64,000 nt of DNA from Metallosphaera tengchongensis (GTDB lineage: Archaea; Thermoproteota; Thermoprotei_A; Sulfolobales; Sulfolobaceae), in the NCBI RefSeq assembly GCF_013343295.1, contig NZ_CP049074.1, positions 186,001-250,000 on the forward strand. Direction: 5' to 3'. The position numbers were made by a program, and so were the translations under genes. Shown in pieces: positions 1 through 64,000 of this stretch. A model generated the notes under the pieces. The model did not search any database, had not been told where the DNA came from, and was given only the letters and a program-made list of their open reading frames with translations. How positions within the stretch are numbered: position 1 is the stretch's first letter; every line of letters begins with the position of its first letter.

Positions 1-1
1 A

Positions 2-952
2 GTTTACGTGTTAGAACAGCTTACCGGAATTGATCCCCTTTTACTATCCCTCCTAGTCACAATCATAGCCTCGGCTATAGTAATAGGTGGAGTTAAGCTG
101 TCTGCAAGGTATGCAGTTGCAGTTGGTATACTAGAAATTATTGCCATCCTAGGTTTATCTTTCTATTTCCTTTTTCTTTCAGGATTTAAATTCTATAACC
201 CTATCCCCTCAAAATTACCGGAAAATCTTCCGGAGGCGATCTTGTTCGGTATAGGAATTCCATCCGGTTACTCCAGCGTCGTTAGTTTCCCTGAAGAGAT
301 ACAGAACGCTGCGAAAACCGTAAGCAGGACTTCCATCCTAGTACCCCTTCTAGGGGGAGGGCTAGCGTCACTCTTCTTTTACTCCTTAGCTGCAATGAAT
401 TTTCAAGGAAACATGGTATCCCTATTGCTCTCTCTCTTTGGGACGGTCGGTGGCATATTTATAGCTGCCATTGCCATGAGCGACGCAGTACTGGGAGGAA
501 TAGCGTATCTTTTGGCTGGGTCAAGAACGCTGTTCAATATGGCTAAAAATCAACATTTCACGAGCCTCTTCTCAATTGAATATAAGGGACAGCCCAAGGT
601 AGCGGAGGTAATAGTTTCGATATTCGTTGTCTTGACTTCATTTTTCCTAGTACGTTATTTTGGGATTTTTACTTCCCTAGGTCTAATAGCAGGAATTGCA
701 GGCCTGAGTAACCTCTACATACACATGGCTGCCTCTGTGTCCCTTGCGAGGATGGGTAGAAGGAAACCCAGGAAGCACGTCCACGAAATAGTTTTCTCCG
801 TTTTCTCACTAGTTCTATCCTCTTGGATACTCTTCGTATCCTTTGGCCAGTTGGAAAAATACGTAGTGTACTTCTTCTTAGGATGGATCATACTAGGATT
901 TCTCCTCGCCGAGAGCTTAGAAATGCTTAGGGAAGAGGAAAGTGGAAAATGA
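2..952 (+). CDS. APC-family amino-acid permease, C-terminal part (5' end outside window)
   Basis: The reading frame is open to the left edge of the window, so the N-terminus is missing; the first possible start inside is a GTG at position 8, but it is probably internal. The visible part of about 316 residues carries roughly eight hydrophobic membrane segments. It also has the APC-type loop with a PEEIQNAAKTV stretch, corresponding to the E-x-x-NP-x-K region of amino-acid/polyamine permeases. A full family member is usually 430-500 residues, so about a third is absent. It would sit in the cytoplasmic membrane and import an amino acid or related solute; the substrate cannot be told. The stop overlaps the next start by ATGA, so the two genes are probably cotranscribed. 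Family assignment is fairly sure. Confidence 0.75.
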   Translation, partial: VYVLEQLTGIDPLLLSLLVTIIASAIVIGGVKLSARYAVAVGILEIIAILGLSFYFLFLSGFKFYNPIPSKLPENLPEAILFGIGIPSGYSSVVSFPEEIQNAAKTVSRTSILVPLLGGGLASLFFYSLAAMNFQGNMVSLLLSLFGTVGGIFIAAIAMSDAVLGGIAYLLAGSRTLFNMAKNQHFTSLFSIEYKGQPKVAEVIVSIFVVLTSFFLVRYFGIFTSLGLIAGIAGLSNLYIHMAASVSLARMGRRKPRKHVHEIVFSVFSLVLSSWILFVSFGQLEKYVVYFFLGWIILGFLLAESLEMLREEESGK

Positions 953-1461
953 GCCCTAGCTATTGTGGAATAGACCTCGCTGTGAAAAGGGAAAGTGCTG
1001 TTGCGGTGATGACGGGAAACCTGATTGAAGTCCAGTTTCTACTTGCTGACGAAGAAATAATAAACGCCTGTGAGGAGGCAAAGGTGGTCGCCATTGACGC
1101 GCCCTTGACCTATAAGGAGGGATACAGGGAAGTTGACCTGTTGTTGGTAAGGAGGGGGCTAAGGGTTTTTCCTCCCTCTTTTATTAAGGCATTGACCTAT
1201 AGGGGAATGGAACTATCTAAAAGCTTGAACGCCATAGAGACGCACCCTACCTCCTCCTTCAAGATCCTAGGATGGGATTGGAAGGATCTGAGTAACAACA
1301 AGGATGAGGCGGACTCGGTCATAAGCGCAGTGACCGCATACCACTATACCATGGGTAAAACACTATCCTTCAAAGCAGTTGATGGAGAAATACACCTCCT
1401 TAAGCCTCCAAGACCATCCATCTCAAGTGTAGGTAGAAGAAGATATATTATAGAAGACTAG
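949..1461 (+). CDS. DUF429 family protein, predicted RNase H-fold nuclease
   Basis: The protein has 170 residues. It opens with GIDLAVKRES, the first strand of an RNase H-like fold with its acidic residue, and has a second acidic strand, VAIDAPL, near residue 48. A late acidic helix, KDEADSVISAVTAY, is near residue 117. These three features and the length match the DUF429 family, which is predicted but not well shown to be a nuclease. The start ATG overlaps the permease stop (ATGA), suggesting translational coupling, though no functional link to transport is obvious. The substrate is unknown. The family call is good and the activity is inference. Confidence 0.7.
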   Translation: MSPSYCGIDLAVKRESAVAVMTGNLIEVQFLLADEEIINACEEAKVVAIDAPLTYKEGYREVDLLLVRRGLRVFPPSFIKALTYRGMELSKSLNAIETHPTSSFKILGWDWKDLSNNKDEADSVISAVTAYHYTMGKTLSFKAVDGEIHLLKPPRPSISSVGRRRYIIED

Positions 1462-1577
1462 GGAGAATGTATATTCAAAATTTTAAAAGCTAATAAGTAG
1501 AAATTTCAAATTAAAATCTAAACCGGTGCTCAAGTTAGTATCATAAAATGTCCCATCTTTCTTTTACAATAACCAAA

Positions 1578-1601
1578 AATCCTGCGAGGAAGGATTGAAA
1601 C
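1578..1601 (+). repeat. Solitary CRISPR-repeat-like 24-mer
   Basis: The 24 nt have a stem (AATCCT pairing with AGGATT around a GCGAGGA loop) followed by a GAAAC tail. That is the shape of archaeal CRISPR repeats, which end in ATTGAAA(C/G). I saw no second copy, no spacer periodicity and no cas gene, so this is not an array. It may be a remnant, a stand-alone decoy-like repeat or coincidence. The 245 bases between the flanking genes hold nothing else I recognise. Confidence 0.3.
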
Positions 1602-1706
1602 TTGAGGCAATCATAACGTAAACCGCTTAAGATATTAACAATCAGGGTTTACCAGTACTAATGAAGTCAGTATATTTTTTATATGATTTAGGTATTTTAG
1701 TAAACT

Positions 1707-2249
1707 ATGAAAAGACATTCTCATTTTGATCGTCTTCTAGACGAAAGGAGAAAAAATTTCGAAAACCCAGAGAACTTTATTCCCAAGCTTCTTCGAGGAG
1801 ATGAGATTGTAGTCGATATGGGATGCGGCCCTGGATACTACTGCCCGGAGCTGGAGAAATACTCTTCAAAGCTCTATTGTGTTGACTTTAACAAGGAGGC
1901 GTTAGATATTGCAAAGACCAGGATAAAGAAGCCAAACACCGAACTCCTTTACGAAGAGTCATCAAGAACCTCAATACCCCCGTCCTCAGTTGACGTGGTT
2001 GTACTAGCCAACTCCTTCCATGATATGGACAGGGAAGCTGCCTATTCTGAAATTTTAAGGATACTAAAACCCTCGGGTAAGGTCATTATCGTGGATTGGA
2101 AAAAAGAGGAGACACCCTTTGGACCCCCCATGAGCATCAGAATGAGCGAAAAGGACTACATAAACCTTTTCAAAGATTTCGAACTAAAGCAAACCTTTGA
2201 TCCTGGTCCCTATCACTACGGTTTGGTCCTTATAAGAAAATCCAACTAG
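1707..2249 (+). CDS. Class I SAM-dependent methyltransferase
   Basis: The protein has 180 residues with a Rossmann-type methyltransferase core. Motif I VVDMGCGPGYY is near residue 36. An acidic VDF strand end near residue 60 would bind the ribose, motif IV VVVLANSFHDM is near residue 98, and LKPSGKVIIVDW is near residue 122. This is the Methyltransf_11/25 pattern found in ubiquinone/menaquinone-type and arsenite-type methyltransferases. No extra substrate domain is present, so the substrate is unknown. A TATA-like element (ATTTTTTATATG) lies about 30 nt upstream of the ATG, fitting a leaderless transcript. The gene stands alone, with a palindromic repeat downstream. Confidence 0.8.
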   Translation: MKRHSHFDRLLDERRKNFENPENFIPKLLRGDEIVVDMGCGPGYYCPELEKYSSKLYCVDFNKEALDIAKTRIKKPNTELLYEESSRTSIPPSSVDVVVLANSFHDMDREAAYSEILRILKPSGKVIIVDWKKEETPFGPPMSIRMSEKDYINLFKDFELKQTFDPGPYHYGLVLIRKSN

Positions 2250-2451
2250 GAATAAGTATTCATCAAGAAGGCCGAGGAAAGAAGATAATGCCCCCCATGA
2301 TTTGGAAGATGCCTTCTCCGTCCAGTCTGAGAAAAGAGTTGTGCCCTTTAGGATTGATCGAACAGTCCTAGATTTTTATTAAGGTAATATATATTAATGA
2401 TAAAAACAATGAAGAGAGGAAAATATTATTACACGTTTGACCTTTTCCTCG

Positions 2452-2485
2452 CTGATCCTCTCCCGTCCTAAAGGGTGATGTTTGC
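2452..2485 (-). repeat. IS200/IS605-like end palindrome, copy 1
   Basis: Read on the minus strand this is a GC-rich hairpin with core CACCCTTTAGGACGGG followed by GAGAGGATCAG. It is a diverged member of the palindrome family described under the findings. It is intergenic, just beyond the 3' end of the CBS gene, with no transposase gene beside it. Confidence 0.55.
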
Positions 2486-2501
2486 TGTCCTTTCGTCGAA
2501 A

Positions 2502-2879
2502 CTATATCTCCTTCAGTTCTTGGGAGATATCTGATACCGATATCATACCAACAACCTCACCGTCCTTATTCATAACTGGTAAATGTCTGATTTTCTTTTC
2601 AGCCATTATCTTCGCAGCTTGGACTATATCTGTGTCTTCGTTTACAGTTATTAGTTCCCTCATAGTTGCTACCGTCCTAAGCTCATCCATTGCGGAAGAT
2701 CCGTTGGCAATCGCTCTCACCGCATCTCTTTCTGTGAAGATACCCTTAGGAGTCCCACTCTCCGTAACTACAACGGAACTAACCCCTTTCTCTAACATCA
2801 GCTTGCAGGTCTCTTGGAGGGTCGTATTAACTTCTACTTGAAATACGGGTGAACTCATCACATCTTTAACTCTCTTCAT
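2502..2879 (-). CDS. Two-CBS-domain protein
   Basis: The protein is 125 residues from the chosen start and consists of two CBS motifs. The first opens with VKDVMSSPVFQV and ends with GIFTERDAVRA; the second runs from the TMRELITV region to VVGMISVSDISQEL. CBS pairs form a cleft that binds adenosyl nucleotides such as AMP, ATP or SAM and usually act as sensors. A longer frame opens 24 bases upstream. I prefer the ATG at 2879 because a TATA-like AGCTTATTTTG lies about 26 nt before it, the normal spacing for leaderless Sulfolobales messages. The partner is unknown. Confidence 0.8.
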   Translation of the reverse strand: MKRVKDVMSSPVFQVEVNTTLQETCKLMLEKGVSSVVVTESGTPKGIFTERDAVRAIANGSSAMDELRTVATMRELITVNEDTDIVQAAKIMAEKKIRHLPVMNKDGEVVGMISVSDISQELKEI

Positions 2880-3236
2880 AAGAACATAAAGGATAGTTAT
2901 CAAAATAAGCTTTTACCACATTGAATTTCGTGGATCTACCTAATCTGACATCTCACGACGAATGTCCCCCTTCATTTTTACTCTCCGTCTATTGACTGCC
3001 TCAGTCGTTAATGGGCAGACGGTTAATATTTACGTTTTATTTAATTGTCAAGGCGTCCCTTAAGAAGTCGTTTTCCCCAGATCTCATGGAACAGGAAGAC
3101 CAAGTGCTTTTAATGAGTTGTCGATATTTTAATGTTATTGAAAATTTTAGATCAAACCTTAAGCTAATTTATAAGAACTGAAAGGGCAAGGATCCCAAAC
3201 CTAAAAAGTAAAACCTACAAACTTCCTGCTAGCCCC
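2880..3236. other. Non-coding stretch, no feature recognised
   Basis: This 357-base gap holds the promoter of the CBS gene at its left end and otherwise AT-rich sequence. A 31-codon frame beginning at about 3086 on the plus strand has no promoter-like box at the right distance and no recognisable composition, so I do not call it. Confidence 0.4.
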
Positions 3237-3479
3237 TCACATAAACTTACAAGACTTACATTGAGGGAACAACTTGTTCAATAGAAGAGATATGCACTCC
3301 ACTTCCGACCCTTCACATAAAAACACTTTCATGCCATTCTTCGCATACTCCTTCAATTTCTCCTCGTTCAAATTGTTCTGGGACGCTATTACTACAGATG
3401 GTGCCTCTCCACCAACCCTCACAGTACCATCTGGCTCTAAAGTATACCTCCTTCCATCCTCAAAGGAGACAACAACCAT
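3237..3479 (-). CDS. Small conserved-looking protein, 80 aa, C-terminal cysteines
   Basis: I do not recognise a family. The 80 residues from MVVVSFEDGRRY read as a compact soluble domain: a beta-rich start (VVSFEDGRRYTLEPDGTVRVGG) and a helix (NEEKLKEYAKNG). The cysteine-bearing end has residues at about C54, C59, C74 and C77, the last two in a CKSC pair. A frame opening five codons earlier exists. I chose the inner ATG because it starts one base after the stop of the upstream membrane-protein gene, giving a tight two-gene operon. The CxxC end could bind metal or form a disulfide. Confidence 0.6.
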   Translation of the reverse strand: MVVVSFEDGRRYTLEPDGTVRVGGEAPSVVIASQNNLNEEKLKEYAKNGMKVFLCEGSEVECISLLLNKLFPQCKSCKFM

Positions 3480-3480
3480 A

Positions 3481-3672
3481 TTACGGTATAGCAAAGGAGA
3501 CTATAAAAAGAGCTAGGGCAACAGCTACTAGCACTGAACCCAAAACAGTGGATTCCTTCCTAGAGATGAACGGTATATCGAACCTTCCAATAACAATATA
3601 GCTAACCCCGTAGACAGACGAAATGACCCCTATCATGGTGAGGATAACTTTTGACACTAATACCGGATCCAT
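3481..3672 (-). CDS. Small membrane protein, 63 aa
   Basis: The 63-residue protein has two hydrophobic segments, about residues 7-29 and 43-62, separated by a short basic loop (GRFDIPFISRKES). No family is recognised. A TATA-like box, CTTATAATC, sits about 26 nt before the ATG, so this is the first gene of a two-gene operon with the 80-residue cysteine protein one base downstream. The pairing suggests a small membrane anchor plus soluble partner, but that is inference only. Confidence 0.6.
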   Translation of the reverse strand: MDPVLVSKVILTMIGVISSVYGVSYIVIGRFDIPFISRKESTVLGSVLVAVALALFIVSFAIP

Positions 3673-3797
3673 TATCTAAAATGATAGAATAGAAGATTAT
3701 AAGTATTTAGTTCTATGTTTTAGTATAACTCCCTTGAAATTCGACGCGGGAATAAATTTATAAATAAATTAGTTTAGTGTTAATTACAGAACATAGT

Positions 3798-4793
3798 TTA
3801 ATTTGTTTCATACAAAGACTTTGATAGAAATGAAAGGGATAGCTCATACCTATAAGAGGTATTCATGTGCCCTCCCCTGAACTCCTCAAATATGTGGTCT
3901 ACTTTCCAATTTCTCAATATTTTATGGATTATTTTATTACCGTATTGAAGGAAAAAATCGTCCCTATCGCCTACGTCGATGTAAACTCTTTTTCCCTTCA
4001 CTTTCTCCATTCTCCTTGGTAAGAACCTTACCGGATCGAACTCCAGCCAGGTCTTCCAAACGTCCTCCAGTATCTCTCCAGTCTCAAGATCAAAAGGCAG
4101 TTCAATGGTGGAGGATTTAGAGTAAAATGCCGAGAGACCAACTATCATTAGAGCATCCATCAGATCCCTTCTCTTCCTATCCGCTTGAGACCAGAAGTAG
4201 GACACGTAGTCTCTAGGGTCACCTGTCCTTCTGAGCGTGGGTATTGCCCTAGGAAATAGTGGGAGATAGGCATATTCAAAGTAAGCGTCTGCAGAGTGGG
4301 AAGCTATTGCACTGAATTCATACTTGGAACCCAAGTGAAGGGCACCGAAACCACCTGAGGATTTACCCATAACTGCGAAGCGATCGATTGAGTAATTCTC
4401 CTTCACTAAGGGAATAACTTCCTTCATTAGGAATGACTCATATTGACCCGCTGCAGGAGAATCTATGTACTGGTTTCCCCCAAGTTTGGTAAAAGTGTCT
4501 GGGAGGATCAGCGTTATCTTAGGAACCTTACCCTCCCTTACTAACCTTTCCAACCTTTCCTTAAGGTTTTCAGACAGAGGATCCGGATTAAGTTGCATCA
4601 CGGGACTTGAGAAATATCCACTGAGGTAAAGAATTGCAGGGATTCCTTCTGCCTCCTCTGGTCTTATAACTGCAACTTTCCTTTTGTAGCTGTCACCGAG
4701 AGGGTTGTCCTTGAGGTACTGACTTTCGACATCTAGGAAGTCAAGCTTCATCCCACCAAAGACCGATGCGGACTGTAAAAATGTATCGCTCAA
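3798..4793 (-). CDS. Putative esterase, alpha/beta-hydrolase fold
   Basis: The protein has 331 residues. The nucleophile elbow GKSSGGFGALHLG lies near residue 145, with an ILPDTF strand before it. Later come YIDVGDRDDFF, a likely acid residue, and FRGGHMNTSYR, a likely catalytic histidine. The arrangement matches the Esterase D / enterochelin-esterase-like group of alpha/beta hydrolases. No signal peptide is visible, so it should be cytoplasmic. The start is a TTG at 4793; a TATA-like TTGTAAATAG lies about 26 nt upstream and abuts a palindromic repeat. The natural substrate is unknown. Confidence 0.75.
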   Translation of the reverse strand: MSDTFLQSASVFGGMKLDFLDVESQYLKDNPLGDSYKRKVAVIRPEEAEGIPAILYLSGYFSSPVMQLNPDPLSENLKERLERLVREGKVPKITLILPDTFTKLGGNQYIDSPAAGQYESFLMKEVIPLVKENYSIDRFAVMGKSSGGFGALHLGSKYEFSAIASHSADAYFEYAYLPLFPRAIPTLRRTGDPRDYVSYFWSQADRKRRDLMDALMIVGLSAFYSKSSTIELPFDLETGEILEDVWKTWLEFDPVRFLPRRMEKVKGKRVYIDVGDRDDFFLQYGNKIIHKILRNWKVDHIFEEFRGGHMNTSYRYELSLSFLSKSLYETN

Positions 4794-4828
4794 GACTCCA
4801 GTCTAGGACTCTATTTACAAAGTTGGAG

Positions 4829-4860
4829 AAAGCTTCGCCCTTTAGAATGGGGGGAGCTCA
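4829..4860 (+). repeat. IS200/IS605-like end palindrome, copy 2
   Basis: The core is AAGCTTCGCCCTTTAGAATG followed by GGGGGAGCTCA, preceded by TTTACAAAG. It is a diverged copy with an imperfect stem. It lies between the divergent esterase and lutA-like genes, right against the esterase promoter. Confidence 0.55.
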
Positions 4861-4945
4861 GTTTCTTTTACATTTATAAATGTCCACGTCCTCTAGTTCC
4901 CAGTAATTTAAGCCAGAATTTTATACTAAGAATCAACTCAAGATT

Positions 4946-5812
4946 ATGGAAAGCGTTATATCCTTAGTGAAGGAGAGCTTACGTAAGTATGGAATGCCTT
5001 TTCCTGTGGACAAAAAGGTGTGCTCAGGTTGGACAAATGACCTTCCCAGGAAAGGGGAAACAGTGCTCTTCACGTCTTGTATGTATCAGATAGAACCTGT
5101 GGTACCTACCTTGAATAGGTTCTCCTCTATGGCGGGAGTTTTAAAAGGGGTTATACCTCTGGCCAAATATCTAAAGCCGTCTAAGGAGGAGCAGGCTAGG
5201 GCTTATAAAATTCTGAATAATATAGCCAACGCTTTGAGAAGGCAAGGGATTACGCCCGCTTACCTTTACGAAGATGAGCCCTACAGTGGGGCACTGTTAC
5301 TAGAGATGGGTCTGCTAGACGATTTCAGGAACCACGCTATGATGGTAGCGACCTTTCTCAAGGAGAGGGGAGTTAAGAGGGTAATTACCGTAGACCCGCA
5401 TACCCATAACGCTCTAAGTAGATATAGGGAGTTTGTGGATTTCGACGTTGAGGTGCTCAATTATCTGGAGCTAGTAGAAATTAATAGAAAAGTTAATGAG
5501 GAGTTCACCATACACGATTCATGCCTATACTCAAGGTTCCTGAACTTAAGGGGGAAATACAGAGATCTGTTGAAGTCAGCAGGAGTTAACCTGGTAGAGG
5601 ACTTCCTAGTCACTGGTAAGGAGACTTCCACCTGTTGCGGAGGTCCGTTGGCAGGAGTGGACAGGGAGTTAAGCGAGAAGATCGCCAAAAGAAGAGCAGA
5701 GGAATTGGAGAAGCTCTCCAATAAGTTGTTGGTTGCATGTCCAATTTGTTACGTCACCTTGTCCCCACACTTCAAGGGGAGCATTAAGGACGTGGCTGAG
5801 GTGGTTCTATGA
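4946..5812 (+). CDS. LutA-like iron-sulfur oxidoreductase subunit (CCG domain)
   Basis: The protein has 288 residues of the cysteine-rich CCG-domain family found in LutA, GlcF and heterodisulfide reductase subunit B. The first CCG-like segment has [20 protein letters not shown] near residues 22-42. The second is [10 protein letters not shown] near residue 229, followed by CPICYVTL near residue 261, with HDSCLYSR between them. Such domains bind an iron-sulfur cluster and pass electrons. A TATA-like TTTTATAC is about 25 nt before the ATG. The gene is followed, with ATGA overlap, by a LutB-like partner, so the pair probably oxidises an organic acid such as lactate or glycolate. No LutC-like gene is adjacent. 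Confidence 0.8.
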
Positions 5813-6951
5813 GCTGGGAGATTGCCATCAATAGGACTATAAATAACAACGTCCCTAGGGTTTATTCGGTTCTAGAGAAATACCCGTACATCCTGGAGTT
5901 GGCTGAGCAGTTGCGGAAGGCGAAACTCGAGGTTTTGAAGGATCTGGAAAACTACGTTGAGGAAACCGTAGAGTCTGTGAAGAGGATTGGAGGGGTTCCC
6001 CACGTGGTGGGTAACGCAGACGAAGCCAAGGAGGAAATCCGTAAGATCGTCGGTTCTAGGAACAGGATAGTTCTTGGAAAGTCCATGGTTGCTTATGAAC
6101 TTGGGTTAAGGGATTACTTAAGCCAGATAGGTAAGGAGGTCTGGGAGACTGACCTAGGGGAGTTCCTTATACAAATTGCAAAGGAACATCCATCCCACAT
6201 AATTGCCCCTGCCATACACATGTCAAAGGAACGGGCGGAGGATCTAGTTAGAAAGATCCTGGGAAATCTACCCGAGGGAGCTACCCACGAACAGATAGTC
6301 ATGAGGGTCAGGGAATTCCTCAGAGATAAGTTCATTAACGCTGAGGTTGGGATAACTGGAGCTAATGCCATAGCCGCAGATACCGGTTCCATAATTCTCG
6401 TCGAGAACGAAGGCAATATCAGATTCTCTACCGTTTCACCCTCAGTACATATCTCGGTAGCAGGTTTCGAAAAGATAGTGCCCACCCTCCATCACGCTAT
6501 GATGGAAGCTATGGTTCAGGCCGCATATGCAGGCCTCTATCCGCCAACCTACGTTAACCTGACCTCTGGTCCGAGCTCTACAGGGGATATAGAGATGAAA
6601 AGGGTTAGTCCAGCCCACGGACCGAGGGAGTTTCACCTTGTTCTGGTGGATAACGGTAGGCTGAGGGCTTCCAAGGATTCCGATTTGCAAGAAGCTCTAC
6701 TATGCATAAGGTGCGGTAGGTGTCACCTCCACTGTCCAGTTTACAGAGTTATGGACGGAAGTTGGGGGGTACCGCCCTACTCTGGGCCAATGGGCGCCAT
6801 GTGGTCCTATATAGTTTACAATGACGCAAAGCCTTCTACCCTCTGCGCCCACTCAGGGGGGTGCAAGGAGGTCTGTCCCATGAAGATTAACATACCGAGA
6901 GTACTGGAAAAGATTAAGTATAGATACTACAGAGAGCAACGTAAGAGCTGA
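5809..6951 (+). CDS. LutB-like LUD-domain iron-sulfur protein
   Basis: The protein has 380 residues. Residues up to about 290 form a LUD (lactate utilisation) domain with [34 protein letters not shown] and [14 protein letters not shown] ferredoxin-like region follows, with [15 protein letters not shown] near residue 299 and a second cysteine group, [13 protein letters not shown], near residue 345; together they can hold two 4Fe-4S clusters. This domain order is that of LutB. The ATG overlaps the upstream stop, and a GAGGTGG Shine-Dalgarno-like motif lies within the end of the lutA-like gene. The physiological substrate is not proven by sequence. Confidence 0.82.
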
Positions 6952-6980
6952 CTTCTCCCCCTGATAGGCGAGGCTTTCGT
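6950..6980 (-). repeat. IS200/IS605-like end palindrome, copy 3
   Basis: On the minus strand it reads GAAAGCCTCGCC-TATCAGGGGGAGAAGTC. It begins on the stop codon of the lutB-like gene, so insertion or deletion has placed the palindrome directly at the end of the operon. The rest of the gap to 7256 holds only the AT-rich promoter of the AbrB gene. Confidence 0.55.
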
Positions 6981-7256
6981 CAATTGTGATGGAAAGAGAT
7001 AGGTTGAATTATGAGGTCGCTAGATCCCTCACAGAGTTTGATCCCCCTTTTAAGAATTATTCGGTTAAGCAGAATTATGTAAGGAATCGCATTCAAGTTT
7101 TAACCTCCGTGTTCTAAGTAAATTTGCTTTAAAGAATCTTCTTAAAATAAATTTATATAGAAGTTTTCACTGAAAGTTTCTAATCCGGCAGTGATATCCG
7201 TAATTAGTATATAGAAAATATTATAAACCTTTAGTAAGTAATAGTTATGGATAAAA

Positions 7257-7412
7257 ATGGCAGTAGAAGATATAGTTAAAGTAAGTAGGAACTATCAAGT
7301 CACCATCCCAGCAAGAATAAGGCAAAAATTCCAAATAAAAGAAGGGGACTTAGTGAGAGTAGTTTTTGACGAGAAGGAAAATACTGTAAAAATAATGCCA
7401 ATGAAACAATGA
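7257..7412 (+). CDS. AbrB/SpoVT-type DNA-binding protein, 51 aa
   Basis: The short protein (51 residues) reads MAVEDIVKVSRNYQVTIP at its start, then ARIRQKFQIKEGDLVRV and ends in KIMPMKQ. This is the complete swapped-hairpin AbrB fold with its hallmark QVTIPARIR. Such proteins bind DNA as dimers, either as stand-alone regulators or as VapB/MazE antitoxins. No toxin gene is adjacent, so a stand-alone regulator is more likely. A TATTATAAACC box lies about 30 nt upstream. The stop is two bases from the stop of the convergent aconitase gene. Confidence 0.82.
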   Translation: MAVEDIVKVSRNYQVTIPARIRQKFQIKEGDLVRVVFDEKENTVKIMPMKQ

Positions 7413-7413
7413 C

Positions 7414-9927
7414 CTATACCCTCTTAAAGACATAATTTAATATATTTCCATTTTTTATGTACTCCAGTTCGGCTTTGGTATCTATCCTTGCTACGCCGTG
7501 GAGCTTTTGCTGGCTATCCCCCTTGATAATTATCTCAACTTCAGTCCTAGGCTTGAGCTCTTGAAGTTTCAGACTGACCATTTCGTCTCCCCTGAGCTGT
7601 AAAGAGCTCCAGTTTGCCTCGACGGGGATAACTCCCATTGCCACTAGGTTGCTCCTGTGTATTCTTTCAAAACTTTCAGCTATGACAGCTCTTACCCCGA
7701 GCAGAGCGGTGACCTTTGCTGCCCAATCCCTTGAGCTACCGGTACCATACTGCTTTCCTGCAAAGATAACTAGGGGTACGCCCTCTTTCCTATACTTCAT
7801 TGCAACGCTGAAGACTGTTCCCTCCTCTCCATCTGGATAATGCTTAGTGAAGCCGCCACTCCTGTTCACCATCTTGTTCCTTAGCTTACTGTTGGCAAAT
7901 CCGCCCCTTAACATCACTTCATGGTTTCCTCTCCTTGCGCCGTAGGTGTTGAGGTCAGCAACCCCTTTCTGAAGTAGATAGGTCCCGGCCTCTGAATCCC
8001 TCGCTATAGGCCCAGCAGGTGAGATGTGATCAGTAGTCACTTTGTCCCCAAGTATCAGGAGGATCCTAGCGTCCTTTATTTCCTTGAACTCGAAGTCCTC
8101 CTTGAACCACGGAGGCTCGATTATGTACGTTGAGTTGGCGTCCCAGGCATAGGTTACACCTTCCGCAACCTCAAGAGACCTCCAGTTCTCGTCACCCTGG
8201 AATATGGTGCTCTTATTCTCCTCGTAAAATTTAGGGTTCAAAGCCAGATCCATGTATCTAGAGATCTCTTTCATTGACGGCCAGATGTCCTTCAGGAAGA
8301 CTGGTTTACCGTTAGGGTCAAGTCCCAGAGGATCAGTTTCAAAGTTGATGTTTATCCTCCCAGCCAGGGCGTACGCCACCACGAGCAAGGGCGACGCTAG
8401 ATAAGTACCTTTCAAAAGGGGATTAATACGTCCTTCGAAGTTTCTATTTCCGCTTATTACGGCGTAACCCTCAATACCGTTTTTCAGATCCTCCTCAATT
8501 TCCCTGGGAAGAGGTCCAGCATTCCCAATGCAGGTGGTGCAACCGAAGCCCACAACGTGAAATCCTAAAGCTTCCAAATAGGGTAAAAGTTGAGCTTCCT
8601 CAAGATACTTAAATACTATTGGAGAACCAGGCGCCATGCTCGTCTTTACGTAATCCTTAGATCTCAAACCGTAGGCTACGGCTTTCCTTGCCAATACACC
8701 TGCGCCCAACATGACGGTGGGATTTGAGGTGTTTGTACAGCTTGTGATTGAAGCTAGGACAACGCTTCCATCAGAGACCCTCTTCCCTTTTTTGTTCCCT
8801 ACCTTTACTTCCCACATCTTTCTCAATGGAACCCTTTCGTCTGGATTCATTGGTCCAGCCAGAGCCGGTTCTACGTCTCCTAGATCCACGTTCACGACCT
8901 CGGTATAGTTAGGTTCAGAGGAGTAGTAAATCCCCTGGGCCTTAGCGTATTCGCCAACAATATCCTGGTCCCTGGCAGTAGCCTTTAGGTAGTAGAGAGT
9001 TTTTTCATCTATTGGGAAATAACCGACTGTAGCACCGTATTCCGGAGCCATGTTCCCTATGGTCGCCCTATCTGGAACGGATAGATATGAGAGAGAAGGA
9101 CCGAAGAACTCGACGAATTTCCCGACCACTCCCTTTCTTCTGAGAGTCTCAGTGATGTAAAGGACAACGTCAGTTGGGGTGACCCCTTCCCTGATCTCTC
9201 CAGTGAGCTTGACCCCCACTACCTCTGGGACTGTCATGAAATACGGTTCTCCCAGCATAACTGCCTCAGCCTCAAGTCCACCAACTCCCCATGCCAAAAT
9301 CCCAACTCCATCAGCCATGGTTGTGTGAGAGTCAGTTCCTATGACAACCTCAGGAAAGGCAGTGAGGACTCCATTGTGTTCCCTCACATCAACAACCTTA
9401 CTAAGGAACTCCAAGTTGACTTGGTGTATTATACCGTGCCCAGGAGGGACTACCCTCAAGTTCGTGAACGCTCCTTGAGCCCACTTCAGGAACTTGTACC
9501 TCTCTAAGTTCCTTTCAAATTCTTTTTTCATGTTGAGCAGAAGAGAGTATTCTGTGCCGAAGTAATCCACCTGAATTGAATGGTCTATAACTAAGTCTGA
9601 CGGTATCTTGGGGTTTATCCTAGAGGGATCCTTCCCCCTCCTTTCCAGCTCGGATCTCATGGCCGCAAGGTCAACTAGGAGTGGTACTCCAGTGTAGTCT
9701 TGCATGATCACCCTTGTGGGCATGAACGCAAAGTCCTTTCCGACCTTCCAACTTGCTATTGATTCTAGATCATCCTCAGTAATCTTCTCCCCGTCCATGT
9801 TCCTAAGAACGTTCTCAATGAGTATTTTTATTGAATAGGGATACTTGTCTATATTGAAACCCATTTCCTTTAGCTGAGAAAGAGGATAGAAGGTGAAGTT
9901 TCCCATCTTAGATTTCTCGATTTTCAT
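7414..9927 (-). CDS. acnA: Aconitate hydratase
   Basis: The protein has 837 residues of the AcnA/IRP type. It converts citrate to isocitrate through cis-aconitate in the tricarboxylic acid cycle. The 4Fe-4S ligand cysteines are visible in ITSCTNTSNPTVM near residue 397 and in VGFGCTTCIGNAGPL near residue 465. HTTMADGVGILAWGVGGLEAE and the C-terminal swivel segment FAGKQYGTGSSRDWAAKV are further signatures. The family is usually 850-900 residues, so this is a slightly short but complete version. The start is the ATG of MKIEKSKMGNF. The gene stands alone, tail to tail with the AbrB gene. Confidence 0.95.
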   Translation of the reverse strand: MKIEKSKMGNFTFYPLSQLKEMGFNIDKYPYSIKILIENVLRNMDGEKITEDDLESIASWKVGKDFAFMPTRVIMQDYTGVPLLVDLAAMRSELERRGKDPSRINPKIPSDLVIDHSIQVDYFGTEYSLLLNMKKEFERNLERYKFLKWAQGAFTNLRVVPPGHGIIHQVNLEFLSKVVDVREHNGVLTAFPEVVIGTDSHTTMADGVGILAWGVGGLEAEAVMLGEPYFMTVPEVVGVKLTGEIREGVTPTDVVLYITETLRRKGVVGKFVEFFGPSLSYLSVPDRATIGNMAPEYGATVGYFPIDEKTLYYLKATARDQDIVGEYAKAQGIYYSSEPNYTEVVNVDLGDVEPALAGPMNPDERVPLRKMWEVKVGNKKGKRVSDGSVVLASITSCTNTSNPTVMLGAGVLARKAVAYGLRSKDYVKTSMAPGSPIVFKYLEEAQLLPYLEALGFHVVGFGCTTCIGNAGPLPREIEEDLKNGIEGYAVISGNRNFEGRINPLLKGTYLASPLLVVAYALAGRININFETDPLGLDPNGKPVFLKDIWPSMKEISRYMDLALNPKFYEENKSTIFQGDENWRSLEVAEGVTYAWDANSTYIIEPPWFKEDFEFKEIKDARILLILGDKVTTDHISPAGPIARDSEAGTYLLQKGVADLNTYGARRGNHEVMLRGGFANSKLRNKMVNRSGGFTKHYPDGEEGTVFSVAMKYRKEGVPLVIFAGKQYGTGSSRDWAAKVTALLGVRAVIAESFERIHRSNLVAMGVIPVEANWSSLQLRGDEMVSLKLQELKPRTEVEIIIKGDSQQKLHGVARIDTKAELEYIKNGNILNYVFKRV

Positions 9928-9996
9928 GGAGTAATGTTGAATTGGAGAGTAATAAGGTGTTTTCCCTAACTTTTCACTAGTTCTGGCTCGCTAGCC

Positions 9997-10170
9997 GACT
10001 TCCCCTCTCCTTGAAAGGCGAGGGATCCCCATTGATTCTCGGATCGTCTCTCAATTGAGGGGCAGTTGAGAGGTGAGGAGAACCCTCCCATCTAGCTCTC
10101 TGCTTACGGTAAAGGGGCAGGAAAAGGGTTTCAGGTGCTTCCCCATCCTGCCCTGAAGGACGAGGTTTTC
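9997..10170 (-). mobile_element. Non-autonomous IS200/IS605-derived element (PATE-like), two palindromes around about 120 bp
   Basis: Two copies of the palindrome family in the same orientation, at 9997-10024 and 10143-10170, bracket a short non-coding interior. The outer sequence beyond 10170 runs into a TTATAAATG motif as in other copies. Similar interior sequence occurs at 28911-29075, including GAGAGGTGAGGAGAACC and GGAAAAGGGTTT. This is the structure of internally deleted IS200/IS605 elements that would depend on a transposase in trans. It has no coding capacity. Confidence 0.5.
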
Positions 10171-10220
10171 TTTTTCATTTATAACATTATAATACTATTT
10201 TTGAGAACTTTTTAAGGAAA

Positions 10221-10475
10221 TCAACGTCTGTTTCGCACATATCCGTAGGTAAGACCTAAACCCAAAACCAAAATTGGTAACAGATCGATCGGATAGGGAG
10301 TTCTTAAAGCGGACACGAGACTTAGCAGGATGAACACCGTAATAAACGAAGTTAAAACCTTTAGCCTCGCAGGTGATTTTGGATATATTTTACTTAATAT
10401 AAAATAGATTAATAGAACAGCTGTGGAATAAACTATAACTAGAAGGAGCAAATCCACGATATTGACGCCTATCAA
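10221..10475 (-). CDS. Small membrane protein, 84 aa
   Basis: The protein has 84 residues with three hydrophobic segments, about residues 6-27, 39-57 and 64-79, and a basic C-terminus (YVRNRR). No family is recognised. The start is a TTG; a TTTAAAG box lies about 26 nt upstream, which supports it. It stands between a non-autonomous element and the NicO-like transporter gene but is not clearly cotranscribed with either. It may be an orphan membrane protein. Confidence 0.5.
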   Translation of the reverse strand: MIGVNIVDLLLLVIVYSTAVLLIYFILSKIYPKSPARLKVLTSFITVFILLSLVSALRTPYPIDLLPILVLGLGLTYGYVRNRR

Positions 10476-10641
10476 TGGCTATATTGTAAAAGTAGACTTT
10501 AAAGTACTTATAAAATTTACTGTTTAGAAACCTTAAACCCCTAAGCTACTACTTAGTTGTTGCACTAAAGCTTTCACTGACTATCTCCTTTATGCTGAAG
10601 GCCTGGCCCTAGGAATCCCATAAGAATGGTCTTAGGACATT

Positions 10642-11565
10642 TCACGTCTTCGTGTTGCCCTTCTGTACCTCACCTTCTTTCGGTTTCATTTGCTTGATCT
10701 CTCTATAGCTCATGATCATGCTTATCACCCCCAGAATCCCCACGACAGATACCACCAGCAGAAATCCAACGTCAATGGCGTTTAGGTTGGGAATTGGAAT
10801 TCCAGTGGATACAGCCCAGTCGTCAATAGTTGGGAATAGGACAATGATCAAGCCTACGATGGAAAAGGTCATTCCACCGTAATACAGAACCCTTCCTGCG
10901 GTCTTGCTTCCCACAAACTTAACGTCCTCCTCAGTTAGTTTCTTCAACCTCATAACGTTAGCGAACAGAGCTCCGAAGATTATCTGCATGGTCATAGTAC
11001 CTAAACCGAACATGACCCCAGGGAGTGGAGCGTAAATGAGACCAGGCATCCTGGGTGCCAACACGAAAGTTATGATGGAAGCGTAAGCTCCGAAACCAAA
11101 TCCTGCTATAAGACCATGAACTATTGTCATCTTTATTGGTGGATCCCTAACTTGACTCCTCTCAGCTAGAGGGTCGTGGTGTTCGCTCCCTAGAAGTCTA
11201 TCTATGGGTAAGTGGACGTAACGCCCCCTTAGAATATAAGACCCTGCGATAGCCATTACAATGCCCACTATGATGTAAACCGGTCCGTCGAGGTTGTACC
11301 TGTTATATATTTCCGCCAGGCCTAGGAAACCTAAAGTGGTCAGTAAAGCTCTTTGGGCAGTGAACCCTAGAGAGAACAGGAGACCCGCCTTCATCCCTCC
11401 TTTGGTGCTGTACTTCCCCACGGCGTAACTGAAGGTTATTGGCCATGTATGCTCATCAGGGGTAGCTCCATGCATTAAACCAAGGATATAGGACACGATA
11501 AGTATCTCACCCACCGTTAGGTTCTGAGGGGGGTTTAGCAGTACATCTATGAAATTCATGTCCAT
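10642..11565 (-). CDS. NicO/HupE-like integral membrane metal transporter
   Basis: The protein has about 307 residues with some seven or eight membrane segments. The first carries HGATPDEHTWPITF near residue 34, a histidine/acidic motif resembling the H-x4-D-H motif of nickel/cobalt permeases. An internal histidine-rich loop (GSEHHDPLAERS) follows the third or fourth segment. Nickel/cobalt or another transition metal is therefore the likely substrate, but iron or manganese cannot be excluded. I prefer the ATG at 11565 over a TTG one codon upstream. The promoter has a TATA-like TTTATATTG at about 11590-11598 with a perfect palindrome between it and the start, so the gene is probably under a repressor. 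Confidence 0.55.
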   Translation of the reverse strand: MDMNFIDVLLNPPQNLTVGEILIVSYILGLMHGATPDEHTWPITFSYAVGKYSTKGGMKAGLLFSLGFTAQRALLTTLGFLGLAEIYNRYNLDGPVYIIVGIVMAIAGSYILRGRYVHLPIDRLLGSEHHDPLAERSQVRDPPIKMTIVHGLIAGFGFGAYASIITFVLAPRMPGLIYAPLPGVMFGLGTMTMQIIFGALFANVMRLKKLTEEDVKFVGSKTAGRVLYYGGMTFSIVGLIIVLFPTIDDWAVSTGIPIPNLNAIDVGFLLVVSVVGILGVISMIMSYREIKQMKPKEGEVQKGNTKT

Positions 11566-11570
11566 CAATA

Positions 11571-11587
11571 TTTAGGGTTACCCTAAA
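11571..11587. promoter_or_regulatory. Palindromic operator candidate in the transporter promoter
   Basis: TTTAGGGTTACCCTAAA is a perfect inverted repeat: 8-base arms around one central base. It lies between the TATA-like element and the start codon of the NicO-like gene, where a bound protein would block the polymerase. The half-site resembles the TTAGG/CCTAA arms of DtxR/MntR-family operators. The regulator is not encoded nearby. Confidence 0.55.
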
Positions 11588-11852
11588 CAATATAAACTTT
11601 TCTATCGGTGACGTCTTTCCTTCTTTCGATAAACGTTTCGGTAACGAAAAAGCTAGGTGTTGACCTAAAGTTCGGAGTAAAGCTTTTACAGAATGTAACC
11701 CGAAGTTTGTGGAAATGTGCGTTATAGCTTATCGCTCTTGACACTAACCTCGTATACACCATCGTCTATACATCATATGATAAGAGATGGTTACTGACAT
11801 TTCCCTTCACGTGTACTTTTAGGTTAGGGCGAAGAAACTAAATAGAAATACG

Positions 11853-12773
11853 TTGATATTAGGCCAAGAACTTGCAAAGCTCCTAGGGCAAATGGACATA
11901 GATACGATCTACGTGAGAGGGGTAGATAAACCCATATTACAGCACCTAGCCTTAAAGATACTCCTTTACGGGTGGGGACTGAAGGAGGGACCACATTATG
12001 GAAAGACCGTAGGTGAGGAATTTGGTATCACTATCCTCACAGGAAGGGGGGATTCGCTTGCGACCCACTCGTTCTCCAAGGACGGGAAGAGAATTACACT
12101 AAAATATCCTGAGACGCCCCTGTTCATAATCGATCTGTCCTTATGGGACAGACATTCTCAGGACGAGAAGAGAAAATTAGTCAGTCAGATTTCCATAAGT
12201 CTCTCCACTCTGAGAACTTACCTGTGGGATTACAACCTGTCCATAAACCATTCGAACAAGGAATTTGAAGAAATGTTCGCCAAGATGGGTTTCTCCAATA
12301 GATCCAGGAGAGACGTAGAACCACCAAAATCTACCGTTGTCCTAGACCCATACGCCGAAGCTAACGCCAGTGAGAGTCTAATAAGGAGCGTAGACTGTTT
12401 CATACTTGGAGGAATAGTTGACGACTCGGGTTGGAAATACGCCACGACAAAACTGACTGAGTTGGTTGGTTATGACTTCCCCAGAGTAAAAATAACGTTG
12501 AGGGGATCTAGAGTAGGGGTACCAGATAGACTGAATAAGATTATTTCCATTGTAATGAGGGTAAGGAACGGAATGAGCCTAGAGGAAAGCATAATTGAGG
12601 AGCAGTCCAGCGCCGATAAGTTCCTTAGGCTGTTGAGGGAGACTACAATTAATAAAGATCTAGAGGGTAATGCGAGTTGGTTGAAAGCGAGCGAGAGAGT
12701 CAAGGAAAGGGTTAGAAAGACCCTCAGTCAAACTCTGCCTGAATCTTCTTCTTCCCTTCAATCAAACTCTTAG
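11853..12773 (+). CDS. trm10: Trm10-family tRNA (position 9) N1-methyltransferase
   Basis: The protein has 306 residues. The SPOUT catalytic part has VVLDPYAEANASESLI near residue 163, FILGGIVDDSGWKYAT near residue 182 and FPRVKITLRGSRVGVPDRLNKII near residue 209. These match the archaeal Trm10 of Sulfolobus acidocaldarius as I remember it. That enzyme makes m1A9 in tRNA, while relatives make m1G9. The start is a TTG; the next in-frame ATG is 13 codons inside. The 3' end overlaps the convergent gene at 12724 by 50 bases. The family is sure, and the m1A9 specificity is inferred from the Sulfolobales homologue. Confidence 0.85.
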   Translation: MILGQELAKLLGQMDIDTIYVRGVDKPILQHLALKILLYGWGLKEGPHYGKTVGEEFGITILTGRGDSLATHSFSKDGKRITLKYPETPLFIIDLSLWDRHSQDEKRKLVSQISISLSTLRTYLWDYNLSINHSNKEFEEMFAKMGFSNRSRRDVEPPKSTVVLDPYAEANASESLIRSVDCFILGGIVDDSGWKYATTKLTELVGYDFPRVKITLRGSRVGVPDRLNKIISIVMRVRNGMSLEESIIEEQSSADKFLRLLRETTINKDLEGNASWLKASERVKERVRKTLSQTLPESSSSLQSNS

Positions 12774-13041
12774 GAAAAGGAAATGATCTGATTTCCTCCA
12801 AGGAAATTCCCCTTCCTCTCAGCTCCGTAACTGCCTTTTTTAGGTCATCCAGGTGAGTAACGTACTTTACGGCTTCCCTTATGGTCATCAGGTTCCTGTC
12901 CTCAGATTTGAACCTCTCCGCACTAACCACGTCCCATCTTTCTCCCTTCTGCGATATGAACACAACGTCCTGCAAGTAACCAGGAACGACATGACTAACT
13001 CCGGCGATATAAAATTGTCCGTACTTGTACACAATGGACAT
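12724..13041 (-). CDS. Uncharacterised protein, 105 aa
   Basis: I do not recognise this protein. Residues 1-45 look beta-rich (SIVYKYGQFYIAGVSHVVPG, then VVFISQKGERWDVVS). The rest is helical and ends in a lysine-rich tail, with a helix REAVKYVTHLDDLKKAVTEL. Codon use and amino-acid composition look like a real gene. An overlapping plus-strand frame at 12853-13089 does not. The ATG at 13041 is divergent from the CoA-transferase gene, with a short shared promoter region between. It overlaps trm10 at the 3' end. Confidence 0.6.
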   Translation of the reverse strand: MSIVYKYGQFYIAGVSHVVPGYLQDVVFISQKGERWDVVSAERFKSEDRNLMTIREAVKYVTHLDDLKKAVTELRGRGISLEEIRSFPFPKSLIEGKKKIQAEFD

Positions 13042-13078
13042 AATAATATATTAACTAATTCATTTAAGAAATTTGCCT

Positions 13079-13798
13079 ATGAGAATTGACTACGTCATTA
13101 AGGCTATAGCTTCGTTACTCGAAGACGGTGAACTAGTGTACGTTGGACTGAACTCTGGACCTGCGCTATTGGGAGCCTTCTTAGCTAGAGATATGTTAAA
13201 AAAAGACATCGATATTGTTGGAGTTGCTGAAGCCTTTAATCCAAACAGTATAACCTTCTCCCCGTCAACTGGAAGTCCTTTCTTCCTTGAAGGCTCTCCC
13301 GTCATGACAACTGCAGACTCCTTCGACCTAGCACAGAAGGGGAAATTGGATGTAATGTTTCTAGGCCCAGCCCAGGTCGACCAAGAAACCAACGTCAACC
13401 TCACTGGTATAGGCGGCTACGAAAAACCATCAGTCAAGCTTCCAGGAGGAGCTGCAACTGCATACCTAATGCCACTCGTTAAGAAAATGATACTATGGAA
13501 TTTAAAACATAGTAAGACCACGTTGGTTGAAAAGGTTGATTTTGTGACTGGAACAGCTAAACATTCAGGTAACAGGGTCTATCTAGTAACCAATCTAGGT
13601 GTCATGAGATACAACAGAGCGAAGAGGAAGTGGGAGATACTCTATTACTATCCTTGGTCCGAATACGAGGACTTCGAGAAGAACACTGGATTTCCTTTTG
13701 ACGTTGCCAACGGCACCGTAGTCCTAGTCAGGGAGGAAGAGATGGCTTACTTGGATAAGATTGACCCCTATAATCTCAGGTCTTCTTTAGATTTTTAG
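13079..13798 (+). CDS. CoA-transferase beta subunit (GctB/IpdB-like)
   Basis: The protein has 239 residues of the class I CoA-transferase fold. The segment LGPAQVDQETNVNLTGIGG followed by PSVKLPGGAATAY is the signature of glutaconate-CoA-transferase-type beta subunits. The glutamate in GVAEAF near residue 49 is at about the place of the catalytic Glu of GctB. I prefer the ATG at 13079 to a TTG two codons earlier because an AATATATTA box lies about 26 nt before it. The alpha subunit is encoded on the opposite strand at 14035-14793. The acyl donor and acceptor are unknown. Confidence 0.78.
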   Translation: MRIDYVIKAIASLLEDGELVYVGLNSGPALLGAFLARDMLKKDIDIVGVAEAFNPNSITFSPSTGSPFFLEGSPVMTTADSFDLAQKGKLDVMFLGPAQVDQETNVNLTGIGGYEKPSVKLPGGAATAYLMPLVKKMILWNLKHSKTTLVEKVDFVTGTAKHSGNRVYLVTNLGVMRYNRAKRKWEILYYYPWSEYEDFEKNTGFPFDVANGTVVLVREEEMAYLDKIDPYNLRSSLDF

Positions 13799-14034
13799 TT
13801 CTGACCTACTCCCCACCCTAAGGAGAAAGGTTTTCAGTTCTTTTATCAGTCCCTATGATGAAGCAAACCCGAATCCTTGAGTCCTTGGGTATTTCATAAT
13901 AGAACTGTATAGACTAGATGAGTTGACATAACTTACTGACCTTGGTCCAACCCAGCTTTTTTCCTACCCAGGTCTTCTTAGACCAAGCTTGCTCAAAAGA
14001 TCCATAGCTCAAAAAATCTCAGAAAGTCTAAAAA

Positions 14035-14793
<759 letters not shown>

Positions 14794-14818
14794 CGTATAA
14801 TCCTAGTTCTCTCCATAA

Positions 14819-15436
14819 TTATTTTTTTCTAAAGCCTGTTACTCCTTTCACTCCTTCAATGACCCAAAAGCCTCCCTTCAGAGAGACCGAGCTAACTTGA
14901 AACTTGACCATGAACTTAAGGGCTATAGATGGCTTAACTCCACCGAAAATCTCATCCCTAATTAGTATCATAAGCTTGCCTCCCTTTTTAGTAACTCTAT
15001 AAGCCTCCCTAACTAGATCGTAGTCCAAAATCTCATAGATCAGTACATAATCGAAAACCTCGTCCTTAAAGGGAAAGGGATGTAATGATATCACGTTTTC
15101 TCCTCTCCTCTTAGAAATGCAAGCTACAAAGTCCTCATCACACCATCCCACACCTAACTTCCTCCCTCTCAGTTGAAGTTGAGGGTAGTCAGCTACTGTC
15201 TTATGGTACCTAACTACCTCTTGGTTGTTGACTACAAAAGGATATATCATGGATAAAACGTCCATCTCACCTCTGAGCATGTCCCTCCCTATTAGAACGT
15301 CTCCTGCCGGAAGCACAGACGTTCTACCCATACTGGCGTTAATGACCTCAATCCTTCCGTTAACTGAGATAAATGATAGGGATCTCCAAAGGGGAGATAT
15401 CTTCTCCTTATCGTCAATGAGGAAAGTCAAGGACAT
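14819..15436 (-). CDS. Methyltransferase-like protein, degenerate SAM site
   Basis: The protein has 205 residues. The second half has the pattern of a class I methyltransferase: ISLHPFPFKDEVFDYVLIYE near residue 115 and LVREAYRVTKKGGKLMILI near residue 140. The glycine-rich SAM-binding motif I is not evident. It may have lost activity or bind a different ligand. The N-terminal half is not recognised. It is the first gene of a likely two-gene operon with the CoA-transferase alpha subunit. Confidence 0.55.
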   Translation of the reverse strand: MSLTFLIDDKEKISPLWRSLSFISVNGRIEVINASMGRTSVLPAGDVLIGRDMLRGEMDVLSMIYPFVVNNQEVVRYHKTVADYPQLQLRGRKLGVGWCDEDFVACISKRRGENVISLHPFPFKDEVFDYVLIYEILDYDLVREAYRVTKKGGKLMILIRDEIFGGVKPSIALKFMVKFQVSSVSLKGGFWVIEGVKGVTGFRKK

Positions 15437-15627
15437 ATGCAGATCATGATATCATTATTATAATAAATATTTTCCTTCATAATATTTACCTGTTTTCATA
15501 TAGCTCTCCCTGCTATGTCTGTGTAGAGGTAAGGTATATCTTGATAAGTTCTATATATATTAATTGAACAGAAAAAATATATATAGTATGGTTTTCTATT
15601 TTTACGCCAATTCCCTTTTAAGATTAA

Positions 15628-16503
15628 ATGGACAAGCTCTTTAACATGAACGTAAGTTGCGAAGACGATATCTTAGAGATTTTCAAGGACGCCAAGGTTA
15701 GAGGAAAAAGCGTAGCTGTCATAGGGACAGGATCACACTCCAATAAGTCAGCGGATGTGATAATATCCACTAGGGAGATGTCCCACTTCGAAGTTAAGGA
15801 CGAAACTGTTGTAGCCCAGGCCGGAGCCTCCCTAACTAAAATCAGGGAAGAGACTAGTTCCATGGGATTACTGTTACCGACTTTTTACGACGGTACCATG
15901 GGGGGACTACTAGCCTTGAATGAGGCATATCCCATCTCAACGACTTACGGTACACCTTACTCCTTTACGGATTGGGTAAGGGTCGTAACACCAGTCGGAG
16001 TGTTTAGGTGGAAAGGATTAATAGGCTCTAAAGGAAAACTCGGTGCATTCACCGAAGCGTCAATAAAACTTTTCCCTAGACCATCCAAAGTAATCACTTT
16101 CACTAAAGCGGTAAATGGGCAAGAATTGCTCAACCTATATGAAAAAATAGTTGATGCCAAGCCTATCGCCTTTCTTATTGAATACGACGGGAAGTATAGA
16201 ATTCATGTATCGTTGACAGAGGGAAACTTACTGGGCATGGAGTACTACGAGGGAGTTCCGTTAGTGGAGGGAAGCGATAAGGGAAGCTTTATGGTGGAGA
16301 CCAAGGATTTATCCTCCTTCATAAAACTAGTTGAAGCAACGAGCCCAATTTACGCTTATCATATCCTTGGGGTCAAATGGAGCAAAGTTTACATAGGGGA
16401 AGAAGCTGAACTTGAAGGGTGGAACTACTACCCTTCGAATGACGTACCTCCAGTAGTTAAGAAGCTTAAGAGAGTGATTGACCATTTAAACGTTCTAGTG
16501 TAA
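15628..16503 (+). CDS. FAD-binding (PCMH-type) oxidoreductase, GlcE/GlcD-like
   Basis: The protein has 291 residues. VAVIGTGSHSN near residue 31, VVAQAGASLTKIREE near residue 65, FYDGTMGGLLALNE near residue 89 and GKLGAFTEASIKLFPRP near residue 135 are the FAD-contacting segments of the PCMH fold. The chain is much shorter than full GlcD (about 450-500 residues) and closer to GlcE-type subunits, so it probably works with another protein. A TATATATTAATTG stretch lies upstream. The LutA/LutB-like pair 9 kb away is a possible functional partner, but they are not linked in one operon. The substrate is unknown. Confidence 0.7.
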   Translation: MDKLFNMNVSCEDDILEIFKDAKVRGKSVAVIGTGSHSNKSADVIISTREMSHFEVKDETVVAQAGASLTKIREETSSMGLLLPTFYDGTMGGLLALNEAYPISTTYGTPYSFTDWVRVVTPVGVFRWKGLIGSKGKLGAFTEASIKLFPRPSKVITFTKAVNGQELLNLYEKIVDAKPIAFLIEYDGKYRIHVSLTEGNLLGMEYYEGVPLVEGSDKGSFMVETKDLSSFIKLVEATSPIYAYHILGVKWSKVYIGEEAELEGWNYYPSNDVPPVVKKLKRVIDHLNVLV

Positions 16504-16576
16504 AGCTGATACTATTTCGGGGTTCTGTCCTCAACTATCTATCATTCTTGAATTAGCTAGTGAAGAGACGACATTA

Positions 16577-16610
16577 CTTGATGTGTTACAGAGCTTGATG
16601 TGTTACAGAC
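16577..16610 (+). repeat. Two tandem 17-nt direct repeats
   Basis: CTTGATGTGTTACAGAG is followed at once by CTTGATGTGTTACAGAC, one mismatch in 17. It lies in the gap between the convergent FAD-protein and winged-helix genes. Replication slippage is the simplest explanation. Confidence 0.6.
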
Positions 16611-16686
16611 AAGGGGGCGCGATTTCGCTGACCTCCTGTATCCCATAAGAGATTTGGCCTACCGTGGATTTTAAAGCGAAGCAGAG

Positions 16687-16983
16687 TTAGCACCCAAATC
16701 TCACGCACAATGTAGTCTCCAAGTTCTGGACTAGTGATTTAAGTAAAGGATACTCTCTCATTAGCTCTTCTATTCCTTCTTCTGTGATGCAGAGGATAAG
16801 TTCATTTCCAATGAACGCTTTCTTTTCCACGTAATTTCTCTTTAGAAGGTAATTGATTTCCCTCCTCAACTGAGGTCCTGAAATTCCTACATATTCTGAG
16901 ATTTCGGAGATGCTAAGTTCACCTTCAAGCAATAGCGATAAGATCGCTATCTGTTTCGTGTTCATTAATTTAGATATATTCAC
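16687..16983 (-). CDS. Winged-helix DNA-binding protein, 98 aa
   Basis: The protein has 98 residues. A winged-helix domain is visible: helix 1 TKQIAILSLLLEGE, helix 2 SISEISEYV, recognition helix SGPQLRREINYLLKRNYV and wing KKAFIGNELILCITEEGIEEL. The pattern fits ArsR/MarR-like or PadR-like small archaeal regulators. The C-terminus carries two cysteines (LCVRFGC) that could sense redox or metal. An ATTTATAACC box lies just upstream of the ATG region. Targets are unknown. Confidence 0.72.
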   Translation of the reverse strand: MNISKLMNTKQIAILSLLLEGELSISEISEYVGISGPQLRREINYLLKRNYVEKKAFIGNELILCITEEGIEELMREYPLLKSLVQNLETTLCVRFGC

Positions 16984-17017
16984 TGTGGTTATAAATCCGG
17001 ATTATAGAAAGGGGTCT

Positions 17018-17669
17018 GACTTCGTCCCCACCATAAATGGCGAGGTTCCCACTCTTACTCTTTTTTGCCTACCTTTCTATCCAGGACTGTAAACGACAGT
17101 ACTGCATGAGATACAGTCTATCCTACCCTTTTGGCAGCTAATTTACATTCTGATCAGATTGTTTAAATCTTCTTAAAGGGTAGCCAAGACGTAAAATGAA
17201 TTATCTACTTGACTACCCACTTGTCCTTGACCTTCTCCTCTAAAATCTTGTCCTCCTGTGAAAGTTGTTTTCCCGTTAAGTGCCCTCTTGTCCTCCATCT
17301 TTTATCGTTTTTCTGAAGACTCTCAGCTAAATTCTTGAGTTGTTTAGCGTCCTCTAAAGTAGTCGGTATCTAAACGTTTTGTCATTTCCAACAACTACAT
17401 CAGCCGTATTAGTGTCGACAACTTAATGTCTCGTAAGTTCTTTTGTGTGTCTCCTTTAGGAATTTCTTTGGTCTGTTCTCCCTTAACCAAGAGAGGAAAA
17501 AACGTAGACCTTTCTCATACCTTTCAGTTATGCTAAACAGAGGGGCGGTGGGGGAAAACTTCAAACTGTAGCTCTGACGTCCACTCTTTTTAACCCTCCT
17601 GAACATGAATGGATGAAAAGATAATGTCTTTAAATGCTTTCCATCCTCACCTTGAAGGGCGAGACTTTC
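17018..17669 (-). mobile_element. Decayed IS200/IS605-type tnpB element
   Basis: The element is bounded by two palindromes of the same family and orientation, at 17018-17050 and 17641-17669. Outside 17669 the minus strand reads TTTACAAAG into the palindrome, as in other copies. Inside is a broken tnpB-like gene (17205-17606). No tnpA is present. The remaining sequence between 17050 and 17205 is too degraded to read. Confidence 0.55.
17205..17606 (-). pseudogene. tnpB-like remnant (IS200/IS605 orfB)
   Basis: The first part, 65 codons from the ATG at 17606, reads MFRRVKKSGRQSYSLKFSPT and then KGLRFFLSWLRENRPKKFLK, closely resembling the N-terminal region of Sulfolobales TnpB proteins. It then stops. 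After a jump in frame, VDTNTADVVVGNDKTFRYR can be read, resembling the first RuvC strand. After another shift LKNLAESLQKNDKRWRTRG to VVK and a stop follow. The zinc-ribbon end is missing. TnpB is an RNA-guided nuclease of these transposons; this copy cannot be active. The assignment rests on my memory of the family. Confidence 0.55.
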
Positions 17670-17795
17670 TTCACTTTGTAAAGAATTTAGGCTAAGGATC
17701 TAAAGCAAATTGTGGCTCGACCTGAGCTATCTATATCTAAATAAGGCTACTTTTTAAATAAAACTAGAATTTCTAAGATATAATTTTCCAATTTT

Positions 17796-19634
17796 CTACG
17801 GTTCTATATTAAGGTCAGGTCTTCTGGATCTTCTCATTAACATGAGAACTATTACAATTACTACTACGATTCCGATAACCACGTAGGTAATCGGGAAATT
17901 GAAACCCTTATATCCTTTACTTTGCGTGGTAGGAGTTGTACTATTTGAACTGTTGGGAGGGGTTCCGGTTTTACTGGACGTGGAATTGGAAGTGGTTATC
18001 GTGGAATTGTTTTGAACTTTGGATCCAGAGCTGGATGTATTGGTCGTGCTAGTATTGGTCGTATTCAAGGATACGTTGGAAACTTGGTTTTTCGACGCTT
18101 GCGGAAGAGTCGCACTAAACTGATTGGTAAGGAATTTTGGATCGTCCTGACCCACAGTAACGTATACAGCACCTGACTTAAGATAGACTTGCACGTTACT
18201 TGCGGTCTCAGCGGTGTCACCCCCCATACTATAAACGCTGGGAAATGCCCGAGTTGAACCGTTATAATAAAACAGTGCTAGGTAGGCAGAAAGGTTTAGG
18301 AACTGGGCTGTTCCACCATTTCCTCCACCACCAAAAACCAGCTCCGCGTCGTAGTAGTTTAGTACCTCTGGGGAAGAGTAACCGCTCACGTATAGGTAGG
18401 CCTTCGTGACTGAGGGATCGTTTATCAGTACTGAGTCAAAGTATGTCCAATTTCCTCCCTTGTAAGTCCCATTCTGTAAAAGCTTTACTCCGAACTTTAG
18501 GTTAACGCCTAGCTTTTTCAATACCGAAACGTTTATCGAAAGAAGGAAAGCCAAGGGCTCCTTATACTTCACTGTGTGGGTTGCGTAGCGGTAATAATAT
18601 CCTGAATTGAAAGGTGGATACACCGCCCCCTTTCCTTGGATCGAGAAGTTACTTAAGGTAGCGTTTTCGTTGGAAACGTTTAGGATAGAGGAATCATAAC
18701 ACAGAGCCGACTCGTTAGTAAGGAAAGTTACCACATTCTGCGCCCAATAAGTCTGGTTATGTATCCCATTCACCACGACAACTGGCACGTTAAGCTGAAG
18801 GGAGGCTGAATATGGGGAGACGTTGAGCAACTTTTCAGTAGCGTTATATTCCATAATGGAGGTTATGTTTACCAGTCCTATGACTGAGCTGGCAATAACT
18901 GAATATGGGACCAGAACCCCGGACTCATTAAAGACACCGTAGCTCGCAACCCCCATGGGGTAGTAAACCTTGTTCAATGAAAGTGGGTTAGGGTATATGG
19001 AACTATAGGTAATGAGATCGTAAATCGACGTAGTTGTGTTCCCCACACCTCTTATGGTCACGTTGTATTCACCGGGGTTCAAAGTGATCGTCTTATTTAC
19101 GAAGGTCAATATAGATCGTGAAGGGGGACTGAGTGACAGGAAAGTAGTATTCTTAGAATATACTTCAACTGAAATTGAACTGTTGGAGACAAGGAAGAGG
19201 TTTAGATGGAAAGGATAGGTTAGATTCAAGGTATAATACTCGTAGTATCCAGGTTGTAGCGAATAGGTCACGTTGGTGTTGCTCAAGTTATACGAATAGT
19301 TCAGCGTAACCTGACCCATGAAGGCGTAAAAAACCAAGTAGTAACTCCCTGGCATCAGAAGTAATTCGTTCCTATATGAAGAGTTAGTTATGTAGAGTCC
19401 AGTGAAGGCTGTTGTCGTTCCGTTAACGAAGGCGTTAAATTGAGAGGAAGTCATCAGTGAAACCTCAATGTCTCCAGACGCGTTCCAAGAATAGGTGAGT
19501 ATCTGGGGGGATTTCACGTCTAATGGAAAGAAAATGAAGTGACCACTTGGAAGTACCGTTGAGTTAGACGTGGATATAAGGACATAAGGAGAAACTGATG
19601 CCACTAACAGAAGTATTATAAATAGCCATTTCAT
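17796..19634 (-). CDS. Thermopsin-like secreted protein, tail-anchored
   Basis: The protein has 612 residues. An N-terminal signal peptide (MKWLFIILLLVASVSPYVL) precedes a long Asn/Ser/Tyr-rich extracellular region with many N-x-S/T sites. The region with YPMGVASYGVFNESGVLVPY near residue 225, YWAQNVVTFL near residue 297 and GTYKGGNWTYFDSVLIN near residue 392 matches thermopsin (peptidase family A5), an acid protease of Sulfolobus. A Ser/Thr-rich linker of about 60 residues and one C-terminal membrane helix followed by RRSRRPDLN anchor it to the cell surface. Whether the catalytic residues are intact cannot be judged here. Confidence 0.75.
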   Translation of the reverse strand: MKWLFIILLLVASVSPYVLISTSNSTVLPSGHFIFFPLDVKSPQILTYSWNASGDIEVSLMTSSQFNAFVNGTTTAFTGLYITNSSYRNELLLMPGSYYLVFYAFMGQVTLNYSYNLSNTNVTYSLQPGYYEYYTLNLTYPFHLNLFLVSNSSISVEVYSKNTTFLSLSPPSRSILTFVNKTITLNPGEYNVTIRGVGNTTTSIYDLITYSSIYPNPLSLNKVYYPMGVASYGVFNESGVLVPYSVIASSVIGLVNITSIMEYNATEKLLNVSPYSASLQLNVPVVVVNGIHNQTYWAQNVVTFLTNESALCYDSSILNVSNENATLSNFSIQGKGAVYPPFNSGYYYRYATHTVKYKEPLAFLLSINVSVLKKLGVNLKFGVKLLQNGTYKGGNWTYFDSVLINDPSVTKAYLYVSGYSSPEVLNYYDAELVFGGGGNGGTAQFLNLSAYLALFYYNGSTRAFPSVYSMGGDTAETASNVQVYLKSGAVYVTVGQDDPKFLTNQFSATLPQASKNQVSNVSLNTTNTSTTNTSSSGSKVQNNSTITTSNSTSSKTGTPPNSSNSTTPTTQSKGYKGFNFPITYVVIGIVVVIVIVLMLMRRSRRPDLNIEP

Positions 19635-19701
19635 GATTCAAAATTCTTTAAAGAAATAAAAATGTTTTGTTTAAGTCGAAAGCCTGGGAGTTTATACTAA
19701 A

Positions 19702-21396
19702 TTATTTTCTCTTCATGAAGAAAACTGCTCCTGCTATGACCAGAATAACAACTACTATGGCCACTACGGGCAGTAAACTCCCTAGCCCTGCAGATGTCCC
19801 AGTGCTAGACGGCGAAGTGGACGTGGATGTAGTGGATGTTGTGGTTGATGGAGCCCCGTACACTGCATAATAGACGTTTGAAGGATCGTCATAGACTACC
19901 AACTTACCGTTGACCACGAAATAATTGGACGAATTGAGGGCTACAAGATTACCGTTAACCTCTTTATATACAGTTACGGTCTGGTTCTTGAGGACTGAAA
20001 CGTTAAATATTATACTGCCGTTGGCTTGAACCACAATTCTCTGTGCTGGATATTTTCCACCACTCACGTTCAGAACGGTCTCCGTTACGTTAGCTGGTTT
20101 AACTGGTGTGACGTTTATTACGTTCCCACTTGGAGTGACAACGAAGAACTGGTACGTACCGTTTATCGATACTTCCACTAGATGGGCACCCTCTCCATGG
20201 CCGTGCTCCACCACGAAAACTGGGTGGGACAGGTTGACGGAAGCAGTGGACTCAGCAAGACCATTATTAGTTATAATTATGACCGCCGGTTCTCCGTTAA
20301 CTTTGACCTCAGTCTCCACCTCCGGCTTAGGAGGCGTCACTTTACCTGTGACTACCTTCAACTCTCCTGCAACTAGGCTAGAGTAAGAACTAGATATAAT
20401 TCCTTGCCTAGACCCTTCCTTGGAAAGGAATGAGTCGTGGACATAGCCTAAAACAGTTCCATTAACTCCGAAAAACTCTATGGTAGAGAACTGGAAGTAA
20501 CTTCTGCCCACGACTCCTAATTTACCAAACCCAATGTCAGTAAGGGCAAGACCCTCGCCCTTCCACACCAGGGCTGGTACGAGAGAGCCGTTGAAGTAAG
20601 CTAGAGTAGTGTTATAATTCGTCGAGGAATTCACGCTAGAGTTGCCAACCGTTAGCTCATCGTCTTCTGGAGCGTATCTTCTGGGGAAGTTTTGCTGAAC
20701 TTCTACCTCATGGGTTGACTGTGCTATTAGTTTGGGAGTGGCTTGGACTAGGTCTAGGTTCTCATGATATTGCGCTACCCCTTCCTTCAATGGAAAAGTT
20801 ACGTTAACTAGGCTGGTTCCGTTTATGAACACAAGAGTTAGTGTTCCCGTTTCGTTTACATAGCTCAGGGTTGTTATGCTACTACCATTCATTAGTAGTC
20901 CAGCCCATACGAGCTCTGACATTCCTGACGTGCTAACTATAACCCTAATTAGTTGAGGTATTTGGGAATCCACGTTTAGTAAACCATTTTGGTTCAACCT
21001 TATAGAAATGTTTCCGCTGTAGCTCGTGACCTTTCCGAACGTTAAAGCGTAAAGAAAGGTCGATCCCTCTATCTTTACACTTTCACCACTATAAGTCGAA
21101 TTATATGTTGCATTGGAGAAGTAATAGAATGCAGATGAATTAGATAGATTAGACAAAACTCCATGCATATCATGCGTATCTTGTCCCATATCGTGCGCTA
21201 TACCCAAGGATCCAACGTGATATAAGCTGTCAAACCTCTCGTAAGTTACACTCATTCCCGAAGACGAGGAGGATGCACTGGAAACCAGGCTTAAAGTTAT
21301 AACTGATGCTAATAATCCAAAAATAATAAAAACTGAAAGCCTCCTAAATAGAGGTTTGAATTTTACCGCTTTCATTGGTGCTGTCATTTTCACCAT
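19702..21396 (-). CDS. Large tail-anchored surface protein, unknown function
   Basis: From the chosen ATG this is 564 residues. It has an N-terminal hydrophobic signal (FIIFGLLASVITLSLVSSAS) and a long beta-rich extracellular part with many N-x-S/T sites. Near residue 260 a DDELTVGN region occurs and near 420 a HGHGEGAH cluster that could bind metal. A Thr/Ser-rich linker, one membrane helix (VVAIVVVILVIAGAVFF) and MKRK end it. A longer frame opens 54 bases upstream. I chose 21396 because a TTTTTATAG box lies about 24 nt before it. The layout mirrors the neighbouring thermopsin-like gene. No family is recognised. Confidence 0.7.
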   Translation of the reverse strand: MVKMTAPMKAVKFKPLFRRLSVFIIFGLLASVITLSLVSSASSSSSGMSVTYERFDSLYHVGSLGIAHDMGQDTHDMHGVLSNLSNSSAFYYFSNATYNSTYSGESVKIEGSTFLYALTFGKVTSYSGNISIRLNQNGLLNVDSQIPQLIRVIVSTSGMSELVWAGLLMNGSSITTLSYVNETGTLTLVFINGTSLVNVTFPLKEGVAQYHENLDLVQATPKLIAQSTHEVEVQQNFPRRYAPEDDELTVGNSSVNSSTNYNTTLAYFNGSLVPALVWKGEGLALTDIGFGKLGVVGRSYFQFSTIEFFGVNGTVLGYVHDSFLSKEGSRQGIISSSYSSLVAGELKVVTGKVTPPKPEVETEVKVNGEPAVIIITNNGLAESTASVNLSHPVFVVEHGHGEGAHLVEVSINGTYQFFVVTPSGNVINVTPVKPANVTETVLNVSGGKYPAQRIVVQANGSIIFNVSVLKNQTVTVYKEVNGNLVALNSSNYFVVNGKLVVYDDPSNVYYAVYGAPSTTTSTTSTSTSPSSTGTSAGLGSLLPVVAIVVVILVIAGAVFFMKRK

Positions 21397-21535
21397 GTGA
21401 TAAGGGGGACATTTCTCTATAAAAATCAAACCATTATTATCCAGTTCCATTTCTAATGGAAGACTAAATTTATTGAAAATAGGAAAAAAGACGATCCTTA
21501 TTTTGTAATATCTGACAAATAATAAAACTATAATT

Positions 21536-22855
21536 TTAACTTTTATCTTGTATAGTAGGTTTAATCAATTTGTTTAAATCTAATATTTGATTTATTTTTT
21601 CCTCTGAGAATCCTAGCTCCCTTAGAGCTTCCCTTATTGAAAGACCCTTGTTTAACATTTTTCCCAACTGTGATGCTTTATCGTACCCCACTAGAGGAGA
21701 TACCACAGTTATGAGAGCTGGACTGCTCTCAGCGTACCTCTTCATTTTCTCAACGTTAGGTACAACGCCCCTTACTATCAATGAGGAGAACTTGCTAAGT
21801 CCTTCAGAGATTAGATCCACTTGGGTTGAAACATTGTGGCCAACGAGAGGAACCCCCATCGCCAATTCAAACTCTCCAAGATTTGAGGCAAACTGATTAG
21901 CCTGGTCAAGTCCAATAACCTGCGCGGCTATGAGCATTGAGGCTTCGGCCGTAACTGGGTTGGTCTTCCCTGGCATAATACTGCTTCCAGCTATCTCCTC
22001 CTGTGACGGTAGGTCTATCTCACCTATTGCCGTGAACGGTCCTGAGAACATCAATCTGAAATCCTGTGCTAACCTATAGAGCTCAGTCGCCACGGTTCTC
22101 ATGATACCGCTTAAGGTTAGAAGATCAGTGAGGAGCCTTAATCCCCTGAACGGGTTCCCTAGGACAAAGCCTTGACCCGTAACTTCGTTGATTACCCTAA
22201 CCACAGTCTCTCTGAACTTAGGGTGCGAATTAACTCCTGTACCAACTGCGGTTCCACCTAACGGAATTTCCTTTAAGTAACTTAGAATAAAGCTGAGGTT
22301 AGAGATGTCGTGCTCAAATGCGTCAGCATAAGCGTGTAATTCCTGACCAAAGGTTACGGGCATGGCGTCCCTAAGATGGGTTCTCCCGGACTTCACGACG
22401 CCCATGTATCTGTCCCCTGTATCCCTTAGGGAGTTTGCTATTTCCCTGAGAGAGGGAATTAGCTTCTCTTCCACCTGCTTCACCGCTGCTATTCTCGCAG
22501 CTGTAGGTACGGTATCATTAGAGGACTGGCTCATATTAACGTGGTCATTGGGGTGAACCTTTAGTCCAGAAATTTCCGATGCCCTCTCTGCCAAAACCTC
22601 ATTGACATTCATGTTAAGTCCTGTTCCAGAACCCGTTTGGAAAACGTCTAAAACGATCTTGTTATCTAGTTTCCCATCCATAAGCTCCCTTGATGCTTGC
22701 TCTATTGCCTTAGCCACTTCCTTGTCAAGAATTCCTAGAGCTGAGTTCGCCCTAGCACATGAGAATTTTATTACGCCCATGGCATATATCAATGATTTGT
22801 GAAATTTGGTTCCAGTATTCATGAAAAGTTTGGGTGCGTTTTCGGTGTACTTCAT
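21536..22855 (-). CDS. fumC: Fumarate hydratase, class II
   Basis: The protein has 439 residues from [11 protein letters not shown]. The class II signature [11 protein letters not shown] lies near residue 300, [12 protein letters not shown] near residue 110, [16 protein letters not shown] near residue 153 and TGVNSHPKF near residue 199. It reversibly hydrates fumarate to malate. A frame 17 codons longer exists upstream. The inner ATG is favoured by a CCTATAATT box about 26 nt before it and by the usual start of Sulfolobales FumC. The gene is monocistronic. Confidence 0.93.
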
Positions 22856-23019
22856 AAGTAGAAACGAGACCTGGAGAATTATAGGTTTACCTGAAGACGA
22901 TCTCAATCCTTCAGGATCCGTTACTAGAAAGATAAAATCCTTTAGGGACGTTTCTTGTCATGAGGTCACGGAATTAAAGCCGTCCCCTCTGGATTTAAGT
23001 CCTGTCTCTCGAAAAATCC

Positions 23020-23823
23020 TTAACTAATTTGAGATCGTACCTGCACGGATTGTATAGAGAAATGATAACTTTCGCTCTCTGATGCACCTAAAACTCGGAG
23101 TCCAATACCGTTGTTGTAGCCATCTGGAGCTCCAGACATTGGTTCAACAGCTACAGCTCCCTCCACCCCTGTATACAATTGAACGTAGTCCATTCCAGGT
23201 TTAGAAATCCTTACTTCAGAGTACTTCGAGGATAGAGTGACATCCCCAGGGAGGTAAAAGCAATCGTCGTATTTTCCTTCACTGATGATAAAGTCTTCCA
23301 TCTCTCCTGTTGGTATGTTCTCCTTCATTATAAGCCGTTTACCTGCGTTGGGAGAGATCTTCCAGCTACCCTGAACTAAGAAGTAAGGATGAGACCCTAC
23401 AATTAACGGTGCTTCCTCTTCTCCGACGTTTCTGATTTTCATGTCCACTGAGATGGAGTCAGTAAGAGTATACTTTACAATTAAGGCTAGGATAGATGGA
23501 TATCCAGGATCTCGTATTTCGGTCTCCAACTCTATGGAGTTAGGCGTTAGTCTAGTCACTTGAAACTCCTTATACAGGATCAACCCGTGGATGGCGTTTC
23601 CATCCCTACCTAAAGGAAGCTGATAAGCCTTACCCTTCCACAGATATCTACCGTTCTTCACCCTATTGGCGAAGGGCACCAGAAGCGCCATACCGCCCCT
23701 AGTGGGTCTTTCAGTCCCTCTTAATATCACGTCTAGACCATCTAGTCTAAAAGAGAATAAGTACGCTCCCCTATCTGATATAATTGCCTCAGCCCTATCG
23801 TAGACTAATTTGTAAAAATTCAT
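23020..23823 (-). CDS. Aldose 1-epimerase (galactose mutarotase) family protein
   Basis: The protein has 267 residues of the mutarotase beta-supersandwich fold. LLVPFANRVKNGRYLWKGK near residue 48 has the conserved FxNR core. GNAIHGLIL near residue 75 has the family histidine, VGSHPYFLV near residue 142 the second histidine, and PDGYNNGIG lies near the end. Such enzymes interconvert sugar anomers in the cytoplasm. The mixed sequence could also suit a glucose-6-phosphate epimerase-like role. It lies close to the synthetase gene at 23869 (45 bases) on the same strand, so cotranscription is possible. Confidence 0.78.
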   Translation of the reverse strand: MNFYKLVYDRAEAIISDRGAYLFSFRLDGLDVILRGTERPTRGGMALLVPFANRVKNGRYLWKGKAYQLPLGRDGNAIHGLILYKEFQVTRLTPNSIELETEIRDPGYPSILALIVKYTLTDSISVDMKIRNVGEEEAPLIVGSHPYFLVQGSWKISPNAGKRLIMKENIPTGEMEDFIISEGKYDDCFYLPGDVTLSSKYSEVRISKPGMDYVQLYTGVEGAVAVEPMSGAPDGYNNGIGLRVLGASESESYHFSIQSVQVRSQIS

Positions 23824-23868
23824 AAGTTAAGGGAGGTTATCAAGTTAAAAATTATCCCGTTATAAGGT

Positions 23869-25842
23869 TTAAGTTTTCAGTTCCTTCCTCAGTTCCTCAA
23901 CTGCCCTCTTGATCTCATCCATTGAAGCCTCGTCCTCTATGGTGGTGAGATCACCAGCGTTAGAACCCATCATAACTGCCTTTATTACTCTTCTCATAAC
24001 TTTTCCAGACCTGGTCTTGGGAAGCTTGTCCACGAAGTGGATCTGCGGAGTTACAATGGGACCCATGACTTTTCTGACATGGTTCTGTATTTCCTTCGCT
24101 AGGTCACTGGAGGGCGAGTATCCTCCCTTGAGTACCACGAACGCATGTACTTCCTCCCCCTTTACTGGATCCGGAACTCCGACTACAGCTGCCTCAGCGA
24201 CTCCAGGATAAGAAGTTATGGCAGACTCCACCTCCCCCGCGCCTATCCTATGTGCTGCCACCTTCAAAGTCTCATCAGCCCTTCCCAGAACCCAGACATA
24301 TCCGTCCTCGTCGACCATTGCGAAGTCCCCTGGATAATAGAGGGACGTGAACTTACTGAAGTAAGTCTTCCTTAACCTCTCCCCGTTATCGTTCCACATC
24401 CCAATCATCATGTTGGGAGGGAAGGGGGGCCTCATGACCAGATATCCTCTACTCCTTGGCTTCGAGGGATTACCGTCCTCATCCAAGACCTCTATGAAGT
24501 TTCCTGGAAGGGGAAATCCCGATGCAGGACCAGATTTCATGGGCATGTAAATAATACCCGGCAGGTATCCTAGGTTAGGCGCTCCAGTCTCAGTCTGCCA
24601 CCACTGGTGAGACATGAAGACCTTTCCTCCTCCTAAAACTTCCAAACCCCACTTCCAAGGAGAGTAGTTCAGCACTTCACCGTTGGTAACTATGATCCTT
24701 AGGGAGGTCAGATCCCTGTTCTTAACATATTCATCACCGTACTTCATGAAATACCTTAGTGCAGTAGCCGAGGTGCCAAACGTGGTCGCCCTATATCTCT
24801 CAATCATCTCAGCCCACTTGTCTGGGTATGGGTAGTCCGGTGCGCTCTCATAAATGACCACAGTCCTCCCCATAACTAGAGGAGAGTAGGTTATGTAAGA
24901 GTGACCGACTATCCACCCTATGTCTGAGGTATTGAACAGGACGTCGTTTTCCTGGCTTAAACCGTAGCTCCACAACAACATCGCTGAAGTCCCCGCGAGA
25001 TATCCCCCGGTCGAGTGGACTATTCCCTTTGGCTTGCCAGTGGTACCTGATGTATACAAGATGAAGAGGGGATCGTTTGAATCCACCCTAGCGGGTTCCA
25101 CGTACTTATACTTGCCCACTTCATCGAAGAAGACGTCTCTCCCCTCTTTCATGCTCACCTCTGTTTTCATTCTCCTGAAGACTATGACGTTCTTCACTGA
25201 ACTTTTATCCCCTAGGGCGTTTAGGGCCTCGTCCACAGTCCTCTTTAGCTCTACAACCTTCCCCCTTCTGGGATACGCGTCAGCCGTAATTATCACTTTA
25301 CTCTTTGCGTCATCTACCCTATCGGCTATTGCCTGAGATCCGAAACCTGCGAAGATCACAGAGTGGATAGCGCCAAGTCTAGCTGAAGCTAACATCGCGG
25401 CAATCCCTTCAGGAGTGAGTGGCATGTAAATGGTGACCCGATCGCCCTTCTCTACGCCCAGGCTCTTTAGGGCATTAGCCCACCTATTGACCTCATAAAA
25501 TAGATCCTGGTAAGTGACGATACGCCTTTCCCCAAGCTCGCTCTCCCAGATGATGGCAGCCTTAAATTTCCTGGAACTATTCAAATGTCTGTCCACTGCG
25601 TTATAACAGGCGTTCAACTTGCCTTTAACGAACCACCTAGTCAGGGGATCCTCCTGAACCATAGTTTGAGACCACGGTTCATACCAGTCCAGTAGATCCT
25701 CAGCCAGTGTACCCCAAAACTCAGAAGGTTTCTCCTTGCTTAGTTTCATTAGATGGGAGTAGTATCTCATGTTATAGTCTGCTTTCTCCTCCAACTCTTG
25801 TCCCTGCAATTTCATTGCTTCTTCAACCATAATTGACCACAT
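23869..25842 (-). CDS. 3-Hydroxypropionyl-CoA synthetase (ACS-type AMP-forming ligase)
   Basis: The protein has 657 residues. LFILYTSGTTGKPKGIVHST near residue 270 is the ATP/AMP signature. HQWWQTETGAPNLGY near residue 414, WVLGRADETLKVAAHRIGAG near residue 535 and PKTRSGKVMRR near residue 614, with its acylatable lysine, follow. The sequence closely resembles, from memory, the 3-hydroxypropionate--CoA ligase of Metallosphaera sedula (Msed_1456). That enzyme activates 3-hydroxypropionate in the 3-hydroxypropionate/4-hydroxybutyrate cycle. An acetyl- or propionyl-CoA synthetase is the alternative. The start is ATG 25842, or an ATG four codons later. Confidence 0.82.
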   Translation of the reverse strand: MWSIMVEEAMKLQGQELEEKADYNMRYYSHLMKLSKEKPSEFWGTLAEDLLDWYEPWSQTMVQEDPLTRWFVKGKLNACYNAVDRHLNSSRKFKAAIIWESELGERRIVTYQDLFYEVNRWANALKSLGVEKGDRVTIYMPLTPEGIAAMLASARLGAIHSVIFAGFGSQAIADRVDDAKSKVIITADAYPRRGKVVELKRTVDEALNALGDKSSVKNVIVFRRMKTEVSMKEGRDVFFDEVGKYKYVEPARVDSNDPLFILYTSGTTGKPKGIVHSTGGYLAGTSAMLLWSYGLSQENDVLFNTSDIGWIVGHSYITYSPLVMGRTVVIYESAPDYPYPDKWAEMIERYRATTFGTSATALRYFMKYGDEYVKNRDLTSLRIIVTNGEVLNYSPWKWGLEVLGGGKVFMSHQWWQTETGAPNLGYLPGIIYMPMKSGPASGFPLPGNFIEVLDEDGNPSKPRSRGYLVMRPPFPPNMMIGMWNDNGERLRKTYFSKFTSLYYPGDFAMVDEDGYVWVLGRADETLKVAAHRIGAGEVESAITSYPGVAEAAVVGVPDPVKGEEVHAFVVLKGGYSPSSDLAKEIQNHVRKVMGPIVTPQIHFVDKLPKTRSGKVMRRVIKAVMMGSNAGDLTTIEDEASMDEIKRAVEELRKELKT

Positions 25843-26187
25843 TAACTTGCTTATACAATATTAAAAAGTATTATTGATCTCTTATCTCCAATGGATGGTT
25901 GGCTTAAAGGTTTCCTTATTGTTTTGATAAGGTTATCTTTCATATTTTGATGGAACCATAGTATATCTACAAACCAAGAATAAAGAAAATTTATACGATT
26001 AATCTCGGATTTTTCTACAATCATAGTTTAGAGTAAGTATAATGCATTAGAAGAATAAGAGATATGAAACTAAAATGATCGTATGAAAAAAACATAGAGT
26101 ACTACGACATATTTATAAAAAAAAGATAATGATCAGTGATAGTTCATAGAAAGATTTTTATTATTTATCCATGTCTATTAATATGAA
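25843..26187. other. Divergent promoter region, otherwise empty
   Basis: This 345-base AT-rich gap separates the divergent synthetase and permease genes. A TTTTTATTATTTATCC box about 26 nt before the permease ATG and a TTTTTAATATTG box before the synthetase start look like their TATA elements. I see no RNA gene or repeat. Confidence 0.5.
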
Positions 26188-28092
26188 ATGTCAGGAGAAA
26201 AACCTCAAAAATCGGGAGATTTAGGTATAGAATCGGATAAGCAATTAAGAAGAGCATTAAGTAAATTCGACCTACTATATCTTTCCTTAGGAGGAATCAT
26301 AGGATCTGGTTGGCTTTTCGGGGCTTTATACACAGCTACATATGCTGGAGGTTCAGCGATCCTTTCCTGGATTATTGCAGGGATTCTGGTATTGTTCATA
26401 GGACTAGCCTACTCAGAACTCGGCTCAGCCATCCCAAAGACAGGAGGGATTGTAAGGTATCCACACTACACCCACGGAGGAGTGGCAGGATATATTATAA
26501 CGTGGACGTACTTTCTTTCAGCAGCCTCTGTACCTGCCATAGAGGCAGTAGCCTCGGTCACATACCTTGCCAGTCTCGTTCCTTCCTTAACAGTTAATGG
26601 TGTACTGACGCCTTTAGGAATATTAGTCGCCTATCTCTTCCTGGTGTTTTTCTTTTTCCTCAACTACCTTGGGGTAAACATCCTTGGGAAAGTAACGCAA
26701 GGTGCTGGCTGGTGGAAACTTGTTATACCCACAATAACCGTGGCCATTCTATTGATCTTCTTCTTTCATCCAGTTAATTTCACCCTTGGAGGTGGGTTCT
26801 TCCCATCAGCCTCCAATGTAGTTGCAGGTTCTTCAGGAATTTACGGACTCTCAGCTGTACTCTATGCTATCCCAACCACAGGTGTTATTTTCTCATATCT
26901 GGGCTTCAGGCAAGCTGTGGAGTATGGAGGAGAGGGAAGGAATCCTAGGAAGGACATACCCTTCGCTCTAATAGGTTCTCTCTTGATTGCAATTGTTTTA
27001 TACACTCTACTCCAAGTGGCCTTCATAGGGGCTATAAACTGGAGTAGCTTGACTGCCACTATAGGGAACAAAACAGTTCCCGTTACCCCCGGAAATTGGA
27101 CCGAACTAAGCTACTCCTCCCTTCCTTCAGGACCATTCTATCAAATCTTCAACTTAGCAGCGCCCCTTGTTTTCGTTTCCCTACTGTTCTCCGGCTGGGC
27201 TTACATTCTTCTGCTCGACGCAGTTGTTTCGCCTAGCGGAACAGGCTGGATATACACAGGGACGAGCACAAGGACGTTGTACGGCTTCGCCTCCAACGGC
27301 TACTTACCTGGTCCGTTCCTGAAGCTCGGGAAAACTAAGGTTCCTGTCATATCTCTGATAGCTGCGACAATAGTAGCTGCGATCTTTATGCTACCTTTCC
27401 CTTCATGGCAATCGCTTGTAAGTTTCATAAGTTCAGCCACAGTTTTCACTTACATCATGGGAGGCATAGGGCTAGAGACCTTGAGGAGAACAGCTCCCGA
27501 AATGAACAGGCCTTTTAAGTTACCACTGTCAAAGATAATAGCACCAATAGCTACCTTAGCAGCTGGTCTCATTGTGTACTGGTCAGGGTTCGCTGTATTG
27601 TTCTACGTGGTCTCAGGGATATTCCTAGGATTGGCGCTGTTCTTTGGTTACTATGCCTATAAAATGATGGGGATTAACAAGGGGTTATCAATAGTCCTCG
27701 GTCTAATCAATTTAGTAGTTACTCTAGTTGACGCACTTTACCTTTACAACGCAACCAATGCGTTAAGAGCTGCCAATAATCTAGGATTTGGAGTTTACTT
27801 GGTAGTAATGATTGCTATGGTTGCAGTAGATCTCGTAGTCCTTAACGTTCTGGCAAAGGGAAGTAGTGCAAAAACCGAAATAAAGGCCAGCTATTGGTTG
27901 TTAGCCTATATATTTATCATTATGATAATCTCATACTTCGGCGGATTTGGGCTGAACCCAGTAATACCATTCCCAGAGGATACCATCGTGGCTGCTATAG
28001 TGACCCTGGCAGTCCATTATGGGGCTGTACTTAGCGGGTTCAAGACTCAGGCCATCCAAGACATTTTAGAGGAGACCAGAGAGGCTCCGTAG
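26188..28092 (+). CDS. APC-family amino-acid permease, long form (634 aa)
   Basis: The protein has 634 residues with about 14 membrane segments. The N-terminal LGGIIGSGWLFG near residue 34 is the unwound first helix typical of APC transporters. EYGGEGRNPRKDIPFALIGS near residue 246 is the conserved cytosolic loop. The chain is longer than the usual 450-500 residues because of extra C-terminal helices. An extended loop, residues 285-315, faces outside. It would import amino acids with protons. The leaderless start is supported by a TATA-like box 26 nt upstream. The MBL-fold gene follows 34 bases on. Confidence 0.8.
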   Translation: MSGEKPQKSGDLGIESDKQLRRALSKFDLLYLSLGGIIGSGWLFGALYTATYAGGSAILSWIIAGILVLFIGLAYSELGSAIPKTGGIVRYPHYTHGGVAGYIITWTYFLSAASVPAIEAVASVTYLASLVPSLTVNGVLTPLGILVAYLFLVFFFFLNYLGVNILGKVTQGAGWWKLVIPTITVAILLIFFFHPVNFTLGGGFFPSASNVVAGSSGIYGLSAVLYAIPTTGVIFSYLGFRQAVEYGGEGRNPRKDIPFALIGSLLIAIVLYTLLQVAFIGAINWSSLTATIGNKTVPVTPGNWTELSYSSLPSGPFYQIFNLAAPLVFVSLLFSGWAYILLLDAVVSPSGTGWIYTGTSTRTLYGFASNGYLPGPFLKLGKTKVPVISLIAATIVAAIFMLPFPSWQSLVSFISSATVFTYIMGGIGLETLRRTAPEMNRPFKLPLSKIIAPIATLAAGLIVYWSGFAVLFYVVSGIFLGLALFFGYYAYKMMGINKGLSIVLGLINLVVTLVDALYLYNATNALRAANNLGFGVYLVVMIAMVAVDLVVLNVLAKGSSAKTEIKASYWLLAYIFIIMIISYFGGFGLNPVIPFPEDTIVAAIVTLAVHYGAVLSGFKTQAIQDILEETREAP

Positions 28093-28126
28093 ACACTTTT
28101 TTATTTTAACATAAACATTTTTTTCC

Positions 28127-28900
28127 ATGTGCTCAGGTATTCATGCCGTACCATCAGGGCCTGGAGAGTTCCCTGAAGCTGTGTACTCCTTCGTGATCTG
28201 CGATAAAATGAACGTAATGATAGATGCTGGAGTGGCCAACTCCGTTATGGATGTTGGTTTCCTGGACAAGCTTGACTACGTGGTTATTACGCACCTCCAC
28301 ATAGATCATATAGGAGCCCTCTCTGAAATAGTACAAAGGTACAAGTCGAGAGTCATCGTATATGAGGGTTACTCCAAATATCTTCGGGATCCCTCCAAGA
28401 TTAACAGAGACGCTAGGGCAGTCCTAGGGGAAGTAGTTGACATCTATGGGGAAGTTCAACCTACTGATGGGAATTTCCTTGAGGTAAAGGGCGGGGAGGA
28501 AATAGACCTAGGAGAAAAGAAATTAAAGATAATTTACACACCCGGTCATGCAAAACATCACATATCCGTTTTAGCAGACGGTATACTTTACAGTGGTGAC
28601 TCTGCGGGTGGAAGGTATAATGGAACTCCAATCCCGACCACTCCACCACCCCTTGATCTGAGGAAATACCTTGATAGTTTGAAACTACAAATATCCCTAT
28701 TACCCAAAGCCGTAGGTGTTTCGCATGGTGGGTTGGTCGCACCAAATCATCTTAAGGAACATCTAGACCAGATACTAACAAGGAACTATAGAGTCGACAT
28801 AGACATAGGAGGATTGGCGGAGGAGATCCTAGCAAAGCATCTCAGTGCAAACTATAAAGGATTAGAGGAGGAGCTCAGCAAATATCCGGATCTAAACTAA
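28127..28900 (+). CDS. MBL-fold metallo-hydrolase
   Basis: The protein has 257 residues. The zinc-binding motif THLHIDHIGAL lies near residue 55. TPGHAKHHISV near residue 142, YSGDSAGG near residue 157 and VSHGGLV near residue 199 supply further metal ligands. The fold is the metallo-beta-lactamase superfamily, which includes glyoxalase II, lactonases and RNA-processing enzymes. The C-terminal extension is helical. No metal-independent clue to the substrate is seen. A TTTTTTATTTTAAC box about 26 nt before the ATG indicates its own promoter. Confidence 0.8.
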   Translation: MCSGIHAVPSGPGEFPEAVYSFVICDKMNVMIDAGVANSVMDVGFLDKLDYVVITHLHIDHIGALSEIVQRYKSRVIVYEGYSKYLRDPSKINRDARAVLGEVVDIYGEVQPTDGNFLEVKGGEEIDLGEKKLKIIYTPGHAKHHISVLADGILYSGDSAGGRYNGTPIPTTPPPLDLRKYLDSLKLQISLLPKAVGVSHGGLVAPNHLKEHLDQILTRNYRVDIDIGGLAEEILAKHLSANYKGLEEELSKYPDLN

Positions 28901-28910
28901 CTTCTTCCAT

Positions 28911-29075
28911 GCCTCTTTGAGCAAGGGTTCCCCTATCGGTTCAGGATTACATCTCTCATCTGAGGAGCAGTCGAGAGGTGTGGAGAACCCCTCCCGCTTG
29001 GCTCAATAAATAGAGAGATGGAAAAGGGTTTTTACATACTTTTCATCCCCTCCCTGAAGGGCGGCGCTTTCATTA
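28911..29075 (-). mobile_element. Non-autonomous IS200/IS605-derived element (PATE-like), second copy
   Basis: A palindrome of the common family at 29045-29071 is followed, on the minus strand, by an interior like that of the element at 9997-10170. Shared segments on the plus strand include GAGAGGTGTGGAGAACC and GGAAAAGGGTTT. The far end near 28911 is less clear than in the first copy. It has no coding capacity. It fills the 303-base gap before the MFS gene together with that gene's promoter. Confidence 0.45.
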
Positions 29076-29203
29076 TTTGTAATATTTTTTGTAACAATAC
29101 CAGATCAAACGGATTACAAATAACCTACTTCGGTATTTTACATACACTGTCCCTATTAATTGGTAGACTTAATAAATTCTGAACAAAAATATTATGAGTT
29201 CAT

Positions 29204-30358
29204 ATGCCCTCACCCCTGGATTTTAAGGACTTCAAAAGGTTCACTGTTAATAATGCCATAACTTCTGGGGTTTACCCACTTAGCGAAATGACCGTTATGT
29301 GGCTCTTTTATGAGAACTTACATAGCCTATTTCTATTTTCTCTGGTTGCGTCTGCGAGAGTCGTTGTTAGAATTTTTATTTCACCGCTTGGGGGCGTGCT
29401 GGGGGACAGGTTTGACAGGGGTAAGGTATACTTAGTGCTAAAGTTTATGACTCCTTTTATCTTGGTAGCGCTCTCCCTTTCTATGGCAACTGACGGCTAC
29501 ATTATTGGGATACTCTTAGTCTACATCAGAGCCATAATCTCTGAGTTAACTTCCTTAATGGGCTCCACCTCGCTCGCAACTCTATTACCCAAGGACTTAT
29601 TACCTAGAGGGATTTTCGTAAATAGAGTCCTCAAAGAGATATCGTCAGTATCTGGCACTATATTATGGCCATTTCTCCTGAAGTACTTAGGTCCCTACGT
29701 CCTTTTCATATCTGCGCTCGCGACAATACTGACCCTCCCTCTTATTTGGAACCTGAAGATAAACCCTAGGAACACCAACGTGAAGGTGACCACTGGGTTT
29801 AAGCTGTTCCTGTCTAAACCCGAGGTTAGAGGTGCGGTACTTGGAGTTGCAATTGATCAATCTGCCATCTCATACATACTCAATTACGCACCCCTCCTGG
29901 TTCAGATGGAGGGCGGTGGAGCTCTCTTCTACAGCTTGGCAAACATAGCCTTCTACATTGGAATGGTAGTTGGTAGCTTTATCGGATCCAGAATAAAGAA
30001 TCTAGGATTGATCTCTGTCATCAATTTGGCTCTTAAGACATCTCTCTTCCTTCCGTTGCTGCTACACAACCCATGGGCTGTGGTTTACGCCATGTTAGCC
30101 ATAACTTTAGCCGATGGCAACCTAGAGATCCTGTGGTTAATGTCCTTGAGGAAAGGCGCAGGCGACCAGTACCTCTCTAGCGTAATGGGAGTCGACGAAA
30201 TGGTAACAAATATAGGAAGGCTCTCAGTTCTGGAAATAACTCCGTTCCTCCTGGTCTCAGGTTTTTTCCCACTTGTATCTTTAGGTTCCTTCCTTATAGG
30301 GGTGGAAGGTATAGTGAATTTACTTCATAAGGAGATGCTGGAAAACGATCAAACCTAA
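29204..30358 (+). CDS. MFS transporter, 384 aa
   Basis: The protein has 384 residues and about eleven or twelve hydrophobic helices in two halves. ISPLGGVLGDRFDRGKVYLV near residue 56 is the MFS loop 2-3 signature (G-x3-D-R-x-x-R-like). A basic loop with NPRNTNVKVTTGF divides the two halves. The shape is that of drug/proton antiporter-like MFS proteins. The substrate is unknown. A CTTAATAAATTC box lies about 26 nt before the ATG. Confidence 0.75.
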   Translation: MPSPLDFKDFKRFTVNNAITSGVYPLSEMTVMWLFYENLHSLFLFSLVASARVVVRIFISPLGGVLGDRFDRGKVYLVLKFMTPFILVALSLSMATDGYIIGILLVYIRAIISELTSLMGSTSLATLLPKDLLPRGIFVNRVLKEISSVSGTILWPFLLKYLGPYVLFISALATILTLPLIWNLKINPRNTNVKVTTGFKLFLSKPEVRGAVLGVAIDQSAISYILNYAPLLVQMEGGGALFYSLANIAFYIGMVVGSFIGSRIKNLGLISVINLALKTSLFLPLLLHNPWAVVYAMLAITLADGNLEILWLMSLRKGAGDQYLSSVMGVDEMVTNIGRLSVLEITPFLLVSGFFPLVSLGSFLIGVEGIVNLLHKEMLENDQT

Positions 30359-30440
30359 CCATCTTAGGCTGAACCGTGGTAAGCAGTTCCAGTGAGAGGG
30401 TTAAGTTATGTATAACTCCATGCTAATATTTTTGTATAAT

Positions 30441-30641
30441 GCCAGATGTGGGTATGTATCCCGAAAGGCTTGCATACGGGCAGCCCAAGATGTGCGGGTT
30501 TCCCCGTTTAGACGGTATCCCATCTAAGTTGGTCGGGGGTTTTCCCTCTGATGGGCAGAGAAGGGTGAAGGAAGACCTGTTCGACTCCCGTGAAGCCCAA
30601 GGGTATCAAGTTATATGAGAACCGATGAAACCCAAACCCCT
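30441..30641 (+). mobile_element. Structured relic with tnpB zinc-ribbon-like end and conserved tail (copy X)
   Basis: The start, with GCCAGATGTGGGTATGTATC, can be read as A-R-C-G-Y-V, resembling the zinc ribbon at the end of TnpB. About 200 bases of GC-rich, hairpin-rich sequence follow. The last 80 bases align by eye with the element at 63627-63830: GACTCCCGTGAAGCCCAAGG, then GATGAAACCCAAACCCCT. In IS605 elements this region is the source of the guide (omega) RNA. No tnpB gene remains. The rest of the 366-base gap shows nothing else. Confidence 0.4.
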
Positions 30642-30724
30642 GCATCCTGAACTCTTGATTGTAGTCGTACAGCAACTAGTCTCTCCTAGAGACTAAGCAT
30701 CGAAAAATGTATTGATAAGCGACC

Positions 30725-31390
30725 TCACTGCTCCCAATAAGCCTTTAGTTCTACCTTTTTAGGCTCACCGTATTCCATGATGTCGTCCACAACTTGCTTT
30801 AGAAATTCCTCAGTCTGAACTCCTCTAATCAACCACTTATCATTGACGACAAGGGCGGGAACACCTCTTATACCCATTGCCTTAGCCTCCTCTTCATCCT
30901 GGATTACCGCAAGCTTTGCCTCCTTGGATTTAAAATCTCTCTTGAACCTCTCCACATCCAGTCCCACTTCCTTAGCTATGGATATTAGTACTGAATCGTC
31001 ATTTATGTTCTCACCTTCCATGAAGAACTTGTCTTGGGCCAACGAAAAGTACTCCCAGTGTCCTTGATCTCCTCTCTGAAACTCAGCAGCCTTACACGCC
31101 ATAAGGGGGGGCATGGACCACACGTGACCTATCTTCCCCTTATCTAGGACCTTTTTAGGATCATAATCCGGATAATATCTAGTTAAGATAGAAAACTCAC
31201 TCCTGAAAAGCTCCCTTGCATCTTCAGGTGTAGGCGCTGCCGCAAGGAGATCGTCCAGAGAGGAAATTATCATAAACGCTTTATGTTTGACCTTTACGTT
31301 TTCGTACTTGGATATAACGTTCTTGAGCCTCTTGTTAGTTACGTAACAGAAAGGGCACAGCACGTCATGGAAGAAAGTAATGTGAATCAC
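30725..31390 (-). CDS. DsbA-family thioredoxin-fold oxidoreductase (FrnE-like)
   Basis: The protein has 221 residues. The redox motif C12-P-F-C15 follows the first strand (FFHDVLCPFC). The C-terminal part has GIRGVPALVVNDKWLIRG, the cis-proline VPA segment typical of DsbA/FrnE proteins. A helical insertion lies between, as in the family. No signal peptide is visible, so it is a cytosolic disulfide oxidoreductase or isomerase-like enzyme. The start is a GTG. The gene lies downstream of three genes on the same strand (coiled-coil, OsmC, unknown), hinting at a thiol-stress cluster. Confidence 0.78.
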   Translation of the reverse strand: MIHITFFHDVLCPFCYVTNKRLKNVISKYENVKVKHKAFMIISSLDDLLAAAPTPEDARELFRSEFSILTRYYPDYDPKKVLDKGKIGHVWSMPPLMACKAAEFQRGDQGHWEYFSLAQDKFFMEGENINDDSVLISIAKEVGLDVERFKRDFKSKEAKLAVIQDEEEAKAMGIRGVPALVVNDKWLIRGVQTEEFLKQVVDDIMEYGEPKKVELKAYWEQ

Positions 31391-31467
31391 GGTCGCTCTC
31401 TATCTTTTCCGAACTTCGACTTTTAAATCAAACGTTTCTAGGTATAGAAAGAAAAAGAAAAAATTTC

Positions 31468-31794
31468 TTATAGACCAGCCTCTTGTACTAGAGACTTTAT
31501 CATATTCGCATCTTCCATTATTTCCTTCATGTCTGCCTGAATTTCCTGGATCTGTGACATAGAGTTCAAGACTTCCTCCAACTGTTTCCAATAGTATTTT
31601 ATGACTAAGTCTATCTGGTACCTCTGCATGGTCACCATACCCAACACTGTAGCCAATCTGGGCATTATCCCTTTACTTGCAAGGACTTTCTCATGTTTAA
31701 CCGAAACCTCATTTAATCTGTCAAGTAGATCAAATAGATAGCCTCTAGCCTCCTCCAACTGCTTCTCCCCGGGCTTCATGAGCTCTTCAGCCAT
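31468..31794 (-). CDS. Uncharacterised helical protein, 108 aa
   Basis: I do not recognise a family. The 108 residues are almost wholly helical with heptad-like spacing (EEARGYLFDLLDRLNEVSVK, YYWKQLEEVLNSMSQIQEIQ), suggesting a coiled coil or helical bundle. A central less polar stretch (PRLATVLGMVTMQRYQI) could be the core. There are no cysteines. It lies between the DsbA-like and OsmC genes on the same strand, but with gaps of 77 and 159 bases, so separate promoters are possible. Confidence 0.6.
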   Translation of the reverse strand: MAEELMKPGEKQLEEARGYLFDLLDRLNEVSVKHEKVLASKGIMPRLATVLGMVTMQRYQIDLVIKYYWKQLEEVLNSMSQIQEIQADMKEIMEDANMIKSLVQEAGL

Positions 31795-31953
31795 TAATAA
31801 TCATAAAAAGTTAAATAAGTGAGTTTTTAAGTTTATTTGCTTCTGTTACTCCCTTCGATTTAGCGAGATATTTAGAGACGTAAGGTTACAGATAACGCTA
31901 AGTGTCTAACTTTAAGGACCTCTCCTCGACAAGGGAGTAGATTATGGAACGCT

Positions 31954-32367
31954 TCAGACTCTCCTTATTTCCCATTTCACGTCCACTTCAGTTCCCCTCA
32001 TAAGTGTATCCTTTAGGGGGCATCTCCTCAAGGACAGTTCCAACACCTCTCCCATCCTCTCATCTTTTGAAACTACGACTATATCATATTTTACCTTCAG
32101 GACCCCAGGTCTAATCGAAGGATCTCCTTGAAACCCCTTAGGATCCAGCTCTCCCTCGATGTAACCGGATATTTCGTCAAAGGAGACTCTCCTCTCCCTG
32201 GCTATATAATGTATTGTTAGCAGCATACAGGACAGTGCGGCCCCTAAAAGCAATTCCTCGGGGGTAGGGTCATCTGATCCAATGAAACCTATCTTTAGCT
32301 CTGTGTCCTTAACTGACACCAATGCTCTGTCTCCCTCTAACTTACCCTCAGCTGTAAACGTTATCAT
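31954..32367 (-). CDS. OsmC-family protein
   Basis: The protein has 137 residues. The two family cysteines, C47 (LLGAALSCMLLTIHYIA) and C116 (LRRCPLKDTL), and the PTPEELLLGA lead-in are present. OsmC/Ohr proteins reduce organic hydroperoxides using this cysteine pair. YhfA-like members have less defined roles. The upstream unknown gene stops eight bases before the ATG at 32367, so both are likely in one transcript. Confidence 0.82.
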   Translation of the reverse strand: MITFTAEGKLEGDRALVSVKDTELKIGFIGSDDPTPEELLLGAALSCMLLTIHYIARERRVSFDEISGYIEGELDPKGFQGDPSIRPGVLKVKYDIVVVSKDERMGEVLELSLRRCPLKDTLMRGTEVDVKWEIRRV

Positions 32368-32375
32368 ATGACCAC

Positions 32376-32822
32376 CTAATTAATTATACCCACGTCTTTG
32401 AATATTGCTGCCTCCACAGAGAACCTTAAATATAGGTTAGTCCTTTCCATCTCGCTCAGTGTTCTACCCTTTTCCCTCTCCATATCATCGATCTCCTTAG
32501 TAATGACTACACTGATGTTGGTCTCGATGGAAGGCTTGTTAACCTTAAACGTTAGGTAAATGTCATAAAGGAACTTGTACATCTCCTCGTCAAGGTTAAG
32601 TAGATAATCGTTCACCGCTGGGACTAGCTGCCCATTAAACTCAATCATTCTTCCCTTAAAATAGGGTCTCCATGATAGCATATTTGACTTAACAAATTCC
32701 CAAGATGGGGGGAAGCCCCTATATTCATCGGGAGATGGAACGTTCACTACTTTGAAATCCTTCCCTTCTACCTCAATTATTGCCACGACCTCAAGGTCCA
32801 GGTTACCTACCTTCTCTATCAA
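32376..32822 (-). CDS. Uncharacterised protein, 148 aa
   Basis: I do not recognise this protein. It is soluble, with a beta-rich first third (NLDLEVVAIIEVEGKDFKVV) and a central region with PPSWEFVKSNMLSWRPYFKG. A helical end (EIDDMEREKGRTLSEMERT) follows. There are no cysteines. It is immediately upstream of the OsmC gene with eight bases between stop and start, so it probably acts in the same response. Its promoter is divergent from that of the twin-CX3C gene. Confidence 0.6.
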   Translation of the reverse strand: MIEKVGNLDLEVVAIIEVEGKDFKVVNVPSPDEYRGFPPSWEFVKSNMLSWRPYFKGRMIEFNGQLVPAVNDYLLNLDEEMYKFLYDIYLTFKVNKPSIETNISVVITKEIDDMEREKGRTLSEMERTNLYLRFSVEAAIFKDVGIIN

Positions 32823-32867
32823 ACTATCACAGTATATAGATAATGTTCTTCCGTAAAGGTTTTTTCC

Positions 32868-32873
32868 TTTTAT
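32868..32873 (+). promoter_or_regulatory. TATA-like element of the twin-CX3C/CBS operon
   Basis: TTTTAT within CCTTTTATCT is centred about 28 nt before the ATG at 32899, the spacing expected for a leaderless message. It supports the reality of the very short first gene. Confidence 0.5.
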
Positions 32874-32898
32874 CTATAAACAAGTAATTGGTGAAAAA

Positions 32899-33021
32899 AT
32901 GCAGGCTCAAATCTCGGATCCTTGCATGGAGCAATGTTTCAAGCCAAGCGAAATGTGGAAATATACAGACGTATCGGAGTGCCTATCCAAGTGTAATTCG
33001 GTGAAAATAACAAAACCGTGA
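32899..33021 (+). CDS. Twin-CX3C miniprotein, 40 aa
   Basis: The 40-residue frame begins MQAQISDPCMEQC and ends ITKP. Four cysteines are arranged as two CX3C motifs: C9/C13 and C28/C32, separated by 14 residues with a W-K-Y centre. This is the spacing of helical-hairpin twin-CX3C proteins such as small mitochondrial TIM chaperones, in which the motifs form two disulfides; here it may equally bind metal. A TATA box lies at the right distance, and its stop is four bases before the CBS protein start, so the two are an operon. The family is not known to me. Confidence 0.65.
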   Translation: MQAQISDPCMEQCFKPSEMWKYTDVSECLSKCNSVKITKP

Positions 33022-33025
33022 TCCC

Positions 33026-33739
33026 ATGAAGGTTAAGGAAGTAATGGTAAAGGATTTGGTGAGGGTCGAAGCTAACTCGACGTTGAGGAACGCACTCAAG
33101 ATCATGCTTGAGAGGGGTATAAGAAGGCTAGTAGTTGAGGAGCAAGGTCTAGTTACCATAAGGGACCTTGTTTACGGTTGGTACGACAAGAAGAGTTACG
33201 TCCGTGATGTAATGGCTGTGGATTTGCTTGCGGTTTCTGAGGACCTAGACCTTAAGCAGGCTACAAAGATAATGACGTCTAAGGGGGTAGGGTCTCTGCT
33301 CGTGGTCAGTGGAGACAAGACCGTGGGAATAGTTACTGAGAGGGACTTGATCAGGAATTGCAAGGTAGAGGAGGACATCAGGGTAGGAGATGTGATGAAG
33401 ATCGACCCTCTGCTAGTCTCTCCAGAAGTTGAGGTTAAGGAGGTAGGGCTAGCTATGAAGGAAAATTGGGAGAGGCATGCGGTTGTAGTAGAAAACAGTC
33501 TGGCTTCAGGAGTGATCTCCATTAGAGACGTGGGCAGAGCCATATTAAACGACAAGATGGACCTGAAGGCAAGCAGCGTGATGTCAAGCCCAGTCTTCAA
33601 GGTCACTCCTGATTCAAGCCTAGAGACGGCTAGGTCACTTATGTCCAGTAGAAATATAGGTTTCCTTCCTGTTGTGGATCCCAGGACACTTCTAGGGAGC
33701 CTTGATGAGAGGGAGATTTTAGCTGTTTTTTCGATTTAG
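33026..33739 (+). CDS. Four-CBS-domain protein
   Basis: The protein has 237 residues made of four CBS motifs. Starts are visible as VKEVMVKDLVRVEAN, VRDVMAVDLLAVSED, VGDVMKIDPLLVSPE and ASSVMSSPVFKVTPD; the second motif ends in GIVTERDLIRN. Four motifs form two Bateman modules that bind adenine nucleotides. There is no catalytic domain, so it should be a sensor acting on a partner. The twin-CX3C miniprotein directly upstream is the obvious candidate partner or co-regulated gene. Confidence 0.85.
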   Translation: MKVKEVMVKDLVRVEANSTLRNALKIMLERGIRRLVVEEQGLVTIRDLVYGWYDKKSYVRDVMAVDLLAVSEDLDLKQATKIMTSKGVGSLLVVSGDKTVGIVTERDLIRNCKVEEDIRVGDVMKIDPLLVSPEVEVKEVGLAMKENWERHAVVVENSLASGVISIRDVGRAILNDKMDLKASSVMSSPVFKVTPDSSLETARSLMSSRNIGFLPVVDPRTLLGSLDEREILAVFSI

Positions 33740-33817
33740 AGTAGCTCGATGAGTGTTAAAGTTATTCTATCTCTTTTATTAATATTTTCGATTTTAAAAA
33801 TACTATTTAGTATAAGA

Positions 33818-34915
33818 TCAGCCCAAGACCTCTTGAACTTCGGGTTTGTTCAGAATTTCTTGAAACGCCTTCTTCAAGTCCTCGGCGCTAAAGCCAAATA
33901 TGATGGGCTTGACCTCTAAAAAGGTAGAATCTATGATTTCATGAACCCTACTCGGGGTAACTCCTCTTAATCTGTCCTCTAAAGTCTCGAGGAAGCCCTT
34001 TGGTGACATTACGAAAAAGTCACCTGATATGGACACCTCGTCTATCTTGCCCTCAACAAACTTTGCTGTTATCCTAATCAGCTTCCTTGCCTTATAATCT
34101 AAATGGCAAACCGCTACAGAGGAAGATATCTTCACGCACCTCTCAGTCTTCAGCTCAGGATGCCTCCTATCCTTATAGTAGATCCACTCCTCATTTCTTT
34201 TCTCGCTAGCTAACTTTTCCCAGGTCTCTATTTCTTCAGGGGTAAGGGTAGACTCCTCAAACTTTATGTTTAAATGGCTTTCAAAACTCTCTTTCAATTT
34301 CTTATCTAATTCCTCCCTAGGAGGGACATAGCCAAGTTCCCTCTCCAATGACGTAATCCACTCGGACATGTCCTTAGCTATTTTGTCCCTAAATTTCTCG
34401 GACGGGACCTTAATGCACTTACTCATGAGCCGGGTGTCAGCTCTCATCAGGATATTTCCAGCTATTACCACAGCTTTCCCGTGGGTCATAGCTCCGTTTC
34501 CGCTGATCTTTTTACCGTTTACCACTATGTCCTGATCCCTTAGGGTAGCGTTAAGCCCATAATCCTTCAATACGTCAACAACTGGTGTCAGAAATCGCTC
34601 GTAAAGGGTCTTGGGATCTGAAGGAGCGTTCTCTCCCCTAACTACGATGAAGTAATCGTGCTCACCCTGGGTAATGACCACCGTACCACCACCCAGGTCA
34701 CGTCTGACTACTGGAATATTGTTCTTTAAAGTGTAATCCAAATCTACCTCTAGCCACACTTCTTGATGGACTCCAACATTTACGAAGGGTTCCTTAACTG
34801 AAAAAACTAGGAATGTGTCTTTTCCTCCCCTAGAGACGTACTCCGCAACTGACACAAAGGAAGTTACCATGTGATAACCGTCTTGGGGAGGGAGAGAAAC
34901 GAATCTCCAAGACAT
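33818..34915 (-). CDS. lplA: Lipoate--protein ligase, fused form
   Basis: The protein has 365 residues. The catalytic domain has VVRRDLGGGTVVITQGEHDY near residue 69 (RRxxGGG motif) and the lysine-bearing NGKKISGNGAMTHGKAVV near residue 130. The last hundred residues, with ITAKFVEGKIDEVSISGDFF, are the accessory C-terminal domain that in many archaea is a separate LplB. It activates lipoate with ATP and attaches it to a carrier lysine. The upstream gene, one base away, encodes a lipoyl carrier that is its likely substrate. Confidence 0.85.
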   Translation of the reverse strand: MSWRFVSLPPQDGYHMVTSFVSVAEYVSRGGKDTFLVFSVKEPFVNVGVHQEVWLEVDLDYTLKNNIPVVRRDLGGGTVVITQGEHDYFIVVRGENAPSDPKTLYERFLTPVVDVLKDYGLNATLRDQDIVVNGKKISGNGAMTHGKAVVIAGNILMRADTRLMSKCIKVPSEKFRDKIAKDMSEWITSLERELGYVPPREELDKKLKESFESHLNIKFEESTLTPEEIETWEKLASEKRNEEWIYYKDRRHPELKTERCVKISSSVAVCHLDYKARKLIRITAKFVEGKIDEVSISGDFFVMSPKGFLETLEDRLRGVTPSRVHEIIDSTFLEVKPIIFGFSAEDLKKAFQEILNKPEVQEVLG

Positions 34916-34916
34916 T

Positions 34917-35363
34917 TCAGAGCCTCTTACAGGAAAGCTTCTCTGAGGATATCAGTTCCTTTAGCTTCTGAACTGCTTGATTACCAGTCTGTAAGAGCTT
35001 TAACTCCTCAGGGTTAGCCACCTTCATCCTCACTAGCCAACCGTTCCCGTAGGGGTCTCTATTTACGAGTACGGGGCTCTTTTCAACCTCACCGTTTACA
35101 TCAATTATCTCACCAGAAACTGGAGCGGGTACTGGACCGGCCCACTTCCCGCTCTCCATGGTAGCAACAGGCTTGCCTCTCTCTACCTTAGTCCCCTTCT
35201 TCTTTATCCTCACTTTCACAACTTTTCCTGCCATAGTCTGGGCTAGATCAGTAATACCCACAAGGAGTGTATCGGGGGACTCTTGTTTAGCCCACACCGT
35301 ATTTTTCCCATCTATATAATAGAGAAGATTTTCAGGTATTTCACAATTGGATTCGACTACCAT
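34917..35363 (-). CDS. GcvH/LbpA-like lipoyl-carrier protein
   Basis: The protein has 148 residues with the lipoyl-domain fold of glycine-cleavage H protein. GITDLAQTMAGKVVKVRIKK near residue 36 is the N-terminal half. VATMESGKWAGPVPAPVSGE places the lipoylated lysine at K73. The ESGKW context differs from the ES(V/I)K-A-A/S of standard GcvH and resembles, as I recall, the lipoate-binding proteins of the sulfur-oxidising heterodisulfide-reductase-like system. It is coupled to a lipoate ligase one base downstream. No glycine-cleavage P or T genes are nearby. Confidence 0.8.
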   Translation of the reverse strand: MVVESNCEIPENLLYYIDGKNTVWAKQESPDTLLVGITDLAQTMAGKVVKVRIKKKGTKVERGKPVATMESGKWAGPVPAPVSGEIIDVNGEVEKSPVLVNRDPYGNGWLVRMKVANPEELKLLQTGNQAVQKLKELISSEKLSCKRL

Positions 35364-35593
35364 TTTCTCACTCAGTTCATTATAGAGTTTATACTAAACT
35401 AAAAATCTTTCCAATAGAATAGATGAAATAAATTAAACCTAAACTATTGGAGACTATTGGGCGTAGACCCATATGGACTAGGAAAATCAGTGTTGGGCTC
35501 AAATTCATTACTCTTAGAGAGGTGTATTGAGCCTTGATGCAGGGTTTACGACGTGAAATGTTCTTATAGCTTGAACAACGTACTATACAAGTT
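35364..35593. other. Non-coding stretch, no feature recognised
   Basis: This gap lies upstream of the divergent lipoyl-carrier gene and before the duplicated unit that starts near 35594. It holds AT-rich sequence with the carrier gene's promoter. I see no RNA gene, palindrome or transposase relic. Confidence 0.4.
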
Positions 35594-36137
35594 CTGAATA
35601 ACAGAGGCTACCTATAAGCTCCATTAAAATTTCGTAGTCATTTTCTGAGTAAGAGGTTGTTAAACAAGATCTGGAATTTTACAATAACTTTATTAAGAGG
35701 ATTGATATCTTTTTTTTCGGTCGATTTCTATGAAGAGATCAATAGAGGTCTCCACAAGTCACGATGCTAAATCTCTATATACTGTACTTTCCGATCCCTC
35801 CTTTGTGCTCCCTAGACTGTTTCCTCCTATAAAGGAGGTAAAGATTGACGGAAACTCCTTCGATGCTAATGGGAGGTTTATGCTCATGGGATTTTACATA
35901 CGTGGTAACCTGGTTAGAGGAGAGGAGATAATTTACGCTTTTCGCCTTTCAGGAAGCGGGGGGAAGGGCGATGGGAGACTCACAGTGAGAGTTGGATCTC
36001 CAGTTTACCTTACGTTGGAATATGAGGGGTGGATGGAAAGAACGTCAGGGATACTCTTCATAGACAGGTGGTTCAGCGATTTTGCAGAGAAGTTGGACGA
36101 AGAGGTCAGAATGGAAAGGATAAGGAGAAGAATTTAA
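35594..36137 (+). repeat. Tandem duplication, unit A
   Basis: About 540 bases, comprising roughly 135 bases of promoter region plus a DUF3211 gene, recur at 36366-36912. The similarity begins near CTGAATAACAGAG and ends at the stop codon. An IS200-like relic separates the units. Confidence 0.8.
35730..36137 (+). CDS. DUF3211 (STK_08120-type) protein, copy 1
   Basis: The protein has 135 residues. The family is confined mostly to Sulfolobales. It has a START/SRPBCC-like helix-grip fold known from a structural-genomics entry, suggesting binding of a hydrophobic ligand. The N-terminus reads EVSTSHDAKSLYTVLSDPSF. Copy 2 at 36505 differs at 18 of 135 positions by my count, mostly in residues 55-110 that would line a pocket. 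A TTTATTAAG box precedes it. Function is unknown. Confidence 0.75.
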   Translation: MKRSIEVSTSHDAKSLYTVLSDPSFVLPRLFPPIKEVKIDGNSFDANGRFMLMGFYIRGNLVRGEEIIYAFRLSGSGGKGDGRLTVRVGSPVYLTLEYEGWMERTSGILFIDRWFSDFAEKLDEEVRMERIRRRI

Positions 36138-36178
36138 CAAAGGGAGGACAAGCCTCACCCTTTATGATGGGATAGGGT
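36136..36178 (+). repeat. IS200/IS605-like end palindrome in front of a tnpA relic
   Basis: TTTAACAAAG at the stop of DUF3211 copy 1 is followed by ACAAGCCTCACCCTTTATGA and TGGGATAGGG. The transposase relic begins 28 bases later in the same orientation, which shows that the palindrome family is the left-end structure of an IS200/IS605 element. Confidence 0.6.
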
Positions 36179-36205
36179 TTAAATATCTCCTGTATACTTT
36201 AAAGT

Positions 36206-36366
36206 GTGAAATATAGGTCGACTAGACACGTGAAGTACCTCTGCAACTACCACTTTGTATAGACAGCAGAGCATGGAGGCGTTTTAACAGGCGAAGTCGC
36301 TGGATACACTAAAGAGGTCCTAAAGGGGTACCGGAGGAGCCAAATTGCGAGGTCCTAGCACTGGAT
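36206..36366 (+). pseudogene. IS200-type tnpA (Y1 transposase) remnant
   Basis: From a GTG the frame reads VKYRSTRHVKYLCNYHFV and then a stop. In the same frame it continues as VLTGEVAGYTKEVLKGY; further on, in a shifted frame, CEVLALDLNNRDLL can be read. These are the N-terminal segments of IS200-family Y1 transposases, which continue with HxH and tyrosine motifs that are missing here. The relic is roughly the first 55 residues. It sits between the two copies of the DUF3211 unit. Confidence 0.7.
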
Positions 36367-36912
36367 TTGAACAACCGAGATCTCCTACAAGCTCCAGTAA
36401 AATTTCGTATTCATCTTTTAGGTAAGAAGTCGTTAAATAAGATGTTGGAATTTTACAATATCTTTATTAAGAGGATTGATATATATATCTTCGGTCGATT
36501 TATAATGAAGAAATCGGTAGAGGTCTCCACAAGTCATGATACTCCATCTCTATATACTGTACTTTCCGATCCCTCCTTTGTGCTCCCTAGACTGTTTCCT
36601 CCTATAAAGGAGGTAAAGATTGACGGAAACTCCTTCGATGCTAATGGGAGGTTTATGCTCATGGGATTTCATATGCATGGTAACGTCATTAGGGGAGAGG
36701 AGATAATTTACGCTTTTCACCTTTCAGCAGGAGGAGGAAAGGGCGATGGGAGACTCACAGTGAGAGTTGGATCTCCAGTTCACCTTACGTTCGAATATGA
36801 GGGATGGATGGAAAGAACGTCAGAGATAGCCTTCATGGACAGGTGGTTCAGAGATTTTGCAGAGAAGTTGGACGAAGAGGTCAGAATGGAAAGGATCAGG
36901 AGAAGAATTTAA
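36366..36912 (+). repeat. Tandem duplication, unit B
   Basis: This is the second copy of the DUF3211 unit including its promoter region; see unit A at 35594. Similarity starts near TTTGAACAACCGAG. Confidence 0.8.
36505..36912 (+). CDS. DUF3211 (STK_08120-type) protein, copy 2
   Basis: The protein has 135 residues starting MKKSVEVSTSHDT. The frame is open for a further 46 codons upstream, but that stretch reads into the duplicated promoter region and the tnpA relic. The ATG at 36505 matches the start of copy 1 exactly. The C-terminal half is nearly identical to copy 1, including EKLDEEVRMERIRRRI. Some changes (Y56H, R58H, R72H, Y93H) introduce histidines, perhaps changing ligand preference. 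Function is unknown. Confidence 0.75.
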   Translation: MKKSVEVSTSHDTPSLYTVLSDPSFVLPRLFPPIKEVKIDGNSFDANGRFMLMGFHMHGNVIRGEEIIYAFHLSAGGGKGDGRLTVRVGSPVHLTFEYEGWMERTSEIAFMDRWFRDFAEKLDEEVRMERIRRRI

Positions 36913-37230
36913 CAACGTTCTAATTAACTCTCAGATCATTCAAAGACGATTTTTCCAACAAAGTTTAAAGTTAGAGAAGTAATTTACTTTATTTCCCTTT
37001 AGTGTAAAGCTATTTATTTCTAACCTTATCCACGATTTAATTGCTTCCCAAAAAGTTTAGGCAAATCTAGCATCGGTTCGCCTAATGTGCATGAAGCGTT
37101 TAGCATCGGGCCTCATTACTAAGATCATTAACATGACCCCATACCCTTTGTTTCTGAGATGGACTAGCTCTTTTAGGGCGTCTCACGCCCCGTATTGGAG
37201 GAGCGTGTGGAAATAAAGCTATACCTCACT

Positions 37231-37440
37231 TCACGAGACTGATCCCTTGACCTCGATCCATTTATTATTGAATCTGAAATCTAGCCTGCTATTCCCAACT
37301 TTCACCTCACTCTCCACGTCCTCTGGAAGAAACTTCCTCGCTATCTTGTCATGAAACCTGCTGTCCACGAGAACCCACAATCCATCCCTGCTGCAAGTAC
37401 TGAACAGTCTGTCTTCATCCCCTTAGTTTCTCTGACCAGT
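37231..37440 (-). pseudogene. sfsA: SfsA-family C-terminal remnant
   Basis: On the minus strand [19 protein letters not shown] can be read. After one frame shift, [17 protein letters not shown] follows, then [21 protein letters not shown] and a stop after VS. SfsA proteins have exactly these segments (…VGNSRIDF…EVKG), part of a nuclease-like fold. The N-terminal half is missing, the upstream side being replaced by two palindromes, and the end is truncated. It is a broken gene. The rest of 36913-37665 shows nothing else beside the palindromes. Confidence 0.65.
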
Positions 37441-37460
37441 GACCTTTTACGAAGAGAGGA

Positions 37461-37493
37461 AAGCCTCGCGCATTAGAGCGGGGAGGAAGTCAG
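37461..37493 (+). repeat. IS200/IS605-like end palindrome, identical pair copy 1
   Basis: AAGCCTCGCGCATTAGAGCG followed by GGGAGGAAGTCAG is repeated without a mismatch at 37573-37605, 112 bases away in the same orientation. It is preceded by TTTACGAAG. The pair lies against the broken end of the sfsA remnant. Confidence 0.7.
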
Positions 37494-37572
37494 CATGTCC
37501 TCCTAAATCATCTCCTCTATGCGATAGACGGAGAACATTTTATCTACCAATAACCATTTTACAAAGTAGGGG

Positions 37573-37605
37573 AAGCCTCGCGCATTAGAGCGGGGAGGAA
37601 GTCAG
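37573..37605 (+). repeat. IS200/IS605-like end palindrome, identical pair copy 2
   Basis: This is the second of two identical 33-nt palindromes; see 37461-37493. It is preceded by TTTACAAAG. Perfect identity suggests a recent duplication or gene conversion. Confidence 0.7.
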
Positions 37606-37665
37606 GTGATGATGAGTTTGCCGAGTAAAGATGGGTGATTTCACAAAAAAGTTCTGATTCAAGCT

Positions 37666-38916
37666 TTAACCTAGTTCCCTCAGGAACTGTTTCATCCACT
37701 CCTTAGCCATCATGTAGTCCTTAACATAAATGTTCTCGTTGAATGAGTGAATATTTGAACCGGGATGTTCAACTCCCACACCATCGGCGATTTGATTATT
37801 GTTGAGAATTCTGGCGAAGGACTCCATGGGTCCCGTGCCCGGACTATTGGGTATGACCTCCGGCTCAGTTCCATAAACCTTCTTTGCAGACTCGATCAGA
37901 GATATTGATATCTTACTGGTAATAGATGTCCTATAAGGTCTGACCTTACCCCATACCTTTATTTCAACTCCAGGGAGAAACTCCTTTAGTTGGTTCAGCA
38001 CTTCATCTGGGTCCTGATTTGGGACTAGCCTAAAGTCCAGTTTGGCCATGGCATATGACGGTATGACAGTCTTAGAGCCTTCACCAGTATAGCCTGAGTA
38101 AAGCCCAGCAATGTTGCACGTGGGCTCCTCTATCAACCTCCTTTCGAAGTCCTCAGGGAGCTTCTGTCCTAAAGCCTTTTCCATGGAAGCTCTATCACTC
38201 TTGAGATATTTCAGTTCGCTCTCAGTTAGCCACTTTACCTTATCATAAAATCCAGGTAGGGAAACCTTGTCTCCTCTCTTTAGAGAACTTAAGATTCTCA
38301 CCAAATCCCATGCAGGGTTCTTGGAAATCGGCGCATACATCGAGTGAAGGTCTTTCTCAGTCCTCAAAATTAATTCCACGTAGAGAAGACCCTTGACGCC
38401 TAGGACTATCTCTGGGGCCCCACTGGCTCCTCTTCCTGCTCCTTCCCAAAGGATGTAATCTGACTTCAACTCCTCCTTATGCGCCTCCAGGAAAGAATCT
38501 ATATTTGGACTTCCGATCTCCTCTTCACCCTCATAAACGAACTTGATATTAACCGGGGGTTTCCCCATTTCTATTATGGCCTGTAACCTCGCCATTAAGG
38601 AGCCTTTGTCGTCTCCTACACCCCTACCGATCAGTTTCCCATCCTTTTCCACTGGATTGAAAGGATCGCTTTGCCACCTTTCCAGGGGTTCAACTGGTTG
38701 TACGTCATAATGGTTGTAGATGAGAAGAGTTTTCTGGGCACCGACGTTAATCTCTCCAAGAACGTAAGGATTTCTTGATCTATGTTGGACTACCCTAGCC
38801 TCAATCCCATGGCTCTGCATGTAATCCTTAATGAACTTAGCGCCCTCCTCTCCCTTCCCCTTAGCCGAGGTAGTATCTATTTTAACAAATTCTATGAGAT
38901 CCTGTATGGAGTTCAT
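37666..38916 (-). CDS. M20-family metallopeptidase (dipeptidase-like)
   Basis: The protein has 416 residues. IYNHYDVQPVEPLERWQSDPF near residue 65 holds the first metal histidine and aspartate. GRGVGDDKGSLMARL near residue 97 holds the bridging aspartate. YEGEEEIGS near residue 128 holds the catalytic and metal glutamates, and VEHPGSNIHSFNENI near the end holds the last histidine. All zinc ligands appear intact. The fold has catalytic and lid domains and resembles carnosinase-like M20 dipeptidases. It is cytoplasmic and cleaves small peptides or deacylates amino acids. The gene is monocistronic. Confidence 0.88.
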   Translation of the reverse strand: MNSIQDLIEFVKIDTTSAKGKGEEGAKFIKDYMQSHGIEARVVQHRSRNPYVLGEINVGAQKTLLIYNHYDVQPVEPLERWQSDPFNPVEKDGKLIGRGVGDDKGSLMARLQAIIEMGKPPVNIKFVYEGEEEIGSPNIDSFLEAHKEELKSDYILWEGAGRGASGAPEIVLGVKGLLYVELILRTEKDLHSMYAPISKNPAWDLVRILSSLKRGDKVSLPGFYDKVKWLTESELKYLKSDRASMEKALGQKLPEDFERRLIEEPTCNIAGLYSGYTGEGSKTVIPSYAMAKLDFRLVPNQDPDEVLNQLKEFLPGVEIKVWGKVRPYRTSITSKISISLIESAKKVYGTEPEVIPNSPGTGPMESFARILNNNQIADGVGVEHPGSNIHSFNENIYVKDYMMAKEWMKQFLRELG

Positions 38917-38950
38917 GGATTTTTAATACCAATTCTCAATTAAATAAGTC

Positions 38951-39262
38951 ATGCTTAAGTACTCCGAGTATGTAAGGCATGGAATCACTGAGCCCTTACT
39001 CCTAATTTACGTATACAAAAAAGTAGAGGATGGAAAGGTAATCTCAGCCTTCAGGATAAACGTGTACAAGAACATGGCAGTAGCTGTATATGAGGACGAT
39101 AAGCTGCAGGGAGGGGAAGTCATCGATATATTCCCTGGATCCTTGGAGCATATCCTGAGAATCATTGAGAAATACTATCAGAAGGACGTCGATGACCTCG
39201 TAGTCTTTGGTGAAAAGAGTTACGTGGATCCGTTGTTAGACAGGTTAGATGACATTAGCTAG
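38951..39262 (+). CDS. Uncharacterised protein, 103 aa
   Basis: I do not recognise the family with confidence. The chain is a small soluble alpha/beta domain: LLLIYVYKKVEDGKVISAFR, then VAVYEDDKLQGG and a helical end (SLEHILRIIEKYY, VDPLLDRLDDI). It is transcribed divergently from the M20 peptidase with only 34 bases between starts, so the promoters overlap. It converges with a small membrane protein gene 12 bases downstream. Confidence 0.6.
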   Translation: MLKYSEYVRHGITEPLLLIYVYKKVEDGKVISAFRINVYKNMAVAVYEDDKLQGGEVIDIFPGSLEHILRIIEKYYQKDVDDLVVFGEKSYVDPLLDRLDDIS

Positions 39263-39274
39263 ATATCCCCCACG

Positions 39275-39484
39275 TTATAGAGCCATCCTTCCAAATTTTG
39301 TTCTTAAGAAAACTCCTAGAATTAAGAAGAAAACCGCGAAGCCAAGCAAAACAGGTACCACAGACCGCCAAGGGGAAAAGCTGTTAAGGTAAAGTGCTAG
39401 AATCAAGGTCATCACGAAGAAAACTGCCAATGGCACAACAACGGCAAACCACGTAAACGTATCCCATCTCTTGCTGGTAGCCAT
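39275..39484 (-). CDS. Small membrane protein, 69 aa
   Basis: The 69-residue protein has two membrane segments, about residues 12-31 and 42-61. Between them is a short loop with NSFSPWRSV; the basic C-terminus reads RTKFGRMAL. No family is recognised. It follows the PriX-like gene by 22 bases on the same strand, so it is probably the last gene of the ttuA-priX operon. A functional link is not evident. Confidence 0.6.
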   Translation of the reverse strand: MATSKRWDTFTWFAVVVPLAVFFVMTLILALYLNSFSPWRSVVPVLLGFAVFFLILGVFLRTKFGRMAL

Positions 39485-39506
39485 ATAACAATATATAATT
39501 TCTTTT

Positions 39507-39983
39507 TTATAAAGTTGTTTTATCGTTTTTTTCCAAAGCGGTCTTTATAGCCTGGTACAGATCCCTATCCTTTACCTGGAGAGAGTTTAGGGATGGGGGC
39601 ATTAACCCTTTGGCTTTAACTCCTCTTAGCACTGACCTTATCCACGTGTCGTAAACCTTCCCCCCATTTTTGTAGTAGAATGACTTTATCCTCTCTAATG
39701 CCTCGTCCTCAGGCAACTTCTTCACGTTCATTAAATACCTAGACGCAACGTAAAGGATAAACCTCTTTCTACCGTCCTCCAGGCCCCTCTCGAGGACTTT
39801 ATCAATCCAATCCATGGAGACATTTCTAGGCCTCGGTGGGAATATTCCTTCAACTTCAAATAGGAACTGGTTTTTCTCGTCAAAAACCCTAGAGACTCCG
39901 TCGTTGTATACTACGTAACCTGCTGGGGATCCATCAGGATATTTCAGTTGTATTTGGAACTCCCTTTTATCCTTATGTGACAT
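39507..39983 (-). CDS. priX: PriX-like DNA primase non-catalytic subunit
   Basis: The protein has 158 residues from the inner ATG. The helical part, [20 protein letters not shown] near residue 55 and [20 protein letters not shown], continues with [20 protein letters not shown]. It resembles the PriX subunit of Sulfolobus primase, which is related to the C-terminal domain of PriL. PriX joins PriS and PriL to form the heterotrimeric primase. A GTG five codons upstream is the alternative start. The gene overlaps the end of ttuA by 11 bases. The assignment is from memory and moderately sure. Confidence 0.62.
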
Positions 39984-40920
39984 TTTCCTTCGCTCCACCC
40001 ATCTTGATTTTCAACGCGCAGAAGGAACATATTTCCCTGTCGCTATTTGTGGGTTTCCCACAAATTTTACATTTGCCAAGGTTATATTTTGGAAGATCCT
40101 CAAAGAAGGGTCTTATCCTTTTTTCGAAATTCTCAACAAGTCTAGTCATAAAGCCAGGGATTTCGTCCTCAGTAGCTTCCAACATCTTCCTTAGCTTATC
40201 TGACGTAGGGCCACCGACCCTTCTATTGTTGGGGCAGGAGTCCACCATGAATGGGATTTTATTCATCAGAGCGTACGTCATGATCTCCTTCTCGGAGGAG
40301 AGGAACAACGGTTTTACTTTCTTTAGATAACCGTTCTCTGCGGGGAGTACAGCCCTCAGTCTAGCAAGGTTCTGCAGGTCTCCCGTGTGATATCCAGCCA
40401 TCACAAACTGGGCCATATCGTTTAGGTTATGTCCGGTAGCTAATACATTAGCTCCAAGACCCTTCGCCACCTCCTCTAAGACATATCTCTTGACCAAACC
40501 GCAAGTGCTACATACTGGTCTTCTTATCCTAGTCTTGGCCTCGTCTATGGAGAAACCGTAGCTTTCCTTTAGCTTCAGGACCTTATACCTAACTCCGGTC
40601 AGCTCGAAGTTCTTGATTGCCATTTGAGTACTGAGTGAGGAGTACTGGGTCCCGCCATCTATGCCCAGATCAATGTTAATGCCTACCAGGTCAAAACCTA
40701 ACTTTGTGGATAGCTTAGACAAGACGTGAAGGAGAGTAGAACTATCCTTTCCTCCGGACACCGCTACGCCCACAGTTTCGTGCCTTTGAATCATATTATA
40801 GTCCACTATAGTTTTCTCGACCTTGGACTCAAACCATTCAGAGAAGTGTGTAGCACAAAGGGGGAGACTGTTGAAATGGACCCTTATAACTGCCTTAGAG
40901 TTACACTTCTTACAATACAC
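39973..40920 (-). CDS. ttuA: TtuA/Ncs6-type tRNA 2-thiolation enzyme
   Basis: The protein has 315 residues. An N-terminal zinc finger uses C3, C6, C22 and H25. The PP-loop SGGKDSS at residues 55-61 binds [17 protein letters not shown] near residue 137 and DSCPNN near residue 228 supply the iron-sulfur cluster cysteines, and a C-terminal zinc ribbon (CKICGKP … CSFC) closes it. The enzyme makes 2-thiouridine in tRNA: position 54 in TtuA, position 34 in Ncs6. The start is a GTG, with a TTTTTATAA box about 26 nt before it. It is the first gene of an operon with priX. Confidence 0.85.
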
Positions 40921-40961
40921 ACATAAATATATTTATAGTGCGTTATAAAAAAGTGCCCAAA

Positions 40962-41633
40962 ATGGAAATATTAGCTGAAGTTCATGCTAAGTGGAAGCTG
41001 GAGAAGCTCAAGAAGGAGATAGACCTCTTAAGCGAGTTCGACGGTTATGACATTCCTGACGCAGCCCTAGGAGAACCTTCTGTAATCCCGTCTGTTGTCG
41101 GCACCTTAATAAGGGAGAGATTGGGTAACAAGAGGATAATACTAAATCAACGCCTGGTAGATGTCAATGAACTTTTCGTTAGATCTCTCTCCATAACTTC
41201 CAGAATGATGAACTTTGATGTTGCCTTCACTCAGGGGGACAAACCTAAGTTCGGTCATGAGGTTAATCAGCTCTCCTCTCAAAGGGCGATAGAAATAGCT
41301 AAGAGTTATAACGTTAGGGCTGGAGGGATGATTAGCTTAAGGAAGAGTAAGGATGAAATATTTTCTAGACTAGATCTTCCTGCAGACTTCTTCTTAGGTC
41401 TTCATTTTAGCGGTGTCAAATCCATCCTCAATTTACCTCTGGATAAAATTATACCATATGTTATTATAAGGACTGATAAAAATAAGGAGATCCTCAAGGG
41501 AATTTCTCAACCTTACTTTGAAACTGAAGAGGTAAAGTTAATTATAGATCAATTGGCAGGACTTAACGTGAAATCAGTCCTGATATCTGTACCTGGAGAT
41601 GTGGAGTATTTAAGTAAAATTGTTAGAAAGTAG
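40962..41633 (+). CDS. MTHFR-like TIM-barrel protein
   Basis: The protein has 223 residues from MEILAEVHAKWKLEK. Segments such as YDIPDAALGEPSVIPSVVG, then FDVAFTQGDKP and ADFFLGLHFSG resemble the strands of the methylenetetrahydrofolate-reductase TIM barrel. They include a TQGD-like motif near residue 86. It is shorter than true MetF (about 290 residues) and lacks a clear flavin site, so the activity is open. I chose the ATG at 40962 rather than an upstream start at 40938 because an ATATTTATAG box is about 28 nt before it. It is divergent from ttuA. Confidence 0.55.
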   Translation: MEILAEVHAKWKLEKLKKEIDLLSEFDGYDIPDAALGEPSVIPSVVGTLIRERLGNKRIILNQRLVDVNELFVRSLSITSRMMNFDVAFTQGDKPKFGHEVNQLSSQRAIEIAKSYNVRAGGMISLRKSKDEIFSRLDLPADFFLGLHFSGVKSILNLPLDKIIPYVIIRTDKNKEILKGISQPYFETEEVKLIIDQLAGLNVKSVLISVPGDVEYLSKIVRK

Positions 41634-41716
41634 CTATTTTCCAGTTCTTTTGTCTGACTGATTTGCGGAGCAATTTACGGTTTCGTCATATCCGGAAATA
41701 CTTATTAGGTTTTTAG

Positions 41717-42421
41717 ATGGATAATACTGATATGCCATGGAAATGTTCAGGATGCGGGACAGAAAATCCAGATGACGCAGCATACTGCGTTACGTGCGGT
41801 CTCAAGAAACCAGAAGGACAAATAGCAACTGAGACTAGCCAAGTAACTCAGGAACAAGCACCTGAAGTACAACAAAGCCAGGGTAACCAAGAACCAGTCC
41901 TGCAAACGCAGGAGGAGCAAAAGCCTGAGACATCGGCAGTGCAGGAGGAGCAACCTCAAGCTCCTGAGGAGGCCAATGTTGCTCAGCAGGTTGCCGAATC
42001 AAAACCAGTGACTGAAACACAACCAGCGGAACAATCAACTCAACCTGTCGCTCAACCTGGGCCAGCTCAGCAAACAGTTGAACAGAAGGTCACGTTCAAG
42101 TACTATATTCAATTCATCGCGACACCTGTATCAGCCTTGAACAAGACAAAGGTTCCCTTGGACTTTGAAGTCTTCGAAAGTATATCGTTGGGGAGAAGTC
42201 CGGAAAACGTAATAATGATACCGGACGGTGAAATATCGAGAAGGCATGCTATTCTATATAAGGAGGGGGACTCTTTGTATATTGAGGACCTCAATAGCAC
42301 CAATGGGACTTACATATACGATGGAAAGATATTCCAGACTGTGAAGGGAAAGGCTCCCTTACCTGGTAACGCAGTCGTTAAGCTGGGAAATAATACTATA
42401 ATAAAGATTGTGAGAGAATGA
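41717..42421 (+). CDS. arnA: FHA-domain zinc-ribbon protein, ArnA-like
   Basis: The protein has 234 residues. The N-terminal zinc ribbon has C10, C13, C24 and C27. A low-complexity region of about 90 Gln/Glu/Pro-rich residues follows. The C-terminal FHA domain has ISLGRSPENVIMIPDGEISR, then RHAILYKEG and EDLNSTNGTYIYDG, with the phosphothreonine-binding R, S, RRH and N residues intact. The domain order and neighbours match ArnA, which with ArnB represses the archaellum in Sulfolobus acidocaldarius. It is the first gene of the operon arnA-phosphatase-arnB. Confidence 0.82.
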   Translation: MDNTDMPWKCSGCGTENPDDAAYCVTCGLKKPEGQIATETSQVTQEQAPEVQQSQGNQEPVLQTQEEQKPETSAVQEEQPQAPEEANVAQQVAESKPVTETQPAEQSTQPVAQPGPAQQTVEQKVTFKYYIQFIATPVSALNKTKVPLDFEVFESISLGRSPENVIMIPDGEISRRHAILYKEGDSLYIEDLNSTNGTYIYDGKIFQTVKGKAPLPGNAVVKLGNNTIIKIVRE

Positions 42422-43254
42422 GTTCTTGGCCTCAAGAGAGGAAGGACAATATTCTGAACTTAGTGAGTAAGGCAACAGAGATGTTCTCATCGACTAAACC
42501 TCTCTTGAGGGTGGGGGAGAAAAGGAGAGCAGTTTACGTTGGGGACACCCATGGGGCCTATAACGTCACAAGGCACGTACTGGAGAACTATGCAAACTTC
42601 GATGTCATTGTGTTTCTGGGAGACTATGTAGACAGGGAACCATATGGACTGGAAAACTTAGAATTGATACTCTCAAAGTTTATCGAAAGTCCTGAAAAGA
42701 TTGTTGTCTTAAGGGGAAATCACGAGAGTCCTCTCACCAACGATTATTACGGCTTTAAAACTGAGGTGGAACAGAAACTTGGAGGAGAAAGCTACAAGGA
42801 ATTCGTTGAACTCTTTTCCCAAATGCCCTACGCTGCAATAGTGAACGATTACTTCTGTGTCCATGGGGGGATAGCGAGAAATCTGAAGTCGGTAACCCAG
42901 CTGGATGAACTTAAGAAGCCAGATGTCCTGCCGGAGGACGAGATTGCTTTTGAGTTGCTTTGGAATGATCCGAGGGAAGAATTGGACGGATTCGTCCCCA
43001 ACGTGAGGGGAGAAGGAACGTTCTTCTACGGAAGGGATGTAACCCTCAATTTTCTCAAGGAGAACCTCCTAAAAGGAATTATAAGGGGACACGAGGTCGC
43101 AGACGGCTTCAGGGCGGAGATGGATGAAAGAGTTATAACAGTGTTCTCAAGTAGATACCATAAGATGAGAGCTGGAATTCTTTTACAAGAGGACGGAAAG
43201 TTCAGTCAGGTTTACTTAGATGAGACCTTCTTATTTAACGGTGATAGGTCATGA
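42418..43254 (+). CDS. PP2A-like serine/threonine protein phosphatase
   Basis: The protein has 278 residues of the PPP family. All metal motifs are present: YVGDTHGAY near residue 41, FLGDYVDREP near residue 66, LRGNHESPL near residue 98, VHGGIA near residue 151 and GIIRGHEVADG near residue 219. It removes phosphate from Ser/Thr. The start overlaps the arnA stop (ATGA), and the end overlaps the arnB start in the same way, so the three proteins should be made together. Its likely substrates are ArnA and/or ArnB. Confidence 0.88.
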   Translation: MSSWPQERKDNILNLVSKATEMFSSTKPLLRVGEKRRAVYVGDTHGAYNVTRHVLENYANFDVIVFLGDYVDREPYGLENLELILSKFIESPEKIVVLRGNHESPLTNDYYGFKTEVEQKLGGESYKEFVELFSQMPYAAIVNDYFCVHGGIARNLKSVTQLDELKKPDVLPEDEIAFELLWNDPREELDGFVPNVRGEGTFFYGRDVTLNFLKENLLKGIIRGHEVADGFRAEMDERVITVFSSRYHKMRAGILLQEDGKFSQVYLDETFLFNGDRS

Positions 43255-44402
43255 CCTTATCAGTTAAGGTAGAGTCAAGCCATAAGTACTCTTTTAACAG
43301 CGAAATAAAGATGGTCTTCAAAGTTCTTTTAGTACCGGAAAAGATCGGTACTGCTACAGGCTTTCATTACATTGTACTTCTAGACACAAGCGGATCAATG
43401 GATGGCCTTAAGATAGATAACGCTAAAAAGGGAGCAGTGGAGCTTCTGAAGAAAATACCTCCTGGGAACAAGGTATCCTTCATTACTTTCTCCAGCAGGG
43501 TAAACATTATTAGGGAATTTTCAGATCCAGAAGATTTAACGCATGAGATAGTGAACCTAAATGCCGGCGGTCAAACAGCCTTTTACACAGCCCTTTTGAC
43601 TGCGTTTAACCTTCACAACAAGCACGGGATTCCTAGTTACGTAATCCTTCTCACGGACGGAAATCCTACCGACGATACCAATACTGAAACGTACAAGAAG
43701 GTTCCGATACCCAACGGGGTTCAGACCATTTCCTTTGGATTAGGAGATGACTATAACGAAAGTATTCTGAAGGCGTTAGCAGACAGATCAGGTGGCGTGT
43801 TTTATCACGTTGACGATGCAATGGAGATTCCAGAGAAGCTGCCTAAAGCGGCAAAGACCAAAATAGCAGCGAAGAACGTAGTTGTGGACTTTGTCGGAGA
43901 GTCTGAAATTAAGCTATTGAACTACTCTGGTTCTCCTGTCAAATTGAACGCAATCGAAGGTGTTGTAAAGATCTTGGGGGAGACAGTGATACCTCCTAAT
44001 TTTAACGGTAACTTCCTCACTGTAAAGGTCAACTACGAGGAGCCTGCAGATGGGAGGAAACAGGCTTTAATGAACGTGCTATCGGTATCACCTGCACAAA
44101 ATCAAAACGTGTTCATGAATGGAATTAACAAGGACATCATTCTGGAGTACGAGTATTTCAACAACCTAAAGAAGGTTTCCAGTGAGGTCGAAGCTGGTAA
44201 CCTAGTGGAAGCCACGAGGACCTTAAAGAGAATGGAAGAGATAGCAGGTCAGACAAGAAAACTCGAGCTGATGGAGACTACAAGGAGGCTCTCAGACAGC
44301 CTGGAGACTACTAAAAGATCAGGAAACGTAAGCGAACAGACTAGAAAGCTATCGAAAGAGGTATCCAGCGAAGTTACCAGAAAGCTCAGGGGAGAGAGTT
44401 AA
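43251..44402 (+). CDS. arnB: vWA-domain protein with TRKL-repeat tail, ArnB-like
   Basis: The protein has 383 residues. A beta-sandwich of VIT type surrounds a von Willebrand A domain with the MIDAS motif LLDTSGSMDG near residue 43 and LLTDGNPTDD near residue 137. The last 65 residues are unusual: threonines at 322, 335, 344, 354, 364 and 376 are each followed by basic residues, mostly as TRKL, spaced 9-13 apart. These could be phosphothreonine ligands for the FHA domain of ArnA. ArnA-ArnB repress archaellum genes in S. acidocaldarius, and ArnB is a kinase substrate there. The gene ends 17 bases inside the convergent gene. Confidence 0.85.
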   Translation: MTLSVKVESSHKYSFNSEIKMVFKVLLVPEKIGTATGFHYIVLLDTSGSMDGLKIDNAKKGAVELLKKIPPGNKVSFITFSSRVNIIREFSDPEDLTHEIVNLNAGGQTAFYTALLTAFNLHNKHGIPSYVILLTDGNPTDDTNTETYKKVPIPNGVQTISFGLGDDYNESILKALADRSGGVFYHVDDAMEIPEKLPKAAKTKIAAKNVVVDFVGESEIKLLNYSGSPVKLNAIEGVVKILGETVIPPNFNGNFLTVKVNYEEPADGRKQALMNVLSVSPAQNQNVFMNGINKDIILEYEYFNNLKKVSSEVEAGNLVEATRTLKRMEEIAGQTRKLELMETTRRLSDSLETTKRSGNVSEQTRKLSKEVSSEVTRKLRGES

Positions 44403-44922
44403 GCGTAAGGAAGTCCAAGTCAACTATTTTGGCCTTAACCTTCTCCTTTTCACCTTTGCTCTTTACAGTTGCAGGTAAAGACCTTACCCTTATCCCCCAG
44501 CCCTCTAGGAAGGACAATAGTTCCCTCTTAACTTCTGACCCTGTTTTGCCTATCACAGGGATATCGTTTACGACTAGAATTATCTCAGGATTTAACCTCC
44601 TCCCGAGAAATAACAGACTAGGTCTTATCCAACTGTCCTTTCTCATCCTGGGCATTATGGTAATGAATTTCATCGTAGAGAGACTACCCAGCTTGCCGTC
44701 ACCTTTAGGATCTACCTCTAATCTGTAACCTGGTTCTATTCTCCTTCCCGGAAATTTAGATTCCCTAAGCACTATTAGTTCTCTCACAACCCTCCCTCGT
44801 TCATCCAAGGAGACTATTCTTGGTCTCTCCTCCCCAATTGTAGAGATAAATTCCCTATAGGTAGCTAGAAACTTGACCTGTGGAGAAATTAAAGAGGTGA
44901 CGTCAACTCCAAACAGCTTCAT
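44386..44922 (-). CDS. Uncharacterised protein, 178 aa
   Basis: I do not recognise this protein. It is basic and soluble, with two visible parts. MKLFGVDVTSL opens a beta-rich N-terminal half ending about residue 95. A second half has NPEIILVVNDIPVIGKTGSE then VKRELLSFLEGWGIRVRSLP, which could be an alpha/beta domain. A Lys/Glu-rich segment (KSKGEKEKVKAK) precedes the end. It overlaps arnB by 17 bases at the 3' ends. Confidence 0.55.
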   Translation of the reverse strand: MKLFGVDVTSLISPQVKFLATYREFISTIGEERPRIVSLDERGRVVRELIVLRESKFPGRRIEPGYRLEVDPKGDGKLGSLSTMKFITIMPRMRKDSWIRPSLLFLGRRLNPEIILVVNDIPVIGKTGSEVKRELLSFLEGWGIRVRSLPATVKSKGEKEKVKAKIVDLDFLTLNSLP

Positions 44923-45227
44923 AGATCAAATTACGATCTACTAGATAATTTACACGTCATTTAATTCCACTTATATCTGTTGAAAACATCACTTTACAAT
45001 TTGAAATATTTAAACAGAACCGTGAAATACCTTTTATAGTTGCTGAATATTCATCATATATATCCGCGTTAAATTTTCTACTACCATAAAATATAATTAT
45101 GGTCTCCCCTGGATAGATGAATATTTTTTATCATGGATCTCTTTCATCTTTTTTTAAATTAATGAAAGATTTAATGGTATAAGATTTTCCAAGCGAATTT
45201 ATTAACTCTGAAATATACAAGCACCTC
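44923..45227. other. Non-coding stretch with promoters only
   Basis: This is a 305-base, strongly AT-rich gap between divergent genes. A TTTATTA box about 26 nt before the helicase ATG is the only feature I can support. No palindrome or RNA gene is seen. Confidence 0.4.
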
Positions 45228-46274
45228 ATGTTTGATCAGTTAAGCGATCAACTGAAAAGGGCTCTGACGGAAATGAATTACAGGGCTCCCACTAAGGTAC
45301 AAGAGTTGTCCATTCCAGTGTTCATAACAGGAAGAAGCGTCATAGTTCAGGCCAAAACTGGCTCAGGCAAGACCGCTTCTTACTTGATTCCCGCCCTGGA
45401 GAGGGGGGTCGACACACTGGTTCTGACTCCAACTAGGGAGTTAGCTGAACAAGTGGCTTATGAGGCCAGGAGGTTAGCTAAGTACAAAAGGACGTCAGTT
45501 GGAGTAATAATAGGAGGAGTTGGATATGATAGGCAAGAAGCTGAGGTGGATAGCAAGTTTATCATAGGAACTCCTGGGAGAATTCTAGACCTTTGGGGTA
45601 GAGGATCCCTGGACTTATCTAGGTTTAAACTAGCAGTGGTAGACGAAGTCGATAGAATGTTGGACATGGGGTTTATTGAGGACGTTAGGATGATCCTGTC
45701 CAAGACCGATGCTGAAAGTTTCGGGTTTTTCTCCGCTACGGTTCCAGAGGAGGTTAAGGATTTGGCTATGGAGTTCGCACCTGAGGCCCAATTCTTAAAG
45801 GTAGATGACTATAAACCGGTCGAAATAGAACATATATTTTATCAAGTAAGAGATAATTGGAATGAAAAGATCTTTAATCTTCTCAAAGATGTTAACGGAA
45901 AAACTATAATATTCACCAATACGAAGATAAGGGCAGAATCGCTTTATGAGAGAGTCTCTGAAAAGCTCAGCGCATCTCTACTTCACGGTGATATGTCCCA
46001 AGGAGCTAGGAGAAGAAATCTTATGAATTTCAGAAAGGGGAACAGTGAGGTACTCATTTCTACGGATCTAGCTGCAAGGGGAATCGATGTGATTGATGTG
46101 GACAAGGTGATCAATTTTGACATGCCTAGGGACGTTGAGACTTATATCCACAGGGTAGGAAGAACCGGAAGAATGGGGAGAAAGGGTACAGCCATCTCTT
46201 ATTATACTAGAAGAGAACAAGAGATGGTAAGCAGAATAAGGGCTATTATTCAGACCAAGGTTATCTCGTCTTAA
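45228..46274 (+). CDS. DEAD-box-type RNA helicase
   Basis: The protein has 348 residues, the two RecA-like domains with almost no extension. The Q motif ([11 protein letters not shown] near residue 22), AKTGSGKT (residue 43), [12 protein letters not shown] in place of DEAD ([10 protein letters not shown] near residue 140), SAT and [11 protein letters not shown] near residue 312 are all visible. The DEVD variant keeps the catalytic D-E pair. It probably unwinds short RNA duplexes, as cold-inducible helicases of Sulfolobales do. The start is leaderless. Confidence 0.9.
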
Positions 46275-46302
46275 TTTTAATTTTTATCTTTCATTTTTAT
46301 AA
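46275..46302 (+). terminator. T-rich terminator of the helicase gene
   Basis: Three T runs (TTTTAATTTTTATC and TTTCATTTTTAT) follow the stop directly. In Sulfolobales, transcription commonly ends in such T tracts. No stem is needed or seen. Confidence 0.4.
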
Positions 46303-46469
46303 AACACTCTTAGGTTTAGCTCGAGGTAAAGACATGACAATCGGGTCTTCTATCTCAGGGATCCTCAACTAATGGGCCTGAGTTATTAACTATATAGTTC
46401 TATAGAGACTATGTTAACTATGAGGGTTATAATTATATAACATGCCAACAAGAGTAGCTCGGAAGATTT

Positions 46470-47873
46470 ATGGAACCGTTCAAGACCATAGACAGTCTAA
46501 AACTAAACTTCAACCACATTAAGATTTGGTACACGGCCGGTATGGGATTCTTTACAGATGCATATGACCTCTTCATAATTGGAGCCATCCTTGACGTATT
46601 TAATGCTTACAAAATCCCAGGCTTTGTTCTAAATCCGCTTTACACTGGTTTGTTGGCTTCCTCAGCGATATTCACAGCTATTTTCGGTCAGCTTATATTT
46701 GGGGCTTTGGGGGACCTGCTAGGGAGGAAAAAGGTCTACGGAGTTGAGGCGTCTCTTCTGACAGCTGGTGCAGCGTTATCAGCGATATCCCCAAATGTAC
46801 TGTGGTTGATCATATTTAGATCAGTAATGGGACTGGGAATTGGAGGTGACTACCCAATATCAGCTACAATAATGAGTGAGTACGCCAACGTGAAGGATAG
46901 AGGGAAGTTAGTGGCTTTGGTCTTTGCCAATCAAGGAATAGGTAGCCTAGTTGCAGTCGCTGTAGGTGCTATATCGGCTTTCACTTTACCTCCTGACATC
47001 GCATGGAGGGTGATGGCCTTAATAGGGGCAATACCAGCAGCTACCGTGATTTACCTTAGAAGGAAAGTGCCCGAAACTCCTCGTTACTCTGCACTTAAGG
47101 GAGATACCGAAACCCTGAAGAAAGCTTTAGGGTTTGTAAATGGGACTAAAATTGATAACGGTAGTGAAAGTAAAAATGTAAAAATAAAGAGGATGGGATT
47201 GAGGGAGTTTCTGTCAAAATATTGGTTATTACTAGTTGGTACTGCAGGCTCTTGGTTCCTGCTAGATATAGCGTTTTATGGTACAGGGATATACTCGGGA
47301 CCAATAGTTAGTTCCATTCTGGGTAAACCATCTTCCTTAGGAACGGAAATAGTTTATGCTGGAGTTCCTTTCATGGTTGGGTTCTTTGGATACTTTACGG
47401 CGGTAGCTCTAATGGATAAGCTGGGTAGGAAAACCATACAGACTATAGGTTTCATTATGATGGCTGCAATCTATGGGTTAGTGGGAACCCTAGCTATCTC
47501 CCATGGAGCTAAGTTGATAGGCTTCGTCATCCCAGCCACGCAGGCGTTCGCATTATATGCCCTTTCGTATTTCTTCATAGACTTTGGTCCAAATACCACT
47601 ACCTTCGTGATCCCATCCGAGGTGTATCCTACAAGCTACAGGACTACAGGTCATGGTATATCAGCCGCAGCTGGAAAGACTGGCGCCGCCATAACTACTT
47701 TCTACTTTAGCGTTCTTCTTGCTCAATATGGGATAAAGGATATACTGTATATGCTAGGTATAATCAGTGTAATTGGGGCTATACTCACTATAATAGCAGT
47801 GAAAGAACCTAAATTGAAGAGTTTAGAGGAAGTGTCTCAGGACAAAGTCGTACTGGAGGAAAAGAATGGATAA
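46470..47873 (+). CDS. MFS transporter, PHS (phosphate:H+ symporter)-like
   Basis: The protein has 467 residues and 12 membrane helices. FFTDAYDLFIIGA near residue 27 and GLGIGGDYPISATIMSEYAN near residue 120 are typical of the PHS family. FVIPSEVYPTSYRTTGHGIS near residue 384 and AAAGKTGAAI complete the pattern. GALGDLLGRKKVYG is the general MFS loop. In Sulfolobales these proteins are many and may carry phosphate, sugars or organic acids, so the substrate is not decided by sequence. It is preceded by a TTATAATTATATAAC box. Confidence 0.8.
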   Translation: MEPFKTIDSLKLNFNHIKIWYTAGMGFFTDAYDLFIIGAILDVFNAYKIPGFVLNPLYTGLLASSAIFTAIFGQLIFGALGDLLGRKKVYGVEASLLTAGAALSAISPNVLWLIIFRSVMGLGIGGDYPISATIMSEYANVKDRGKLVALVFANQGIGSLVAVAVGAISAFTLPPDIAWRVMALIGAIPAATVIYLRRKVPETPRYSALKGDTETLKKALGFVNGTKIDNGSESKNVKIKRMGLREFLSKYWLLLVGTAGSWFLLDIAFYGTGIYSGPIVSSILGKPSSLGTEIVYAGVPFMVGFFGYFTAVALMDKLGRKTIQTIGFIMMAAIYGLVGTLAISHGAKLIGFVIPATQAFALYALSYFFIDFGPNTTTFVIPSEVYPTSYRTTGHGISAAAGKTGAAITTFYFSVLLAQYGIKDILYMLGIISVIGAILTIIAVKEPKLKSLEEVSQDKVVLEEKNG

Positions 47874-48107
47874 ACTTTGTTTGGTTTTACGTTCCTCTCC
47901 ATTGTACCCTTAATCTACCTTTTTAGATTAAGAATTCGCACTATATCGCTCGTTGTTATCAGACCTTTATGAGAGGGATAAAGGTATAGCTGAATTCGAC
48001 GCTAAGTCTCCTTCTAAAAAAACATCTCAATAGAGGATTCCTACTTTACCTTTAGAATTTATCACGAAAAGGTCTTAGCAATTAATAAAAATGAGTAGAC
48101 TATTCCT

Positions 48108-49091
48108 CTATATACTTTCCACCATCCTTACAGCCTTGTAGATCCCCACCCTCTTTGCCAGTTCTGCCATTGAACCCCTTACAAATTTCCCCATAAAATC
48201 CCCGAAATATTCGGAACCAATTCTCAACACTATCGCTACTTGTTTGTATTGGAACTTTTCCGATCCTCCCATGGCGTTACTCATGGCCAACTTCCCAGAC
48301 TGAACGGCAACTTGAGCTGACATGGGGACGAAACCCTTTGTAGTCATGGAGTCCCCAGCTCCAAAAACGTCCTCATGATCCACAGACATCAGATAGTCAT
48401 CCACGACCATTCTCCCGTTTTTGTTGGTTAACCCTAAGTCCTCAATCAGCTTAGGTCCTCTGAAACCCACAGCCATAATTGCCATTTCAGCTTTGAACTC
48501 TCCCTTAGTAGTGGTAAGAATACCTGCATTGAAACTTTCCACCTTGGTTCCTAAATGAACGTTAACCCCCATCTCCCTTAGTCTGCTTTCAGCAAACTGG
48601 GAAGACTCCTTAGTCATGAAGGAGAGTAGTCTCTCCTGAGCCTCAATGAGGTGAACCTCCTTTCCCATCCCCCTCAAAGCCCCAGCAAGTTCTACACCTA
48701 AGGTCCCTCCACCTAGTACTGCAACGCTCTTTATTTTAGGAAGCTTAGACCGAATTTCCAGAGCATCCTCTAAAGTCTCCAGCTTCTGAACGTTTCCCCT
48801 TATCTTGGTTGCATCCTGCTCATATCCTAAAGCGATGATTAATTTATCATACGAGTAAATACCGCTCGTGGTCTTCACTACCTTACTCTTAAAGTCTATT
48901 CCTACTACTTTGCTTCGGATCACTCCTCGTGGATATGGTATGGCAGCAAGGGATGGATTACCTGTTTCGATCACGTCCACCAACCTGTGCGTGAGAAGGA
49001 AATACTCTTTGGAGTCTATCACTACAGCTGACCTATTTTGATTTAAGGCAGACATCCCTGCAAATCCTCCACCTAAAATAACAGTCCTCAA
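48108..49091 (-). CDS. FAD-dependent pyridine-nucleotide oxidoreductase, NDH-2-like
   Basis: The protein has 327 residues. The first dinucleotide site is RTVILGGGFAGMSALN at the N-terminus. The second, SVAVLGGGTLGVELAGAL, lies near residue 132 and binds NAD(P)H. The flavin-ribityl segment DVFGAGDSMTTKGFVPMSAQ is near residue 242. The C-terminal helix region could bind the membrane. This is the NDH-2/apoptosis-inducing-factor group, also close to sulfide:quinone reductases, but the redox cysteines of SQR are absent. The start is a TTG with a TTAATTATAC box about 26 nt upstream. Confidence 0.78.
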   Translation of the reverse strand: MRTVILGGGFAGMSALNQNRSAVVIDSKEYFLLTHRLVDVIETGNPSLAAIPYPRGVIRSKVVGIDFKSKVVKTTSGIYSYDKLIIALGYEQDATKIRGNVQKLETLEDALEIRSKLPKIKSVAVLGGGTLGVELAGALRGMGKEVHLIEAQERLLSFMTKESSQFAESRLREMGVNVHLGTKVESFNAGILTTTKGEFKAEMAIMAVGFRGPKLIEDLGLTNKNGRMVVDDYLMSVDHEDVFGAGDSMTTKGFVPMSAQVAVQSGKLAMSNAMGGSEKFQYKQVAIVLRIGSEYFGDFMGKFVRGSMAELAKRVGIYKAVRMVESI

Positions 49092-49383
49092 ACAAAACCC
49101 CTTACTTTTCTAGTATAATTAAAAGGATTAAAGCCAGAACTATATTCCAATTGGAACAATTAAAGTAAACTTACTTTTCTCCCTATAAATAAATACGATA
49201 TTTATACCAAGTCCTTCATAAAAAAGGTAGATGGGCTGTTATTGGTCAGCGACCTAAAACGAAGAATTTGATGTGGAACCCTTTAGATCAGAAGTGCTGG
49301 ATGGCTAGGTGCTTACCTTGTTGCCAAAGCTTAAATGGAACCAAGGGAAGAGTTAAAACCTATGTTGAATAATATGAAATACC
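49092..49383. other. Divergent promoter region, otherwise empty
   Basis: This 292-base gap separates the flavoprotein gene from the lipoate operon. It holds AT-rich sequence and no repeat of the palindrome family. A frame from an ATG at 49374 overlaps the start of the first radical-SAM gene but is out of phase and short. Confidence 0.4.
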
Positions 49384-50181
49384 TTGGAAATCCTCTTATC
49401 AGCAGGTACATACTATGCCATAGAAAGAGGGATTTACTATAGCCAAACAGCGTACGCATTGATGACTGGTGGTTGCCAGAACCAGTGCGGTTTTTGTTCC
49501 CAGTCCCTGAGTAACTCAGCTAGCAAGTTTTACCTTTCGCGGGTTAAGTGGTACCCAGTTGACCTGGAGAAGGTGAAAGGCAGGCTAAGCTCGTTCAAGA
49601 GATTCTGCCTACAGACTGTAGTAAGACCAGGATTTGAACATGAGATGTTAGAAATCCTTAAGCACGTGGACACCAAGAAGTCGGTCACAGTGGTTCCGAT
49701 TTCTAGGGAGTATTTAGTGGAGCTGAAACGAGTGGGAGTTGACTACCTAGGGATAGGGTTAGACACCACAGAGGGGAACTGGAATAAGGTGAAGAAACCT
49801 GCGACTTTTCACGAGTACTTTAGGTTCATAGAGGACGCTGTCCAAGTCTTTGGAAAGGGTAAGGTTTACGTTCACTTAGTCTACGGTCTTGGGGAAGAGG
49901 AGAGTGAATTCATCTCTCTCATGGAAACTCTTCATTCCGTGGGTGCAGAAGTAGCTCTCTTCGCGTTTACTCCTGTTAAGGGAACTCCCATGGAGAACGT
50001 TAAACCGCCAAAACTAGAAGATTATAGAAAAATACAAAAATTACGGTTCCTCATTTTCCACGGTAAAGATGGAGGAGAAAAGGCGTTCCTTACTTCAGGA
50101 TGCCCCTCATGTGATAGACCATTTTATAATGAAGACCCTAGAGGTAAGCCGTACAACGTTCCCCTGAGGTTTGTATCATGA
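49384..50181 (+). CDS. Radical-SAM protein, one subunit of the LipS1/LipS2-type lipoyl synthase
   Basis: The protein has 265 residues. The cluster cysteines are C31, C35 and C38 in GGCQNQCGFCSQS. A second cysteine group, TSGCPSCDRPF, near residue 238 could bind an auxiliary cluster from which sulfur is taken. Followed by a second radical-SAM gene and two lipoate-ligase genes in overlapping order, it fits the two-protein lipoyl synthase described for archaea such as Thermococcus. I do not assign which of LipS1 or LipS2 it is. The start is a TTG. Annotation pipelines would likely call it biotin-synthase-like. Confidence 0.78.
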   Translation: MEILLSAGTYYAIERGIYYSQTAYALMTGGCQNQCGFCSQSLSNSASKFYLSRVKWYPVDLEKVKGRLSSFKRFCLQTVVRPGFEHEMLEILKHVDTKKSVTVVPISREYLVELKRVGVDYLGIGLDTTEGNWNKVKKPATFHEYFRFIEDAVQVFGKGKVYVHLVYGLGEEESEFISLMETLHSVGAEVALFAFTPVKGTPMENVKPPKLEDYRKIQKLRFLIFHGKDGGEKAFLTSGCPSCDRPFYNEDPRGKPYNVPLRFVS

Positions 50182-51020
50182 TAGGAGGTTTCGTAACAAG
50201 GAGCAAGTTTACGACCTTGAGCATAACTGGCGGTTCGTGTTCACTTAACTGCTTCTACTGTGGGGCTAAGTACATTTCTACAATGGAGGAGGCGATTAGC
50301 CCTGAAAAATTTGAGAAGATAGTGACAAAGCTACACTCCAAAGGGGTGAGGGGCTTTTTGATCAGCGGGGGTTTCGATGAGTCGGGTAAACTTCCCATAA
50401 GACCTTTCCTACCTGTAATGAGGAAGTTAAGGAGAGAACTGAACGTTGTGTTCAACTTACATCCAGGTCTTCAGGATAAGGAAACCATAATGGAGTTAAG
50501 AGACGCAGTGGATATAGTGGATTTTGAGTTCGCCTACTCTCCTGGAGCATACTTGTCTAAGGGAGTTAAAAGGGAAAGGGACGCCTACGTAGAAGTCCTG
50601 AGTAACCTCATTGAATTTGGACCCGAGTATATTGTACCCCATGTAATGCTTGGACTTCCCAAGGACACTTACGAAGACCTTCTGGAGGAAATGAAAATTG
50701 CGTCCCAGTATAAGCCATACCTTCTAAATTTCCTTGTTGTAACACCTACTCCGGACACTCCATCAAGGGTCTTAAAGGTTGATCTAAACAAGATCTTACC
50801 ATTGATTCAAGAGGGGTCTAGAATGATGGGAGGAAAAGTGAGCCTAGGCTGTATGAGACCTTTCGCCTTAAAAGAAGTTCTAGACAGGGAAGTGGTTTCC
50901 AGAGGACTAGTGGAGAGGATTGCCAACCCACATCACAAGGTCGTAAAGGAGTTCAGTTTGCGACTATATGATGCATGTTGTAGCTTACCCGCTCACCTAC
51001 TGGGTGATTTCAAGATATGA
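50178..51020 (+). CDS. Radical-SAM protein, second subunit of the LipS1/LipS2-type lipoyl synthase
   Basis: The protein has 280 residues. The cluster motif is C21, C25, C28 in GGSCSLNCFYCGAK. LGLPKDTYEDLLEEM near residue 156, TPTPDTPS near residue 192 and SLGCMRPF near residue 220 follow. RLYDACCSLPAHLL at the end adds two cysteines that may hold an extra cluster. The ATG overlaps the previous stop. It would insert one of the two sulfurs into octanoyl chains bound to a carrier, its partner the other. Confidence 0.78.
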   Translation: MIGGFVTRSKFTTLSITGGSCSLNCFYCGAKYISTMEEAISPEKFEKIVTKLHSKGVRGFLISGGFDESGKLPIRPFLPVMRKLRRELNVVFNLHPGLQDKETIMELRDAVDIVDFEFAYSPGAYLSKGVKRERDAYVEVLSNLIEFGPEYIVPHVMLGLPKDTYEDLLEEMKIASQYKPYLLNFLVVTPTPDTPSRVLKVDLNKILPLIQEGSRMMGGKVSLGCMRPFALKEVLDREVVSRGLVERIANPHHKVVKEFSLRLYDACCSLPAHLLGDFKI

Positions 51021-51739
51021 GACTCATAATTGAGCAGGGGCACCCAGGGCAAAGGCAAATGGCCTTGGACGAGGCAGTCCTTATCTTACTTAGCCATGAC
51101 CTAGTGGAGGAGACGGTCAGGTTTTGGAACTTCTCCCCCACTACTCTTAGTATAGGGAGGTTCCTCAGTGTAAGGGATTGGGTGAATTTGGATCTACTTG
51201 AGAAATATAAGGTACCCTTAATCAGAAGGTTTACCGGAGGTGGACCAGCCCTTCATGACGAAAGGGGAGAAATAACATGGTCAGTGGCTTTAAGGACTGG
51301 GAGTGTGGAGTCGGCTTACCAACAGATAGGGGAGGCCCTGGTTCGCTCCCTTAAGATCATGGGGTTGGAAGGGATATTTACTCCAATAAATGATGTAGTT
51401 GTAAACGATAAGAAGGTTGTTGGTATGGCAGGAGCTCAGAGGCACAACGCTGTAATAGTCCACGGGACTTTCATGTTTAACACAAATTTGTCCCTAATGT
51501 CGCTCATCAAGGTACCAAAACCTAAGGAGATGGAGAGGGGAAGCGCCTCAGCTAGGGTTACTAACTTAAGCTCGTTGCTGGGAAGAGAAGTAAAGAGGGA
51601 GGAAGCACTAAACGCACTGATGAAGGGATTCTCGGAAGTCTTTCCCTTATCCCAAGGGGAGCTTACCACCTTGGAGCTAGAACTAGCTAGGCAATTAAGT
51701 TACAAGTACACCAATGACAAGTGGACCTTTTTAAGGTGA
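51017..51739 (+). CDS. lplA: Lipoate/octanoate--protein ligase, catalytic subunit LplA
   Basis: The protein has 240 residues, only the catalytic domain. RRFTGGGPALHDERGEITWS near residue 70 has the RRxxGGG-x-x-HD motif. NDKKVVGMAGAQRHNAV near residue 132 has the lysine and glycines that bind the acyl-AMP. The C-terminal accessory domain is absent and is supplied by the overlapping next gene. The ATG overlaps the stop of the second radical-SAM gene. It differs clearly from the fused ligase at 33818. Confidence 0.82.
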   Translation: MRLIIEQGHPGQRQMALDEAVLILLSHDLVEETVRFWNFSPTTLSIGRFLSVRDWVNLDLLEKYKVPLIRRFTGGGPALHDERGEITWSVALRTGSVESAYQQIGEALVRSLKIMGLEGIFTPINDVVVNDKKVVGMAGAQRHNAVIVHGTFMFNTNLSLMSLIKVPKPKEMERGSASARVTNLSSLLGREVKREEALNALMKGFSEVFPLSQGELTTLELELARQLSYKYTNDKWTFLR

Positions 51740-51984
51740 TTGGAGTGACTGAGATATGTGAGAAAGTATTTAGATCCAAGGCTGGCAAAACGGTGATTGT
51801 AAGGGTCTTCTTTACTCCTGGAGTAAAGGTCGAGGTTACGGGGGACTTCTTCGGGTCAGAAGAAGATTTAGAAGACCTTGAAAGGGATCTGGCCCAACTG
51901 AGATTGAGCGAGGTTAAGATACTCGGTTTAGATAATCAAGAGGTACTACAAAAGGTAAAGGAGTGCATTCTCAGTCATACATAG
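51721..51984 (+). CDS. lplB: Lipoate ligase accessory subunit LplB
   Basis: The protein has 87 residues, the separate C-terminal domain of a split lipoate ligase. FRSKAGKTVIVRVFFTPG near residue 18 and KVEVTGDFFGSEEDLEDLER resemble the last domain of fused LplA, including the VSISGDFF segment of the ligase at 33818. It overlaps lplA by 19 bases if the GTG at 51721 is used; later GTG codons are possible starts. The domain is needed for acyl-adenylate formation in Thermoplasma-type ligases. It overlaps the convergent EVE gene by 14 bases. Confidence 0.75.
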   Translation: MDLFKVIGVTEICEKVFRSKAGKTVIVRVFFTPGVKVEVTGDFFGSEEDLEDLERDLAQLRLSEVKILGLDNQEVLQKVKECILSHT

Positions 51985-52417
51985 TCTGTCTCAGACACTC
52001 CTCCATAACTTTAGCGTCCGAATCCAGTATTGGCCTCCCTAGGTTGGCGGGTGCGTTTCTTAAGTATTTGGGCAACTGAACGGTGTCCTCGACAAACTTC
52101 ACCTTACCAATGAGACTCTTAACGTCGCAGGCTCCCGTAACCCAGACCTCTACCTTAACCCTGTGAGGAAATAAAGCCCTGTTCCTAACTTTCTCCTCAG
52201 GATATATCGGCGTCTCGTCGTAGTACCAGTCCGATACTACCCTACCAATTCCCACCAATTTGCCACCATACCTCGAAGCGTAATATTTGCTTACGTAGAA
52301 AATAATGTTATCACCTTGTTTTATATATTTACTTAGATTATTTTTGTAACCGTAAATCCCATCGTATTGGATAACGTCCCACATGTCCTCCTGAATAGGT
52401 ACTAGCCAAAAGGTCAT
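51971..52417 (-). CDS. EVE-domain (PUA-like) protein
   Basis: The protein has 148 residues from MTFWLVPIQEDMWDVI. YIKQGDNIIFYVSKYYASRY near residue 32, KLVGIGRVVSDWYYDETPIY and ILDSDAKVMEECLR match the EVE domain, a fold that recognises modified bases in DNA or RNA. Upstream starts exist at 52465 and 52435. I chose 52417 because a TTTTTAAATA box lies about 28 nt before it and family members start here. The target modification is unknown. Confidence 0.75.
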   Translation of the reverse strand: MTFWLVPIQEDMWDVIQYDGIYGYKNNLSKYIKQGDNIIFYVSKYYASRYGGKLVGIGRVVSDWYYDETPIYPEEKVRNRALFPHRVKVEVWVTGACDVKSLIGKVKFVEDTVQLPKYLRNAPANLGRPILDSDAKVMEECLRQTMYD

Positions 52418-52534
52418 AATCGTTTTTAAAGACATAATATTTAAAAATTTTTCCACATACATCAAGTTAGAATAATTGAGAATTAGGAAGATACATAAAT
52501 ATTATTGAAAATAATCCCTTTATAAAAGAACGGC

Positions 52535-52566
52535 AGACCTAGCCCTTTAGGACAGGGAGGAGGTCA
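52535..52566 (+). repeat. IS200/IS605-like end palindrome, copy with TATA-like flank
   Basis: GACCTAGCCCTTTAGGACAG followed by GGAGGAGGTCA; upstream TTTATAAAAGAACGGC is shared almost base for base with the copy at 58647. It lies in the 340-base gap before the DUF1286 gene, where nothing else is seen. Confidence 0.65.
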
Positions 52567-52757
52567 GATCTCTATTAAATGTTTCCTTGGGGTTGGTATT
52601 AACGACATCAGTAAAATTAATATTTCTAAGTATTTCAAGACCCAAAGTACCTGAGAAACGTACGAACAGCGATCCGATCTTAGGTTTGATTTCTTGCTTA
52701 AAATGTAAAGTCTGAATTCACAAAAATTATAAAACATAGTTGGTACAAAAGTCATTA

Positions 52758-53237
52758 ATGAAACTGTTAACTCATTACGTCTTCACTACGGGAGTTCTTA
52801 CCCTAATGTCGTCCCCGTTTCTAGGTTTCTACGACTCTCTTCTTGTCTCCTTCATAATAGCGTGGATCTCAAACAGCCTCATTGATAGGCTAGGTCATGA
52901 AGTTCGTTACGGTTACATAAGGAGAACCCCCAGAACCCATACCCTACTTAGAAGCCTTCCGTGGGGGATTTTACCATCTCTGCCCCTTTCCCTAATTCTT
53001 GGAGTCCCAATTATTGCCTTTTTAGGTATAGTTGCTGGACCATCACACCTTGTTTTGGACGTGCTCACTGAGAGGGGAATATACGTAAAAAGGAGAGGCA
53101 GGTGGGTAAGATACGCTCTAGCACATTTCGCCTACAACAATCCCCTGTTGAATGGTTTGTTTATCTTAATAGGTGCTGTATTCCTGTACATTGCAATGCT
53201 CATACAGTCCCAACCCTTGACCACCTTACTTTTTTGA
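52758..53237 (+). CDS. DUF1286 membrane protein
   Basis: The protein has 159 residues from MKLLTHYVFTTG. Four hydrophobic segments are visible. Polar residues are conserved: DRLGHEVRYGYIRRTPRTHT near residue 42 and GPSHLVLDVLTERGIYVKRR near residue 92. The pattern of H, D and R-x-T-H-T is reminiscent of the membrane metal-dependent hydrolase group (YdjM/DUF457). DUF1286 is a Sulfolobales family of unknown function. The start is favoured by an AATTATAAAAC box about 26 nt upstream rather than a start six codons earlier. Confidence 0.7.
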   Translation: MKLLTHYVFTTGVLTLMSSPFLGFYDSLLVSFIIAWISNSLIDRLGHEVRYGYIRRTPRTHTLLRSLPWGILPSLPLSLILGVPIIAFLGIVAGPSHLVLDVLTERGIYVKRRGRWVRYALAHFAYNNPLLNGLFILIGAVFLYIAMLIQSQPLTTLLF

Positions 53238-53327
53238 CTTAACTAAGTAAATGCACTAGGGATACTTCACGTCATACATGTAATCAGCTGAGTAAAAAAT
53301 ATAAATCGGTTTCCCAACTTGGTCTAC

Positions 53328-54893
53328 GTGAGTAACAAAAGAAACGTGTTCATAAGGGAAAGTTCTGGTCTTTTAAAACAAGTAACATTGTTGGACGCGA
53401 TAATGCTGAACGTTGGAAATATGTCAGCTGGTATTACACTCTTTGAGTCCATATCCCCTTACATCAATAGCTATCCTGGAGGCGTGTTGTGGTTAGCTTC
53501 AATCATAGGAATGATTTTCGCTTTCCCACAGCTCTTAGTTTACACTTACATGACTAGGAAGATGGGAAGGACCGGTGGTGATTATGTATGGATTAGCAGA
53601 AGCATAAACGGAGGGATCGGTGCAGTCATGGCCATATCACTAATGCTTGAGTCCGTTGCTTACTTCGCTTTAGTAGCTTTCTTCTCCGCATCGAGCATTA
53701 ACGCAGTGCTCTTTACCATAGGGAGCGTGGACAACTCACAACAGCTTGTTGGCCTATCAAATACGCTCTTCGTTAACCCCTATAATGGAGGGCTTACCTT
53801 GGAGCAAAAGGCCCTATTTTATGGGATAGCTGCAGGATTTTTCGTCCTGATCATACTCCTAAACATATTCAGGTCAAAATGGGGCTACTCCATAGTAAGC
53901 ATACTAGGGGTCTTTTCCCTTGCCTCTCTCGTCGTAGCCATGGTAGTGATAGGAGCTTCAGCTACCCACTTTGGGGCTTCAATTCAGCCATTTCTTAACT
54001 CTATTAATTCAAGCTTGATAACGACCTACCAGACGTCTCCTCACGTCACTTTTCCCTCTAACTTCAGTCTAGTTTCCACCATTTTGCTACTTCCACTATT
54101 TGCCCTATACACTTACCCATGGATGCAAGCTGGACCAGCAGTCTCCGCTGAGTTTAAACAGAGCGATAAGGTAGCAAAGTTCAACTTATTGTTCGCTCTC
54201 CTACTTACCGCAGCCCTGGTAACAGGGGCATTTTTGGAAATGGATGTTGTTGCAGGATATCAATTTAATTTCCAGGCCTATCCATATTTCATTTACAATT
54301 TCTGGACAGTTGCCATTGCCTTAGCTGGGAACCCAATCCTCCAATGGTTCATAGGCCTCGGAGCTATACTGTGGAATTTCTTCGTCCTTTCCTATGGCGT
54401 CATCGTCTTCTCAAGGTATATATTTGCTCTATCTTTCGACAGAATCTTACCGGAGAAGTTCGCTGAAGTTAACAAGTACGGATCCCCTATTTACGCTCAC
54501 GCCCTGGATCTAACTATTACGCTCCTCTTCCTACTAGTTCCTGTATTTTCTCTTAATGCGGCGCTAAGTTTATACGGAGCCACGATTCTTGGGTCCCTGT
54601 ACTTCCTTGTAGCAAGCGTGGCTGGAGCCCTGTACGGATTAAAGCAGAAAGTTAAATCCCTCTCAGTCGCAGGAATAATATCTTCAATTTACTTCGCGTT
54701 CTTAACCTATGAGGCTGCGACCAATCCCCTGTTTGGATTTACGACTGGGAACAACTCGGTAAACTTTACTACTCTACTCTTCGTCCTAGGAGTCATAGCT
54801 GTTGGCGTTGTTGTCTACTTGGCTTCTAAATATAACAATAAGAGAAAAGGTATTGATATCTCTCTAGTATTTAAGGAGATACCTCCAGAATAG
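53328..54893 (+). CDS. APC-family amino-acid permease, 521 aa
   Basis: The protein has about 521 residues and 12-13 membrane segments. [20 protein letters not shown] near residue 24 is the first helix with its APC glycine break. [20 protein letters not shown] near residue 74 is the conserved GGxY-like loop, and [18 protein letters not shown] near residue 268 the cytosolic loop. I chose the GTG at 53328, 26 nt after an AATATAAATC box; a TTG three codons upstream is the alternative. The substrate is unknown, and DUF1404 follows 33 bases on. Confidence 0.8.
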
Positions 54894-54926
54894 TTTTTTA
54901 AAAGCTAATTTACAAATATATTTTTT

Positions 54927-55478
54927 GTGAGATTTACCTACTTTAGATCTAGGAATTCCGTTATAGCGCTGATACTACTAATATTTTCCATAAATCCCTA
55001 CACAGAGTTAAAAGAATTCTCGTTGGAGCCTTTGTTCATGGCCACTCATTACCTCCTATTTATATCTGGGTTCCTGCTCATGGAGAGAAGAACTCTTCCA
55101 GGTTATCTCGTATCCCTTAGCATCGCGTTAGTAGGACTATGGCATGTTCCGCTATTATATGCCCTAGCAGCTTCGTCACCCGCATATAGAGCCATGAATG
55201 ATTTATCCTTATTTTCCGCTGGTATCCTTGGAGGAGGGGCTACGTCCAGATTATCGACAGCCGTGAAGCTTTTCCTTTTCATATTGTGGATGAGCGCTGA
55301 CAGCGTTCTATCAGTAATCCTGATCGTTGGATGGCCCCCGTATTCTGATGAGGTTTACCCTTTCTCGCCGTTCTCCATTAACCAGGAGCTCTCAACTGGG
55401 CTCGTTATGTTTGGGATAATGACAGTTATCTTTATTATCGTAATCCTTAAGTTCCTGAGGTCAATTTTTAAAATTTAA
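54927..55478 (+). CDS. DUF1404 membrane protein
   Basis: The protein has 183 residues with five or six membrane helices. THYLLFISGFLLMERRTLPG near residue 40 and VGLWHVPLLYALAA near residue 68 contain histidines in membrane segments, as in DUF1404 and in CtaG-like proteins that handle copper or heme. DUF1404 is known from Sulfolobales but not characterised. The start is a GTG. It follows the permease by 33 bases and may be cotranscribed. Confidence 0.62.
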   Translation: MRFTYFRSRNSVIALILLIFSINPYTELKEFSLEPLFMATHYLLFISGFLLMERRTLPGYLVSLSIALVGLWHVPLLYALAASSPAYRAMNDLSLFSAGILGGGATSRLSTAVKLFLFILWMSADSVLSVILIVGWPPYSDEVYPFSPFSINQELSTGLVMFGIMTVIFIIVILKFLRSIFKI

Positions 55479-55528
55479 AAACAGGTTGAAAATAAGACTT
55501 TGCATGGAATAACAAGTCTTGAACTCTA

Positions 55529-56722
55529 TTAGTTTTCAGTCCTGAGCAGACCTTTTACACTGCTCTCGAACGAGATAGCACCAATCACGGTAGTTAAGAG
55601 ACTCATTAACACGATCTCTGCAAGGTCCATCTGATCAAAGATACCGGAAGAGAACGCTATAGACGAAATAACTAATCCCATCTCCCCTCTGGGTATCATA
55701 CCCAAAGAAGATGCTATCGCCTTTTTTGTGTCTTTATTATAAAAGTAAGCAAATGGAAAGATACCAAGGAATTTCAACCCTACAGCTATGAGAGTGATTA
55801 TAACTCCCTGAAACAATACCTGAAAAGATAGGAAGGAAAAGACGTCGGTTTCCGCCCCTATGGTTATGAAAAAAATGGAGCCAAAAATCCCTATCATTGC
55901 CGAAACCATACCCCGAATAATCTCAGCCTTTCTACTCTCAGCTATGGCCACACCTGCTATGAAGGCTGCTATCACTGGAGAAAAACCCAATGATATCATG
56001 ATAGTCACCAGTGCAAATAGAACCAATAGAGACAAGTCTACAACTAGGGATCCAGAGACCATTGAAACAAGCCTAGGTATAATGAAAACTGAGGCAAAGA
56101 AGATGATCAACCATGATATTACCACAGTAGCAATGATCTTAACAAGACCAAAGGCAGTGGATTGGGCTCCTCCTATAATAGCTAGGGAAACTGAAAGAAT
56201 TATAAAAGCTACGACATCATCTATGGCAGCTGCGGACATGGTTATCTTGATGTACCTTTCGTTCTCCAGCTTTTCCCCCGAAATTATTGAGGCCACAGCT
56301 GCTAAACTAGTGGCTGCGCTAGCTGCCCCCATGAGTATCGCTGTATTGAAAGAGACGTAGTTCAACATGTAAAAAAATACACCAAGGAAAGGAAGAATAG
56401 CACCAAAGGTTGCAGCTAGGACGGATAAAGCCCCTGAGGATCTCAAGGATCTGAACCCGTGTTCTAGACCCGCCGCAAATATCAGTAAGATTACTGAGAA
56501 TTGGGAGAAGAGGAGTAAGTAACTGTTTATTGTGAATATATTCAGGTTAAGCAATGAATTAAGAAATTCTCCCAAGGCAAAGGGACCGAGGATTAAACCT
56601 GTAATAAGTTCCATTATTATAGGAGGAATCCTGACCCTACTCCCTGAAATCTTGAGGGCTTGTGCAACAGTTACTAGTATAAATATCTCTAGCAAAGTCA
56701 AATAGACCTGATCCGATGACAT
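55529..56722 (-). CDS. CPA2-type cation/proton antiporter
   Basis: The protein has 397 residues and about 12 membrane helices. GSRVRIPPIIMELITGLILG near residue 27 and AAIDDVVAFIILS near residue 166 (the D-D pair of ion-binding helix 5) are typical of KefB/NapA antiporters. ASSLGMIPRGEMGLVISSIA near residue 336 is the RGE segment. There is no C-terminal nucleotide-binding RCK domain. It should exchange Na+ or K+ for H+, important for pH control in an acidophile. Confidence 0.85.
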   Translation of the reverse strand: MSSDQVYLTLLEIFILVTVAQALKISGSRVRIPPIIMELITGLILGPFALGEFLNSLLNLNIFTINSYLLLFSQFSVILLIFAAGLEHGFRSLRSSGALSVLAATFGAILPFLGVFFYMLNYVSFNTAILMGAASAATSLAAVASIISGEKLENERYIKITMSAAAIDDVVAFIILSVSLAIIGGAQSTAFGLVKIIATVVISWLIIFFASVFIIPRLVSMVSGSLVVDLSLLVLFALVTIMISLGFSPVIAAFIAGVAIAESRKAEIIRGMVSAMIGIFGSIFFITIGAETDVFSFLSFQVLFQGVIITLIAVGLKFLGIFPFAYFYNKDTKKAIASSLGMIPRGEMGLVISSIAFSSGIFDQMDLAEIVLMSLLTTVIGAISFESSVKGLLRTEN

Positions 56723-56766
56723 GACCCAACATTGACTTTTATAACTTTAAATGTTGATACAAATCC

Positions 56767-57801
56767 ATGTCTATTTTCGGAAAGAAAGATGAGAAGAACA
56801 TTTTGCATATAGACCACCTTAATCCCTTAATGAAAAGGGCGATCAAAACCCTGATAGACTCTGGAATTCCTGAGATTGCAAAGTTATACGGATTTAGATA
56901 CCTTTTCCCTAAAGTTGGTGAGCCTTTATTTATACCCTATGGCTTGCTTGATGATGATTATAAGGACACACATGAGGCCTTTGAGAGGATACTGGGCATA
57001 GTTGAGGAAAAGAGGGAACAGGGAATGAAGATTTACAAGGAGTGGTTTCCATCTGCAGAGGAAATAGATCATTACAGGTTCACATTCTACTCAACAGCGC
57101 AAGAGGGGAAAATGAGAGTAGGTTTAGCTGCCAATCCACTAGCCTCTCTTGAACAGGACGCCTTTAACTTGAAAGATATAGAGAGCTACATTCAAGGGAA
57201 AAAAATCCTAATATTGACCCCTGCACTAGCAGGACAGAGCGTTAACAGGGCATCTCCCCTATCTAAGTCTTCTAAGATAGAGCTTATTGATATAATAAGT
57301 AAAAGGGAAAATGAAATAATAGATTCATTTATCTGGCTGAACAAGACTTTTCACGAAAGATACGACAGAGATAAAGACTATGACGCAGAGCTAGGAAGAT
57401 CTTATATGAAGAGATTATTCTCGGTTATAAAGAAAACTATCTCTTCCAAGATAGTAGAGAAGCCCGGTGATGTAGAGGTTACTATACTACCACTTTTTAT
57501 ATACCCCAAAAATAAGTTAGTAGGGAACGTCTCCGTTATGGAGGCTTGGAATTCGAACTCTACTTACTCTGAGATATTAAGGCAAGGTAGATTTCATGAA
57601 ATCGAAGTTGGACCGATACTCTATAACGTTGAGTCAATCAACGAACTCGTGGAGAAGTATGCCTCCAACTCGGAAAAACTCATTCTAATAACTGATCAAA
57701 AAACACCACCCGTAGATAGGATAGAGCAATTCACATGGGCTAAGAGGTTCAGGGTAGAAAAGGACAGTGACTTCTTTAAAGTCATGACGCCTGCTGTATA
57801 A
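56767..57801 (+). CDS. Uncharacterised protein, 344 aa
   Basis: I do not recognise any family. The soluble protein opens with MSIFGKKDEKNILHIDHLNP and carries several well-ordered alpha/beta stretches, for example GKKILILTPALAGQSVNRA near residue 144 and KLILITDQKTPPVDRIEQF near residue 310. A central charged helical region spans residues 170-240. No membrane helix, cysteine cluster or nucleotide-binding loop is evident. The gene is divergent from the antiporter and overlaps the convergent DUF929 gene by 20 bases. Confidence 0.6.
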   Translation: MSIFGKKDEKNILHIDHLNPLMKRAIKTLIDSGIPEIAKLYGFRYLFPKVGEPLFIPYGLLDDDYKDTHEAFERILGIVEEKREQGMKIYKEWFPSAEEIDHYRFTFYSTAQEGKMRVGLAANPLASLEQDAFNLKDIESYIQGKKILILTPALAGQSVNRASPLSKSSKIELIDIISKRENEIIDSFIWLNKTFHERYDRDKDYDAELGRSYMKRLFSVIKKTISSKIVEKPGDVEVTILPLFIYPKNKLVGNVSVMEAWNSNSTYSEILRQGRFHEIEVGPILYNVESINELVEKYASNSEKLILITDQKTPPVDRIEQFTWAKRFRVEKDSDFFKVMTPAV

Positions 57802-58576
57802 CTTGAAGTAACTGTTGCGCGGTTACTTGGATCTGTGAAGGTACTGTTCCACTATTAATCTCACTAAGTATAACGCTGGGATCCGTACTTATGGAAACAG
57901 CGTCCTGAGGGGTGAACGAAGAGGGATAGCCTAGTAGGATCCAGGTCCCCCCAGGACCAGTTATAACTAAAGTGGTCACTAGGTGAGGTGTCTCAGAAGC
58001 AAAAGCTATTGGTGCCTGGGAACCATTAGGTAAGGCAACCAAAGTCCTATTCAGCTGGTATTCGCTAATCAGGTTAACTAACCAGTTTGGGGCTTCTTGG
58101 CTCAGTTCTTGGAGGCCTAACTGAACCCCCTTACCGTCCAGAGGTTGACCTGAGACAGTTTCATTCAAATATTGGTTATAAATATAATAGAAATGAAAAT
58201 CCAGATTGGAACTAGGGGTGAAGTTTTGAAAAATTAGACCTGGTATGGGATAACTAGATAGTCCTGGCTCGGTTAGGGAAGTGTGTGGTGTTACGCCAAC
58301 TACTCCATAGTGCTCAAGGGACACGTAGAGAGGCCACGACAGGGTAGCTCCGTAGGGGCAACCGTACCAACTTACGAAATAGACCTCCACCTTGCCTGAA
58401 CTGGCGTAATCTGTGGATGATACTTTTACGAGATTTGTGAAGGCACTTTGGGTCTGCTGAGATACGTCGGATGGTCTCATACTTAATGCTACAAATAGGA
58501 TAATTACTAGAGCAAGGGCAATGAAGGGAATGTATATTAACCTGCTCTCATTTTTTGAACCGCTCTTTTTAGGCAT
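57782..58576 (-). CDS. DUF929 membrane-anchored thioredoxin-like protein
   Basis: The protein has 264 residues. One N-terminal membrane helix (IYIPFIALALVIILFVALSM, residues 14-33) precedes an extracytoplasmic domain. VEVYFVSWYGCPYGATLSWP near residue 63 has a single cysteine where thioredoxins have CxxC, so redox exchange is doubtful. DUF929 is a Sulfolobales/archaeal family of unknown function. The 3' end overlaps the neighbouring unknown gene by 20 bases. It has its own promoter, with a palindrome of the IS200/IS605 family about 70 bases upstream. Confidence 0.7.
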   Translation of the reverse strand: MPKKSGSKNESRLIYIPFIALALVIILFVALSMRPSDVSQQTQSAFTNLVKVSSTDYASSGKVEVYFVSWYGCPYGATLSWPLYVSLEHYGVVGVTPHTSLTEPGLSSYPIPGLIFQNFTPSSNLDFHFYYIYNQYLNETVSGQPLDGKGVQLGLQELSQEAPNWLVNLISEYQLNRTLVALPNGSQAPIAFASETPHLVTTLVITGPGGTWILLGYPSSFTPQDAVSISTDPSVILSEINSGTVPSQIQVTAQQLLQVIQQAS

Positions 58577-58646
58577 TACTAGATCTTTGTTATAGAGTTT
58601 AAAAAGTGTTATTGCAATAAAAAGTTAACTTATTATAAAGAACGGC

Positions 58647-58680
58647 GAACCTCGCCCTTTGGGGCGGGGAGGAGGTCTGA
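58647..58680 (+). repeat. IS200/IS605-like end palindrome, best-preserved copy
   Basis: GAACCTCGCCCTTTGGGGCG followed by GGGAGGAGGTCTGA forms a near-perfect stem with GCCCC/GGGGC arms. The upstream flank is TTATTATAAAGAACGGC. It lies between the DUF929 promoter and the convergent-side gene at 58802. Confidence 0.7.
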
Positions 58681-58801
58681 GGTTTAACTTTCAGAGAGAT
58701 ATAGGTCATTAAAGTTGAAAATCCTACCCTATTTTCAGGCGAAGGGCTTAACAGCTACAGAGGCTAAGTGTGTTCTACGTAGGAGTACTTTTTGTGAATA
58801 T

Positions 58802-59401
58802 TCATTGAGTTTTTTTCATACAAACTCTTCCGCCTTTGAAAGAGGATATCTCGTCGCACTCAATCCTACTAACGTTGCTCAACTTCTCCAACGCTTTTCT
58901 TATGTGTAAATCCATAGAGATAAGTTTATACGCAGAAACAAGATACCATAGATTCCCTCTAATTTCTACTATAACTAGACGTGGGTCAATCTCGAGCAAC
59001 TTATCTAGCACGTTATACGTATTTCCCATCCCAGATACCCTAAACTCTTTGAACACTATGTTCCCTGAGACTTCCTCAAAGTCAAGTCCGTCAGAGTATA
59101 TGGTAACCAATGAGCCTGTCTTTAGAACTGCAGAAAATTCTCTGGGCTCTATCTCAATGTTATATTTTGTAATGTAGTTCAGCCATCTTTCTCTTTTCCT
59201 TCCCCTAAGCCTAGATCTCACTAGGCCTGAAATGCTCATTGAAGAAATTAGATCAGAAGGTGTGGCTGTAATGAAATCCTGATCCCTAAATATGGTTTGA
59301 CCTGAACACTTACTTTCAGATATTTTTCCAGAGCATACGTAAGAAAGCTCTGGAAGTGGCGGGAAAACTACATCTTCTGGAGACTCTATTTTCAGGTCCA
59401 C
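58802..59401 (-). CDS. Uncharacterised protein, 199 aa
   Basis: I do not recognise this protein. The 199 residues are soluble, with cysteines near residues 23, 32 (KCSGQTIF), 181 and 194 (GGRVCMKK) that might pair or bind metal. A basic segment, GLVRSRLRGRKRERWLNYIT, near residue 60 could contact nucleic acid. The C-terminal half alternates strands and helices (RLVIVEIRGNLWYLV). The start is a GTG. No cotranscribed neighbour is seen; the 298 bases upstream hold only promoter-like AT-rich sequence. Confidence 0.55.
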   Translation of the reverse strand: MDLKIESPEDVVFPPLPELSYVCSGKISESKCSGQTIFRDQDFITATPSDLISSMSISGLVRSRLRGRKRERWLNYITKYNIEIEPREFSAVLKTGSLVTIYSDGLDFEEVSGNIVFKEFRVSGMGNTYNVLDKLLEIDPRLVIVEIRGNLWYLVSAYKLISMDLHIRKALEKLSNVSRIECDEISSFKGGRVCMKKTQ

Positions 59402-59699
59402 AAATATAGAGACGTTGAACTCCCTATTTAATCTCGGTATTAATCGTGGGGAGATTCATTGAAGATTTATCCGAACTAAGTTTCTAGATTTACTCTGACA
59501 AAAGCTTAAGGATTCTAACTTCTCGTTTAGGTTAATGGCTGAGCTAAAAAGAGCCCATAGTTATTATTTATCCTTTATAAAATAAAATATGTATATAAAT
59601 CTTACTGGTTCAATCCCTTTAATGGGTATACGAAGAAAAAATGATATTATTGACTTGACAAAAAAACAATCTGATTTAAAAACTTCTAATCCACTTGAA

Positions 59700-61283
59700 T
59701 TAGAGCTCCTTAGTAATCTCCTCAGCCTTTACCTTTTGAGAGGGTCTCCAACCCATACCATATGCTATCGCAGATCCTATTACTGATACTACTAGATTGA
59801 TTCCTAAGGCCAATAGGGCTATATATAGAGGTCCAACAGGCGTAGCATATAGACTGGTCTTTATTACCCCGAACTTTGCGTTAGCTTCTATAACTAGAGC
59901 TAGAGAGGAGATTATTCCAATAGCCCATCCCGCAAGAGTTGCTTTTCCGTTTAACTTATTCGTATACAGACCGAGAAATATAGCCGGCAAGGTTTGCGTG
60001 ATTAGAATGCCACCAAGCAGTTGTAACTGAATAGCATAACTTGCTGGAACAAGAAATACAAAACCCAACGCTAAGAACTTGAACACTGTGGAAATAATCT
60101 TAGCAAGGTTGGCCTCAGTCCTTGGTTGCAATTGCTTGAACTCCTTGATCACGTTTCTAACTAACAGGTTAGCGACTCCTATAGCCATTATAGCAGCAGG
60201 GACTAGACCTCCAATGAAAATCGCCAGGTAAGCTAAACCTATAAACCAATCGGGCATCGTATAAGCTATCAAGGAAGGAACTACAAAGGTTCCTGCTCCC
60301 AGCTTTAGCACACTATTGAGCGCTGCGGGGACGGCATAGATCAGGACGCCGAATAGAGCTAACAGAGCCAAACCCACACCGTAGATGGGCAATAAGGACG
60401 TTCCTAACTTTAATTTCTCCTTGTCCTCGGAGCTCAACGAACCGTTTATTGCGTGTGGATAAAGATAAAGGGCAAACGCACTACCTAGCGATAACGAGAA
60501 GTAAGCGGGTATTAGCTTAGGGGAGAGGTAACCGTACAGGATAGAACCTTTCGCATGATTAAGTTCAAGATTAACTGTACCGGAATTATGTAGAGCGTTG
60601 GAGAAAGCAGTAGCGAAACCACCATAACTCAATGGGACAATAATAATGACAGCTAGTACAGTAATCCAGATCAGTATGTCCTTCATAACGCCTGTTAGAG
60701 CTGCACCTCTTAACCCACTCGTGAAAGTGAAAGCTGCCAACACTATGAAGGCGATAATCAAGGCGATGTCTGATACTGACTTTGATACAACTCCTGTAAC
60801 TCCTGCAATCATTGGTGCAAGGACTGCCTGCATTCCGACTATCTGTAAAGCGATGTATGGTAACTCAGCCACGACACCTGTAAGGGCGATCGCTATTGCT
60901 AACCATCTGCTATCGAACCTGTCCTTGACAAAGTCAGCTGCAGTGACGTAACCCTTGTTCCTTGAAACCGTCCACAATCTGGGCATAGTTAGAAGAGCTA
61001 TTCCAAAGGCCCACGCTACGTAGGGTACCGCGAAGAAGTATAGGGAGCCTACCGTAAGCATAGCAGATGGGACGGCGATGAAAGTATACGCAGTGTAAAG
61101 ATCCGCTCCCATCAAAAACCATACCAAAAGCCAACCTAGCTTTCTTCCCCCTAGTCCCCACTCGTCTATCCTAGATAGATCGCCCCTTCTCCACCTTGAA
61201 GCCCAAAAACCAAAAAATGCGAATATAGCGAAAAGAACTAAAAATACTGCTAAGGAAACTGCGTCTATATTCCCCAATGCCAT
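59700..61283 (-). CDS. Sodium:solute symporter (SSS) family transporter
   Basis: The protein has 527 residues with 13-14 membrane helices. [20 protein letters not shown] near residue 45 and [20 protein letters not shown] near residue 108 are the SSS signatures around helices 2-3. It resembles the monocarboxylate/acetate group (MctP/ActP-like). I chose the ATG at 61283, preceded by AGAGGTGA, which overlaps the stop of the small upstream gene. That gene encodes a DUF3311-like partner, the usual companion of these symporters. The substrate is probably a small organic acid. Confidence 0.85.
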
Positions 61284-61289
61284 CACAAC

Positions 61290-61496
61290 TCACCTCTTTC
61301 TAGAACCGTTTTCCTTTATTGCCAATGAGATACCTGCAAAAAGGATTGTTGAGACGAAGAGTAGAATTATTTGATATGAATAAAAATTAGTTAGCCCCCC
61401 TATGGATGGTGATGAATTATTAAAAAGCGGATAAATGGAGTAGAGTATTATATCGATCAGGAGGACAACGCCCATAGCTAGATAAAATTTACCCAT
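61290..61496 (-). CDS. DUF3311-like small membrane partner of the symporter
   Basis: The 68-residue protein has two membrane helices (about 4-22 and 40-59), a basic end (KENGSRKR) and a polar loop with NNSSPSIGG. Small DUF3311-type proteins precede SSS symporters in many genomes. The stop is six bases before the symporter start, and its end carries that gene's ribosome-binding site. Its role may be in stability or regulation of the symporter. Confidence 0.68.
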   Translation of the reverse strand: MGKFYLAMGVVLLIDIILYSIYPLFNNSSPSIGGLTNFYSYQIILLFVSTILFAGISLAIKENGSRKR

Positions 61497-61530
61497 TTTG
61501 TTCTCATCTATATATAACCGAAACTAACCT

Positions 61531-61579
61531 TATAAATTTTATAATATAATAAGAAACTATAACGATTGAACCCATAATA
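61531..61579 (+). repeat. 49-nt direct repeat, copy 1
   Basis: The segment starts TATAAATTTTATAATATAAT and continues to CCCATAATA. It recurs at 61736-61784 with one mismatch. It includes a TATA-like element of the symporter operon, which starts at 61496 on the minus strand. Confidence 0.8.
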
Positions 61580-61692
61580 TAAAGGGTCAATAATAATAAA
61601 AAGCTTTTTTAATTTATTCATCTATTGTAAGATAAAAACCGACCTGCAGTTATACTATTCTAAATCTCTATGTTTTACTACGTTCCAAGTAG

Positions 61693-61727
61693 CTGATCTC
61701 CTCCCCGCCCTAAAGGGCGACGTTTGC
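61693..61727 (-). repeat. IS200/IS605-like end palindrome between the direct repeats
   Basis: On the minus strand ACGTCGCCCTTTAGGGCG is followed by GGGAGGAGATCAG, with TTTATAAAAGAAAAGC before it. It lies within the 156 bases between the two 49-nt repeats. Confidence 0.68.
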
Positions 61728-61735
61728 TTTTCTTT

Positions 61736-61784
61736 TATAAATTTTATAATAAAATAAGAAACTATAACGATTGAACCCATAATA
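61736..61784 (+). repeat. 49-nt direct repeat, copy 2
   Basis: This is the second copy, with ATAATAAAATAAG where copy 1 has ATAATATAATAAG. After it the sequence runs to the gene at 61949 without a recognisable feature. Confidence 0.8.
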
Positions 61785-61948
61785 CAAATGACTAGACGAT
61801 ACTTCAACGTTAGTGATGGACATCGTAGGAATCTCTTGCTCAGTCATTCTTACAATTAACGAAAGTCTCTCCCTCTATGGAGATGATAAAAATTTCGGAA
61901 ATCTTGATAAGTCAATTTTATTTAACGCTTTAACAGCATTCAGAACCC

Positions 61949-62575
61949 ATGGCACTAGACATTGGGATATTTTTAGCTTCCTTAGCTATGGGCACTTTAG
62001 AGCTCTCAGAGGCTGGAGCAGTGTCTGCAATATATGCTGGGGCATACAAGTCGTGGTTACCTTATCTTTACGCAATAGTAGGTGTTACGGTAGTGCTATT
62101 TCCTACCTTCACAGTCGGTAGGCTCATTGAGTTACTCCCTATCCAATACGTGTTAATTGTAGGTGGGTTTATCCTAGCGTATTTCGGATATAGACTAATA
62201 AGGAGCGCAAGGAGATCCTTCAAAGGATTCAGAAAACATACCGAGGAAAGAGAGGGAATTGGAGTGGTATTGGTCATTTCTATGACAGAAGCTTTTGAGG
62301 ATTCGTTAGTTGCATTAGCTCTAATTCCTCAAAGTTACTACTCAACCCTCTTAGGGACCGGAATAGCCGTTGTTCTTGTATTAGCCCTCACTGCACTCTT
62401 AAAGAACAAGATCGCTAAGATAAGATTACCACATTTGAAGTTTGTCTTATCTTCCCTTCTCTTTTCCCTAGCTTCTTTATGGATCCTCGAGGTAGTCCTT
62501 AACGTCTCTGAAATCCTTATCGTCCCTCTCTTTTTGATCTTCGTAGGGGTGAATTATTGTATAATTAAACTCTAA
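61949..62575 (+). CDS. Integral membrane protein with two acidic repeats, 208 aa
   Basis: The protein has 208 residues and six membrane helices in two halves. The first half carries LELSEAGAVSAIYAG near residue 18 and the second MTEAFEDSLVALALIP near residue 111. Each has a pair of acidic residues in a hydrophobic helix. This two-fold arrangement resembles TMEM165/GDT1-like cation exchangers, but the exact E-x-G-D motif is not present, so I treat it as only a distant possibility. A basic loop (SARRSFKGFRKH) lies between the halves. It has no operon partner. Confidence 0.6.
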   Translation: MALDIGIFLASLAMGTLELSEAGAVSAIYAGAYKSWLPYLYAIVGVTVVLFPTFTVGRLIELLPIQYVLIVGGFILAYFGYRLIRSARRSFKGFRKHTEEREGIGVVLVISMTEAFEDSLVALALIPQSYYSTLLGTGIAVVLVLALTALLKNKIAKIRLPHLKFVLSSLLFSLASLWILEVVLNVSEILIVPLFLIFVGVNYCIIKL

Positions 62576-62712
62576 TAGATTGAGTGCTAGCTTCAATTCA
62601 GTATTCCCATATCTTCAACATTTAGGATGGCTTCAATAACGGGCAAATCCAAGTTTTGAAACATAAAACCGTAGCCCAAGGCTTTAAACTATTCGCCATT
62701 AATAAAGGTAAA

Positions 62713-63534
62713 ATGAAAATTAACAAGGGGTTCAATTACCTCACTCTGGCGTCTGTGCTCTGGGGAACTATTGGGATAGCGGTCCAATTTTCCTACAAGG
62801 CCGGAGGAAACTCCATTGGAATGGTAGGCTTTAGGACACTGTTCTCGTTAATCGTAACCATATTCCTGCTCGATAGGAGGATGCTTTTCAGGAGAGAATC
62901 CATAATTATGGGCCTCGTCTCTGGGTTATTTTATGAGACTTACACTTTCGCTATCACAATTGATGGTGCTCCGCTCTCTTCTTTTCTTCTTTATACTGCG
63001 CCTATTTTCGTGGCAGTAATCTCGTTTGGCTTAGTCAAGGAGAGAATAACCTCGAGAAAAGTCGCCGCGATATTCATTGTTATTTTTGCATTATATTTAG
63101 AATACCTAGGCACACCAACTTTCTACCAAGTTTTTTGGGGGTTAATGTCTGGCTTAACTTATGGGATGCTAATTTCGTTCTCAAAATACCTTCAGACTAA
63201 AGATTATAGGGAAATCGATATTCTTGGAGTGCAATCTTTTTGGTCGTCGATCTTAGTATTTCCGCTTCTTTTATTAAATAGAGATACCATTTCTCTACCC
63301 TCCCTTTTGGGGGGAGTTTACCTCGCAGTGTTAGGTACGATAATTCCGTACTATTTCTTCTACAAGGGAATTAAGTATGCAGATTCAACTATAGCAACCG
63401 TTATAACGGCCTTGGAGCCAGTGGTGACTACCATCTTATCCTTACCGTTACTGGGTGAAGGATTAACGGGATATCAGTTGATTGGCTCAGTCTTGATACT
63501 TCTCTGTGCTATTTGGCTCTCCATCTCTGTCTAG
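62713..63534 (+). CDS. EamA/DMT-superfamily transporter
   Basis: The protein has 273 residues and ten membrane helices, the EamA duplicate arrangement. The first half opens with LTLASVLWGTIGIAVQFSY and the second with VFWGLMSGLTYGMLISFSKY near residue 140. YKGIKYADSTIATVITALEP and VVTTILSLPLLGEGLTG near residue 225 are the typical C-terminal signature. It exports or imports a small metabolite. The ATG at 62713 is preferred over a TTG at 62656 because a CTTTAAAC box is about 28 nt before it. Confidence 0.82.
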   Translation: MKINKGFNYLTLASVLWGTIGIAVQFSYKAGGNSIGMVGFRTLFSLIVTIFLLDRRMLFRRESIIMGLVSGLFYETYTFAITIDGAPLSSFLLYTAPIFVAVISFGLVKERITSRKVAAIFIVIFALYLEYLGTPTFYQVFWGLMSGLTYGMLISFSKYLQTKDYREIDILGVQSFWSSILVFPLLLLNRDTISLPSLLGGVYLAVLGTIIPYYFFYKGIKYADSTIATVITALEPVVTTILSLPLLGEGLTGYQLIGSVLILLCAIWLSISV

Positions 63535-63626
63535 GAATTCAGATAAGAGGTAAACGGTGTGTAGCCTTAGTTAGCAGTTTCCGTGGGCCCGTTGAGTTTA
63601 TATGATTTCATGACTATGTACGATAA

Positions 63627-63830
63627 GACCTAAGTGTAGAGACCTGTCCCAGATGTGGGCCTATATTTCGACTTAGGGTAAGGTCATGAGACTAGAGTTG
63701 TTCAGATTCCCCTACCTAGTGGGTTGGGGTTAGCCCACTGAGAGGTGAGAGGAGATCCTCTCGACTCTCGTGAAGCTCAAGGGTCGAGGGTTGATATCAA
63801 ATCATGAAATCTGATAAAATCCAAACCCCT
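63627..63830 (+). mobile_element. Structured relic with tnpB zinc-ribbon-like end and conserved tail (copy Y)
   Basis: The frame DLSVETCPRCGPIF from 63627 is the first half of a TnpB zinc ribbon and then breaks off. Hairpin-rich sequence follows (GTGGGTTGGGGTTAGCCCAC, GAGAGGAGATCCTCTC). The tail GACTCTCGTGAAGCTCAAGG to CTGATAAAATCCAAACCCCT matches the relic at 30441-30641. It looks like a tnpB 3' end with the omega-RNA region retained and the gene lost. Confidence 0.45.
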
Positions 63831-63877
63831 TAGATAGAAGTTCTAAGTACTCCAGAGATGGCATTATTCTTTAGACC

Positions 63878-64000
63878 TTAAATATTCAGTATGCTTTTTA
63901 AAACGCCGAAAGCCGCTAAAGAGGATATTACCGCGATAAAGGGAGAAGTCAGCCAACCCCTAGCCACTTGCTTCAACTGATTTTTTACGTCTGGACCATA
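63878..64000 (-). CDS. Possible C-terminal end of a membrane protein (partial)
   Basis: The minus-strand frame is open from the window edge for 40 codons to a stop at 63878. It reads ARGWLTSPFIAVISSLAAF and ends VLKSILNI, a plausible last membrane helix. Too little is present to name a family, and the gene would start outside the window. Confidence 0.35.
   Translation of the reverse strand, partial: YGPDVKNQLKQVARGWLTSPFIAVISSLAAFGVLKSILNI

Follow-up and report, generated by a model that had tools for sequence, protein, structure and literature searches.

A lipS2-lipS1-lplA-lplB operon of Metallosphaera tengchongensis as a probable housekeeping lipoyl assembly system in a genome with a second LipS1/LipS2 set

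Described lipoyl assembly systems and the layout of the operon

The LipS1/LipS2 pathway of lipoyl assembly has already been published (PMC9585515, PMC10332631). In T. kodakarensis the two proteins (TK2109, TK2248) are encoded by unlinked genes, and mutagenesis pointed to C230, C276 and C277 with H159 as ligands of LipS1, and to C85, C276 and C279 with H178 as ligands of LipS2 (PMC9585515). Other archaea carry lipS2-lplA-lplB-lipS1 clusters, which include a bipartite ligase (Tanabe et al. 2023, PMC10332631); since only assemblies in which LipS1 and LipS2 are both single-copy entered the LipS1/S2 trees of that study, genomes with two sets would lie outside them. The sLpl(AB)-LipS1/S2 systems of sulfur-oxidising bacteria follow the same reaction logic; they are tied to LbpA and have a fused ligase and often LipT. 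Radical-SAM genes have been reported both near and apart from hdr loci, and in Sulfolobaceae the genes are more widely dispersed (PMC6067878).

We analysed a stretch of 64,000 nucleotides (hereafter the window) from M. tengchongensis, a thermoacidophilic archaeon whose genome consists of 2.18 Mb in one contig. Positions 49384-51984 hold lipS2, lipS1, lplA and lplB, in this order on the + strand (Table 1). The sequence bore out the four-gene unit recognized in the first-pass annotation, overlaps included: the junction letters are atcATGAtag (lipS2/lipS1), gatATGAgac (lipS1/lplA) and aagGTGAttg (lplA/lplB), and the first two contain a 4-base ATGA stop/start overlap. The GTGA at the last junction is a third such overlap, with the lplA stop, only if lplB begins at GTG 51736. 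This is the most likely start, or else the codon at 51745; the start proposed earlier, GTG 51721, probably lies several codons upstream of the true one, because most Metallosphaera-type relatives begin at the equivalent of codon 11 of that ORF. The genes are the same four as in the clusters of PMC10332631, but their order is different and the genome adds a second LipS1/LipS2 set. In contrast to the unlinked genes of T. kodakarensis they overlap and are linked to ligase genes, and unlike the bacterial systems they encode a split ligase with no Hdr genes adjoining.

Among 31 Sulfolobaceae genomes, 18 possess a set of the window type, which we defined by a high-scoring LipS1. In all 18, lipS2, lipS1 and lplA lie close together, mostly in the order of the window, with rearrangements in G114, G090, G117 and the g6 genomes. 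This linkage, together with the E-values of LipS1 (1.4e-88), LipS2 (6.7e-75) and LplA (6.1e-53), argues that the operon assignment is not due to chance. A scan of the genome collection gave one named relative, Ca. Aramenus sulfurataquae, whose LipS1 is 62% identical. A gene for a pyridine-nucleotide flavoprotein adjoins the operon on the opposite strand (48108-49091). We considered its product as an electron donor similar to LipT and rejected it: the gene stands beside the operon in five relatives of the same genus and two of the Aramenus type, and in none of ten others, and hence is dispensable to the system.

Table 1. Positions in the window of the operon genes, of putative cluster ligands and ligase motifs, and of a further ligase and carrier. 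Tk, T. kodakarensis.
Feature	Position	Strand	Remarks
LipS2	49384..50181	+	265 aa, TTG start; NF053743 E=6.7e-75, 252 bits, cut-off 270
LipS2 CX3CX2C (C31, C35, C38), SAM-cleaving cluster	49474..49497	+	sequence; invariant in 18 genomes
LipS2 C75, putative auxiliary-cluster ligand	49606..49608	+	equivalent of Tk C85
LipS2 H164	49873..49875	+	equivalent of Tk H178
LipS2 C240-P-S-C243, putative auxiliary-cluster ligands	50101..50112	+	equivalents of Tk C276/C279
LipS1	50178..51020	+	280 aa; NF053742 E=1.4e-88, 297 bits, cut-off 230
LipS1 CX3CX2C (C21, C25, C28)	50238..50261	+	sequence; invariant in 18 genomes
LipS1 H155	50640..50642	+	equivalent of Tk H159
LipS1 C225	50850..50852	+	equivalent of Tk C230
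LipS1 C267-C268 (DACC)	50976..50981	+	equivalents of Tk C276/C277
LplA, catalytic subunit of bipartite lipoate/octanoate:protein ligase	51017..51739	+	240 aa; PF21948 E=3.5e-36
LplA RRFTGGG motif (RRxxGGG)	51224..51244	+	sequence; conserved in 18 genomes
LplB, small accessory subunit	51736..51984	+	start probably GTG 51736 or 51745; hhalign, PF10437, relatives' starts
LplB GDFF motif	51841..51852	+	all 15 genomes with adjacent lplB
Fused LplAB, third ligase of the genome, outside the operon	33818..34915	-	365 aa; TIGR00545 E=3.5e-40; LplB domain E=4.6e-12
LbpA1, GcvH-like lipoate-binding protein, possible carrier	34917..35363	-	ESGK lysine site; PF01597 139 bits

Identity and cluster ligands of the radical-SAM pair

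LipS1 passed its curated NCBIfam cut-off, whereas LipS2 stayed below its own (Table 1). The LipS2 family was nonetheless the best match of the first protein, ahead by about 190 bits, and the second copy of LipS2 in the genome is likewise below the cut-off (240 bits). The score is lowered by a gap before CPSC. Between the His and this motif the window protein is roughly 30 residues shorter than LipS2 of T. kodakarensis. Because of its ligands, its linkage to the other genes and the margin in score we filed the protein as LipS2, clearly the best match by sequence, with the caveat of a score under the cut-off.

The residues of the pair were compared with those defined by mutagenesis in T. kodakarensis, equivalence being set by spacing and motif, without the T. 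kodakarensis sequences. Both window proteins contain the expected CX3CX2C motif together with the same auxiliary Cys/His sets; every one of their Cys has a counterpart in T. kodakarensis, and there is no further Cys. Moreover, LipS1 and LipS2 have exactly six Cys each in 18/18 genomes, and all six are invariant, as is the His. The Cys groups TSGCPSCDR and DACC had been suggested as auxiliary-cluster sites from the sequence, and these are indeed real, conserved and in agreement with the T. kodakarensis ligands, but that reading missed the third Cys (C75 in LipS2, C225 in LipS1) and the candidate His (H164 and H155, respectively). On the structural side, a search of the PDB for a sequence match to LipS1 found none, and the predicted model of LipS2 is poor near the cluster loops (pLDDT 62).

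Could the pair instead be a biotin-synthase-like or cofactor-maturation pair that merely lies beside a ligase? BioB does turn up as a secondary hit of LipS2 (E=1.9e-16), as does a solved biotin synthase, 1r30 (E=1.8e-5). Each protein, however, scores far higher with its LipS family than with BioB, LipS2 by about 190 bits and LipS1 by about 280, and against a TIGR00433 cut-off of 225 the two reach only 60 and 14 bits; a maturase identity was likewise rejected on family scores and ligand residues. All LipS-specific ligands are conserved in the pair, and the window-type set is distributed in a fashion complementary to LipA (see below). We consider this alternative highly improbable. HMMs, ligand residues and tree agree in placing the two proteins in LipS1 and LipS2, as had been proposed, rather than in an unrelated family.

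The split ligase

The third and fourth genes had been read as a catalytic-only ligase and its separate accessory domain, and both parts of this reading held, as did the motifs on which it was based (RRFTGGG in LplA and GDFF in LplB). The solved structure nearest to LplA is that of Thermoplasma acidophilum LplA (2ars, E=1.3e-26). The search with an LplB model gave a mixed outcome: the window protein alone scored 18.5 bits against an NCBIfam cut-off of 65, but a profile of 11 LplB sequences aligned with LplB domains, among them those in both fused LplAB proteins of the genome (hhalign probability 97, E=9.4e-11). In addition, PF10437 (Lip_prot_lig_C) was matched by 7 of the 11 relatives, at best with 1.4e-5. 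These sequence comparisons relate the window protein, though diverged, to the LplB / Lip_prot_lig_C domain; a fold comparison with a two-sequence AlphaFold model (pLDDT 80, pTM 0.66) yielded no significant match in the PDB.

An lplB gene with GDFF lies 3' of lplA in 15/18 genomes. Three g5 genomes (L181, L182, L183) carry lipS2-lipS1-lplA with no recognisable lplB beside lplA, and their ligase may be LipM-like. These three genomes would also fit an alternative in which lplA encodes an octanoyltransferase of the LipM type that uses octanoyl-CoA or a similar donor, with LplB vestigial or regulatory. A 2014 survey did list three Metallosphaera spp., A. hospitalis and S. tokodaii as LipM holders without LipA and/or E2 (PMC3904984), and ACP is generally missing in archaea, so that more than one acyl source is conceivable (PMC10332631). 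Against this, the conserved succession of lplA and a GDFF-bearing lplB in 15/18 genomes and the bipartite nature of the T. acidophilum ligase, the nearest solved relative, make such an octanoyltransferase an improbable reading of lplA. Since LplB can drop under standard HMM cut-offs, split ligases may be read as LipM. The operon also offers an explanation for the older puzzle in the same survey, namely the lipoyl transferase of Metallosphaera, S. tokodaii and A. hospitalis in the absence of LipA and/or an E2 acceptor.

By homology to the T. kodakarensis and bacterial systems, the reactions can be proposed as follows. LplA with LplB would use ATP to activate free octanoate, or lipoate that is salvaged, and would transfer the acyl group onto a carrier lysine, GcvH being the likeliest carrier. 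As in T. kodakarensis, LipS2 would then introduce the first sulfur, at C8, and LipS1 would presumably introduce the second, at C6, each protein sacrificing its auxiliary [4Fe-4S] cluster as the sulfur source.

A second set, the lipoyl carriers and the distribution in the family

A route through LipS1/LipS2 and LplA/LplB in replacement of LipA, as the first-pass annotation had it, fits the operon, and no classical lipA lies elsewhere: in the whole genome there was no TIGR00510 match at E<=0.001. That reading was incomplete, in that the genome encodes another LipS1/LipS2 set as well as two additional ligases. This second set is divergent (LipS1 208 bits, LipS2 240 bits) and consists of LipS2, LipS1 and a fused LplAB (L007 7415-10412, equal to C1:287.4-290.4 kb). 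A distance of about 8 kb separates it from clustered genes for Hdr-like proteins, TusA and DsrE, and it is this set, near Hdr-like genes, that is the counterpart of the bacterial sLpl(AB)-LipS1/S2 system. The third ligase, again a fused LplAB, is found within the window, next to LbpA1 (Table 1). This pair (33818-35363) is also present in G118, G119 and G126, and its role is not tied to the second set, because all three of these genomes lack it.

Three carriers of the GCV_H type were found in the genome: GcvH, LbpA1 and LbpA2 (C1:294.6 kb). LbpA1 has an N- and a C-terminal Cys (C7 and C145), and two terminal Cys of this kind have been described for the LbpAs of sulfur oxidation (PMC6067878). 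gcvH is encoded together with gcvT and both P-protein genes. The sole other biotin/lipoyl domain found bears an EAMKSE site, typical of biotin carriers, which points to GcvH as the main non-sulfur carrier; the E2 of a 2-oxoacid dehydrogenase was considered as a carrier and rejected, no such lipoyl domain being found in the genome.

The distribution of the window-type set was complementary to that of LipA. Among the 31 genomes, 18 have the set, 12 have LipA, none has both and one has neither, an exclusion with p = 9e-8 by Fisher's exact test, a value to be read in the light of genomes that belong to one family and are related, not independent. The exception is G119 (79% complete), in which GcvH and LbpA1 are present and neither LipA nor either LipS set was found. 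By this distribution, the LipA clusters of Sulfolobus/Saccharolobus-type genomes (g3, g4) occupy the place of the window set, although they consist of one classical LipA between two LplA-like genes and contain no LipS1/LipS2. On a GcvT+GcvH tree of 30 of the 31 genomes, the label (window-type set or LipA) has to change 4 times, and if only branches with good support are counted, three switches are the minimum.

The second set followed a different pattern. Its LipS1 (type B) occurs in 27/27 genomes with the lower-scoring LbpA2 and in 0/4 without LbpA2. In the LipS1 tree, all type A sequences (the window type) fall into one clade (100/99). This clade is placed close to LipS1 from those other families of the order that have just one copy, and a very long branch parts it from type B. 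Twelve single-LipS1 genomes of other families were compared: every one encodes a single strong GcvH, nine show no additional GCV_H match, and in eleven there is only one ligase.

From homology and this co-occurrence we consider it very probable that the operon is a LipS1/LipS2 lipoyl assembly system in a housekeeping role, that is, a lipoyl synthase and ligase that would serve GcvH and perhaps other carriers. The four genomes without the second set keep LbpA1, three of them with LipA only, which is why the housekeeping system may also serve LbpA1. The second set, with its fused LplAB, would make the lipoyl groups of the sulfur-oxidation lipoate-binding proteins. A strict division of labour, with the operon for housekeeping and the second set for sulfur oxidation, is somewhat favoured by these data, and to the same slight degree we lean towards two insulated LipS1/LipS2 systems per cell, with exchange against LipA confined to the housekeeping system, in at least three switches within the family. 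Alternatively, both sets and the three ligases could be interchangeable and act on GcvH and both LbpAs. The GcvH fold and the conserved lysine are common to all three carriers, and in LipA-only genomes, if GcvH and LbpA1 are both lipoylated, a single synthase has to serve the two. Yet the occurrence of type B coincides exactly with that of LbpA2, LipA is the only thing with which type A is swapped, and the branch between the types is very long; PMC6067878 is also cited against interchangeability (E. coli and B. subtilis machineries). Free exchange among the sets therefore appears unlikely.

The proposed partition into two sets and the inferred swap with LipA are the new part, and look undescribed in the article texts searched; within that scope, no paper naming both LipS1 and Sulfolobales was found. 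If the housekeeping and sulfur-oxidation roles are separate, the family would represent a natural experiment, in which LipA and LipS1/LipS2 swap for one role while a paralogous LipS1/LipS2 is fixed for another. Genetically tractable hosts such as S. acidocaldarius would thus allow the substrate specificity of lipoyl synthases to be tested. Two mutually overlapping genes lie downstream of the second lipS2 (L007 5607-7413); one encodes a 275-aa protein that matches nothing in Pfam, the other a protein of the histone-deacetylase family.
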